Of a stretch of DNA of 42,384 nt, positions 1 to 42,384 are shown in pieces. Under the pieces are notes generated by a model. The model made no database searches, had not been told where the DNA came from, and saw nothing but the letters and a program-made list of their open reading frames with translations. The DNA comes from Phycisphaeraceae bacterium (GTDB lineage: Bacteria > Planctomycetota > Phycisphaerae > Phycisphaerales > Phycisphaeraceae): positions 1-42,384 of the forward strand of contig JADLFV010000116.1 in NCBI GenBank assembly GCA_020849625.1. The letters run 5' to 3'. Position numbers and translations under genes: made by a program. Each line of letters begins with the position of its first letter. Within the stretch, counting starts at the first letter, position 1.

Positions 1-40
1 ACGTCCGCCCGTGCCCGGATTCCAAGCGTTCAGAAACCCC

Positions 41-77
41 CGCCCCCCGGAAGTTGAAATAAATACTTCCGGGGGCG
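41..77. repeat. Inverted pair of the G-rich dispersed motif
   Basis: The left arm CGCCCCCCGGAAGT (41-54) and right arm ACTTCCGGGGGCG (65-77) are reverse complements apart from one extra C, with a ten-base A/T-rich loop. As RNA this would be a strong hairpin. A third copy in minus orientation lies at 134-145. The same core recurs across the window. Confidence 0.85.
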
Positions 78-241
78 GAGGCTGACAGGCGCGTCGCCTA
101 CCGGCTCTGCGGGGCCTCGGCGAAACTAGCCTTCCCCCCGGAAGTGATTCACTGCGCAAGCGGTGCGTCACGACGTAGTGTCGCCTTGCTGCGCGCGTGG
201 CGGATCTGGGCCGATCGGATCCGTCACGCGCCAGTGAGGTG

Positions 242-306
242 ATTTTTGATTGAGGATTTTTAACTGTTGATTGCCAATCAAAAATTCTCATTCCACAATC
301 AAAATC
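242..306. repeat. AT-rich fold-back repeat downstream of cysK
   Basis: ATTTTTGATTG (242-252) is matched in reverse complement by CAATCAAAAAT (275-285), and a further CAATCAAAATC follows at 296-306. The central TTGATTGCCAATCAA is itself palindromic. The block is AT-rich in an otherwise GC-rich region and has the unit-repeated, then inverted, layout of the other fold-back elements. It may end transcription of cysK. Confidence 0.65.
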
Positions 307-310
307 CCCA

Positions 311-1291
311 TCAGTCCATCAATCCCGCGAACATCGGGGTGGAGAGGTAGCGTTCGCCGAAGCTGGCGGCGATGGTGACCACCGTTTTGCCTTTGTTCTC
401 GCTCCTTGCGGCCCAGCGGCAGGCAGCGGCGACGTTGCCGCCGGAACTGATGCCGACGAACAGGCCTTCCTCGCGGGCGAGTTTCTTGGCCCAGTCGAAG
501 GCTTCGTCGTTGCCGACCTGTTCGGTGCCGTTGATCAGGGAGACGTCGAGATTCTTGGGTACGAAGCCGGCCCCGATGCCCTGGATTTTGTGCGGGCCGG
601 GCTTGACGGGTTTGCCTTGCAGGGTTTGCGTGATGACGGGCGAATCGACCGGTTCGACAGCGATGGAGATGAAGTCGCTGTTGTGTTTGCGGATGTATCG
701 GGTGACGCCGGTGATGGTGCCGCCGGTGCCGACGCCGGTGACCATGGCGTCGATGTTGCCGCCGGTGTCCTGCCAGATTTCGGCGCCGGTGGTGCGTTCA
801 TGGATATCGGGGTTGGCGGGATTGTCGAACTGCTGGGGCATCCAGGCGTTGGAGGTGGTGCCGACCAGTTCGGCTGCTTTTTCGATGGCGCCCTTCATGC
901 CTTTCTCCGCGGGGGTGAGCACCAGGTTGGCGCCCAGGCCGCGGAGCAGGGCCCGGCGTTCACGGCTCATCGACTCGGGCATGGTCAGCGTCAGCTTGTA
1001 TCCCTTGGCCGCGCAGACGAAGGCGAGCGCGATGCCGGTGTTACCGCTGGTCGGTTCGATGATGTGGGTGTTGGGGTTGAGGATGCCCTTGTCCTCGGCA
1101 GCCTCGATCATGGAGCGGCCGATGCGGTCCTTGACGCTGGCCATGGGATTGAAGAACTCGCACTTGACCAGCACCGTGGCCCAGGCCGGGGCGAGCTTGC
1201 GCAGCTTCACCAGCGGGGTGTTGTAGGTCGTTTCAATGATGTTGTCATAGACGGTGTTGCGGCTGGCGGTCGCATCGGCGGTGCTGCTCAT
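311..1291 (-). CDS. cysK: Cysteine synthase A (O-acetylserine sulfhydrylase)
   Basis: This PLP enzyme makes cysteine from O-acetylserine and sulfide in the cytoplasm. The 326-residue length is usual for the family. Visible motifs are the PLP lysine in NPMASVKDR (Lys54), the substrate loop EPTSGNTG (79-86), the phosphate-binding GTGGTITG (188-195) and GISSGGN (280-286). The ATG at 1291 is preceded on the minus strand by GGAG at good spacing. The gene is alone on its strand, divergent from the hydrolase-Tpx gene, with AT-rich inverted repeats after its stop. CysK and CysM are hard to separate by eye, but the length and motif set favour CysK. Confidence 0.95.
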   Translation of the reverse strand: MSSTADATASRNTVYDNIIETTYNTPLVKLRKLAPAWATVLVKCEFFNPMASVKDRIGRSMIEAAEDKGILNPNTHIIEPTSGNTGIALAFVCAAKGYKLTLTMPESMSRERRALLRGLGANLVLTPAEKGMKGAIEKAAELVGTTSNAWMPQQFDNPANPDIHERTTGAEIWQDTGGNIDAMVTGVGTGGTITGVTRYIRKHNSDFISIAVEPVDSPVITQTLQGKPVKPGPHKIQGIGAGFVPKNLDVSLINGTEQVGNDEAFDWAKKLAREEGLFVGISSGGNVAAACRWAARSENKGKTVVTIAASFGERYLSTPMFAGLMD

Positions 1292-1393
1292 CGTTTGTCT
1301 CCGGGGTGGGGCTTATGGCTGATTTCTAGTCTCATGTTAAGCACACCTGCGCCGAATCGCAATGGATCGGGCCAGAGAAGCTAAAATCGTGTC

Positions 1394-2836
1394 GTGGACC
1401 CTGAATCCCCACCCCCCAAACGCAAGCCCAGGCGAACCATGCGGCTGGTGACCATTGTCCTGCTGGGAATTGGAGCTTACTTGCTGCTTGTTCTTGGCTT
1501 ACAACGCGCGGTGCTGTTCCCGGTCCGACTGCTGCCCGACGTCCATGACGATACGCCGCCGCCGGGGGTCGAGGTGCTGACCCGCTCGGTCAACGGCGGC
1601 ACGGTGGAAGCCTGGCTGATGTTGCCAAGTGCTGGACAGGATGAGCCGCACCCGCTGGTGATTTTCGCCCACGGCAACGCTGAGTTGATCGACTTCTGGC
1701 CGCAGGCGCTCAAGCCGTACAACCAGCGCGGCGTTGTGGTGCTGCTGGTTGAGTATCGCGGCTATGGCAGAAGCGGCGGCAAACCATCGGAAGCGGACAT
1801 CGTCGCTGACTTTGTGAACTTCTACGACCAGGTTACGCAGCGGGCTGACATCGACGCCGATCACGTGATCCTGCACGGCCGATCCATCGGCGGCGGCATC
1901 GCGGCGCAGGTGGCCGCCAGACGTCGCTGTGCCGGACTCATTCTCGAATCCAGTTTCACCAGCGTGCCCGACGTCGCCCGCTCGTTCTTCGTGCCGGGAT
2001 TTCTGATCCGCGACAAGCTCGAGGTCCGTAGTGTCATCGCTGATCTGAAAGCACCCGTGCTGATCATGCACGGCCTGGACGATCGGGTGATTCGGCCGGT
2101 GCACGCGATGAACAACCATGCCGCCTGCCCCGGTTCGCAACTGGTTCTTTTCGAGCAGATGGGGCACAATGATCCGCCCCCGCACGAGCCGTACTGGGCA
2201 GCGATTGACGAACTTTTAACCCGTGCGGGGACGACCGCACTTCCGGGGGCGGGTGTCCCTTCGACGTCCGACACGGCGGGGCCTACAATGACCGCCTCAC
2301 CCCCAACAAGGAACCTGGCAATGATCGAACGAAAAGGCGTCGTCACACTCAAGGGCAACCCCGTCACCGTGCTGGGGCCGGAGTTGAAAATCGGGGAAAA
2401 GGCCCCGGATTTCACTCTCAAAGCCAACGACATGTCCGACAAAAAGCTGGCTGATTTCGCTGGCAAAGTCAAGATACTCAGCGTGGTTCCCTCGCTGGAC
2501 ACGGCGGTTTGCGACACCGAGACCCGCCGCTTCAATCAGGAGGCGGCCGGCCTGGGCGCTGACGTGGTGGTGCTGACCGTGAGCGTCGATACGCCCATGG
2601 CCCAGAAACGCTGGTGTGCCGCCGCGGGCGTGGACCGGGTGGTCACCCTGTCTGATTTCAAGGATCACAGCTTCGGCCTGGCCTATGGCGTACGGATCAA
2701 GGAAGTGGGCCTGCTGGCTCGGGTGGTCTTCGTGCTGGATCGAAACGACAAAATCGTTTACATTCAACGGGTGCCGGAAGTGGCCCAGGAGCCGGACTAT
2801 GCGGCGATCCTGGCGGCGGCGGCCAAAGTGCAATGA
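1394..2836 (+). CDS. Alpha/beta hydrolase fused in frame to thiol peroxidase
   Basis: One uninterrupted frame of 480 codons covers two unrelated domains. Residues 1-280 are a membrane-anchored serine hydrolase of the BEM46/YqkD type: a basic N-terminus, one membrane segment (about 17-36), HGN oxyanion motif (93-95), nucleophile Ser164 in GRSIG, acidic residue in GLDD (227-230) and His258 in GHND. Residues 281-309 are a Pro/Thr/Gly-rich linker containing a copy of the G-rich motif. From Met310 the sequence is a complete Tpx. The hydrolase may instead start at ATG 1439, directly before the membrane segment. A joined protein would place an N-terminal anchor on a peroxidase that is normally free. 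Because an excellent ribosome site precedes Met310, I think Tpx is at least partly made alone; the fusion could also reflect loss of the hydrolase stop or a sequencing error. Confidence 0.75.
   Translation: MDPESPPPKRKPRRTMRLVTIVLLGIGAYLLLVLGLQRAVLFPVRLLPDVHDDTPPPGVEVLTRSVNGGTVEAWLMLPSAGQDEPHPLVIFAHGNAELIDFWPQALKPYNQRGVVVLLVEYRGYGRSGGKPSEADIVADFVNFYDQVTQRADIDADHVILHGRSIGGGIAAQVAARRRCAGLILESSFTSVPDVARSFFVPGFLIRDKLEVRSVIADLKAPVLIMHGLDDRVIRPVHAMNNHAACPGSQLVLFEQMGHNDPPPHEPYWAAIDELLTRAGTTALPGAGVPSTSDTAGPTMTASPPTRNLAMIERKGVVTLKGNPVTVLGPELKIGEKAPDFTLKANDMSDKKLADFAGKVKILSVVPSLDTAVCDTETRRFNQEAAGLGADVVVLTVSVDTPMAQKRWCAAAGVDRVVTLSDFKDHSFGLAYGVRIKEVGLLARVVFVLDRNDKIVYIQRVPEVAQEPDYAAILAAAAKVQ
2239..2253 (+). 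repeat. G-rich dispersed motif in the hydrolase-Tpx linker
   Basis: ACTTCCGGGGGCGGG lies in the stretch joining the hydrolase and Tpx domains. It encodes the LPGAG part of the linker. Insertion of this motif is one way the two genes could have become a single frame. Confidence 0.75.
2321..2836 (+). CDS. tpx: Thiol peroxidase (Tpx), internal start within the fused frame
   Basis: This entry is the Tpx domain of the preceding frame as it would be made from its own ATG. It has 171 residues, the normal Tpx length, and begins near the family's usual N-terminus (VTLKGNPVTV). The peroxidatic cysteine is in PSLDTAVC (Cys64 here) and the resolving cysteine in KRWC (Cys99), the spacing of atypical 2-Cys Tpx, which reduces peroxides using thioredoxin. 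AAGGA at 2308-2312 sits eight bases before the ATG. The stop codon TGA (2834-2836) overlaps an ATG at 2833; the next gene probably starts at 2863. Confidence 0.85.
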   Translation: MIERKGVVTLKGNPVTVLGPELKIGEKAPDFTLKANDMSDKKLADFAGKVKILSVVPSLDTAVCDTETRRFNQEAAGLGADVVVLTVSVDTPMAQKRWCAAAGVDRVVTLSDFKDHSFGLAYGVRIKEVGLLARVVFVLDRNDKIVYIQRVPEVAQEPDYAAILAAAAKVQ

Positions 2837-2862
2837 TCGAAATGCTTAATGGGAGTTCGGCC

Positions 2863-3348
2863 ATGAAGAAAAAGGTGCTGCTCAGCTCGGCGGTCTTCGT
2901 CATGATCCTGGCGGCCACGCTCGGGTGGCAACAGCGGTCCGAAGCGATCCCCGCCAGCACGCAGTTCGACGTCCGCGTGCTCGCTGCGGTATGGGAGAAC
3001 TTCAACACCACGCGCGACAAGACCAGTTTCGTGAGCACCGGCCAGGTTGTCGTCGGCCATGAGAAGGCCTTCGTCAAGATCGACGACATCACCAGCGGCG
3101 CCGACTCGATCTCCTTCGATCTCGGCACGTTGGAATCCACCTATACGGGCAACCTCTATCTGGGCGAAGGCCTGGTTTTCGTCAACGTCGGCGGCAATTC
3201 CTACACGATCTACACCAAGGTCGTCCTGCGCCTTCAACAATTGCGCAATCGCACGTGGGTGACAACCGTCTTCATCCACGGCGGTCATCACCAGACTATG
3301 TTACGTGTCCGTATCCGCGGCGTCGGCCAGGTCGGGGCCGCCCTCTGA
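2863..3348 (+). CDS. Small secreted protein of unknown function, paralogue A
   Basis: The product is about 161 residues from ATG 2863, which has GGGAG upstream; an ATG at 2833 would add ten residues before the basic start MKKK and is less likely. A signal peptide (MKKKVLLSSAVFVMILAATL) is followed by a probable cleavage region near EAIPAS. The mature part is beta-rich, with no domain I can name. It resembles the next gene: both have an F-D/N-x-x-V strand, a GQxVV segment and a GxDSxxFD motif, so they are likely a tandem duplication. It follows tpx closely and may be co-transcribed. It should be exported to the periplasm or cell surface. Confidence 0.7.
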   Translation: MKKKVLLSSAVFVMILAATLGWQQRSEAIPASTQFDVRVLAAVWENFNTTRDKTSFVSTGQVVVGHEKAFVKIDDITSGADSISFDLGTLESTYTGNLYLGEGLVFVNVGGNSYTIYTKVVLRLQQLRNRTWVTTVFIHGGHHQTMLRVRIRGVGQVGAAL

Positions 3349-3503
3349 TCGCGCCGCTCCGGGTGATCGGCTCATAGCTGCGGTCCATTTTAAGCACGGA
3401 TGCAATAGCGGCGCCCATGAGGCGTTGGTCCGGGCGACGGCCGTTTCGTTCCATCGCGTGGTTCATCCCAACGTCGTGATCCTCTAGAAAAAAGGAGACA
3501 GCT

Positions 3504-3995
3504 ATGAGACGAATGTTGCTCGCATCGATGCTGATCGCGGCCGTGGCGGGACTGTCGGCCATGTCCTGGGCCGCGGTCGGCGATCAACGTCCGGCCGAGT
3601 TGTTCAACCTGCATGTGCACAGTCTGGTCGTGCAGCCGGGCCCCGACGGGCAACCGGCCCGCACCATCTTTCGTGATGGAACGGGCCAGGCCGTCGTGGA
3701 TGGCGGCAAAATGTCCCTGATCATCGACACCCTGGAGAACGGCGACGATTCGGTCGCCTTCGACCCGTCTGAGTTGAACTATCATCCGCGTGTTCGCGTT
3801 TTCGCTGGTCCCGGGGCCGCGACCGTGACGATCGATGGCGTGCAGACTGCTTTGGACGTCAAGCAAGTGATGCGGGTCCGAATCAGCCGGGCTGGTCCCT
3901 TCGTGCGTGGGATCATCGCAGGCAAGACGGAGGACGGCAGCGTGAAACTGCTCACCGGCGTACGCGGCCGGGCGGCGTGGTTAAACAGTGAGTGA
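3504..3995 (+). CDS. Small secreted protein of unknown function, paralogue B
   Basis: The 163-residue product begins with a clear signal peptide (MRRMLLASMLIAAVAGLSAM, cleavage likely after SWA) and is otherwise beta-rich. ATG 3504 follows AAGGAGA at ideal spacing. It shares with the upstream gene the GQAVVDGGKM / GQVVVGHEKA region and the NGDDSVAFD / SGADSISFD motif, so I infer a shared ancestor. No catalytic motif or known domain is visible. A strong terminator follows at 4072-4100, ending the unit that begins with the hydrolase-Tpx gene or with paralogue A. Confidence 0.7.
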   Translation: MRRMLLASMLIAAVAGLSAMSWAAVGDQRPAELFNLHVHSLVVQPGPDGQPARTIFRDGTGQAVVDGGKMSLIIDTLENGDDSVAFDPSELNYHPRVRVFAGPGAATVTIDGVQTALDVKQVMRVRISRAGPFVRGIIAGKTEDGSVKLLTGVRGRAAWLNSE

Positions 3996-4071
3996 TCCAT
4001 GACGCGACCCATGGCGTCGCTTCGCAGCGTGATGCGACCTCACGCAGAATTCATCCATCACAAAACCCCAC

Positions 4072-4100
4072 AGCCGAGGCCATGTGCCTCGGCTTTTTTA
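4072..4100 (+). terminator. Rho-independent terminator after the secreted-protein pair
   Basis: The stem AGCCGAGGC / GCCTCGGCT with loop CATGT is followed directly by a run of T. This is a textbook intrinsic terminator and separates the secreted proteins from the aldo/keto reductase. Confidence 0.9.
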
Positions 4101-4158
4101 TTGTCCCGATTGATCAGCCCTGCTAACCTGACGTCTGGAACACCATCAAGGAGACGTC

Positions 4159-5175
<1,017 letters not shown>

Positions 5176-5187
5176 GCAAGAATGCCT

Positions 5188-5292
5188 TGAACCGCCGAGA
5201 CGCCAAGAGCGCCAAGACGGAAAAGTGTGTGATATAGATGCAGAATTGTTGTCGTTTGTATTGCTTGGCGCTCTTGGCGTCTTGGCGGTTCA
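5188..5292. repeat. Fold-back repeat built on GCCAAGA
   Basis: The left arm (5188-5216) starts TGAACCGCCGAGACGCCAAG and continues AGCGCCAAG. The right arm (5264-5292) is its reverse complement with one mismatch. Arms of 29 bases flank an AT-rich loop of about 47 bases. Within each arm the unit CGCCAAGA is repeated. The element fills the gap between the aldo/keto reductase and the Nudix gene. Confidence 0.9.
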
Positions 5293-5304
5293 GCCCGATT
5301 AACC

Positions 5305-5730
5305 ATGACGCAACGACCTGTTCACAGTGATGGCCGAATCCACGGAGCGGTGGTGGGACTGCGCCGCGACGACGGGCGCTGGCTGCTGATCCGGCGGGGT
5401 GACAAGGTGCTGCTGTCGCCCGGCGGCGTGTGTTTTCCCGGCGGGGGCATCGAGATCGGCGAAGCCCCGGAAGCCGCGGCCGTGCGCGAGATCCGCGAAG
5501 AGCTGGGCGTCGAAGTCGATCTGGTCAAAAAGGTCTGGGACTACGACTGCCCCGACCGCCCGCTGCGCCTGATCGGGTACCTGGGCTCAACCGCCACTAT
5601 GAATTTCAAGCCCGACCCCTACGAGGTGGCGGAACTGCTGTGGCTCTCCCGCGCGCAGGTGGCTGCCTATCCCGACGTGATCCCCGGCACCATGCAGTTC
5701 ATCGAGCAACTGGAAGCGGCCTGCGATTAA
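5305..5730 (+). CDS. Nudix family hydrolase
   Basis: A 141-residue protein with a perfect Nudix box at residues 47-69 (G-x5-E-x7-R-E-I-x-E-E-L-G-V). Such enzymes cleave a nucleoside diphosphate linked to another group using Mg2+ bound by the box glutamates. The substrate cannot be told from sequence; the size and layout fit housekeeping nucleotide or coenzyme hydrolases. The start ATG 5305 lies twelve bases after the right arm of the fold-back repeat, with no strong ribosome site visible. Its stop overlaps by four bases the stop of the convergent membrane-protein gene. Confidence 0.9.
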   Translation: MTQRPVHSDGRIHGAVVGLRRDDGRWLLIRRGDKVLLSPGGVCFPGGGIEIGEAPEAAAVREIREELGVEVDLVKKVWDYDCPDRPLRLIGYLGSTATMNFKPDPYEVAELLWLSRAQVAAYPDVIPGTMQFIEQLEAACD

Positions 5731-6077
5731 CGCACCGGCGCCAGCAGAAACACCGCCACGATGGCCAGGCCGGTCATCAAACCCGCCAGCAGCGGCCAAC
5801 CCCTGCGGTAGCCGGCAATCCGCGTCAGCCAGGCCCAGTTGATCACCAGGTGCACGAGCATGACGCTGCAGAATCCCAGGGCCACGTACAGGTGCAGATC
5901 GCCCCATTCGTGACGGGTCAAACCAAATACCTGCGCAAGCGGTTCGCCATGTCTGCCGCCTGATGCTCGACCCAGCCCGTGCGGCAATCGCAGCCACATC
6001 AGCAGCCCCGTGCCCAGCATGAAGCACAGCGACAGGTAAAGCAGCAGGTTCAATACGCGGCGAATCCAGTATTTCAT
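5727..6077 (-). CDS. DUF4405-like integral membrane protein
   Basis: From the ATG at 6077 the product has 116 residues. Three hydrophobic segments are visible: about 8-26, 60-80 and 93-112. Histidines in WGDLHLY and MLVHLVINW sit in or near membrane segments, as in DUF4405 proteins that resemble cytochrome b561-like heme binders. I start here because the 14 codons upstream are not membrane-like and carry no signal. It is downstream of the DinB-like gene on the same strand. Heme binding is inference from the family pattern. Confidence 0.75.
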   Translation of the reverse strand: MKYWIRRVLNLLLYLSLCFMLGTGLLMWLRLPHGLGRASGGRHGEPLAQVFGLTRHEWGDLHLYVALGFCSVMLVHLVINWAWLTRIAGYRRGWPLLAGLMTGLAIVAVFLLAPVR

Positions 6078-6146
6078 GGCATAGCTTTCCGTTGCACGCC
6101 CAGAGATTAAAACGCACAACGGCCGGACATCCTGCGGTATTGCGGC

Positions 6147-6626
6147 TCAGCGACTTTCCAGCTTTTTGAGCTTGCAGGCAATAAAAGGTAAATGGTGATC
6201 GAGGTGATCGGCGTAGCGTTGCAGCAGCCGCTCCAGCGTCACTGCACCATCGACGCTGTGCAGGCCGCTGCGCTGGAACTCGGCGTCGGACAATTGCCGC
6301 AGCACGCGCGCCCATTGTCGCCGGCCGATGTCGAACAGCATGGCGGCTTCGTCCATCGATTGGGCGTGCGGGTGCAGCTTTTCGATGAAGGCCGTCTCGT
6401 CCGCGTTGGCCAGGGCCGGGCGCTCTTCCGCCACCACGCGCTTCATGCGATCGATGCCGATGGCGTCCATGTCCGCAAGGTGGATGACGAGCTCATGGAT
6501 CGACCACGTGCCCGGGGCGCTGCGCAACTTGGCGATGTCGGGCGACACCGTCTTGATCGCCCCGCGCAGTTGCAGGCCGCCGTCCTCGAAGCGATCGATC
6601 AGTTCTGAGTGCATGTTGATAGGCAT
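6147..6626 (-). CDS. DinB-superfamily protein
   Basis: About 159 residues from the ATG at 6626; ATG 6614 is equally possible, and neither has a good ribosome site. The helical bundle has three characteristic histidine positions of the DinB/YfiT metal-binding superfamily: one in WSIHELVIHLAD and two in YADHLDHHLPF. These proteins are thiol or metal-dependent transferase-like and often stress related; no specific reaction can be assigned. The fba terminator lies directly upstream, so expression needs either read-through or a local promoter. Confidence 0.75.
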   Translation of the reverse strand: MPINMHSELIDRFEDGGLQLRGAIKTVSPDIAKLRSAPGTWSIHELVIHLADMDAIGIDRMKRVVAEERPALANADETAFIEKLHPHAQSMDEAAMLFDIGRRQWARVLRQLSDAEFQRSGLHSVDGAVTLERLLQRYADHLDHHLPFIACKLKKLESR

Positions 6627-6634
6627 GGGGGTCA

Positions 6635-6671
6635 GTGTAAACGAAAGCCGCCCCACTGAAAGTGGGGCGGC
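6635..6671 (-). terminator. Rho-independent terminator of fba
   Basis: A perfect 11-bp stem (GCCGCCCCACT at 6647-6657, AGTGGGGCGGC at 6661-6671) with a three-base loop is followed on the minus strand by TTTCGTTT. It lies 27 bases after the fba stop. Confidence 0.88.
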
Positions 6672-6698
6672 CTCGAATACACACAGGGGTCGATCGAC

Positions 6699-7739
6699 TT
6701 AACTTCCGGGGGCCAGGGTCTTGCCCACGCAGCGCAGGTCGTTGCAGGCTTCCTTGACGCGCTCGGCCATGGCGGACTCGGCGGCCTTGAGGTAGGCGCG
6801 GGGGTCGTAGATCTTCTTGCTGCCGACTTCGCCGTCGATCTTCATGACGTTGTCGTAGTTCTTGAACATGTAGTCCGCGATGGCGCGGGTGAAGGCGTAC
6901 TGGCAGTCGGTGTCCACGTTCATCTTGACCACGCCGTAGTCCAGCGTCTCGTGAATCTCGTGCTTCTCGCTGCCCGAGCCGCCGTGGAAGACCAGCCAGA
7001 ACTTGGCGTCTTTGCCGAACTTGGCCTTGATGGCGTCCTGGCCCTGCTTGAGAATCTTGGGCTTGAGCTTGACCGCGCCGGGCTTGTAGGCCCCGTGCAC
7101 GTTGCCGAAGGTCGCGGCGAACATGTACTTGCCGTCCTTGACTTCGCTGAGGCGCTCATAGACGTAGCACATATCCTCGGGCGTGGTATAGAGCTTCTCG
7201 GAGGGCGTGTCGTGAGAACCGGCGGCGCCGTCTTCTTCACCACCGACGACGCCGGCCTCGACCTCGATGATCTGGCCGATCTTGGCCATGCGCTTAAACA
7301 ACTTGACCGACAGGTCCATGTTGTCCTTCAGCGCGATGGCCGAGGCGTCGAGCATGTGCGACTGGTACAGCGGCATCTTGCCGGCCGCCACGCGGCGCTC
7401 GGACTCTTCGATCAGCGGCACCATGAACTTGTCAACCACGTCCGGCTGGCAGTGGTCGGTGTGGATGGCGACGTTGACCTTGAGCTTGGCGGCTGCGCGG
7501 TGAATGTGCTCGGCAATGCTGATGGCGCCCAGCACCATGTCGCCCACAGCCTGGCCGGCGGCGAACTTGCCCGCGCCGGTGGAGACCTGGATGATGCCGT
7601 CGCTTTTGAGCTCAGCGAAAGCCTTCAGGGCCGCGTTGGCGGTGATTTCACTGGTGACGTTGATCGCTGGATAGGCGAAGTGGTTGTCATACGCATTTTC
7701 CAGCATCCGGCAGTACGTTTTGTAATCCGCAATGGGCAT
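6699..7739 (-). CDS. fba: Class II fructose-bisphosphate aldolase
   Basis: The 346-residue product cleaves fructose 1,6-bisphosphate to two triose phosphates in glycolysis and acts in reverse in gluconeogenesis. It is the zinc-dependent class IIA (FbaA-like) form. HTDHC at 93-97 carries the catalytic Asp and a zinc histidine; YQSHMLDAS, the glycine-rich VFHGGSGS loop and VVKMNVDTDCQ are conserved. I start at ATG 7739 because GAGG lies just upstream and homology begins here; the open frame extends 94 codons further but that part is not aldolase-like and overlaps argJ. The last codons (LAPGS) are encoded by a copy of the G-rich motif, so the tail may be acquired. Divergent from argJ. Confidence 0.95.
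   Translation of the reverse strand: MPIADYKTYCRMLENAYDNHFAYPAINVTSEITANAALKAFAELKSDGIIQVSTGAGKFAAGQAVGDMVLGAISIAEHIHRAAAKLKVNVAIHTDHCQPDVVDKFMVPLIEESERRVAAGKMPLYQSHMLDASAIALKDNMDLSVKLFKRMAKIGQIIEVEAGVVGGEEDGAAGSHDTPSEKLYTTPEDMCYVYERLSEVKDGKYMFAATFGNVHGAYKPGAVKLKPKILKQGQDAIKAKFGKDAKFWLVFHGGSGSEKHEIHETLDYGVVKMNVDTDCQYAFTRAIADYMFKNYDNVMKIDGEVGSKKIYDPRAYLKAAESAMAERVKEACNDLRCVGKTLAPGS
6702..6713 (+). repeat. G-rich dispersed motif at the 3' end of fba
   Basis: ACTTCCGGGGGC on the plus strand encodes, on the minus strand, the last residues of Fba (APGS) and leads directly into its stop codon. Confidence 0.7.
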
Positions 7740-7832
7740 GGTAAAACCTCGAAACGTGTGGGGGGAACGGTAGGGGGGTAAAACGAAACGGGCGGATTCT
7801 ATCGCAAAGTCCGCCGTGGAGCGAATGGCCCG

Positions 7833-9047
7833 ATGAGTAAACACAAGGTCAAAATTCCACCATTGCCCGCAGGCTTCCGCGCGGCCGGGACCACCTGCGG
7901 TATCAAGACTTCCGGGGGGCCCGACATGACGCTGCTGGCGTCCGACCAACCCTGCGCCGCGGCGGGGGTGTTCACGAAAAACCGCTGCCTGGCGGCGCCG
8001 ATCCTGGTCAATCGCCGCCACTTGCGCGACGGCTCAGCCCAGGCCATCATCATTAACTCAGGTAATGCCAACGCCTCCACCGGCAAGGCGGGCGTCAACG
8101 ATGCGTTAGTCATGTGTCAACGCACTGCGCAGCATCTGGGCTGTAACCGTTCTCAAGTTCTGGTCGCTTCCACCGGCGTGATCGGCGTGCCGCTGCCGAT
8201 GGACAAGGTGACGCGCGGCATCGATCAACTGGCGGACAAACTCGGCCGCAGCGACCAGCACGTGCTGGCCGCCGCCCGCGCCATCATGACCACCGACCTG
8301 GTCATGAAGACCGCCACCCGCGCCTACACCTGCGGCCGAAGCAATATCCGCATCACCGGCCTGTGCAAAGGCTCGGGCATGATCGCGCCCAACATGGCCA
8401 CCATGCTGGTGTTCATCCTGACCGATGCGAAACTATCCGCCGCCGCGCTGCGCCAATCGCTCAAGCAGGCGACGGCCGCGACGTTCAATCGTATCAGCGT
8501 CGATCAGCACACCAGCCCTTCGGATGCCGTGCTCGTGCTGGCCAACGGCATGGCCGGCCCCACGCGGCAGTCGAAGTTCGTCCATGCCCTGACCGATCTG
8601 TGCCGCGACCTGGCGGAGCAGATCGTGCGTGACGGCGAAGGCGCCACCAGACTGATGCGCGTGATCGTCCGCAGCGCCCGCAGTGAGGCTGAGGCCGACC
8701 GCGTGGGCCGAGCCGTCGTGGATTCGCCGCTGGTCAAGACCGCCCTGCACGGCGGCGATCCCAACTGGGGCCGCATCGTCACCGCGGCCGGGTACAGCGG
8801 GGCGGTGGTCAATCCGGATCGCATGTCCTTGACGCTGTCCCCGTCCACCGGGCCGGGCATCTGCGTGTTCACCCACGGCCAGCCGGTGTCCCTGACCTCC
8901 CGCCAACGGGTGAAGCTGGAGCGTATCATGTCCGGGCCGGAGGTGTGGGTGGAGTTGTCCCTGGGGCAAGGTCGTGCCGGAGCGACCTGGCTGGGCTGCG
9001 ATCTGAGCCGGCAATACGTGGCGATCAACGCCGATTACACCACGTGA
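7833..9047 (+). CDS. argJ: Glutamate N-acetyltransferase / amino-acid acetyltransferase
   Basis: ArgJ transfers the acetyl group from N-acetylornithine to glutamate, the recycling step of arginine synthesis, and may also use acetyl-CoA. The 404-residue precursor cleaves itself into two chains at the Ala-Thr bond in KGSGMIAPNMATML; Thr190 becomes the nucleophile. The oxyanion region STGVIG (113-118) and the C-terminal HGGDPNWGRI motif are present. Its neighbours are not arginine genes. A copy of the G-rich motif lies in the TSGG loop (residues 26-29). The C-terminus LSRQYVAINADYTT is typical, so the gene is intact. Confidence 0.95.
   Translation: MSKHKVKIPPLPAGFRAAGTTCGIKTSGGPDMTLLASDQPCAAAGVFTKNRCLAAPILVNRRHLRDGSAQAIIINSGNANASTGKAGVNDALVMCQRTAQHLGCNRSQVLVASTGVIGVPLPMDKVTRGIDQLADKLGRSDQHVLAAARAIMTTDLVMKTATRAYTCGRSNIRITGLCKGSGMIAPNMATMLVFILTDAKLSAAALRQSLKQATAATFNRISVDQHTSPSDAVLVLANGMAGPTRQSKFVHALTDLCRDLAEQIVRDGEGATRLMRVIVRSARSEAEADRVGRAVVDSPLVKTALHGGDPNWGRIVTAAGYSGAVVNPDRMSLTLSPSTGPGICVFTHGQPVSLTSRQRVKLERIMSGPEVWVELSLGQGRAGATWLGCDLSRQYVAINADYTT
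7908..7920 (+). repeat. G-rich dispersed motif inside argJ
   Basis: ACTTCCGGGGGGC has one extra G. It encodes Thr-Ser-Gly-Gly in a surface loop near the ArgJ N-terminus. Confidence 0.65.
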
Positions 9048-9050
9048 ATC

Positions 9051-9110
9051 ATATAGCCCCGGCCTTGGCCGGGGTTCCGCGATGTCCCGGCCAAGGCCGG
9101 GGCTATGTGG
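9051..9110. repeat. Large palindromic element after argJ
   Basis: Two 24-base arms, 9051-9074 (starting CATATAGCCCCGGCC) and 9087-9110, are reverse complements with one mismatch and a 12-base loop. Each arm is itself almost palindromic around GGCCTTGGCC. It begins only four bases after the argJ stop. It could end transcription but lacks a T-run, so I class it as a repeat. Confidence 0.9.
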
Positions 9111-9170
9111 TCAGGAGTCGCCGGCTTCGCAGGTCTGCGACGACCCATTCCCTGGGTGTTGGCGAGGCAT

Positions 9171-9182
9171 CTTCCGGGGGCG
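9171..9182 (+). repeat. G-rich dispersed motif, intergenic
   Basis: CTTCCGGGGGCG lies in the gap between argJ and the serine protease gene, within a weak AGGCATC...GATGCCT inverted repeat (9165-9206). Confidence 0.7.
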
Positions 9183-9192
9183 TAAGTCCATG

Positions 9193-9221
9193 TTGACAGA
9201 TGCCTTGAGTTAACGCACAAT
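9193..9221 (+). promoter_or_regulatory. Sigma-70-like promoter of the protease gene
   Basis: TTGACA (9193-9198) is followed after exactly 17 bases by CACAAT (9216-9221). The first box is a perfect consensus; the second matches four of six. It lies about 50 bases before the ATG at 9273. Confidence 0.5.
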
Positions 9222-9272
9222 GTTCAGTGAATCGTGGGGAAAGGGGTATCCTTACCGCATTGGAGGCCGGCC

Positions 9273-10577
9273 ATGATGTTTCAAGCAATCCGAACAAACC
9301 TGTTGGCGAGTTTCGCAACGGCGGCGGTGCTGGCCCTGATGATGACCAGCCCTGCGCAGGCAGGCACCGTGCAGGACGGCTCCTGGGGCGGCAGTTCTTT
9401 CTACCAGAAGTTGATCTATGACATCTATGCCCGCGAGATGGGTGATGACTATGACTCGGTGGGCATGGTCAACATGGACATCGGCAACTCAACGTTCCAC
9501 ATCGGCTCCGGCACGCTCATCGGCAACCGCTGGGTGCTCACGGCTGCTCACGTGGTTGAAAATTGGGATGACTTCTCTTTCACCATCAAGGGTAAGAAAT
9601 ACGATGCAAACCGCTGGTTTCTTCACAAGGGTTACGATGGCGACGCCACCGGCGGTCGCGACATCGCGCTTATCAAGCTGGATCGCGCGGTCAGCGGGAT
9701 CAATCCTTCCAGGGTTGCTCCACGGACCCAGGCCAATGCACTGCTTGACGAAGAAATCACCACCGTGGGTTTCGGCGGCTTCGGGACCGGGTTGACTGGC
9801 TATAACCCGAATAATTCTTCTGATGCCTTCTTCAACACGGACATTAACTCAGCTACCAGGCGTGCCGGGCGCAACCAGATTGACAGCTACTATGGGCAAG
9901 CTGACTACAACTTAAGTTTCGGTCCCAAGAACGTCCGCATCTTCACCACGGACTTTGATCCGGAACCCATCTGGCGGTCTAACGGCACCATCAACACGAC
10001 CTGGATCGAAACCGCGGATGAACTTCTCTACGGCCCGGGCCATACTGATGAGCCGGTGACGCGCGAGTGGTCCATCGCCAGCGGTGACTCCGGCGGTCCC
10101 AGTTTCAACGATGCTGGTGAGATTGTCGGTATTTCTTCATTTATCAATAATCCCGCGTGGTACCAGATCGACGAAACCTGGTTCGCCGCAATGGGGTTCT
10201 ATCATGGCCTGACGCTCGAGGACGACTACAAAGTCGCGCCTAATGATGATGCCCCTGATTACGAAACATATTTCAGTCAGGATTGTTACACCAACGCAGC
10301 CCTCTACGCCAACTGGATCAAGCGCGTCAGACGCCTGGCCAATACCCCTGGTGAGGGTGAAAAGTTGGTGACCATCGCGCAACTCGGCTCCGCGACGAAG
10401 GGTGGTGTTTACACGGTCTCGAGCATCTCCGACTTGTCGTTCCTGGGCAACCTGCCTGTGACAGCAGATAACTCCGAGGCGATTCTCAGGTACATATCAC
10501 AGATTCCTGAGCCTGGAACCATGCTGCTGCTGAGCGCCGGCACGCTGATGCTGATGCGCCGCCGCAGCCGGGCCTGA
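9273..10577 (+). CDS. Secreted trypsin-like serine protease with PEP-CTERM tail
   Basis: From ATG 9273 (GGAGG six bases upstream) the product has 434 residues. A signal peptide ends near AQAG (30). The chymotrypsin-fold triad is His93 in LTAAHVV, Asp130 in GRDIALIKLD and Ser273 in SGDSGGP. The tail IPEPGTMLLLSAGTLMLMRR is a PEP-CTERM sorting signal: the PEP motif, a hydrophobic helix and a basic end, normally cut by exosortase after export. A surface or extracellular role is therefore likely; the substrate is unknown. The insertion-rich middle and the 180-residue segment between active site and tail are not recognised. No exosortase gene is in the window. Confidence 0.92.
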   Translation: MMFQAIRTNLLASFATAAVLALMMTSPAQAGTVQDGSWGGSSFYQKLIYDIYAREMGDDYDSVGMVNMDIGNSTFHIGSGTLIGNRWVLTAAHVVENWDDFSFTIKGKKYDANRWFLHKGYDGDATGGRDIALIKLDRAVSGINPSRVAPRTQANALLDEEITTVGFGGFGTGLTGYNPNNSSDAFFNTDINSATRRAGRNQIDSYYGQADYNLSFGPKNVRIFTTDFDPEPIWRSNGTINTTWIETADELLYGPGHTDEPVTREWSIASGDSGGPSFNDAGEIVGISSFINNPAWYQIDETWFAAMGFYHGLTLEDDYKVAPNDDAPDYETYFSQDCYTNAALYANWIKRVRRLANTPGEGEKLVTIAQLGSATKGGVYTVSSISDLSFLGNLPVTADNSEAILRYISQIPEPGTMLLLSAGTLMLMRRRSRA

Positions 10578-10608
10578 GTCGGCCGTACAATCACAACGCA
10601 ACGTACCA

Positions 10609-10637
10609 CGCCGCAGGCCGCAAACCTGCGGCGTTTT
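10609..10637 (+). terminator. Rho-independent terminator of the protease gene
   Basis: Stem CGCCGCAGG / CCTGCGGCG with a seven-base loop is followed by TTTT. It lies 32 bases after the protease stop. Confidence 0.85.
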
Positions 10638-10672
10638 GGGATTCGCTCACCGTGACGTGGTAACATGATCCC

Positions 10673-11899
10673 ATGCGACTGGAAGGCACACTGCTGCTGC
10701 CTTCGCCCCCGGAAGAAGACCCGGTAGAAGCCCACGGTTTGAATCCGTGGGCTTCCGGGGCGCGCCCCGACGCTCCCGCCGTCAGACTCGTGCCCGGGTC
10801 CATCCGCATCGCCGACGGCCGCATCGCCGACGTTCAACTGCATCCCGATGCACCCATCGGTTCGCCGCTGATTTCTCCCGGTTTCGTCGATGCCCATCTG
10901 CACCTGCCGCAGTTCGACATTCTCGGGGCGGCCGGACTGCCGCTGCTGGACTGGCTCAACCGCGTGACCTATCCGGCCGAGATGCGCTGGGCTGACCCTA
11001 CCGTCGCCGAGCGGCAGACGCAGCGGGCCGTCGATCAGTTGCTGGCCCACGGCACCACCAGCTTCGCCGCCTATGCCACCAGCCATCACGAGTCGGTTCG
11101 CCGGGCCTTGCAGGTGATCACGCATCGCCGGTTACGGGCGGTGGTGGGACAGGTGCTGATGGATCAGCAGGCCCCGGCCGCGCTGTGCGTCGAGCCGGAC
11201 ATCGCCCTGCGTGAGACGGACAATCTGCTGCACGAGTTCGGGCCGTTCACTTCGGTGACGCCGCGCTTTGCTGTCTGCTGCAGCGAGGCCATGCTGCGCG
11301 GAGCGGGCCAATTGGCGCGACAGCACAAGGCGATGGTGCAGACGCACGTCTCAGAGAACCTGGCTGAGTGCGATCAGGTTCGCCGGCTGCACGGGGCGGG
11401 CTACGTCGAGGTGTACGACCGGGCGGGATTGCTCGGCCCGCACAGCGTCCTGGCTCATGGTGTCCACCTCGACAAGTCACAACAGCAGCGCCTGATTGAT
11501 ACGCAGACGGTCATCGCCCACTGTCCGACGGCCAACGTCTTCCTGGGCAGCGGCGCCATGCGCCGGTTCGACGGGCGGCTCAGCCTCGGCAGCGACATCG
11601 GGGCCGGCTATGAACGATCCATGGTTCGCGTGGCCCGGGCCATGATCGAAACCGCCACCCACGTTGCCGGCCCGATCCCATCACCGGCGCAGGCCTGGGC
11701 CCGGATCACCGCGGGCAACGCCGACGCCCTGGGCATGACTGATGTCGGCCGCATCGCCCCCGGCCATCGCGCGGACCTGGTGATGATCAAACCCGACGTG
11801 CCGTGGACGACAGCTCCCGATCCGCTGGGAATGCTGCTGTTTGCCTGGGATAACCGCTGGATCGCGCGGGTGTGGCTGGCCGGTGAGCCGGTGGTGTAG
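10673..11899 (+). CDS. guaD: Guanine deaminase-like amidohydrolase
   Basis: Guanine deaminase converts guanine to xanthine and ammonia. The 408-residue protein has the metal ligands of the amidohydrolase fold: His75 and His77 in VDAHLHLPQ, His225 in VQTHVSEN, His262 in AHGVHL and Asp308 in SLGSDIGAG. The signatures PLLDWLNRVTYPAE, TPRFAVCCSE and GSDIGAGYERSM match guanine deaminases rather than general cytosine or atrazine-type enzymes. Residues 11-30 (PSPPEEDP then HGLNPWASGAR) are encoded by a hairpin repeat and look inserted between the first two strands of the small beta domain. The gene stands alone, between two terminator-like elements. Confidence 0.88.
   Translation: MRLEGTLLLPSPPEEDPVEAHGLNPWASGARPDAPAVRLVPGSIRIADGRIADVQLHPDAPIGSPLISPGFVDAHLHLPQFDILGAAGLPLLDWLNRVTYPAEMRWADPTVAERQTQRAVDQLLAHGTTSFAAYATSHHESVRRALQVITHRRLRAVVGQVLMDQQAPAALCVEPDIALRETDNLLHEFGPFTSVTPRFAVCCSEAMLRGAGQLARQHKAMVQTHVSENLAECDQVRRLHGAGYVEVYDRAGLLGPHSVLAHGVHLDKSQQQRLIDTQTVIAHCPTANVFLGSGAMRRFDGRLSLGSDIGAGYERSMVRVARAMIETATHVAGPIPSPAQAWARITAGNADALGMTDVGRIAPGHRADLVMIKPDVPWTTAPDPLGMLLFAWDNRWIARVWLAGEPVV
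10704..10762. repeat. Nested palindrome inside the guaD coding region
   Basis: An inner perfect 11-bp hairpin (GAAGCCCACGG 10727-10737, loop TTTGAAT, CCGTGGGCTTC 10745-10755) is flanked by outer arms CGCCCCCGGAAG (10704-10715) and CTTCCGGGGCG (10752-10762). The outer arms are copies of the G-rich motif, the second with one G fewer. The whole element is read through in frame near the GuaD N-terminus. Confidence 0.88.
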
Positions 11900-11901
11900 C
11901 A

Positions 11902-11917
11902 CGCGGCTGAAGCCGCG
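11902..11917. repeat. Short hairpin after guaD
   Basis: CGCGGCT, two bases, AGCCGCG forms a seven-base-pair stem just after the guaD stop. There is no T-run, so it is at best a weak terminator. It may belong to the repeats described here. Confidence 0.55.
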
Positions 11918-11920
11918 GAA

Positions 11921-12034
11921 ATTCGAATGACGAATGAATGACGAATGGTCCAATGACGAATGACGAAACCGCCTGATATTCGTCATTCGTCATTCGGACA
12001 TTGTTTCGTCATTCGAATTTCTTCATTCGAATTT
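11921..12034. repeat. Fold-back repeat built on GACGAAT
   Basis: The left half (11921-11968) repeats AATGACGAATGAATGACG-like units; the right half (11977-12034) repeats their reverse complement (TTCGTCATTCGTCATTCG). The outermost arms are AAATTCGAATGA and TTCATTCGAATTT. It fills the gap between guaD and the first TadE-like gene. Confidence 0.9.
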
Positions 12035-12105
12035 CCCTCCGCTGGAGGGCACCGGTGATACAATAACCCACCGTGGGTGAGGCGCAGCGGGCTGGAGCCG
12101 GTTCG

Positions 12106-13050
12106 ATGATACAGCAACTGCAACCCGCCACCTGGATGCAAGAGGCCTTGTTCGTCGATCTGCTGCTGGCGTTCGCGGCGGCGCTCGGCGTGCTGCTGTG
12201 CCTGCGCGCCCTGTATGTGCTGGGAAGGCAAGACCGAGGGCGGAAGGCAGAGGGCAGAGAGCGGAGGGCGGAGAGCGGAGAGCAGAATGTGTCCGCCTTC
12301 CGCCTTCCGCCTTCCGCTCTCCGCTCTCGCTCCAACCAGGGCATGGCGACGATCGAGTTCGCCCTGGTGATGCCGGTGGTGCTGTTTCTGATGCTGGTGC
12401 TGATCCAGACCATGCTGCTGATGGCGGGGCAGTTGTTCGTTCACTACGCCGCCTACGCCGCGACGCGGGCCGCCATCGTGCAGATTCCCCTCGACCTGTC
12501 GCAGCGGGGCGAGCCGATCAACGTGATCTCCATCGGCTCGAGCAGCGGCAAGTTCGGCGCCATCGAGCGAGCGGCTGTCCTGGCGGTGATGCCGGTGTGC
12601 GGGCGGGATGACGCTTCCGGGGGCTCGCAGGTGGATGGCGAGGAGTTCGCATCGGCGTTGCGGCAGCACTACGAAATGCTGGGTGAGACGACGCCGCGCT
12701 GGGTGGACACCCTGGCGGCCGAGCGCTACTGCTATGCGGCTGAGCACACGCGGATCGATCTGATTGAATTGATCACCGATGCCGACGGCAGCAGCGTGCA
12801 GATGCGCACGCTCACCGGCGGCACACACAGCTTCGGCATGAAAGACCCGGTGGCGGTGCGCGTGGAGCATCGCTTCAACCTGTCGGTGCCCTACGTACGG
12901 GCGATCTTCGCTGACGCCAAGATGCCGACCAAGCACGGCGAAACCGCCTACACGAACATCACCGCCCTGCAGATGCTGACGCTGGAAGGCGTCGATCCCG
13001 CGATGCCGATGGAGCCGACACTGCCGCGGCGCGATCAGAGGATTCGTTAA
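12106..13050 (+). CDS. TadE-like pseudopilin-family membrane protein, repeat-interrupted
   Basis: From ATG 12106 (GGAG nine bases upstream; a GTG at 12073 is less likely) the product has 314 residues. An N-terminal membrane helix (about 14-38) is followed by an Arg/Glu-rich segment (41-78) encoded entirely by a fold-back repeat, and then the TadE signature MATIEFALVMPVVLFLML with a second hydrophobic helix (80-107). The rest is soluble and not recognised. TadE/TadG proteins are pilin-like components handled by Tad/Flp secretion systems. It is first in a plus-strand cluster with a degenerate kinase, a TadG-like protein and a second TadE-like protein. Its stop overlaps the kinase start (TAATG). 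The first helix may have been a separate small gene before the repeat joined them. Confidence 0.75.
   Translation: MIQQLQPATWMQEALFVDLLLAFAAALGVLLCLRALYVLGRQDRGRKAEGRERRAESGEQNVSAFRLPPSALRSRSNQGMATIEFALVMPVVLFLMLVLIQTMLLMAGQLFVHYAAYAATRAAIVQIPLDLSQRGEPINVISIGSSSGKFGAIERAAVLAVMPVCGRDDASGGSQVDGEEFASALRQHYEMLGETTPRWVDTLAAERYCYAAEHTRIDLIELITDADGSSVQMRTLTGGTHSFGMKDPVAVRVEHRFNLSVPYVRAIFADAKMPTKHGETAYTNITALQMLTLEGVDPAMPMEPTLPRRDQRIR
12234..12331. repeat. Purine-strand fold-back repeat inside the TadE-like gene
   Basis: The left part (12234-12284) is almost pure purine in GGCGGAG / GGCAGAG units; the right part (12292-12331) is the matching pyrimidine strand, CCGCCTT / CCGCTCT. The spacer is about seven bases. 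The whole is open in the TadE-like frame and encodes a highly charged stretch. Confidence 0.9.
12613..12625 (+). repeat. G-rich dispersed motif inside the TadE-like gene
   Basis: GCTTCCGGGGGCT encodes Ala-Ser-Gly-Gly in a predicted loop (DDASGGSQVDG). The core CTTCCGGGGGC is exact. Confidence 0.6.
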
Positions 13051-15572
13051 TGCCCCAAGCCATGACCGGACAACCCGCGCACGTCGGCGAGAAGATCGGC
13101 AGCTACGAACTGCTGTCGCGCCTCGATGAAAGCGCCTCGATCGTCACCTTCCAGGGGCGCGATCCGCTGCTGGATCGCCGCGTGATCGTGCGCCAGGTGC
13201 TGGCGGCCGCGGGCGAAGAAGGCCAGGCTTTCATGGCCCGTTGCCGGCAGCGCATCGAGAAGTTCCGCCAATTGACCAGCCGGCAGCGGCGCGTGGCGGA
13301 CCTGATCGAAGTGATCGAGGATCCGCGCGGCTTGTTTGTCGTGCTCGAGCAGGTGGAAGGCAAAACGCTCCAGGATCAGCTTGCTGACGGCAAACCGATC
13401 GCAGCCCTGAGCGTGTTGCGCGTGCTGCGATCGGCGGCCATGGCCCTGGAGCCGCTGCACGCGGCGGGGCTGCCCCACCTGGATCTGCGACCAGCCAACA
13501 TGACCATCAGCAGCAGCGGGGCGGTGCGCCTGACCGACTTCGGCCTGGCCGCCGAGCGCGAGATGATGAAGCCGGCCGCGGTGCGCTACATGTCCCCGGA
13601 GCTTTGCCGCGGTGAAGAGGGCCATGCCGGCAGCGATCTGTATTCCCTGGGCATGATCGCCTACGAAATGCTGCTGGGTCGAGCGGAGTTCGAGCAGGAG
13701 TTTTCCTCCGTGCTGCGCGATCCGCGCCATGAGGCCCTGCGCTGGGTCAAGTGGCACACCAACCTGCGCAGCAGCGCGGCGCCCGCCCACGAGTTGAATC
13801 CGCGCATTGCGCCGCTGCTGGGTCAACTGGTGGCCCGCATGATGGAAAAAGACCCCGCCAAGCGTCTCAACTCCACCCGGCAGTTGATCGATGCCATCGA
13901 GCGCCATTTCTCGCGCGAGCAGCCGACTCGCCCGCAGGCTGCATCTGAAAAGCAGCCCGCCCCAACCGCGCACACTACTTCCGGGGGCGGGGGTGGGGGC
14001 GGAGACACTGCCAAGTTGCCGCAGCGCAAGCGGTTTGTTTGGCCAATGATCCTGCTTGCTGCGATCGTCGTGCTGTGCGCATCGGCCGGCGGCCTGTACC
14101 TGCATTTCATGAAGCAGCAGGCCGACGTTTCCGCACACCTTGAGAATGCAAGGAGCAGACTCGATGAAGCGGAGCGGCTGCACCTGTCGGGCGAGTTCGA
14201 TCAGGCCCTTGTGCTTTACGAGCAGGTGGCAGCGGAGTACCCGCCGGAGCAGCGCCTGGGCGAAGTGGCCCGGGCCGGGGCGATGCTGTGCCAGGTGCGC
14301 TTGAAGACCGATGAGGGAGCATACGACGACGCGGCCGCGCTGTTGGATCAGGTGGCGGGGATGGGCGTCTTCCGCGGCGACACCATCCGCGATCTGCGGC
14401 AGGAGATCGAACATCGCCGTGATGTGCAGCAGAACTTTCAGCAGATCCGCAGCAGTCTCAGCGAAGCCCGGCTCGATGCCGCGGACATGCAGATTCGCCG
14501 CATGCGCAGCGTCCTGCTTTCGGACGCCCAGCGCCAGACACTGGACGAACTGGGCGCCGAGTTGGCCGGCCTGCGCGCGCAACAGCAGGTGGATCAGACG
14601 CTGACCATGGTCGATCAGATGCTCAGCACCGGCCGGCGTGACGAAGCGATCACCCTGATACAGTCTGCCTCCAACCGGTACGAGCCGCGCTTGCAGCAGC
14701 GTCTGGACGAGTTGGAGAGGCAGCGCCGGCTCGATGCCGTGCTGGCCAAAGCCGAGCAGGCGGAGTCAGCCGGGGAATGGTCGGCCGCGATCGCTGCCTA
14801 TCATGAAGCGTTGAACATCAGTGACGCACAACCGCTGGTCGAACGCTTGTCCCAGGCGCGGATGAATGCCGCCCTGGCGGATGGTCGGCGATTGTACGAG
14901 CAGGGCGACACAGCCGGGGCAGCATCATCGTTCCGCCAGGCCCAGGCCTTCGGCGACAGCGATGAGGCGCGCGGTTACCTGTCACGATTGAAGTCCGCTG
15001 ATGATCGCCGGGTCTTTGAGAAGGCGGGTGATGAGTTGTTCGCCCAGTCGGAGTTCGCCGCCGCGGCGCGGCAATATGCCGAAGCCCTGGCCCTGACGCC
15101 GGATGGTGACGGTACGCTGTCGGCCAAGCACAACGATGCCAGGGTGCGGGCCCTGATGGCTGAGGGTCATCGCTGGATGCGGCAGGGTGATTTCGACCAG
15201 GCCCGCACCGCTTTCCAGCAGGCATGGAATGTCGATGCCGGCTCCGCGGCCTCCGAAGCGCTGACGGAACTGGACAAGCGCTCCAAACAAGCCCAGCTTC
15301 TGGCCGAGGGCGACAAGCTGCGGGCCGCTGCCAAGTTCGGCCCCGCCAAGCTGGTCTATCTCAAAGCCCGCGATGTGCTGGATGATCCCGAGGTCCGCCA
15401 GCGCCTCGATGACGTGGAGTACGAACACCTGTTGGCCCAGGCCCGCAGCTACCTCGACGCCCTGCGCCCCGAGGCGGCCGTGGCCTTGCTGCAAAGCGCC
15501 CAGAAGATCCACGACACACCGCAGGTGCAGCAGTTGCTGCTCGAAGCGCGGAAGGGGGCGGGAAATGAATAG
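13050..15572 (+). CDS. Membrane-anchored degenerate protein kinase with TPR-like repeats
   Basis: An 840-residue protein. Residues 18-290 have the Hanks kinase fold, but key positions differ: the glycine loop is LDESASIVTFQG with no glycine pattern, the ATP lysine is replaced (VIVRQ, Arg48), and HRD reads HLD (143-145). Asp145, Asn150 and DFG (163-165) remain, as does the SPE motif. I therefore call it a probable pseudokinase, though weak activity cannot be excluded. A Gly-rich linker (311-317) carries a copy of the G-rich motif. One membrane helix (329-354) is followed by about 480 residues of helical repeats resembling TPRs, which would lie outside the cytoplasm. It overlaps the TadE-like gene before it and the TadG-like gene after it, so it belongs to that operon and may sense or scaffold the secretion apparatus. 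Confidence 0.85.
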   Translation: MPQAMTGQPAHVGEKIGSYELLSRLDESASIVTFQGRDPLLDRRVIVRQVLAAAGEEGQAFMARCRQRIEKFRQLTSRQRRVADLIEVIEDPRGLFVVLEQVEGKTLQDQLADGKPIAALSVLRVLRSAAMALEPLHAAGLPHLDLRPANMTISSSGAVRLTDFGLAAEREMMKPAAVRYMSPELCRGEEGHAGSDLYSLGMIAYEMLLGRAEFEQEFSSVLRDPRHEALRWVKWHTNLRSSAAPAHELNPRIAPLLGQLVARMMEKDPAKRLNSTRQLIDAIERHFSREQPTRPQAASEKQPAPTAHTTSGGGGGGGDTAKLPQRKRFVWPMILLAAIVVLCASAGGLYLHFMKQQADVSAHLENARSRLDEAERLHLSGEFDQALVLYEQVAAEYPPEQRLGEVARAGAMLCQVRLKTDEGAYDDAAALLDQVAGMGVFRGDTIRDLRQEIEHRRDVQQNFQQIRSSLSEARLDAADMQIRRMRSVLLSDAQRQTLDELGAELAGLRAQQQVDQTLTMVDQMLSTGRRDEAITLIQSASNRYEPRLQQRLDELERQRRLDAVLAKAEQAESAGEWSAAIAAYHEALNISDAQPLVERLSQARMNAALADGRRLYEQGDTAGAASSFRQAQAFGDSDEARGYLSRLKSADDRRVFEKAGDELFAQSEFAAAARQYAEALALTPDGDGTLSAKHNDARVRALMAEGHRWMRQGDFDQARTAFQQAWNVDAGSAASEALTELDKRSKQAQLLAEGDKLRAAAKFGPAKLVYLKARDVLDDPEVRQRLDDVEYEHLLAQARSYLDALRPEAAVALLQSAQKIHDTPQVQQLLLEARKGAGNE
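13977..13990 (+). repeat. G-rich dispersed motif in the kinase linker
   Basis: ACTTCCGGGGGCGG, continued by further G-rich sequence, encodes the Thr-Ser-Gly7 run between the kinase domain and the membrane helix. Confidence 0.7.
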
Positions 15573-17586
15573 AGAAAGACAATGGCGGATGGCGGATGGC
15601 GGATGGCGGATGGTTCAGAAGCCGCGCCTGTGCGTTGATCCATCCGCTATCCGCTATCCGCCACCCGCCATATCGCGCCAGCGCGGTGCGGTGATGATCG
15701 TCGTGCTGCTGGCGTTGCTGCTGCTGGCGGCCCTGGTGTTCTATGTCTTCAACCTCGGTTGGGCGGCCCAGCAGCGGGTGGTGGCCCAGAATGCCGCCGA
15801 TGCCACAGCCTACAGCGGCGGCGGCTGGGTGGCGCGCTCCATGAACGAGGTGGCGCTGAACAACATCGCCATGGCCCGCCTGATCGCCCTGATCAACGTC
15901 ATGGACTCGGCCCCCATGGCCGTGGAGCACACGCTGATCGATCAGCGGGCACTCAAGCAGCAGATCGAAGATCAGTTCCGTCGCGGCGTGCCTGATTTCT
16001 GGATGCAGAGGGCCTTGACTGAAATACTCTCCGCCGTGCAGATGGAGGTCGCGGCTCTGGAGCCGGTCAACGCCCAACTCAACCAGAGCGGCTTCGACAT
16101 GCGCACGCTGACCTACTACGACGCACCGGGCGGCAAGGGCAAGTTCTGGACGGCCATGGAGTCGGTCGATGCCGCCAGTCAAGTGACGTTGAACAACCTG
16201 GGCGAAGCAGCCCAGATGGCCGCCATGGAAGCCGGGCGACACAACCTCAGCGAATCTAAGGACGGCGTGGCGCTGTTGCTGCCGGCCAACAATGGGCTGC
16301 CCTGGAAGCGTGGCAACTTCGATGACTTCCGCTCCGTGCTCGGGGCCCGCGGCTCCTACAGCGGCCTGCCCCCGCGGACGGTCGAAACCGCTCGCGATCC
16401 TGATTGGTTCAACTATCGCGGACCCTACGATGCTGTCTTCGGCTGGCGCTGGTTCGACAATCAGCAGCAGAGCTGGTTGCGCGGGGTCAGCCAGAATCCG
16501 GTGCCCATCGGCTCCGGCGGCGGCGGGCGATGGGAAACACGCCAGCCCGATCCGCAGTTCTATATCGTCTTCGGCCCACAGCGCTGGATGCTTGACAGCC
16601 TCGACAACCTTGAGACCGGCCTGCTGCGCTACAGCCGCTTTGCCCGCGACATGGACAACCTCGGTGATGACATCCACGTTACCTCAACGGTCTTCTGGAT
16701 GGACCAGTTGGCCCGCATCAAACTCAATTATCTCTGGCCCGGCGGCGGTATGGTCAATGTGACGCACCCGGAGTGGATTGACGATTTCGATGAAGCCCGC
16801 AGCATCGCCGCCGCCACTCGGGACAGGATCAAAGCCACGCGCTTCGTCGTGGTCGAGCTCAAGAGCATTTATCCAGCCAGCAGTTCCAAGTTCGGCAGCG
16901 ACGGCAGTTGGGCTTATGTCCGTGAGGGCCGCTGGGCCAGCCCGCGCATCTTTTACAGCCGTAGCTGGATGGATCCCACTTACTGGGGCGCTGACAAGAT
17001 CGCCGACCACATCTGGCGAACCAATTGGAGCTACCAGGACACCGACGACACCGAACTGGGCCTGCCGCTGCGCACCGACCCGGACGGCAAGGTGATCCCC
17101 TACACCATCTACCGCGTGGACGAGTACATGTTTGCCGGCATCGACGTGGGCCAAGACGTCGAGGTGGGCAACCCGCACAACTTCGCCAGCCGCAATGATC
17201 TGCCTGCCCCGATCGATTTCGATCACCAGCAGGTGCCGATGGATAACAGCAGCCGGGCGCAGTTCTTTACGTACCTCGGCGTGGTGCGGCAGGACGCCGG
17301 CGGCCGCCTGTGGCCAGGTCAGTTCGACGCGGACAAGACGCATCCGCGCGTGGCCCTGGCTCAGGTGCGGCTGTTCAACAATCACTCCTGGGACATGTGG
17401 ACGCCGATGTGGCACGCCCAGTTGGAGCCGGTGAGCGACTACGACACCTGGCTGGCCACCCTGGAGCGCGACGCATCCCTGCTGGCCACCGTGCCCGATC
17501 TGCCGATCGAGTTCGATATCGGAGAGTTACAAACATACCTGACCAGCCTGCTCCCGCTGGTGCAGGCGGATCTGATGGTGCATTGA
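15565..17586 (+). CDS. TadG-like membrane protein with repeat-derived N-terminus
   Basis: The 673-residue product starts at ATG 15565, overlapping the kinase stop; AAGGGGG lies upstream. Residues 1-40 are encoded by a fold-back repeat and have an odd Trp/Arg/Gly-rich sequence. The normal start of such a protein follows: RGAVMIVVLLALLLLAALVF (40-59), a membrane helix, then QNAADATAYSGGGWVARSMNEVALNN, the helical region found after the membrane segment in TadG-type (Flp pilus assembly) proteins. The remaining 500 residues are a large, aromatic-rich soluble part with no recognised domain. I infer an envelope-anchored structural role with the TadE-like neighbours. No ATPase (TadA) or inner-membrane TadB/C gene is in the window. 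Confidence 0.75.
   Translation: MNRERQWRMADGGWRMVQKPRLCVDPSAIRYPPPAISRQRGAVMIVVLLALLLLAALVFYVFNLGWAAQQRVVAQNAADATAYSGGGWVARSMNEVALNNIAMARLIALINVMDSAPMAVEHTLIDQRALKQQIEDQFRRGVPDFWMQRALTEILSAVQMEVAALEPVNAQLNQSGFDMRTLTYYDAPGGKGKFWTAMESVDAASQVTLNNLGEAAQMAAMEAGRHNLSESKDGVALLLPANNGLPWKRGNFDDFRSVLGARGSYSGLPPRTVETARDPDWFNYRGPYDAVFGWRWFDNQQQSWLRGVSQNPVPIGSGGGGRWETRQPDPQFYIVFGPQRWMLDSLDNLETGLLRYSRFARDMDNLGDDIHVTSTVFWMDQLARIKLNYLWPGGGMVNVTHPEWIDDFDEARSIAAATRDRIKATRFVVVELKSIYPASSSKFGSDGSWAYVREGRWASPRIFYSRSWMDPTYWGADKIADHIWRTNWSYQDTDDTELGLPLRTDPDGKVIPYTIYRVDEYMFAGIDVGQDVEVGNPHNFASRNDLPAPIDFDHQQVPMDNSSRAQFFTYLGVVRQDAGGRLWPGQFDADKTHPRVALAQVRLFNNHSWDMWTPMWHAQLEPVSDYDTWLATLERDASLLATVPDLPIEFDIGELQTYLTSLLPLVQADLMVH
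15582..15671. repeat. Fold-back repeat built on GGCGGAT
   Basis: ATGGCGGATGGCGGATGG-type repeats (15582-15614) are answered after 25 bases by CCATCCGCTATCCGC... ending CCGCCAT (15640-15671). The element lies within the first 36 codons of the TadG-like gene and is read in frame. Confidence 0.92.
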
Positions 17587-17609
17587 GCCCCTCTCCTCGT
17601 TGGAGAGGT
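17587..17609. repeat. Small CCTCTCC hairpin after the TadG-like gene
   Basis: CCTCTCC, five bases, GGAGAGG forms a stem directly after the stop of the TadG-like gene and just outside the framed DUF559 unit. It is related in sequence to the larger repeat that starts at 17621. Confidence 0.6.
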
Positions 17610-17620
17610 CATAATTCCGG

Positions 17621-18052
17621 TCCCCTCTCCCCCTGGGAGAGGGTTAGGGTGAGGGCCGAATCATCATGACCCACCGCACTGAGTCTTACAACTCGCCCCA
17701 CATGACGCATCGTGCCCGCACTCTGCGCCAAAACGCTCCAACTCCTGAGCGGATCCTGTGGGGGCTGCTGCGTGCCCGACGTCTCGGCGGATTGAAATTC
17801 CGGCGGCAAGTTCCGATCGGTCCCTACGTGGCTGACTACGTCTGTGAGGATACCAGGCTCGTGGTGGAGTTGGATGGAATGACCCACGATGGCCGTGGCG
17901 CGGAGGATGCGCACCGCACGTCCTACCTTCAGCAACAAGGCCTGCGTGTGTTGCGCGTGACCAATGATGATCTGTTGACATATCCTGATGCTGTGGCGGC
18001 GCTGATTTTGAAGTCGGCCCTCACCCCGGCCCTCTCCCAGGGGGAGAGGGGG
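17621..18052. mobile_element. Candidate mobile unit: DUF559 gene framed by 38-bp inverted repeats
   Basis: The left end (17621-17658) begins TCCCCTCTCCCCCTGGGAGA and ends GGTGAGGGCCGA. The right end (18014-18052) is its reverse complement with about three mismatches (TTA against CCG). Each end also holds an internal palindrome, CCCTCTCCC...GGGAGAGGG. Between the ends is essentially one gene, a DUF559 endonuclease, whose start and C-terminus touch or use the repeats. The unit sits between two tad-like genes. I infer a self-contained insertion of about 430 bp. No target-site duplication is obvious, and mobility is not shown. Confidence 0.65.
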
Positions 18053-18073
18053 AAGGAGGAGTGTGGAACATGA
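17666..18073 (+). CDS. DUF559-family endonuclease-like protein
   Basis: A 135-residue protein of the DUF559 family, related to Vsr/very-short-patch type PD-(D/E)XK nucleases. The core is visible: ERILWGLLRARRLGGLKFRRQ, PIGPYVADYVC (the Asp of the nuclease motif), LVVELDGMTHD (Glu-x-Asp) and LRVLRVTNDDLL. Family members usually begin near MTHRARTLRQN, so ATG 17702 is a likely true start; ATG 17666 would use the GAGGG of the repeat as ribosome site. The last residues (ALTPALSQGERG) are encoded by the right repeat and are not part of the fold. The stop overlaps the start of the second TadE-like gene (ATGA). The natural target and role of DUF559 proteins are unknown to me. Confidence 0.85.
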   Translation: MTHRTESYNSPHMTHRARTLRQNAPTPERILWGLLRARRLGGLKFRRQVPIGPYVADYVCEDTRLVVELDGMTHDGRGAEDAHRTSYLQQQGLRVLRVTNDDLLTYPDAVAALILKSALTPALSQGERGKEECGT

Positions 18074-18750
18074 ACTGTTCACGATGCAACTTCGGCTCCG
18101 CCATGACTGAGACGGTGCTGTCGCTGCCGCTGATATTGTTGATCCTGGCCCTGCTGATTTTCTTCGGGCAGAACATGCAGCGCTTGCAGCGGGTGGCGGT
18201 GGTGGATCGCTACGAGGCGTGGCGGCAGATCGTCGATGCCCCGGGGCCGAAAACGGATAACGCGCTGAATACGGTCTTCTTCGGCGGCAACGCGCCGAGC
18301 CTGAAAGTGTACCCCACGGTGGGGTATTTCACTGATACCCAGGATTTTCTGGTCAGCGAAGCGCAACTGACCAGCGACCAGGCTTCCGCCTGGATGGCCA
18401 CCATGTTCGATGAACTGCCCGGCTCCATCAGCATGCAGGCCAAAGCAACCTTCGAACAACCGGTCAAAGCCCTCAGCAAATTCACCGGCCCGATCATTCA
18501 TCATCACACGGTGCTGGATGGCGATTGGCGTTACGCGCCCTGGGCGGAGTGGCGGCAGGAGGTGGATAGGACGTTGCCCGTGGTCGATTTCTGGCCGGCC
18601 CTGCGCGATGAGTTCATCATGACGCTGGAAGATCGGCTGGAACCGCTGGCGTCCTCGGGCAACGATCTGGCTACAACATTGCGTCGCTGCTATCTGAACC
18701 CGGTCGCCTATCGCGGGCCGGGCGATGAGAATTACTGGCCGCAAAAATGA
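18070..18750 (+). CDS. TadE-like membrane protein
   Basis: 226 residues from ATG 18070, nine bases after GGAGGA; the upstream GTG at 18061 has no room for a ribosome site. SAMTETVLSLPLILLILALLIFFGQN is a TadE-type segment with the conserved Thr-Glu before the hydrophobic helix. The soluble part is unknown. It is the last gene of the tad-like cluster. Its ATG overlaps the DUF559 stop, and its ribosome site lies at the edge of the right repeat, so if the DUF559 unit is inserted it now supplies the translation signal or coupling for this gene. Confidence 0.7.
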   Translation: MNCSRCNFGSAMTETVLSLPLILLILALLIFFGQNMQRLQRVAVVDRYEAWRQIVDAPGPKTDNALNTVFFGGNAPSLKVYPTVGYFTDTQDFLVSEAQLTSDQASAWMATMFDELPGSISMQAKATFEQPVKALSKFTGPIIHHHTVLDGDWRYAPWAEWRQEVDRTLPVVDFWPALRDEFIMTLEDRLEPLASSGNDLATTLRRCYLNPVAYRGPGDENYWPQK

Positions 18751-18768
18751 AACTGTTTGATCATGCGC

Positions 18769-18785
18769 ATGCCGATTGTCGGCAT
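18769..18785. repeat. Short hairpin after the tad-like cluster
   Basis: ATGCCGA, TTG, TCGGCAT gives a seven-base-pair stem 18 bases after the stop of the second TadE-like gene. No T-run follows; it could be a weak terminator. Confidence 0.4.
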
Positions 18786-18823
18786 CGTGGGTCATGGGCT
18801 GTTTCTGACTTTGGGGAACCAAC

Positions 18824-20167
18824 ATGCGCCAACCATTTTCATCCGTGCTGTGGATCGCCGTGATGTCTCTGTCCGTCTGCGTGCCGGTTTCGGCTGAGCA
18901 GCAGGACAAACCCAACAGTCCGAGCATCGGTAGTCGTGAGGAATTGATCGGCCGCTGTCTGCGTGTCAATCGCTTTTTCATGGAAAAGTACACGCAGAAG
19001 GAGGGTCCGCTGGTGATCGAGCCGGTGGCGTTACCCTGGGGCGAGGAACTGTTGGGGAACAACTCACACTTCGGCTGGCCGGTGGCGACCAAGGCGGGCG
19101 ACGCGGTCATCGTGGTCTATTTGCGTCAGCCGCAGCACACGCCGCGCTTCGGCATCGAGAAGCCCAAGGATGAATTCCTCAGCAAGGTGATGATGACCCG
19201 CTCGACGGACGGCTGTCAGACCTGGTCCAAACCGGTGGACATGCGCACGTTCGTGCAGACGGCGACCGAAGGCTGCCGCCTGGGCTTCGGCAACGGCATG
19301 GTCACCCTGGCTGATGGCACGGTGGTGCTGGTCTCGGAGTACGGCGTCTTCCGCAGTGGCGATCAGGGTGCGACGTGGGAACACCTGCCGCAGGCTTTCA
19401 GCGAAGCGCAACTGCCGGGCGATAAAGCCAACAACGGTCCGCGCGTCATCGAGCATCCCAAGTTCGGCCTGGTCACCTTCGCTCACGGCAAGGGCAGCGA
19501 CCTGATCGTGCGTTACTCCCAGGACCGCGGCGAAACATGGCATGAGATCGTGCAGAAACAGCCCGAGATCGCCCAGGCTGTCGAACCGGCCGCGATGATG
19601 CACGATGGCGCGCTGATCATCGTGGCCCGTTGTCACTCCAAGGAAAGCTTCGAGCCGGACACGCGCACCTGGCGCTACCTGCAGATGGTCAGCCGCGACG
19701 GCTGGCTGCCGCTGACGCCCGCCCTGACCACCATGCGCGTCACCGACATCACCGATGAAATCGCCATCGACGGCTACGGCCCCTGGTCGCAGGACACCGT
19801 GGATGTCTCCTACAACCCCGTCACCAGACGCATTGAAACCGTCGCCACCAACCGCAACGGCGGCGGACAGGGCCGCGAACAGCAGCGCCTGCGCATGACG
19901 CTCAACCTCTGGAGCATCGACCCGCAGCAATTGCTTGACGGTTCAAGTGACTGGCGCTTCGAGGGCACGTTGATCGCCCGCACCGGCAACATGGTCACCG
20001 GCACCGACGGCATGCACCCCGGCGGGGCGGTGATCGATGAAAAGGCCGGCGTGCAGCACATTTTCGTGTACATGGGCGAACACCTGGGCCCGGCCGGAAT
20101 CTTCCGCATCACCCGCGCCCTGGACACGCCCGCCCTCAAAGCCTTCATCGAAGCCCACCCGGAATAA
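18824..20167 (+). CDS. Secreted sialidase-fold (BNR repeat) protein
   Basis: A 447-residue protein with a signal peptide (cleavage likely after VSA, residue 24). Three Asp-box motifs, S-x-D-x-G-x-x-W, mark the beta-propeller: STDGCQTW (127-134), SGDQGATW (178-185) and SQDRGETW (232-239). Proteins of this fold include exo-sialidases and related glycoside hydrolases, but I cannot identify a full arginine triad, so the sugar released is open. It is followed after 50 bases by a sulfatase on the same strand, which suggests joint breakdown of a sulfated glycan outside the cytoplasm. Confidence 0.85.
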   Translation: MRQPFSSVLWIAVMSLSVCVPVSAEQQDKPNSPSIGSREELIGRCLRVNRFFMEKYTQKEGPLVIEPVALPWGEELLGNNSHFGWPVATKAGDAVIVVYLRQPQHTPRFGIEKPKDEFLSKVMMTRSTDGCQTWSKPVDMRTFVQTATEGCRLGFGNGMVTLADGTVVLVSEYGVFRSGDQGATWEHLPQAFSEAQLPGDKANNGPRVIEHPKFGLVTFAHGKGSDLIVRYSQDRGETWHEIVQKQPEIAQAVEPAAMMHDGALIIVARCHSKESFEPDTRTWRYLQMVSRDGWLPLTPALTTMRVTDITDEIAIDGYGPWSQDTVDVSYNPVTRRIETVATNRNGGGQGREQQRLRMTLNLWSIDPQQLLDGSSDWRFEGTLIARTGNMVTGTDGMHPGGAVIDEKAGVQHIFVYMGEHLGPAGIFRITRALDTPALKAFIEAHPE

Positions 20168-20217
20168 TCGCGCGCTGTATCATGGCGATCCGGATCAGGC
20201 CCAGTCAGGAGGCCCGC

Positions 20218-21705
20218 ATGGATCGTCGCACATTTCTGCGAAGAACGGGTGAGGCCGCCGCCCTGTGCTGTCTCGGCGGTTGCACGCCATGGATCGGCCG
20301 CATCGCCGATGCCCACCGCGATCGGCCCAACATCGTGATCATCTTCACCGATGACCAGGGCTACGGCGACCTGGGCTGCTACGGCGCCACCGGCTTCGCC
20401 ACGCCCAACATCGATCGCCTCGCGCGCCAGGGCATGCGCTTCACCGACTTCTACGTATCGCAGGCTGTGTGCAGCGCCTCGCGGGCGGCCCTGCTGACCG
20501 GCTGCTATTCCAACCGCGTCAGCATCGAGGGCGCCCTGGCGCCCTGGTACAACGTCGGCATCAACGCCGAGGAAACCACGCTGGCCGAGATGCTGAAAAC
20601 CCGCGGCTATGTCTGCGGCATCTTCGGCAAGTGGCACCTGGGCCATCAACAACAATTCCTGCCCCTGCAGCATGGCTTCGATGAATACTTCGGCCTGCCG
20701 TACTCTAACGACATGTGGCCGGTCGGTTTCGACGGCCAGCCCATCGATCCGCAGAACCCCGGCGAATACGCCAGACTGCTGCGCTACCCGCCGCTGCCGG
20801 TGATCGAGGGCAACCAGACCATCGGCTATCTGCGCACGCTCAAGGATCAGAACACGCTCACCGCCCGTTACACCAGCCGGGCTGTCAGCTTCATCGAGCG
20901 GCACAAGGATCAGCCGTTCTTCCTCTACGTGCCTCATTCCATGCCGCACGTGCCGCTCGGCGTCGCCGACCGCTTTCGCGGCTTAAGCGCCCAGGGTCTC
21001 TATGGCGACGTCATCATGGAGATCGACTGGTCCGTCGGTCGCATCATGGACACGCTCGATCGCCTGGGCCTGACCGATAACACGCTGGTGATCTTCGCCA
21101 GCGACAACGGCCCGTGGCTGAACTTCGGCAATCATGCTGGCAGCGCCGGTCCGCTGCGCGAGGGCAAAGGCGCCATGTGGGAAGGCGGCGCTCGTGTCCC
21201 CTGCATCATGCGCTGGCCGAAGCACATCGCTCCCGCCAGCGAATGCAGGCAGATGGCAGCAACCATCGACATCCTGCCCACCATTGCCGCCATCACCGGT
21301 GCGGCGCTGCCTGAAAAGCCGATCGACGGCCAGAGCATGCTGCCGCTGCTGACCGGCGAGTTGGGCGCGCGGGGGCGCGATCACTACTTTTTCTACTACA
21401 TCCGCGAGTTGCGAGCCGTGCGCCAGGGCCAGTGGAAGCTGGTCTTTCCGCACAAGTACCGCAGTTATGCCGTGTATCCGCCCGGCCGCAACGGCTGGCC
21501 CGGCAAGTACGGTGAAGGCGTGGCGGGATTGGAGCTATACGACCTGTCCCGCGACATCGGCGAGACACACAACGTGTCCGATCAATATCCTGACATCGTG
21601 GCAAGCCTCAGCGCCTTGGGGGAAACCGCCCGCGCTGAACTGGGCGATTCGCTGACCGAGCGCCAGGGCGCAGGCGTGCGTCCGCCGGGTCGCGTGGATG
21701 AGTGA
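20218..21705 (+). CDS. Sulfatase (formylglycine type), exported
   Basis: The product has 495 residues from ATG 20218 (AGGAGG upstream); a frame-extension to 20182 is not supported. The N-terminus MDRRTFLRRTG then LGGC (Cys22) suggests Tat export, possibly as a lipoprotein. Metal-binding Asp residues lie in FTDDQGYGDLGCYG (43-56). The sulfatase motif is CSASR (85-89), where Cys85 would be turned to formylglycine; the usual proline is alanine, which is accepted by the maturation enzyme in many sulfatases. GKWHLGH and SDNGPW are conserved. It hydrolyses sulfate esters, probably of a polysaccharide. It is convergent with the next gene, with stops adjacent. Confidence 0.93.
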   Translation: MDRRTFLRRTGEAAALCCLGGCTPWIGRIADAHRDRPNIVIIFTDDQGYGDLGCYGATGFATPNIDRLARQGMRFTDFYVSQAVCSASRAALLTGCYSNRVSIEGALAPWYNVGINAEETTLAEMLKTRGYVCGIFGKWHLGHQQQFLPLQHGFDEYFGLPYSNDMWPVGFDGQPIDPQNPGEYARLLRYPPLPVIEGNQTIGYLRTLKDQNTLTARYTSRAVSFIERHKDQPFFLYVPHSMPHVPLGVADRFRGLSAQGLYGDVIMEIDWSVGRIMDTLDRLGLTDNTLVIFASDNGPWLNFGNHAGSAGPLREGKGAMWEGGARVPCIMRWPKHIAPASECRQMAATIDILPTIAAITGAALPEKPIDGQSMLPLLTGELGARGRDHYFFYYIRELRAVRQGQWKLVFPHKYRSYAVYPPGRNGWPGKYGEGVAGLELYDLSRDIGETHNVSDQYPDIVASLSALGETARAELGDSLTERQGAGVRPPGRVDE

Positions 21706-22974
21706 TTACTGCCCCGGCGCGGTCCCGGCCGCCAGTCCCGCGATGCGTCCCGTGCACCAGGCCCATTGGAAGTTGAAGCCGCCGATGCGCCCGTCGGCAT
21801 CGAGGATTTCACCGACCAGGTGCAACCCGGGGCAGCAGCGCGACTGCATCGTGGCGGTGTCGATTTCCTCCAGCGGCACGCCGCCGGCCGTCACTTCCGC
21901 TTCGTTCCAGCCGCGATCGCGCAGCACCGGCAGATGCAGTTCCGTCACCGCATGAATCAGCGCGCGGCGGGCTGTTCGCGGCAGTTGCCCGCAGGTCTCC
22001 CACGGCCGAATCCCCACGCTTTCGCGCACGGCATCGGCCACCCGCTGCGGCATCAACTCCGCCAGCGCCCGCGCTGCCGTGCGCTTGGGGTGCTCAGTGG
22101 CCCGACGAACAAAGTGATCCTCCAGCGAATCGAACGTCTCGGCCGGAAGGAGTTGGCACTGAATTTCCGCACGTTTTCCTTCAGCGTGGGCGATGATCCA
22201 GACGCGCGAAGCATCCATCACCACTGGCCCACTGACGCCGAAGTGCGTCCACAACATCGCCCCCTGGCGCTGGTCCGCCTTCCTGCCATCGACAAATGTG
22301 GTCAGACGGACGTCCATCGCAATGCCTGCCAGCGATTTGTGGAAGAAGGACTCATCCAGCACCAGTGGGGCGAGAGCGGGGTGCGTGGGCATGATGCTGT
22401 GGCCGAATTGCTGGGCCAGTTGATAGCCGAACCCATCGGAGCCACTGCGAGGCAGGGATCGCCCGCCGGTGGCGAGAATGAGGCGGTTACAGGTGATCGG
22501 GGGGATCCGGGGCTTCGCTTCGCTCAGCCCGCGGCGTAGGGTGAAGACGTTGTCGTGGTGTGCGATGTCGGTGACGCGGGAGTCGGTGAGGATGTTGACG
22601 CCCAGTTGTTCGCAGCGGCGCAGCAGGGCGTCGAGCACGGTGCGGGCGCTGTCGGTGACGGGAAAGAGCTTGCCGGTGTCTTCACGCTTCAGTTGCACGC
22701 CCAGCGACTCGAACCACTGGACGGTCTGCTTGACGGTGAAGGCTGCCAGCACATTGCGGACCAGTCGGGGGTTGCCGAAGTAATCAGCGGCGCGGATGCG
22801 CTCGTGAGTGACATTGCAGCGCCCGCCGCCGGAGACCAGGATCTTGGCCCCGATCTTTTTGGCGCCATCCAGCAGCAGCACGCGCTTCTGCGGCGCAGCC
22901 TCACGGGCGAAGATGGCTGCGGCCAGCCCGGCGGCACCGGCTCCGACGATGACAATGTCAGCGCGGTCGGTCAT
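21706..22974 (-). CDS. BaiN/HI0933-family flavoprotein (NAD(P)/FAD-dependent)
   Basis: 422 residues with the FAD-binding start DIVIVGAGAAGLAAAIFARE, the GGGRCNVTH motif typical of HI0933/YhiN proteins, the ATGGRSLPRSGSDGFGY segment and the C-terminal VGEILDADGRIGGFNFQWAW. Cellular role is poorly known; relatives are proposed flavin-dependent reductases or dehydrogenases. A hairpin repeat (22510-22530) encodes GLSEAKPRIP, inserted just before the conserved ITCNRLILATGG strand. It is three bases downstream of fpr, so it belongs to the redox operon. Confidence 0.9.
   Translation of the reverse strand: MTDRADIVIVGAGAAGLAAAIFAREAAPQKRVLLLDGAKKIGAKILVSGGGRCNVTHERIRAADYFGNPRLVRNVLAAFTVKQTVQWFESLGVQLKREDTGKLFPVTDSARTVLDALLRRCEQLGVNILTDSRVTDIAHHDNVFTLRRGLSEAKPRIPPITCNRLILATGGRSLPRSGSDGFGYQLAQQFGHSIMPTHPALAPLVLDESFFHKSLAGIAMDVRLTTFVDGRKADQRQGAMLWTHFGVSGPVVMDASRVWIIAHAEGKRAEIQCQLLPAETFDSLEDHFVRRATEHPKRTAARALAELMPQRVADAVRESVGIRPWETCGQLPRTARRALIHAVTELHLPVLRDRGWNEAEVTAGGVPLEEIDTATMQSRCCPGLHLVGEILDADGRIGGFNFQWAWCTGRIAGLAAGTAPGQ
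22510..22530. repeat. Hairpin with TCGCTTCGCTC loop inside the BaiN-like gene
   Basis: GGGCT, an 11-base loop and AGCCC form a small hairpin. The same loop type occurs in the repeat at 23816-23836. The repeat is read through in frame in a loop of the protein. Confidence 0.6.
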
Positions 22975-22977
22975 AAC

Positions 22978-23784
22978 TTACCAGTAGCGTTCGAAGTGCA
23001 GGTTGCCGTCGGGGTGCTGGCGGTCGCGGGTGATGAAGCCCTGCGGCAGCAGCAGTTGCTCGCAGTCATCGACCATGTCGGGGTTGCCGCAGAGAAAAAC
23101 GTGGCATTGAGCGGGGTCAAGGGCATGGCCGGTGACTTGCTGGAAACGGGCGGGGTCGAGCAATTCGGTGACACGACCGCGCCGGCCCGGCCAGTCTTCA
23201 CGGGTGATGGTGGAGACGTAGCGCAGCGTGGGGTCTTCGCTTGCATAGCGTTCGAAGTCGGCGCGATAGCCCAGATCGCGCACGTGGCGGCAGCCTTCAA
23301 GCAGGATGAAATGCTTCCAGCGTTGCGTGCGGCGATAGGCCAGGTACATGCTGCGGAACGGCGCCAGGCCGGTGCCGGTGGCGACCATGACCAGGGTTTT
23401 GTCGTCGGGCACGCCTTCGAGGGTGAACGAGCCGACGATTTTTTCGCTCATCCACAAGCGGTCGCCGGGTTTCATCGTCCACAGCAGCGTGGTCAGCGAG
23501 CCGCCACGGATGCGGACGAGGTAGAACTCGAGGTAATCGTGTTGGCCCGGCGGTGAAGCGATGGAATATGCCCGGCGGATCATCTTCGGTCCCCGGCTGC
23601 GGCCGGCGCGAGGCGAATCGGGATCAACGCTCTGATCGGGATCGATCAGCCCCAGCGAAACCACCTGCCCCGGCTCAAAGGGCGGCGTCTGCTCGCTGTC
23701 GGGTCGCACGCGCATCACAGCCAGGTCCTCGTTGAGGTCGATCCGCTCGGTGATGATCGCGTTGTAGGGATCGGTTGTGGTCAT
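22978..23784 (-). CDS. fpr: Ferredoxin/flavodoxin-NADP+ reductase
   Basis: A 268-residue FAD enzyme moving electrons between NADPH and ferredoxin or flavodoxin. The FAD site RRAYSIASPPG and the NADP-binding GTGLAPFRSMY are visible; LFLCGNPDMVDD-like sequence (HVFLCGNPDMVD) is the usual C-terminal motif. The family's length is about 250-270. It is transcribed with the BaiN-like flavoprotein and, 66 bases upstream, a second and unrelated ferredoxin reductase. Having both types side by side is notable. Confidence 0.92.
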   Translation of the reverse strand: MTTTDPYNAIITERIDLNEDLAVMRVRPDSEQTPPFEPGQVVSLGLIDPDQSVDPDSPRAGRSRGPKMIRRAYSIASPPGQHDYLEFYLVRIRGGSLTTLLWTMKPGDRLWMSEKIVGSFTLEGVPDDKTLVMVATGTGLAPFRSMYLAYRRTQRWKHFILLEGCRHVRDLGYRADFERYASEDPTLRYVSTITREDWPGRRGRVTELLDPARFQQVTGHALDPAQCHVFLCGNPDMVDDCEQLLLPQGFITRDRQHPDGNLHFERYW

Positions 23785-23815
23785 GGGCGCAGGATCGCCT
23801 TCGTGATTCGATCCG

Positions 23816-23836
23816 ACCCTTCGCTGCGCTCAGGGT
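23816..23836. repeat. Hairpin with TCGCTGCGCTC loop between two reductase genes
   Basis: ACCCT, an 11-base loop and AGGGT. Its loop differs by one base from that of the repeat at 22510-22530, so both are copies of one family. It lies between fpr and the adrenodoxin-reductase-like gene. Confidence 0.6.
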
Positions 23837-23850
23837 TCGGCGTGATAGTG

Positions 23851-25242
23851 TTATTCCGACAGTGCGTCGAGCATGGACTCGATGGTGGTCAACTTGACGC
23901 GCGGCCGGCCGTGCTGCTTGCCGAGGTTCAGTTCATGCTCATCGAGCGTGCGCCAGTGATCGTAGCTGAAGAACGCCGGCTGGCGCTCGTGGATGAACTT
24001 CTCAGCTTCCTCGGCGGTGGGATGCGCGGGCTTGAGCGTCTTGCCGGCCCTGATGTCCTCGATCATGCACTCGACGGTCTCGATGGCATCGCCCTTGTTG
24101 GTGCCGATCAGGCCGCTGGGCCCGCGCTTGATCCAGCCGGCACAGTACTCACCGACGTGCACGACCTTTTCATCATCGACCACGCGGCCCTTCTGGTTGG
24201 GAATCACCGCCCACTTGCTGTGGAACGGGACGCCTTCGAGGGGCACGCCTTGGTAACCGACGGAGCGGAAGACCAGGCCGCAGTCGAGCGTTTCGCTGAT
24301 ATCAGTGGCGCGGGGGCGCAGCGAGCCGTCGTCGGACTTGGTCAGCTTGTTATGCACGATCTTGATGGCGCCGACGCGGCCGTTGGTTTCAATGATCTCG
24401 GTGGGCGAAACCAGGAAGCGGATGGTCAGCTTGCGCGGCATACCGGCCTCGGGCGCGGAGGCGTATTCCTGAATAAGTTGCACTTTCTGTTGCACGGAGG
24501 CGTCGGGATGTGCTTCCAGATCAGCCTTGGAAAGATCATCGAGGGCGGCCTCCTGCGGCAGAGTGCGGCACTGGGCGCCGTGCAGTTTGTTTAGCTCTTT
24601 GAGTTCGGGCAACGTGAACGCCGCCTGGGCCGGTCCGCGCCGGCCGAGCATGACCACGTTCTTGACCTTGCTGGCAGCCAGTTGATCGAGGGCGTAATCG
24701 GCGATGTCGGTTTCGCGCAGCTCATCGACGGTGCGGCAGAGGATGCGGGCCACGTCGATGGCGACATTGCCCATGCCGACGATGGCGACGTTTTCCTGAG
24801 TCAGGTCGAATTCGAGGTCGCGGTAATAGGGATGGCCGTTGTACCAGGCGACGAACTCGGTGGCCGAGTGCGAGCCGGCCAGATCTTCGCCGGGAATGTT
24901 CAACCGACGGTCTGTCTGAGCGCCGACGGTGTAGATGATCTGGTGGTAATACTGGCGCAGGTCGGCGGGCTTGAGATGCTCGCCGCAGGTGACGTTGCCG
25001 AAGAATCGGAACTTGTGGTTCTGGGCGGTCTTGTCGAAGACCTTGGTGACGTTCTTGATCTTGGGGTGGTCGGGCGCGACGCCGTGGCGGACCAGGCCGA
25101 AGGGCGTGGGCAGGCGATCGAACATATCAACTTCGATATCCAGGTCGCTCTGTGAGAGCAGATGATTGGCGGCATAAAAGCCAGCCGGGCCGGCGCCGAT
25201 GATGGCGACGCGAATGGATTGCTGCGAACTGCCTGCGGTCAT
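23851..25242 (-). CDS. FprA/adrenodoxin-type ferredoxin-NADP+ reductase
   Basis: A 463-residue flavoprotein of the glutathione-reductase fold. VAIIGAGPAGFYAANHLL binds FAD; VAIVGMGNVAIDVARIL binds NADP; LPTPFGLVRHGVAPDHPKIK and RGPSGLIGTNKGDAIETV are signatures of adrenodoxin-reductase-like enzymes such as actinobacterial FprA. It passes electrons from NADPH to a ferredoxin. ATG 25242 overlaps the stop of the small OB-fold-like gene upstream (ATGA). No ferredoxin or P450 gene is in the window, so the partner is unknown. Confidence 0.93.
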   Translation of the reverse strand: MTAGSSQQSIRVAIIGAGPAGFYAANHLLSQSDLDIEVDMFDRLPTPFGLVRHGVAPDHPKIKNVTKVFDKTAQNHKFRFFGNVTCGEHLKPADLRQYYHQIIYTVGAQTDRRLNIPGEDLAGSHSATEFVAWYNGHPYYRDLEFDLTQENVAIVGMGNVAIDVARILCRTVDELRETDIADYALDQLAASKVKNVVMLGRRGPAQAAFTLPELKELNKLHGAQCRTLPQEAALDDLSKADLEAHPDASVQQKVQLIQEYASAPEAGMPRKLTIRFLVSPTEIIETNGRVGAIKIVHNKLTKSDDGSLRPRATDISETLDCGLVFRSVGYQGVPLEGVPFHSKWAVIPNQKGRVVDDEKVVHVGEYCAGWIKRGPSGLIGTNKGDAIETVECMIEDIRAGKTLKPAHPTAEEAEKFIHERQPAFFSYDHWRTLDEHELNLGKQHGRPRVKLTTIESMLDALSE

Positions 25243-25697
25243 GGAACCACCTCGATCTGATTGAGTTGGTGAACTTGAAGTTGCGGACGATCTTTGTGCA
25301 GCACCACCTTGCCGGTGATGCGAAGCTTCTTATTGAGGTAGGCGATCTCCGGCTGGAAGCTGGACGGATGGGCGGAGGTGAAGACCACGACGTAGAACTT
25401 GTCCTGCCAGTTCTTGTCGAAGTTCAGAAAGGTGAGGCTGGAGACGCGATGGGTATCGACGACCACGCCCTCGACGGTCACCGTCTGGTTGACGTGCAGG
25501 TGCGCTTCGGTCCAGGGGATGGCTGCACTATGGGGCTGTGCAGGCGCGGTGGGGGGCGCTTCCTCAGGAGCCAGGCGTGTGAAGGGCAGGGGCTTGCGGA
25601 TGTTCTCACCCGGCTGAGGAATGGGACTGCGCCCGCAGGCCGCCACGTAGGGCTCCACTACGGTCGTCAAGGTCAGAATCAACAGGATCAGCCACAT
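25239..25697 (-). CDS. Small lipoprotein-like protein with OB-fold-like domain
   Basis: From ATG 25697 the product has 152 residues; an upstream frame to 25772 adds an implausible N-terminus. The start MWLILLILTLTTVVEPYVAACGR is a hydrophobic signal with a cysteine, possibly a lipobox variant. The mature part has VNQTVTVEGVVVDTHRV, FLNFDKNWQDKFYVVVF and LRITGKVVLHKDRPQLQV, a pattern of strands like an OB-fold, as in bOB/YdeI-type or nuclease-associated domains. Function unknown. It is the first gene of the reductase operon and is translationally coupled to the FprA-type gene. Confidence 0.7.
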   Translation of the reverse strand: MWLILLILTLTTVVEPYVAACGRSPIPQPGENIRKPLPFTRLAPEEAPPTAPAQPHSAAIPWTEAHLHVNQTVTVEGVVVDTHRVSSLTFLNFDKNWQDKFYVVVFTSAHPSSFQPEIAYLNKKLRITGKVVLHKDRPQLQVHQLNQIEVVP

Positions 25698-25737
25698 ATT
25701 CGCGCCTCTGGGGGGTGCATGGTAACATCTAACGGCC

Positions 25738-26721
25738 ATGAAAACGATTCGCGGCCAGCAGCGTGCGGTCAAGATGCTCAGCGATCAGATCGCCGGCGAT
25801 CGGCTGCACCACGCCTACATTTTTCACGGCCCCAGCGGCGTGGGCAAGTTCACCACCGCCCTGGCCTTCGCCCGCCTGCTGCTGAAGGCTGAGAACGACA
25901 CGCACCCCGATTTGCACGTGATCCACAAGGAACTGGCCGCGTTCAGCGACATCGCCCGGGTGCGTGACCAAAAACAGCGAAACATCCCGGTGGATGTGCT
26001 GCGCAACCGGCTGCTGGAGCTGGTCTATCGCAAGGCCACGGTGCCCGGCGGACGAAAGGTTTTCATCATCGATGAGGCGGAGTTGATCGACGCCACGGGC
26101 CAGAACCTGTTGCTCAAAACTTTGGAGGAGCCGCCGGAGGGCACCATCGTCATTTTGGTGACCGCCAGCGAGGATCGCCTGCTACCGACGGTGCGCAGCC
26201 GCTGCCAGCGCGTGGGCTTCGATCGACTCAGCGATATGGTGGTGGCGACGTGGCTGGATGAACAGGCAAATGATCTGGACCCGCAGCAGCGACAGGCGGT
26301 GCTGACCTTCGCCCAGGGCAGCCTCGGGCGAGCGCGGCTGGCGCTGGACTACGATCTGGCCCGCTGGGTCGAGCGCGTGGTTCCCGCCCTGGACAACCTG
26401 GCCCACGGCCGCAGCGACAGCCAGTTCGGCAGCGACGTGCACAATTTCATCAACCAGTTCGCCGAGGCCTGGGTTGCCGACCACGCCAATGCCTCCAAGG
26501 AGGCAGCCAACCAACAGGCTGTGTCGCTGATGTGGTCCTTGTTGGCCGAGCACGCCGCCCGCCGGATCAACGAACTGGCCGGTGACGCTGCAGCCACCGA
26601 GCCGTGGTTGAGCGCCATCGACGCCCTGGAGCAGTCGGGCCAGTTGCTCGGATCCAACGTGAACCTGTCCCTGGTCTGCGATCACACCGCAGCCCAGTTG
26701 GCGGAGTGTTTCAGTGGATAG
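25738..26721 (+). CDS. holB: DNA polymerase III delta-prime subunit
   Basis: A 327-residue clamp-loader AAA+ protein. GPSGVGKFTTALAFARLLL is the P-loop, VFIIDEAELI the Walker B region, LLKTLEEPPEGTIVILVT and RSRCQRVGF sensor and SRC motifs. I see no four-cysteine zinc module, which many DnaX/HolB homologues carry after the P-loop. The SRC arginine would contact ATP in the neighbouring subunit. It is divergent from the OB-fold-like gene with only 40 bases between starts, so regulatory sequence is very short. Confidence 0.93.
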   Translation: MKTIRGQQRAVKMLSDQIAGDRLHHAYIFHGPSGVGKFTTALAFARLLLKAENDTHPDLHVIHKELAAFSDIARVRDQKQRNIPVDVLRNRLLELVYRKATVPGGRKVFIIDEAELIDATGQNLLLKTLEEPPEGTIVILVTASEDRLLPTVRSRCQRVGFDRLSDMVVATWLDEQANDLDPQQRQAVLTFAQGSLGRARLALDYDLARWVERVVPALDNLAHGRSDSQFGSDVHNFINQFAEAWVADHANASKEAANQQAVSLMWSLLAEHAARRINELAGDAAATEPWLSAIDALEQSGQLLGSNVNLSLVCDHTAAQLAECFSG

Positions 26722-26722
26722 G

Positions 26723-26932
26723 AAAGCCACGAAGGACACGAAGAGGGATATGAGGTTGAACCACAAGACGCCAAGGATACAGAGGCAGACAGAAACCGCG
26801 GATGAACGCAGATGAACGCGGATAACAATGAAATGCATTGAATCTCATCCGCGTTCATCTGTGTCTTATCAGCGTTCATCCGCGTGTTCGTTCTCTTCTC
26901 CGCCTTGCTTCGTGTCCTTCGTGCCTTCGTGG
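26723..26932. repeat. Fold-back repeats: GCCACGAAGGACACGAAG and GGATGAACGCAGATGAACGC families
   Basis: An outer pair, AAAGCCACGAAGGACACGAAG at 26723-26743 and its reverse-complement-like form at 26908-26932, encloses an inner pair: GCGGATGAACGCAGATGAAC at about 26798-26823 and ATCCGCGTTCATCTGTG-type sequence at 26846-26885. The two families are nested. The region fills the gap between holB and the HAD gene, and the 5' extension of the HAD frame (FVLFSALLRVLRAFV) is a translation of it, not a protein. Confidence 0.9.
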
Positions 26933-26958
26933 CGAATCGAATCTGGTTGGAGTTGACG

Positions 26959-27819
26959 TTGCGTTATCGAATGATCGGCATTGACCTGGACGGCACACTG
27001 CTTGGCGAAGACGGCCAGGTCAGCGATGAAAACCGGGCTGCCATCGCCCGCGCTCAGGGGGCCGGCGTGCTGGTGGTCCCCTGCACCGGCCGGGCCTGGA
27101 ATGAGGCCCACCAGGTGATCGACGGCATTCCCGGGCTGGACATCGGCGTGTTCGTCACCGGCTCGGTGGTCAATGACATCAACACCGGCCGGGCCCTGCA
27201 CACCGACGGCATCGAGCCGAAGCTCGCCATGCGACTGGTCAATGAACTGCACGATCTGCCCGATGCCGTGCTGGTCTTCCGCGAGCGTGGCGGGGCCGGC
27301 TACGATTACCTGGTCACCGGCCGAGGCCGGCTTTCGGATAACACCCGCTGGTGGTTTGAGATGACCGCCTCCAGAGTGATGGACAAGCCGCAGGTCACAC
27401 TGGATGATCTGACCCACACCCTGCGCGTGGGCATGGTTTCGCACGCTTCCGACATCGAAGACACCTACCAGCGCATCGCCGCCCGCTGCCAGGGCCTGTT
27501 CAGCGGCCACTGCTTCCCGGGCATCGTGCGCAACGAGTTGGGCGAGTGCGTGCACATCATCGAGATGTTCGCACCCGGCGTGAACAAATGGACCGGCCTG
27601 CAATGGATCGCCCGCCGCCAGGGCATCGATGAAGCAGCCGTGGCGGTGATGGGTGACCAGATCAATGATGTGCCCATGTTCGCCGCGGCCGGTTGCGGCA
27701 TTGCGATGGGTAACGCCGTCGAATTCGCCCGCCGCCACGCCCGCTACGTCACCGCCCCCAACCACGAGCACGGCGTCGCCCACGCCATCGACCAGCTTCT
27801 CAACGGTGATTGGCAATAA
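26959..27819 (+). CDS. Cof-type HAD-superfamily phosphatase
   Basis: I choose the TTG at 26959 because GGAG lies six bases upstream; ATG 26971 has no ribosome site, and earlier starts lie in the repeat. This gives 286 residues. IGIDLDGTLL carries the nucleophile and acid (Asp9, Asp11), CTGRAW is motif II, and MGDQINDVPMF is motif IV, with the large C2B cap of Cof/YidA-type sugar or nucleotide phosphatases between them. Substrate unknown. It lies downstream of the fold-back region and upstream of an AT-rich palindrome. Confidence 0.85.
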   Translation: MRYRMIGIDLDGTLLGEDGQVSDENRAAIARAQGAGVLVVPCTGRAWNEAHQVIDGIPGLDIGVFVTGSVVNDINTGRALHTDGIEPKLAMRLVNELHDLPDAVLVFRERGGAGYDYLVTGRGRLSDNTRWWFEMTASRVMDKPQVTLDDLTHTLRVGMVSHASDIEDTYQRIAARCQGLFSGHCFPGIVRNELGECVHIIEMFAPGVNKWTGLQWIARRQGIDEAAVAVMGDQINDVPMFAAAGCGIAMGNAVEFARRHARYVTAPNHEHGVAHAIDQLLNGDWQ

Positions 27820-27881
27820 GTTCCCCCCACGGTCAAACACGCTTTTTCACTGAAAATCACCCCGTTTTTTGGCCATCAACG

Positions 27882-27910
27882 AAGATCATATTTAAGTTAA
27901 ATATGATCTT
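27882..27910. repeat. AT-rich 29-bp palindrome
   Basis: AAGATCATATTTAA, one central G, then TTAAATATGATCTT: a perfect 14-bp inverted repeat with a one-base centre. Its AT content is far above the surroundings. A run CCGTTTTTTGG lies 10 to 20 bases upstream. It sits between convergent genes and could be a bidirectional terminator or a protein-binding site. Confidence 0.85.
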
Positions 27911-27986
27911 GTTTCTGAGCCCGATTAACGGCCTGATGTGGCCTGCTTTTTACCCGTGACTATCCTCTTTCATCTGTGGCTGCAAC

Positions 27987-28232
27987 TCAGCCCTTGCCCA
28001 TCGTCTGGTCCCACTTCTGGCGCAATGCGTCGTCCAGCTTCTTCTTGAACTGGATCGGCAGTTCCGTCATCTGGTCGCCTTTGTAGAACTGCACCGTCTT
28101 GCGCAGCGTGTCCACCACCACGCGGCAGGGATTGCACTCGGCCAGGTGACGCTCGAGGTTGGCGCACATCGACGGGTCGATCTCGCCATCGACGTAACGG
28201 TTGATCATTTTGAGCATGTCATCGCAGTTCAT
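27987..28232 (-). CDS. Zinc-finger anti-sigma factor
   Basis: An 81-residue protein with the anti-sigma ZAS motif HLAECNPC (His-x3-Cys-x2-Cys) and an upstream histidine or cysteine-containing helix (NCDDMLKMINRYVDGEID). It is soluble, without a membrane segment, as in redox-responsive ZAS proteins of the RsrA type. Its ATG overlaps the sigma-factor stop by four bases (ATGA). It should bind and hold the sigma factor until the zinc site is oxidised or otherwise disturbed; the trigger is inference. Confidence 0.9.
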   Translation of the reverse strand: MNCDDMLKMINRYVDGEIDPSMCANLERHLAECNPCRVVVDTLRKTVQFYKGDQMTELPIQFKKKLDDALRQKWDQTMGKG

Positions 28233-28879
28233 GGCCTGCCCTCCAGCAAATGAGCATGATCATGGTCGTCCATGTGTGCTTTGAGATTCGGTCCTTCACC
28301 CAGCAGGGCGGTAAGTCTCTCGCGCAGCATCAACCGAGCCCGCATGAGGCGCACCTTGACGTTGCTTTCGGTCAGGCCCAGCGTTGCCGCGGTCTCTTTC
28401 ACGCTCATCTGCTCGATGTCACGCAGCACAAAGACCACGCGGTGTTTTTCATCCAATTCGTCGAGAACCTGTTGCAGCAGTTCGTGGAACTCGCGCTGTT
28501 CGACCTGCTGCTCGACGCTTGGCCGCCAGTCGGCCACCAGTTGCGGCTGGGGCAGCGAATCGTCCTCGCCATCGCCGGGCTGGCCCACCCAGGTCCGTTT
28601 GCGCTGGCGCAGCAGTTTCAGGGCGCTGTTGACGGCGATGGCATGCACCCAGGTGCCGAAGGCAGCTTCTTCGCGGAAGTTGGCCAGGTTTTCCAGGGCT
28701 TTGAGGAACGTTGTCTGCACCACGTCCTCCGCGTCGGCGTCCTGGCCGGTGACGCGCCGGGCCAGGGCGTACAGGTGCGGCGCGTGGGCCTCGACCAGGG
28801 CGTGGAAGGCGTTGTAGTCGCCCCCCTTGGCTGCGGCCACCAGCCGCGCTTCATCGAATTCGGCCGCTCGGTCCGTCAT
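28229..28879 (-). CDS. ECF-family RNA polymerase sigma factor
   Basis: A 216-residue sigma-70 family factor. Region 2 is residues about 25-90 (ALARRVTGQDADAEDVVQTTFLKA is region 2.2-like), region 4 about 145-200 (KETAATLGLTESNVKVRLMRARLMLR). Start ATG 28879 is divergent from the YeeE/YedE genes, with 180 bases between. A C-terminal tail HMDDHDHAHLLEGRP is rich in His and Asp. The paired anti-sigma and the sulfur-transport genes on the other strand suggest, but do not show, a shared regulon; ECF promoters could not be recognised with confidence. Confidence 0.93.
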   Translation of the reverse strand: MTDRAAEFDEARLVAAAKGGDYNAFHALVEAHAPHLYALARRVTGQDADAEDVVQTTFLKALENLANFREEAAFGTWVHAIAVNSALKLLRQRKRTWVGQPGDGEDDSLPQPQLVADWRPSVEQQVEQREFHELLQQVLDELDEKHRVVFVLRDIEQMSVKETAATLGLTESNVKVRLMRARLMLRERLTALLGEGPNLKAHMDDHDHAHLLEGRP

Positions 28880-28966
28880 GTCCGGCAGCCTAGCTGCCCT
28901 TTAGACCCTTGACAACCACGGCGGTTACATGATGTGGATGTATGCCCACATGCCTCCAAGCATAAA

Positions 28967-28987
28967 TCTGTTTTCGTCGAAAACAGA
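28967..28987. promoter_or_regulatory. Palindrome upstream of the YeeE/YedE genes
   Basis: TCTGTTTTC, three bases, GAAAACAGA forms a nine-base-pair inverted repeat, 75 bases before the ATG at 29062. A TTGACA box (28909-28914) lies upstream. The symmetry suits a dimeric repressor such as the ArsR-type factors that often control YeeE/YedE genes; no regulator gene is adjacent. Role is inference. Confidence 0.5.
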
Positions 28988-29061
28988 CTAATTGGCACGG
29001 CGTGATTTTCTGTAACCATTCTGGCCGACGGAGGTCCAAGGGTGCAGAAAGGAGACGCTCC

Positions 29062-29610
29062 ATGAAGCTTCTCAAACAACCCCGATGGAATCCCTATGCC
29101 GTGGGCATCGGCATCGGCGTACTCAGTTGGGTGACCTTCGGTCTGATGCACCAGGCTTTGGGCACCAGCACCACACTGCCCAAGGTGGCTGGCTTTATCA
29201 ATGGCCTGGCCTCGTCCGAACACGTACAGGCCAACGCCTACTACGCCAAGCTCTTTAATGCTGACAAGGGCAAGGTCATGTTCGACTGGCAGTTCTTCCT
29301 GGTGATCATGCTGCCGGTCGGAGCCTTCATCGCTGCCAAGTTAGCGGGCTCGAAGTTCAGCGAGAAGGTGCCCGTCCTGTGGAGTTGGCGCTTCGGCGAC
29401 AGCAAACTTAAGCGTTACGCCCTGGCCTTCCTCGGCGGGGCCATTATGCTCTTCGGGGCCCGCATGGCTGACGGCTGCACCTCCGGCCACGGCCTCAGCG
29501 GTGGGCTGCAACTGGCGGTCAGCTCCTGGACGTTCTTCATCGCCATGTTCGCCAGCGGTCTGATCACCGCGTTTGCGCTCTTTGGAAAGGAAGGTCGTCA
29601 GCATGTTTGA
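29062..29610 (+). CDS. YeeE/YedE-family sulfur transporter, first half
   Basis: 182 residues from ATG 29062, eight bases after AAGGAG. Membrane segments are at about 11-30, 70-88, 110-130 and 150-175. The family signature GARMADGCTSGHGLSG carries the cysteine likely to pass sulfur compounds across the membrane. YeeE/YedE proteins import thiosulfate or related sulfur donors. In many bacteria the transporter is one longer protein or, as here, a pair of half-length genes. It overlaps the second gene by eight bases. Confidence 0.9.
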   Translation: MKLLKQPRWNPYAVGIGIGVLSWVTFGLMHQALGTSTTLPKVAGFINGLASSEHVQANAYYAKLFNADKGKVMFDWQFFLVIMLPVGAFIAAKLAGSKFSEKVPVLWSWRFGDSKLKRYALAFLGGAIMLFGARMADGCTSGHGLSGGLQLAVSSWTFFIAMFASGLITAFALFGKEGRQHV

Positions 29611-30241
29611 CTTCGCATCCCCACTTACGATTTTCTACGGCATCCTCACCGGTCTGGTCTTCGGATTCCTGCTGCAAAAAGGCGACGTCACCCGCTACAA
29701 CGTGATTGTCGGCCAGTTCCTGTTGCGCGACTTCACCGTGCTTAAGGTCATGTTGACCGCCATCGTCACCGGCGCTTTGGGTCTGCTGGCCATGCGGAGC
29801 GTCGGCCTTGACGTGCCCATGCACCTGAAGCCCGCAGTGCTCGGACCGGTGGCGGTCGGTGGCGTGATCTTCGGCGTCGGCATGGCCTTGCTGGGTTATT
29901 GCCCGGGCACAGGGGTGGCGGCGCTGGGTGACGGTTCACGCCATGCGATCCCCGGCATCCTGGGCATGGTCGTCGGCGGGGCGATTTTCGCCGAGGTTTT
30001 CCCCGCGATTCAGAACGGTTTCATGAAGGCCGGCGACGTCACCTGCAATGTGGCGGGCGCCATCACCGACAAGATCACCTTCGCTGACCTGCTGGGCGTG
30101 TCGCCCTGGTTGCTGGCGGGGATCCTGACCGTCGGTGCGTTGATACTGTTCGCCCTGCTGGAAGGACTTGGCAGCAAGTGCGCAATCAAGACTTCCCCGG
30201 ATACACCTTCCGGGGGTCGAACAACTTTTGCGTCTCGGTGA
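29603..30241 (+). CDS. YeeE/YedE-family sulfur transporter, second half
   Basis: 212 residues from ATG 29603, with AAGGAAGG upstream and an eight-base overlap with the first half. The signature [25 protein letters not shown] contains the second family cysteine. Several membrane segments are visible. The last 20 residues overlap antisense the end of hisI (30186-30241) and carry a partial copy of the G-rich motif; they are hydrophilic and not conserved in the family as I know it. Confidence 0.9.
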
Positions 30242-30650
30242 ACTTGAGTTTCACAGGGCCGGCAGCGGACTGTCCCGTGGGAATCTGCCTATAGAAGCAG
30301 GTGCGATAGCCCACGTGGCAGCTCGCTCCGCCATGCACGTCGGCCACCTTCACCCGCAGCCAGATGCAGTCCTGGTCACAGTCGATGAGCATCTGTTGCA
30401 CGTGCTGGACCAGGCCGCTCTCTTCACCCTTGTGCCAGAGTTTCTTGCGTGAGCGGGAGTAGTAGTAGGCTTCGCCGGTCTCGATGGTGCGTTGCATGGA
30501 CTGGGCGTTCATGTAGGCGAACATGAGCAGTTGACCAGTTTCGTAATCGGTGGTGACGCAGGGGATCAGGCCGTCGGCATCGAACTTGGGGGCCAGTTGA
30601 TCGCTTTCCTCAATCTGCTGCTTGTCGCCACGTTCAGCGAAAATGCTCAT
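30186..30650 (-). CDS. hisI: Phosphoribosyl-AMP cyclohydrolase
   Basis: A 154-residue enzyme for step 3 of histidine synthesis, opening the ring of phosphoribosyl-AMP. [17 protein letters not shown] and [12 protein letters not shown] (two zinc cysteines) are diagnostic, with [10 protein letters not shown] giving the third. The N-terminal 20 residues and the C-terminal tail make it longer than many free-standing HisI proteins. No HisE domain is fused. hisD lies on the other strand 1.2 kb away, beyond dprA. Confidence 0.95.
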
Positions 30651-30735
30651 TTCGGGTTCCTTTCAGAAGGGGCATCGTAGGCAGAACCCCCGGCCCTGAC
30701 AACGCCGCGGCAGAATTGCAGATACACTGACCTTC

Positions 30736-31866
30736 ATGTCCGCCATCGAGCGCGATGACATGCTGGCGTTGCTGCTGACCCCGGGCATCGGCCACGCTCT
30801 GGCCCGCCGCTGCGTGGAGACTTTCGGCTCGGCGTCTGCGGCCCTGGAGGCCTCGGTCAGCCAATGGGCGGATATCCGCGGCATCGGCCGCAACAGGGCT
30901 GGGGACATCAGGCGGGCCCTGCAGCAGGTCATTGATGAGGACCAAGTCTCTCGGGAAAAGCAACTGCTCGAACGCCACGCGGTGCGCATGATCAGCATTG
31001 ACGATCCGGAATATCCCAAACTGCTGCGTTACATTCCCGATTCGCCATGCCTGTTATGGGTGCGCGGCGAGTTGCGCGAGCAGGACGCCCTGGCGTTGGC
31101 GATGGTGGGTTCACGGCGGGCCAGCCATTACGGGCGTGAGCAGGCCGAGCGCCTCGCGGCTCTGGCGGCCGACTCAGGATTGACCATCGTCAGCGGCGGG
31201 GCGTATGGCATTGACGCGGCAGCGCATCGCGGCGCATTGAAAGTCGGTGGCCGCACGCTTGCCGTCATCGGCTCAGGGCTTTGCGATCCCTATCCGCTGG
31301 AGCATCACAACCTGTTCGACCAGGTCGCAGCCGGGCACGGGGCGGTGATCAGCGAGGTGCCCATGCGCACGTCGCCGCGGGCTGAGCTTTTTCCCGCCCG
31401 CAATCGCATCATCTCCGGCCTATCGCTGGGCGTGCTGGTGATCGAGGCTGCCAAACGCAGTGGGGCGTTGATCACCGCCAGGTTGTGCGTCGAGGAGCAC
31501 GGCCGCGAGTGCATGGCCATGCCCGGGCGCGTCGATTCGCGCACCAGTGAGGGCTGCCATAAACTCATCCGCGACGGCACCGCCACCCTGGTGACGAACC
31601 TGGCCGACGTGCTCGACTGCCTGGGCGAAACCGGTCAACTGCTCAAGACCAGTCCGACCGCATCTGAGCCGCAGTCTTTGCTGTTCACTGACCAGGCCAC
31701 GACACCTCAACGTTCGATTCTGGATGCGATCGAGCAACCGCTGACGCTGGACCAGATCATCGCGGTGACGGGTTTGAGCGTGTCGCAGGTGCAGTCGGAG
31801 TTGACCATGCTGGAGATCCGCGGGGCGGTCAAGCGCAGCGGGGGGCTGTTCGTGCGCAAGAGCTGA
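30736..31866 (+). CDS. dprA: DNA-processing protein DprA
   Basis: 376 residues. DprA binds single-stranded DNA arriving by natural transformation and loads RecA. The N-terminal helix-hairpin-helix region (LLLTPGIG, IRGIGRNRAGD) is followed by the Rossmann-like core: LAMVGSRRASHYG (121-133), IVSGGAYGIDAAAHRG, TLAVIGSGLCDPYPLEH, FPARNRIISGLS and AKRSGALITARL. A C-terminal winged helix (ILDAIEQPLTLDQIIAVTGLS) is also present. Length is usual. It shows the organism has at least part of the uptake machinery, which matters for the question of an uptake-sequence role of the dispersed motif. Confidence 0.95.
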   Translation: MSAIERDDMLALLLTPGIGHALARRCVETFGSASAALEASVSQWADIRGIGRNRAGDIRRALQQVIDEDQVSREKQLLERHAVRMISIDDPEYPKLLRYIPDSPCLLWVRGELREQDALALAMVGSRRASHYGREQAERLAALAADSGLTIVSGGAYGIDAAAHRGALKVGGRTLAVIGSGLCDPYPLEHHNLFDQVAAGHGAVISEVPMRTSPRAELFPARNRIISGLSLGVLVIEAAKRSGALITARLCVEEHGRECMAMPGRVDSRTSEGCHKLIRDGTATLVTNLADVLDCLGETGQLLKTSPTASEPQSLLFTDQATTPQRSILDAIEQPLTLDQIIAVTGLSVSQVQSELTMLEIRGAVKRSGGLFVRKS

Positions 31867-31904
31867 TTCGAGCCAGGCTGCACCCCGGTGCTATGATGAT
31901 GTAG

Positions 31905-33242
31905 ATGAGCGACTCGCTGATTCCCATTTTTGATCTGACACAACCGGGTCAGGACCAGGCCCTGGGGCAGCTTCTTTCCCAGCGGCGGGCGGCTCTGTCG
32001 CTGCTGAGCCCCGAGGCCCGCACCGTGGCCGAAATTGTCCAGGACGTGCATTGCCGCGGCGATGAGGCGGTCATCGATTACATGCGTCGATGGACTGATC
32101 CCGATTTCACCGCCGACCGCATCCGCGTGGCCCCGGAAGACTTGGCGAAGGCGGATAAGCAACTGCAAGGTGAATTGCGCGAGGCGATCGAAACCGCCAT
32201 TGCCTACGTCCGCACTTATCAGCAGCACGTGATGCCCCCCCCGGAAGTTAAAACGTTGAAATTGGCGGGTGCGGAGCTGGGGCTGCGTTTTGTGCCGGTG
32301 GACAGTGCCGCGTTGTGCGTGCCCGGAGGAACGGCAGTGCTTTTTTCCACGCTGATCATGCTGGCCGTGCCCGCCATCGTGGCCGGCGTGGACCCGAAGA
32401 AACTGGCCGTACTCAATCCGCCTCCCACGCGGCGCGAAGGCGAACCGGCCGGGGACATTTCGCCCATCGTGCTGGCGACTTGTCACATGCTCGGCATTGA
32501 GCGGATCTATCGCATCGGCGGCGCCCAGGCTGTCGCGGCCGCGGCTTACGGTACGCAATCCGTCTCGTCCGTGGACATGATCGCCGGGCCCGGCAATGTC
32601 TTCGTGCAACTGGCGAAATCCTGTGTCGCCGGAGTCTGCGGCATCGACGGCGGCTCCTACGGACCCAGCGAGATCGTCACCCTGGCCGACGACGGCGCGG
32701 ACGTTCCTTGCGTCGCAGCCGACCTGATCGCCCAGGCGGAGCACGACCCGGGCAAGTGCTACCTGGTCGCCTGGCAGCGCGATGTGATCGACCGCATCCT
32801 CGCTGAGGTGAACAAACAGATTCCGCAGCGCAAGCGCCGGGTCGCCATCATGAAGGCCCTGCGCAGCGAATCCTGTGCCGTGCTGGTCGCCGATCAACAG
32901 CAGGGCATCGAACTGGTCAACACGATTGCCGCCGAGCACGTGAACCTCGCGGTGGCCGACCCCCGGAAGGCGTTGGAGCAGGTGCGTCACGGCGGCGAAA
33001 TCTTCCTCGGTGCTGCGACGCCTGTGGCCAGCGGCGACTACTACGCCGGCCCCTCGCACTGCCTGCCCACCGGCTCCGCCGCCCGCTTCGCCAGCGGTGT
33101 CAGCGTCTATACCTTCCTGCGCCGCGGCGGCACTGTCGCCTATCCCGAGGGCATGCCCGCCGACGCCATCCGCCACATCGCCGCCATGGCCGAAGCTGAA
33201 GGATTGGACGGCCACGCCCATTCGGTCCGCGTGCGGGGTTGA
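31905..33242 (+). CDS. hisD: Histidinol dehydrogenase
   Basis: The last enzyme of histidine synthesis, oxidising histidinol to histidine in two NAD-dependent steps with zinc. The 445-residue protein has MIAGPGNVFVQLAK, LIAQAEHDPGKCYLV, IAAEHVNLAV and ASGDYYAGPSHCLPTGSAARF, which carry substrate and metal ligands. It is 38 bases downstream of dprA and may be co-transcribed. A copy of the G-rich motif in minus orientation (32235-32248) lies in the MPPPEVK loop; a second match at 32960-32969 lies in conserved sequence and is likely chance. Confidence 0.95.
   Translation: MSDSLIPIFDLTQPGQDQALGQLLSQRRAALSLLSPEARTVAEIVQDVHCRGDEAVIDYMRRWTDPDFTADRIRVAPEDLAKADKQLQGELREAIETAIAYVRTYQQHVMPPPEVKTLKLAGAELGLRFVPVDSAALCVPGGTAVLFSTLIMLAVPAIVAGVDPKKLAVLNPPPTRREGEPAGDISPIVLATCHMLGIERIYRIGGAQAVAAAAYGTQSVSSVDMIAGPGNVFVQLAKSCVAGVCGIDGGSYGPSEIVTLADDGADVPCVAADLIAQAEHDPGKCYLVAWQRDVIDRILAEVNKQIPQRKRRVAIMKALRSESCAVLVADQQQGIELVNTIAAEHVNLAVADPRKALEQVRHGGEIFLGAATPVASGDYYAGPSHCLPTGSAARFASGVSVYTFLRRGGTVAYPEGMPADAIRHIAAMAEAEGLDGHAHSVRVRG
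32235..32248 (-). repeat. G-rich dispersed motif inside hisD
   Basis: Eight C followed by GGAAGT, i.e. ACTTCC plus eight G on the minus strand. It encodes Pro-Pro-Pro-Glu-Val in a loop of HisD. Confidence 0.6.
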
Positions 33243-33330
33243 CAGGCGTATAGCGTGGGATATACTGCCCGATGAAAGGTATGACGGCCAAGGCGACGGC
33301 GCCGCATAGTTCGTCGCATGGAGTTATTCC

Positions 33331-33537
33331 ATGGCCGGCGACTCTCGCTTTGCAGACATCAGGAAACTGCTCGAATCTCACGGATGGGTATTGAACCGTG
33401 TCTGAGGCTCGCATCACGTCTTTACCAGGCAGGGTGAATGGCCGATCAGTATTCCGGTTCATCGCGGCCGTGTGAAGCAGGTGTATGTCCGTGAAATCAA
33501 GAAAAAACTCGAAAAAGATCAGCAACAAGAAAGCTGA
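33331..33537 (+). pseudogene. hicA: HicA toxin with in-frame UGA
   Basis: From ATG 33331 (GGAG seven bases upstream) the frame reads MAGDSRFADIRKLLESHGW, VLNRV, then TGA (33403-33405), then GSHHVFTRQGEWPISIPVHR and on to a second TGA at 33535. Apart from that codon the 69-codon frame is a full HicA mRNA-interferase: GW, the R-V-S-GSHH active-site region with the catalytic histidine, and IPVHRG. The UGA replaces the position where homologues usually have serine. As written the toxin is truncated to 24 residues. A single base change or a sequencing error explains this most simply. It is followed by an overlapping hicB. Confidence 0.85.
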
Positions 33538-33907
33538 TGCGCCGTTCGATGCCGCTCTCTGGAAGAAGGCTGCCGACATTGCGGCCGGCTACAAGCTGGT
33601 GATCCAGAAAGAGCCGGGTGTGGGCTATCTAGGCCGCTCGATTGAACTGCCGATGGTCATGGCGGATGGCAAGACAGTTCCTCTCTGTGCGGAAGCAACA
33701 CTTGAAGCACAGACCACTGCGGTTGCCACCATGCTGGAGAAGGGGCAGAATCCACCCCTGGCCAGCAGTTCGGACAAGCGATCAGCCCAGGTCAATGTAC
33801 GATTGACGGAGGAAGAAAAACTGCGTCTGGAGGAAGCCGCCCAGCGACAGGGCTTCCGGGGCATTTCCGACTACGTGCGTTCGGCTGCACTCAAAGAAGC
33901 GAGTTGA
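33485..33907 (+). CDS. hicB: HicB-family antitoxin
   Basis: 140 residues. The start overlaps hicA by 53 bases, so the first 35 residues (Lys/Ser/Asn-rich) may be partly dictated by that overlap; no strong ribosome site is visible. YKLVIQKEPGVGYLGRSIELPMV is the partially degraded RNase-H-like HicB domain; SAQVNVRLTEEEKLRLEEAAQRQGF is a ribbon-helix-helix DNA-binding end. Such proteins bind the toxin and repress their own operon. An intact antitoxin with a broken toxin is the expected end state of a decaying module. Confidence 0.85.
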   Translation: MSVKSRKNSKKISNKKADAPFDAALWKKAADIAAGYKLVIQKEPGVGYLGRSIELPMVMADGKTVPLCAEATLEAQTTAVATMLEKGQNPPLASSSDKRSAQVNVRLTEEEKLRLEEAAQRQGFRGISDYVRSAALKEAS

Positions 33908-33925
33908 TCGACACGTTACTCGCAG

Positions 33926-34501
33926 TCACCGCTTGTACCGATTGATCGTCTCGACCACCTTCTGGTGCACGTCCAACGGATTGGCGAGCATGGTCCAGGC
34001 GCATTCGATGAAGGCGGTGCCGGCCGTGGCGAAGGTGATGGTGCCAAGGCCGCAGAAGCGCTCACGGATGCTGAACAGCAGGTTGGTGTGCTGAATCCTT
34101 TGCAGCGGTGTTTCAAAGATGCTGATCCGCAGCACGCCCTGCACCCGCACCACCCGGCGATCGGTCAGCACATAGACCCGGCTGAGCCATTCCATGAACT
34201 GCCAGAACAGCCGGCCCACGATCACCACGATGCCCAGCAGAATGATCTGCGACTCGCCCAGTCCTAACGGATACATCCGGTGCGCGGTGACCAGTGCGGC
34301 GGTCAGCAGGACCAGCGCGGTCAGCGTGGGCAGGCAACTGAGTACGATGAACAGCGGGCTGGGCTTGAGCAGCAGCACGATGATCTCGCCGCTCTGAAGC
34401 AATTGGGCGGGGATGAGGATGTTGGTCCGCTCCAGCGGGGCGGTGTCGGATCCCGGGGTTTCGGCATGGACGCGCAGGTTGGGCGCTTTACGATCCGGCA
34501 C
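33926..34501 (-). CDS. Membrane protein with bacterial PH domain
   Basis: From the GTG at 34501 (GGAGG six bases upstream) the product has 191 residues and overlaps the end of hpt by 14 bases. Two membrane helices (about 47-66 and 74-95) precede the bPH2 (DUF304) domain: YVLTDRRVVRVQGVLRISIFETPLQRIQHT and the closing WTMLANPLDVHQKVVETINRY. Similar proteins (YdbT-like) are envelope proteins of unknown role. The long open frame further upstream runs through hpt in another frame and is not protein. It forms an operon with hpt. Confidence 0.85.
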   Translation of the reverse strand: MPDRKAPNLRVHAETPGSDTAPLERTNILIPAQLLQSGEIIVLLLKPSPLFIVLSCLPTLTALVLLTAALVTAHRMYPLGLGESQIILLGIVVIVGRLFWQFMEWLSRVYVLTDRRVVRVQGVLRISIFETPLQRIQHTNLLFSIRERFCGLGTITFATAGTAFIECAWTMLANPLDVHQKVVETINRYKR

Positions 34502-35045
34502 GGACCACCTCCGGGCGCAGCGTGCAGATGTCGGGCAGGTTGCGGTAGTAGTCATCGTAGTCCAGGCCGTACCCGACGACGAAGTGATCGGGGATGTCGA
34601 AGGCCACGTAATCCACTGGCGTCGCCACCGCGGAGGGAATCTGTTTGCGCAACAGTACGCAGGTGCGCAGGTCGGCCGGCCCGCGGCGGCGCAGGGTGTC
34701 AACCACCAGGCGCAGCGTGCCGCCGGAGTCGAGAATGTCGTCAACCACCAGCACGTGCTGTCCGGCCAGGCTTTGGGGCACCTTGTCCAGGGCAGCCTCG
34801 ACTGCGGCCCCGCGGCTGGTGGTGGCAGTGCCGGGGTAGCTGGTGACGCTCATGACCCGGATGCGCATTTTCAGGGGGATGCGGCGGATCAGGTCGCTGA
34901 CGAAGATGATGCTGCCGGTCAGGATGGGCACCAGGGTCAGGTCGGCCGCCCCGTGCAGGTCCGCCACGATCTGCCGCGACATCTGGTCCAGGCGTTGGGC
35001 GATGGCCGCCCGGTCGATCAGCACGCTTTGGATGTCCGCCTGCAT
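34488..35045 (-). CDS. hpt: Hypoxanthine phosphoribosyltransferase
   Basis: A 185-residue purine-salvage enzyme joining hypoxanthine or guanine to PRPP. VLVVDDILDSGGT (98-110) is the PRPP-binding motif and VSYPGT-like sequence (VTSYPGTATTS) is the flexible catalytic loop; DYVAFDIPDHFVVGYGLDYDDYYRNLP is the conserved C-terminal part. The ATG at 35045 is the only plausible start. guaD elsewhere in the window acts on guanine, so the two would compete for the same base. Confidence 0.95.
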   Translation of the reverse strand: MQADIQSVLIDRAAIAQRLDQMSRQIVADLHGAADLTLVPILTGSIIFVSDLIRRIPLKMRIRVMSVTSYPGTATTSRGAAVEAALDKVPQSLAGQHVLVVDDILDSGGTLRLVVDTLRRRGPADLRTCVLLRKQIPSAVATPVDYVAFDIPDHFVVGYGLDYDDYYRNLPDICTLRPEVVRAGS

Positions 35046-35210
35046 GACGGTAGTGTAACGCGCTTATTCTGCCGCGGCTTGCAGCAGGGCGGGCCGGAAC
35101 ATAGACTATCCGCCCTTAACCGTCGCCCCCGGAATCGTGGCAAGCCGTGATGTGCGAGCATGCCCGTTCGGAACCAGCGGGGGCTGCCTAACCCAGGACG
35201 GAGCAATCGC

Positions 35211-35465
35211 ATGGCTGAGTTCACCAACTTTTCTGAACCGACACCTGCCGCCAAGGGCTACCGCATCGCCCGCAAGTCCTCCACCGGCATATATTACGTT
35301 GACTACAAGCAGGCTGACGATCTTCGCCGCTTCATGACCCCCAACGGCAAGATCCAGAGCCGCAAGCGCACGGGCCTGAGCGCCATCGAACAGCGCATGG
35401 TTTCCCAAGCCATCAAGCGCGCCCGCTACATGTCGCTGCTGCCGTACACCAGCGCGACGCTGTAA
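35211..35465 (+). CDS. rpsR: Small ribosomal subunit protein bS18
   Basis: 84 residues from ATG 35211 (GGAG about nine bases upstream). YVDYKQADDLRRFMTPNGKIQSRKRTGLSAIEQRMVSQAIKRARYMSLLPYT is the bS18 core. A longer frame from 35160 adds residues not found in the family. It stands apart from rpsF and rplI, its usual neighbours. The 165-base leader upstream carries a partial copy of the G-rich motif (35124-35135); I do not see a clear regulatory structure. Confidence 0.95.
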   Translation: MAEFTNFSEPTPAAKGYRIARKSSTGIYYVDYKQADDLRRFMTPNGKIQSRKRTGLSAIEQRMVSQAIKRARYMSLLPYTSATL

Positions 35466-35520
35466 GTCGTGCGTCCCACGTCAGTGGGTTTCTGCCACAT
35501 ATTCACGGCTGGAATGGTTC

Positions 35521-35537
35521 AAACCTTTGCGGGTTTT
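35521..35537 (+). terminator. Possible terminator between rpsR and the PEP-CTERM gene
   Basis: AAACC, a six-base loop and GGTTT are followed by a short T-run. The stem is short, so confidence is low. A second small hairpin, CCCAC-GTCA-GTGGG, lies at about 35472-35485. Confidence 0.4.
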
Positions 35538-35598
35538 TCACATCCGCGACGATGTTTGTCTTGTTGCTTCCAGCCGCAGCGTTTAAAATACAGGCACT

Positions 35599-36516
35599 AT
35601 GAACAACACGATCCGGGTCTTTCGGCGGACACTTCTTCTCGGCGTTCTGAGCGTCATCTGTGCGACGGCCGGTGCCAATCCGTTTGTCAATCTGGATTTT
35701 GAGGGAGATGCATCGCAACCGGGATATGTGCCTTTCCCCAATGATCCTCTGTTCTTTGAGGACTTTTTGGACTGGGCGCTGCAGGCAAATCCGGTTGATC
35801 CATCGTATGGGCAGCTCTACCTCACGTATTATTCTACTCAGGGTCCTTTTCCTCTGCTATGGAACGTACCTGGGCAGCCCACGGCCGACAATCCGCTTCC
35901 GGGCTGGACATCCACCTATGAGGAAGAAGGCTGGCCGTCTGCTTCCTCTCCAATTTTGCTGAATATGTCCGTCACGCTCAACATCCCGGAGTTGGTCGTG
36001 ATTGAGGGGCAGCCGGAACCATGGAGTTACTGGCCGGCCCCGATTGATGGCAACTATTCACTTTGGATCTGGTCCGGCGGTGTAGTTGAGTGGGGGAGTA
36101 GTAATGGTCCACCCTATTACTTTTCACGTTACAGTGCGATGCACATCATGCAAACAGGCGACGTGCCTGCGGATGCGCTTTCATTGCGGTTTCGCTATGA
36201 GATCGACGACGCACCAACGGACATCAGTGTGACGCTCGGTGGAGTCTCCATCGCACTGGTTGAAGTGGAGCCGGGCGTGCTCGGCGGCGACATCAGCGCC
36301 TTGGCTGGTCTCACCGATCAGGAACTGGTGCTCACCTCCGAAACCGTGCTTTATCAGTCGGACCCCAACGAATACTACGGTCCTTCGTGGGTGTTCGGCT
36401 CGCGCGTCTTGATTGACGACATCGAGTTCTCTCCACTACCCATTCCTGAGCCTGCCACCGTGAGCCTGCTGGCGCTGGGCGTGCTGCTGGGATACCGACG
36501 GCGTTTGCATAGCTGA
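35599..36516 (+). CDS. PEP-CTERM exported protein
   Basis: A 305-residue secreted protein. A signal peptide (FRRTLLLGVLSVICATAGA) is followed by NPFVNLDFEGD, a common start of the jelly-roll carbohydrate-binding-like domain of PEP-CTERM proteins in planctomycetes. The tail PIPEPATVSLLALGVLLGYRRR is a PEP-CTERM signal. No catalytic motif is visible. It is the second PEP-CTERM protein in the window; lower GC at its 5' end hints at a different history. Function unknown, probably at the cell surface. Confidence 0.85.
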   Translation: MNNTIRVFRRTLLLGVLSVICATAGANPFVNLDFEGDASQPGYVPFPNDPLFFEDFLDWALQANPVDPSYGQLYLTYYSTQGPFPLLWNVPGQPTADNPLPGWTSTYEEEGWPSASSPILLNMSVTLNIPELVVIEGQPEPWSYWPAPIDGNYSLWIWSGGVVEWGSSNGPPYYFSRYSAMHIMQTGDVPADALSLRFRYEIDDAPTDISVTLGGVSIALVEVEPGVLGGDISALAGLTDQELVLTSETVLYQSDPNEYYGPSWVFGSRVLIDDIEFSPLPIPEPATVSLLALGVLLGYRRRLHS

Positions 36517-36640
36517 CCCGCTGACTCTGCGCGTCGACTTGCAAGTCTATTGCTCACAACTTTGAGGCCGGATGTCGATCCGTGGCTGCTGTAACATGGA
36601 CGCTCATCTGCACCCATCTCCGGGGCGAAGGAGCGTCGCC

Positions 36641-38026
36641 ATGAGCGGGCAATTCGATCGCCGCGATTTTCTCAAACTGACCGCAGGCCTCGGTGCCGGC
36701 ATGGCCTTGGGTTGTCATGCCACACCGGCCCCAGTCCAGAGCCACACCGGGCTGAGCGATCCGTCGTATCGGCCGCCCACAGGACCGGCTACAGCGGTAG
36801 GGCTGACCAGCAAGCCGCTCGACATGGTGCGCGTGGGCATCATCGGCCTGGGCATGCGCGGGCCGGGGTTGCTCAAAAACCTGTTGAACATCGAAGGCAT
36901 GCAGGTGCTGGCGGTCTGCGACGTGCGTCCCGAAGCGACGGCCAGCGGCGCGGAGCAGGTCGCCAAAGCGGGACAACCGCGCCCGCAGGAGTACAGCGGC
37001 AGCCTGGTGGTCTTCAAGGACATGTGCCAGCGGCCGGACCTGGACCTGATTGTCATCGCTACGCCCTGGGAGTGGCACGCACCGATGGCCCAGTTCGCCA
37101 TGGAATGCGGCAAGCACGCGGCCGTCGAGGTGCCCGGGGCCATGAGCATCGAGGATTGCTGGAAGCTGGTCGAGACGTCCGAACGCACCCGCTGTCACTG
37201 CATGATGCTGGAAAACTGCTGCTACGGTTATGGTGAATTGACCGCGCTGATGATGTGCCGGGCCGGGCTGCTGGGCGAGCTGCTCCACGGCGAAGGCGCT
37301 TACCTGCACGACCTGCGCGAGCTGAAGATGACCGGCTACTACGAATACTGGCGGCTGAAGTGGTCGCAGAAGTACGACGGCAATCTCTATCCCACTCACG
37401 GCCTGGGCCCGGTCGCCCAATACATGGGCATCAACCGCGGCGACCAGTTCGCGTCCATGTCCAGCATCAGCAGCAAATCGCTCAGCCTCAAGAAATACGC
37501 GATCGAACACTTCGGGCCCGACGACTGGCGATCCAGGGCGGACTACAAGCTCGGTGACATGAACACCACCATCATTCGCACACAGCTTGGCCGATCCATC
37601 ATGGTTCAGCACGACACCACCTCACCCCGGCCGTACTCGCGACTGAATCTGATCAGCGGCACCGGCGGCATCTATGCCGATTATCCCACCCGCCTGGCCC
37701 TGGCCCCCGAGGCTCACAAGTGGCTATCCGATGACCAACTCAAGGCCCGGATCGCCCAGCACCAGCACCCGCTCTGGAACAAGGTCGGCGACATCGCCAG
37801 AAAGGTCGGCGGTCACGGCGGCATGGACTACATCATGATGTGGCGACTGATCGATTGTCTCCGCCGCGGCGACGAACCGGACATGGATGTGTACGATCTG
37901 GCTGCCTGGTGCAGCGTGGTGGAACTGTCGATCCGCTCGGTGGCCAAGCGCGGCGAATCGGTGGACATGATCGATTTCACCCGCGGCGCCTGGCGCAACC
38001 GCCAGCCGCTGGGCATCGTCAGCTAA
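36641..38026 (+). CDS. GH109-type Gfo/Idh/MocA glycosidase, Tat-exported
   Basis: 461 residues from ATG 36641 (AAGGAG upstream). FDRRDFLKLTAGLGAGMALG is a Tat signal, with a cysteine (GC) that may be a lipobox. VRVGIIGLGMRGPGLL is the NAD-binding Rossmann fold. WEWHAPMAQFAMECGKHAAVEVPGAMSIEDCW, HCMMLENCCYGYGEL and NLYPTHGLGPVAQYMGINRGD closely follow the GH109 family, whose characterised members are NAD-dependent alpha-N-acetylgalactosaminidases. Substrate range beyond that is not certain. It agrees with the sulfatase and sialidase-fold genes in pointing to host- or algal-type glycans. Confidence 0.9.
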   Translation: MSGQFDRRDFLKLTAGLGAGMALGCHATPAPVQSHTGLSDPSYRPPTGPATAVGLTSKPLDMVRVGIIGLGMRGPGLLKNLLNIEGMQVLAVCDVRPEATASGAEQVAKAGQPRPQEYSGSLVVFKDMCQRPDLDLIVIATPWEWHAPMAQFAMECGKHAAVEVPGAMSIEDCWKLVETSERTRCHCMMLENCCYGYGELTALMMCRAGLLGELLHGEGAYLHDLRELKMTGYYEYWRLKWSQKYDGNLYPTHGLGPVAQYMGINRGDQFASMSSISSKSLSLKKYAIEHFGPDDWRSRADYKLGDMNTTIIRTQLGRSIMVQHDTTSPRPYSRLNLISGTGGIYADYPTRLALAPEAHKWLSDDQLKARIAQHQHPLWNKVGDIARKVGGHGGMDYIMMWRLIDCLRRGDEPDMDVYDLAAWCSVVELSIRSVAKRGESVDMIDFTRGAWRNRQPLGIVS

Positions 38027-38085
38027 AGCATCTCACAAGCATTGGCGACTCCATAGCGGCGCCGCAACGTATCGCTGGCTGCTCT

Positions 38086-38100
38086 GCTTCCGGGGGCGGC
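38086..38100 (+). repeat. G-rich dispersed motif upstream of uvrA
   Basis: GCTTCCGGGGGCGGC lies 14 bases before the uvrA start codon, within its untranslated leader. A near-terminal position upstream of a gene resembles some uptake or regulatory sequences. Confidence 0.65.
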
Positions 38101-38114
38101 TACAATGACCGGCT

Positions 38115-41087
38115 ATGGCCCTGACCAGTATCTCCATCCGCGGCGCACGTGAGCACAACCTCAAGGGAATCAATGTCGATATCCCCCACGGCAAATTCGT
38201 CGTCGTCACCGGCCTGTCCGGCTCCGGCAAAAGCTCGCTGGCTTTCGACACCATTTACGCCGAGGGCCAGCGCAAGTACGTTGAATCGCTGTCCGCCTAC
38301 GCCCGCCAGTTCCTCGATCAGTTGCAGAAGCCCAACGTCGAGAGCATCGAGGGCCTGCCGCCCACCATCGCCATCGAGCAGCGCTCCGCTTCGCACAACC
38401 CGCGCTCCACGGTGGCCACCACCACCGAAATCTACGACTACCTGCGTCTGCTGTTTGCCCGGGCTGGCGCCCCCCATTGTTGGTACACGGACGACAGGGG
38501 TAAAGTCTGCGGCCGACCCATCACCTCGCAATCCGCCACGCAGATCGTCGATGCAGTTTTTTTACTTCCGGCCGAGACGCGGGTGATGATTCTATCGCCA
38601 GTGGTGCGGGGCAAGAAGGGCCATCACCGCGAAGTGTTCGAGGCCCTGTCGCGCCAGGGTTTCGTGCGGGCCCGGGTTGATGGCGAAGTGATGGACCTGC
38701 GCGAGATTGCCGGCAAAAAAGAGGGCACCCCCTTCACCACCAAGACCCAGCGCTACCAGGCCCACAGCATCGAGGCTGTGGTCGATCGCATCGTGGTTCG
38801 GGAAGATCGGGTATCGGGTATCGGGTCTCAGGATTCGGGTAAGAACGAGGACGATGGTCTGCGCACCCGCGTGGCCGACTCGGTAGAACTGGCCCTCAAA
38901 CTCGCCGACGGCCTGGTCGTGATCAGCCATCAGTCGCCCAAAGTCTCCAACCCGAAACCCGATACCCGAAACCCGACACCCGATGCCTGGACCGACACCA
39001 CCTACAGCGAAAAGTGGTCCTGTCCTGAGCATCCCGAATGTTCGCTGGAGGATCTCGAGCCGCGGCTGTTCTCGTTCAACTCACCCTACGGAGCTTGTCC
39101 CAAGTGCGGCGGACTGGGCAACATCCTCGAGTTTGATCCCGACTTGATCGTGCCCGATGACAGCATCTCGCTGACCAACGGGGCGGTCGATGCCTGGCGG
39201 CGGCACGGCATGCGGATGAACATCTACTACAACCGCATGATCCGCCGCTTCTGCCGCGACTTCAAAGTCAGTGCCGAGACGCCCTTCAAGAAGCTGCCCA
39301 AGGTGGTGCGCAATATCCTGCTCTTCGGCACCAACGCCAGGGACGAGCAGAAGTTCGACGCCTACTTCGAGGGCGTGATCCCCAATCTGCAGCGCCGCTG
39401 GGAGAACACCGACAGCGAGTACGTCAAGACCGCCCTGCACACGTACCTGTCCGAAGCGCCCTGCGAAGCCTGCAGCGGCGCCCGTCTGCAGCCGGCCGCT
39501 CTCAGCGTATTCATCAATGACCGCAACATCAACGACGTCACCCGCATGACCATCGAGCAGGCCCTGGACTACTTCAGCAGCCTGAAGCTCAGCCCCGAAG
39601 GACAGGCAATCGCCGCCCCCATCCTCAAGGAAATCAACGCCCGCCTGGTCTTCATGCTCAACGTCGGGCTCGGCTATCTCACGCTCAACCGCTCGACGGG
39701 ATCACTTTCCGGCGGTGAGGCCCAGCGCATCCGTCTGGCCACGCAGGTCGGCTCGGGCCTGGTCGGCTGCTGCTACGTGCTCGACGAACCGACCATCGGC
39801 CTGCACCAGCGCGACAACGATCGCCTCATCGCCACGCTCCGCCACCTGACCGACATCGGCAACACCGTCGTCGTCGTCGAACATGACGAGGCCACCATCC
39901 GCGCGGCTGACTACATCATCGATCTCGGCCCCGGGCCCGGCGTGCACGGCGGACAGATCGTCGCTGAAGGCACGCCCAAGCAGGTGCTGGCGACCAAAAA
40001 CTCACTGACCGCCCAGTACCTCACCGGCGTCAAGGCCATCGAGGTGCCCAATCGCCGCGAGCTCGACCACGACAAGCCGCTGATCGTGTGCGGCGCAGCG
40101 GAGAATAATCTGCGCAAGATTGACGTCGCGTTCCCCCTCGGCGGCATCGTGGCGGTCACCGGCGTCTCCGGCTCGGGCAAGTCCACGCTGGTCAACCAGA
40201 TCATGCTGCGGGCTGTTCGCCGTGCCTTGTTGGGTTCGCGCGACAAACCCGGGGCACACGACAAGCTGGAAAACGTCAAGCGCATTGATCGCATGATCGA
40301 GGTCGATCAATCGCCCATCGGCCGCACGCCGCGCTCCAATCCCGCCACCTACACCGGAGTCTTCGACTCCATCCGGCAACTGTTCAGCAAGACCAAGGAA
40401 TCCAAAATCCGCGGCTACACCCCCGGAAGGTTTTCTTTCAACGTCAAAGGCGGACGCTGCGAAGCCTGCCAGGGCCAGGGCACGCGCAAGATTGAGATGC
40501 ACTTTTTACCCGATGTGTATGTCGCCTGCGATCAGTGTAAGGGCAAGCGTTACAACCGCGAGACGCTGGAGGTCACCTACAAAGGCCGCAACATCGCCGA
40601 CGTGCTGGCCATGACGGTCGAGGAAGCGATGGGTTTCTTCGACAGCTTTGCCGACATCAGCCGCATGATGACCGCCCTCAACGACGTGGGCCTCAGCTAC
40701 CTGGAGTTAGGCCAGCCCAGCACGACGCTCTCGGGCGGCGAAGCCCAGCGGGTCAAGCTGGCCACCGAGTTGGGCAAGCGCGCCACCGGGCACACGCTTT
40801 ACATTCTGGACGAGCCGACCACGGGGCTGCACTTCGACGATGTGGCCCGCCTGCTTTCCGTGCTGGCCCGCCTGGCCGATGCCGGCAACAGCATCGTGGT
40901 GATCGAGCACAACCTGGACGTGATCAAGTGTGCCGACTGGATCATCGACCTGGGCCCCGAAGGCGGCGACCGCGGTGGCAGCATCGTGGCCGAAGGCACG
41001 CCCGAGCAGGTGGCCCGTCACAAGACCTCCTACACAGGCCGCTACCTGCGCCAGCACCTGCCGCAGTACGCCGAAGCGGTGGCCTGA
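38115..41087 (+). CDS. uvrA: UvrABC excinuclease subunit A, with repeat-derived insertions
   Basis: A 990-residue damage-recognition ATPase of nucleotide excision repair. Walker A motifs GLSGSGKSS (33-41) and GVSGSGKST, signatures [12 protein letters not shown] and [12 protein letters not shown], and the [24 protein letters not shown] region are intact. The first zinc finger is CPEH...CPKC, with His in place of the usual second cysteine, the second CEAC...CDQC. Two segments in the signature-insertion domain are unusual: residues about 231-242 and 279-290 ([13 protein letters not shown]) are encoded by the arms of a fold-back repeat. The conserved segment between them ([23 protein letters not shown]) is normal UvrA. 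The protein should work, as insertions lie at loop positions. Confidence 0.95.
38805..38984. repeat. Split fold-back repeat (CGGGTAT units) inside uvrA
   Basis: The left arm (38805-38840) repeats TCGGGTATCGGGTATCGGG; the right arm (38950-38984) repeats the reverse complement ACCCGAAACCCGATACCCGA. The arms are 109 bases apart and enclose conserved uvrA coding sequence. Both are in frame with no stop. It is the only element of the set with coding host DNA in its centre. Confidence 0.92.
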
Positions 41088-41216
41088 CGGCACATAACCG
41101 ACATTGAAAGCCATTCTCGGAACAACGCGGCAGTCCGCTGCGTGACCGGTCAAGTTCGCCGCGATTCGTTCCGATGAGACGTAAACCAGTCATCTTCTCC
41201 CTCGAACGGATGATGC

Positions 41217-42032
41217 ATGCCCCTGGGCTTTTCATGGTGCTGGCAGGGTTGCGCCTGGCGGATTGAGCGCTGGCGGATGCAACGGTTTCTCCGCCGCGGT
41301 TTTCGCAACGGGCGGCAGTTGTTAGACAGCTTTCTGAATCGCCAGCCCTGCGAGCGCGCGGTGCTGCCCAGTGGCGCCACCCTGAGACATCCAGCAGGCC
41401 AGATCGGCTTGCCTGAAACGCTGGTCGAAGTCTGGCACCGCCAGGTTTACACCGGCCGCTTTTATCAGCCTGCGCCGGGCGACCTGGTGATCGATGCCGG
41501 CGCCAACGTGGGCCTGTTCAGTATCCACGTCGCTCAGCGCCAGCCACAGGCCCGCGTGATCGCTTTCGAGCCGGCCCGGGAAAACTTCGAGGCCCTGCAC
41601 GACAACCTGCAGGCCCTGCACATCGATTCGGTGCAGCCGGTGCGTGCCTGCCTGTCGGATAAGGATGGCCATGCGTTAATGCATCAGCCCGGCGGCCGCT
41701 CGCTCGATTACCGAGCCCGACGCTGCGAGGCGGACCACAGCGGTGACAAAGTGCCCACGCTCAGTTGGCAGAGTGTGATGCGCCTGGCGCAAAATCAGCC
41801 GATCGCCATGTTCAAGCTCGACATCGAGGGCAGCGAAAGGTCGTTTCTTGCCAACGCCGGCCAGGACGACGTGCAGCGAATCCAGCGCTTCGTGATCGAG
41901 TATCACGACGTGATCGAGCCGGGCTGCCTGGACCAGATTCGCGCCACGCTGGGGGCCACGCACGACCTGTCGATCGAACCCTGTGGCGACGGCGGCTACG
42001 GCATGGTCTATGCCACGCGCAAGGCCGCCTGA
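41217..42032 (+). CDS. FkbM-family SAM-dependent methyltransferase
   Basis: A 271-residue protein with the SAM motif DLVIDAGANVGLFSIHVAQ, the acidic VIAFEPARENFEALHDNL and FKLDIEGSE, all hallmarks of FkbM methyltransferases, which usually methylate sugars or other small molecules by O-methylation. The N-terminal 80 residues are basic and unique. No ribosome site is clear at ATG 41217, so the true start may be slightly downstream. It follows uvrA by 130 bases with only a weak hairpin between. Confidence 0.85.
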   Translation: MPLGFSWCWQGCAWRIERWRMQRFLRRGFRNGRQLLDSFLNRQPCERAVLPSGATLRHPAGQIGLPETLVEVWHRQVYTGRFYQPAPGDLVIDAGANVGLFSIHVAQRQPQARVIAFEPARENFEALHDNLQALHIDSVQPVRACLSDKDGHALMHQPGGRSLDYRARRCEADHSGDKVPTLSWQSVMRLAQNQPIAMFKLDIEGSERSFLANAGQDDVQRIQRFVIEYHDVIEPGCLDQIRATLGATHDLSIEPCGDGGYGMVYATRKAA

Positions 42033-42072
42033 CATTTGCCCGGGCCAAATTCGTTGACTACCATGCCGACCT

Positions 42073-42351
42073 ATGGCAGGTTCTTTCCAATGCACCGTCG
42101 TGACGCCCGAATCGCCCGTGCTCGATGAGCAGGTGACCTATGCCGACCTGCCGGCCCACGACGGGCACATCGGCTTCCTGCCGCACCGCGCCCCGATCCT
42201 GCTGAAGCTGGGTGAAGGCCCCCTGCGGCTGGAGCTGGCTACGAACGGGGGTTCCGGGGGCGGCGGGCAGAAAGTCGTGCGCATCAGCGGCGGCTTTGCC
42301 CGCATGGCCGGTGATCATTTGACCGTGCTGACGGACAAGGCTGAGCTGTGA
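42073..42351 (+). CDS. atpC: Short ATP synthase epsilon-like subunit
   Basis: 92 residues matching only the N-terminal beta-sandwich of F1 epsilon: FQCTVVTPESPVLDEQVTYADLPAHDGHIGFLPHRAPILLKLGEG and VRISGGFARMAGDHLTVLTDKAEL. The usual two C-terminal helices, which restrain ATPase activity, are missing; some bacteria have such short forms. ATNGGSGGGGQ, encoded by a copy of the G-rich motif, sits in the loop between two strands. atpD and other ATP-synthase genes are not upstream; what follows is outside the window. Confidence 0.85.
   Translation: MAGSFQCTVVTPESPVLDEQVTYADLPAHDGHIGFLPHRAPILLKLGEGPLRLELATNGGSGGGGQKVVRISGGFARMAGDHLTVLTDKAEL
42252..42263 (+). repeat. G-rich dispersed motif inside atpC
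   Basis: TTCCGGGGGCGG, in a G-rich context, encodes the Gly-Ser-Gly4 loop of the epsilon subunit. The frame (x-Ser-Gly-Gly) is the same as in argJ, the kinase and the TadE-like gene. Confidence 0.65.
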
Positions 42352-42384
42352 CCACTTCATTTCGTACCGCTCAATAGACCGCGG

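Follow-up and report, generated by a model that had tools for sequence, protein, structure and literature searches.

A DUF559 nuclease gene framed by inverted BoxC-type triplex motifs: a candidate minimal mobile repeat–nuclease unit

DUF559 proteins are widespread, and to our knowledge no role has been agreed on for the family. The 42,384-nt stretch of Phycisphaeraceae DNA analysed here (the window) raises the question of what such a protein does when its gene sits between two near-identical inverted repeats. The arms of this unit lie at 17622–17659 (plus strand) and 18014–18051 (minus strand); they are 38 nt long, 92% complementary with three differences, and separated by 354 nt, which bears out the preliminary description of 38-bp ends differing at about three places. 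The pattern GGGAGAGGGNNNGGGTGAGGG, searched with up to three mismatches, gave two matches in the window, both of them the arms, against 0.05 expected from shuffling. Between the arms we found, as had been described, a DUF559 gene (17666–18073, plus strand, 135 aa; PF04480, E = 1e-35, 122.3 bits against a Pfam gathering score of 20.6), and in the profile search DUF559 was the sole domain of the unit, with no known transposase domain. The left neighbor is a TadG-like gene (15373–17586, plus strand; PF13400) and the right neighbor a weakly TadE-like one (18061–18750, plus strand; PF07811 at 20.3 bits, under the 22.9 cut-off), in keeping with the tad-like cluster of the preliminary description. 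The right arm encodes the tail of the DUF559 reading frame (ALTPALSQGERG) and thus supplies the C-terminal residues of the protein, as proposed; the arms fit the extent first assigned to the unit, while the reading frame slightly overshoots its end at 18052, reaching 18073. The AAGGAGGA of the TadE-like gene, which starts at GTG 18061 or ATG 18070, lies just beyond the right repeat. Directly 3′ of the TadG-like stop lies a bare palindrome, CCCCTCTCCTCGTTGGAGAGG (17588–17608, plus strand), which has no third block and probably derives from a motif by decay or collapse. Two further hairpins in the window are of another kind. An imperfect hairpin with heptamer-like units (GGCGGAAGGCAGAGGGCAGAG...) at 12236–12328, in the N-terminal part of a TadE-like reading frame (12073–13050), looks like another dispersed repeat family, and GCGGATGGCGGATGGCGG with its near reverse complement (15585–15668) forms a second heptamer-type hairpin within the TadG-like reading frame.

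BoxC, PIT or TM repeats have been known in Escherichia coli since the 1990s and are present in more than 260 genomes. Each arm in the window is built from three blocks (CCCTCTCCC, a loop, GGGAGAGGG, 3 nt, and GGGTGAGGG); the palindrome noted earlier in each arm is therefore real but not a simple one, since the third, purine block GGGTGAGGG adjoins it. Both arms satisfy the published consensus CCCTCNCCC-loop-GGGNGAGGG-3 nt-GGGNGAGGG (PMC4666352), and judged by their sequence they are the E. coli BoxC/PIT element, the intrastrand-triplex motif TM_ECO. The left arm is of type A (loop TTA; stem 17623–17631/17635–17643, third block 17647–17655, inward-pointing) and the right arm of type B (loop CCG; third block 18018–18026, stem 18030–18038/18042–18050) in the naming of Holder et al. 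(2015, PMC4666352). The two are inverted with respect to each other, which is the A + B arrangement of E. coli, where all five inverted pairs of K-12 combine A with B (PMC4666352). Holder et al. found that E. coli oligonucleotides form very stable triplexes in vitro and that the motif marks variable loci; their paper describes no mobility gene beside the motifs, does not mention DUF559, and leaves the origin of the motif open (PMC4666352). Here, in contrast, the motif borders a nuclease gene, and does so in many phyla.

To relate the enzyme to characterized nucleases, we modeled its structure (mean pLDDT 82.8). The closest solved folds found by Foldseek include the Neisseria protein NGO0050 (3hrl, 9e-7), the EDxHD homing endonuclease I-Bth0305I and Vsr, with matches to 3r3p at 6.5e-5 and 1cw0 at 7e-3. 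The predicted catalytic residues are E16, D45, D58, H62, and D69 (numbering starts with the Met encoded at 17702; counting from the first Met adds 12), and these five together with E56 are invariant in 74/74 homologues. The E, D, D, and H residues are spaced as in the site that has been proposed for VsrA of Caulobacter, which is a DUF559 protein assigned to mismatch repair (PMC12907096). The fold and the E-D-x-H-D residues are shared with YcjD, NGO0050 (3hrl), VsrA, and I-Bth0305I, and the window protein is predicted to be an active Vsr/EDxHD-type PD-(D/E)XK nuclease. For the DUF559, Vsr, and EDxHD homing enzymes, the papers that we found report no partner repeat. We also considered and set aside a role in defence, for which PADLOC gave no match to the window protein, and carriage as phage or ordinary plasmid cargo, for which there was no phage match and 32 plasmid records, mostly of large replicons.

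The source genome (G000) contains a single DUF559 gene and, in pattern searches, from which all copy counts here derive, 53 matches to the arm pattern, 47 of them exact, or about 50 dispersed copies. With no mismatches allowed, the reversed pattern gave zero to one match; with two mismatches this control is uninformative, as the reversed arm pattern is itself within two mismatches of the real one. Alignment of 32 copies delimited a conserved block that runs from about −14 to +25 and so matches the 38-nt arm in extent. Among 30 copies checked, 20 were inverted doublets, with a gap of 45–50 nt in 18 and 20 nt in two, oriented like the arms that enclose DUF559, and 10 seemed single. From these counts and gap sizes we conclude that the dispersed copies are mostly REPIN-like doublets of fixed geometry.

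The association of motif and gene extends well beyond this genome. A triplex-type motif, as detected with a purine-triplex definition devised for this analysis, lay within 400 bp of DUF559 in 71/80 stand-alone loci from many phyla, and motif density was 2.76/kb near DUF559 compared to 0.094/kb elsewhere in the same 80 loci, which also served as the density control (29-fold enrichment). The best flanking inverted repeat reached a score of at least 14 in 49/72 loci and in 3/393 shifted control intervals. Where enough flank was present, 40/66 loci carried a plus motif upstream and a minus motif downstream, pointing inward, with a median span of 424 bp, and the end of the DUF559 reading frame overlapped the downstream motif in 50/72. 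A second sample, from Sphingomonadaceae, gave the same picture: DUF559 occurred in 89/100 genomes, with up to 11 paralogues per genome, and the motif was found at 19 of 28 DUF559 loci, on both sides in 15 (1.70/kb vs 0.00/kb), leaving about one-third of these 28 loci with no detectable motif. Across 149 genomes of the window's own phylum, stand-alone DUF559 was present in 10/15 genomes with at least four V1 copies and in 13/134 others (p = 2e-6). Many genomes are drafts; four held many copies and no stand-alone DUF559 that we could find (G145 with 145, G004 with 36, G081 with 33, and G061 with 16), which may reflect loss or draft gaps. Large multi-domain DUF559-like proteins had no flanking repeats (loci L054–L060, L160, and L165) and serve as an internal negative. 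The possibility that the repeats occur everywhere with no link to DUF559 genes was thus checked, and we instead found tight linkage across phyla; we regard the association of DUF559 and the motif as close to certain.

Several individual loci depart from the usual form. At L047 and L132 the inverted repeats beside the DUF559 gene measure about 150 nt and 98 nt, respectively, far longer than the usual arms, and the DUF559 reading frames of L091 and L167 contain an internal stop and are apparently decayed copies. At L236 (Neisseria gonorrhoeae) triplex-like motifs recur every 281 bp downstream of a DUF559 gene that is probably NGO0050 (PDB 3hrl). At L234 (Sinorhizobium meliloti pSymB) three BoxC-like motifs frame the DUF559 gene, and similar motifs occur in many rhizobial replicons; the rhizobial RIME elements may be related to them.

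Motif and nuclease are also matched lineage by lineage. Stem sequence varies between lineages, and the third block co-varies with it: in a set of palindromes gathered near DUF559 without requiring a third block, 106/127 had a third block that agreed with their own stem, read in mirror order, at 8/9 positions or better, and the mean match was 8.28, compared to 7.38 when stems were permuted among loci (maximum 7.58 in 2000 permutations). For four motif variants counted in 36–39 genomes, the variant-by-genome matrix was largely diagonal, each variant being frequent mainly in genomes where it flanks a DUF559 gene and near zero elsewhere (for variant V3 the reversed control is uninformative because its pattern is identical backwards). 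Dispersed copies, then, mostly match the motif beside the DUF559 gene of the same genome. Off-diagonal genomes predicted additional DUF559 genes. G161, G167, and G168 proved to have such genes beside the expected motif, G168 with six DUF559 genes and several motif types; in G185 and G187 the predicted genes were not found. Protein identity and stem identity showed a weak but significant correlation (Mantel r = 0.184, p = 2e-4).

Sites that lack the unit were also found. In relatives of the source organism the TadG-like gene directly adjoins the TadE-like gene, and neither DUF559 nor a repeat is present, which goes against the refuting case named in the preliminary description, DUF559 at this place in all relatives without repeats; this is a gene-order argument, as the proteins are only about 30–40% identical. 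In sphingomonads the YqeY–dnaG interval measures 431–714 bp and contains DUF559 and end motifs in eight distinct loci (L131 and L257 being one locus within the set), and it is empty, at 14 bp, in L118. We found no clean empty site in Azospirillum or Sinorhizobium. The filled/empty pairs that could be compared are few and either diverged or collapsed, and they revealed no evident target-site duplication and no exact insertion target. Because the nuclease occupies the same YqeY–dnaG locus across sphingomonad genera, the gene itself moves rarely; by analogy with RAYTs, these same-locus orthologues suggest a gene that seldom moves while short copies spread. The paralogues, up to 11 per genome, suggest that the gene does move.

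The E. coli relative, ycjD, allows the same question to be asked within a species. Strain K-12 holds ycjD and 23 motifs; on the 3′ side of the gene (L061, 3205–3425) there are one intact and one degenerate BoxC motif, with none upstream, and TM no. 9 of Holder et al. (PMC4666352) lies about 170 bp from the ycjD end. The ycjD region was present in 3364/5426 E. coli genomes. Repeat places, counted by BLAST as a proxy for copy number, had a median of 17 across the 37 genomes sampled with ycjD and 3 across the 23 without it, a comparison that is confounded by phylogroup, and ycjD-negative O157 retains about 12. Two K-12 doublets are polymorphic, being absent or collapsed to a single hairpin in other strains. 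We rejected fabI–sapF as a clean empty site because ycjD-negative strains hold the eef operon there.

We consider it probable that the unit is a minimal mobile repeat–nuclease element of the REPIN/RAYT kind, operating with an unrelated Vsr/EDxHD-type PD-(D/E)XK nuclease. The preliminary description had proposed that the nuclease moves or copies the repeats as RAYTs do for theirs, and the analogy stands in that a genome has a single gene or a small number of paralogues, the inverted doublets are dispersed, and each paralogue has a matching motif; that the nuclease itself drives the movement is what we infer. On this model the nuclease would recognize the folded motif, as hairpin or triplex, probably when it is single-stranded during replication, and would nick at the motif border; the unit or a doublet might then be copied into new sites, with occasional collapse to a single hairpin. 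The dispersed single and doublet motifs would be short non-autonomous relatives of the unit, as REPINs are to RAYTs. The earlier suggestion of homing-endonuclease-like action fares less well. The match to the fold of I-Bth0305I supports it, as do the single gene that keeps its locus from one sphingomonad genus to another and the clean empty site in one genome, and a homing-type drive, in which the nuclease cuts unit-less alleles that are then filled by recombinational repair, would make the dispersed motifs leftovers or recognition sites. Such a drive, however, predicts insertion at one allelic site; it would lead one to expect neither some 50 copies scattered over unrelated sites in a fixed doublet geometry nor matched motif families for each paralogue. 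The scatter of the repeats makes pure homing less likely, and we judge homing-type drive to be unlikely overall.

We hold to be just as doubtful a role in host maintenance, with DUF559 as a caretaker that trims or resolves replication-stalling hairpins and triplexes while the motifs spread by other means. The in vitro stability of the triplexes and the finding that the motif marks variable loci (Holder et al. 2015, PMC4666352) would fit such a role, and so would the collapse of E. coli doublets to one hairpin, but it leaves unexplained why the gene lies between inverted motifs in most loci and why filled and empty sites differ by one unit. The doublet architecture, which is REPIN-like (PMC3116915), could also mean that the repeats belong to a RAYT (a Y1 HUH transposase), with DUF559 a passenger. 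In 15 repeat-bearing genomes used as a control, though, the motif was near only 2/30 Y1_Tnp loci, one of them owing to an adjoining DUF559 gene, and five genomes with motifs had no Y1_Tnp match (G161, G158, G175, G176, and G084); this control largely refutes a RAYT origin, which we consider very improbable. We give equally little credence to the view that DUF559 is a mismatch-repair enzyme of the Vsr kind, the role proposed for VsrA of Caulobacter, and that the repeats nearby have nothing to do with its function: the similarity to Vsr in fold and residues speaks for it (PMC12907096), but gene and motif lie together, and match lineage by lineage, far more often than chance would allow.

Compared to known systems, the repeat–nuclease element favored here resembles REPIN–RAYT (TnpA-REP) in its dispersed inverted palindrome doublets, mostly of fixed size, in a nuclease gene flanked by its own motif (PMC3116915), in a motif variant for each paralogue (G185 and G187 excepted), and in a gene that often stays at one locus. 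It differs in its enzyme, which is a Vsr/EDxHD-type PD-(D/E)XK protein and not a Y1 HUH transposase, in its three-block triplex motif, and in reaching 11 paralogues in one sphingomonad genome; because the enzyme is DUF559 and no Y1 HUH enzyme lies beside the repeat, we do not place the unit within REPIN–RAYT. Like MITEs and minimal insertion sequences, it has terminal inverted repeats around one gene and short, arms-only copies, but it lacks a known transposase domain, and we found no target-site duplication in the few pairs of sites compared. We found no paper linking DUF559 or YcjD with BoxC, PIT, or TM repeats in the open library; subscription papers and preprints lay outside this search, and an earlier description is possible.

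Together, these results point to DUF559 proteins as the partner that had been missing for the BoxC triplex repeats, long known but unexplained, and that spreads them; the link gives each a testable function. E. coli K-12, with both ycjD and the motifs, suits a laboratory test. We tentatively raise the possibility, without yet favoring it, that such units form a new class of transposable element in prokaryotes. Its one enzyme would be a Vsr/EDxHD-type PD-(D/E)XK nuclease acting on a folded triplex motif, and the BoxC/PIT repeats, with many lineage-specific relatives, would be non-autonomous copies of it across the bacteria. If the link between DUF559 and the repeats is confirmed, the nuclease superfamily known from restriction, repair, and homing would also drive the genome-wide spread of repeats, by a route separate from the HUH enzymes that serve REP elements.
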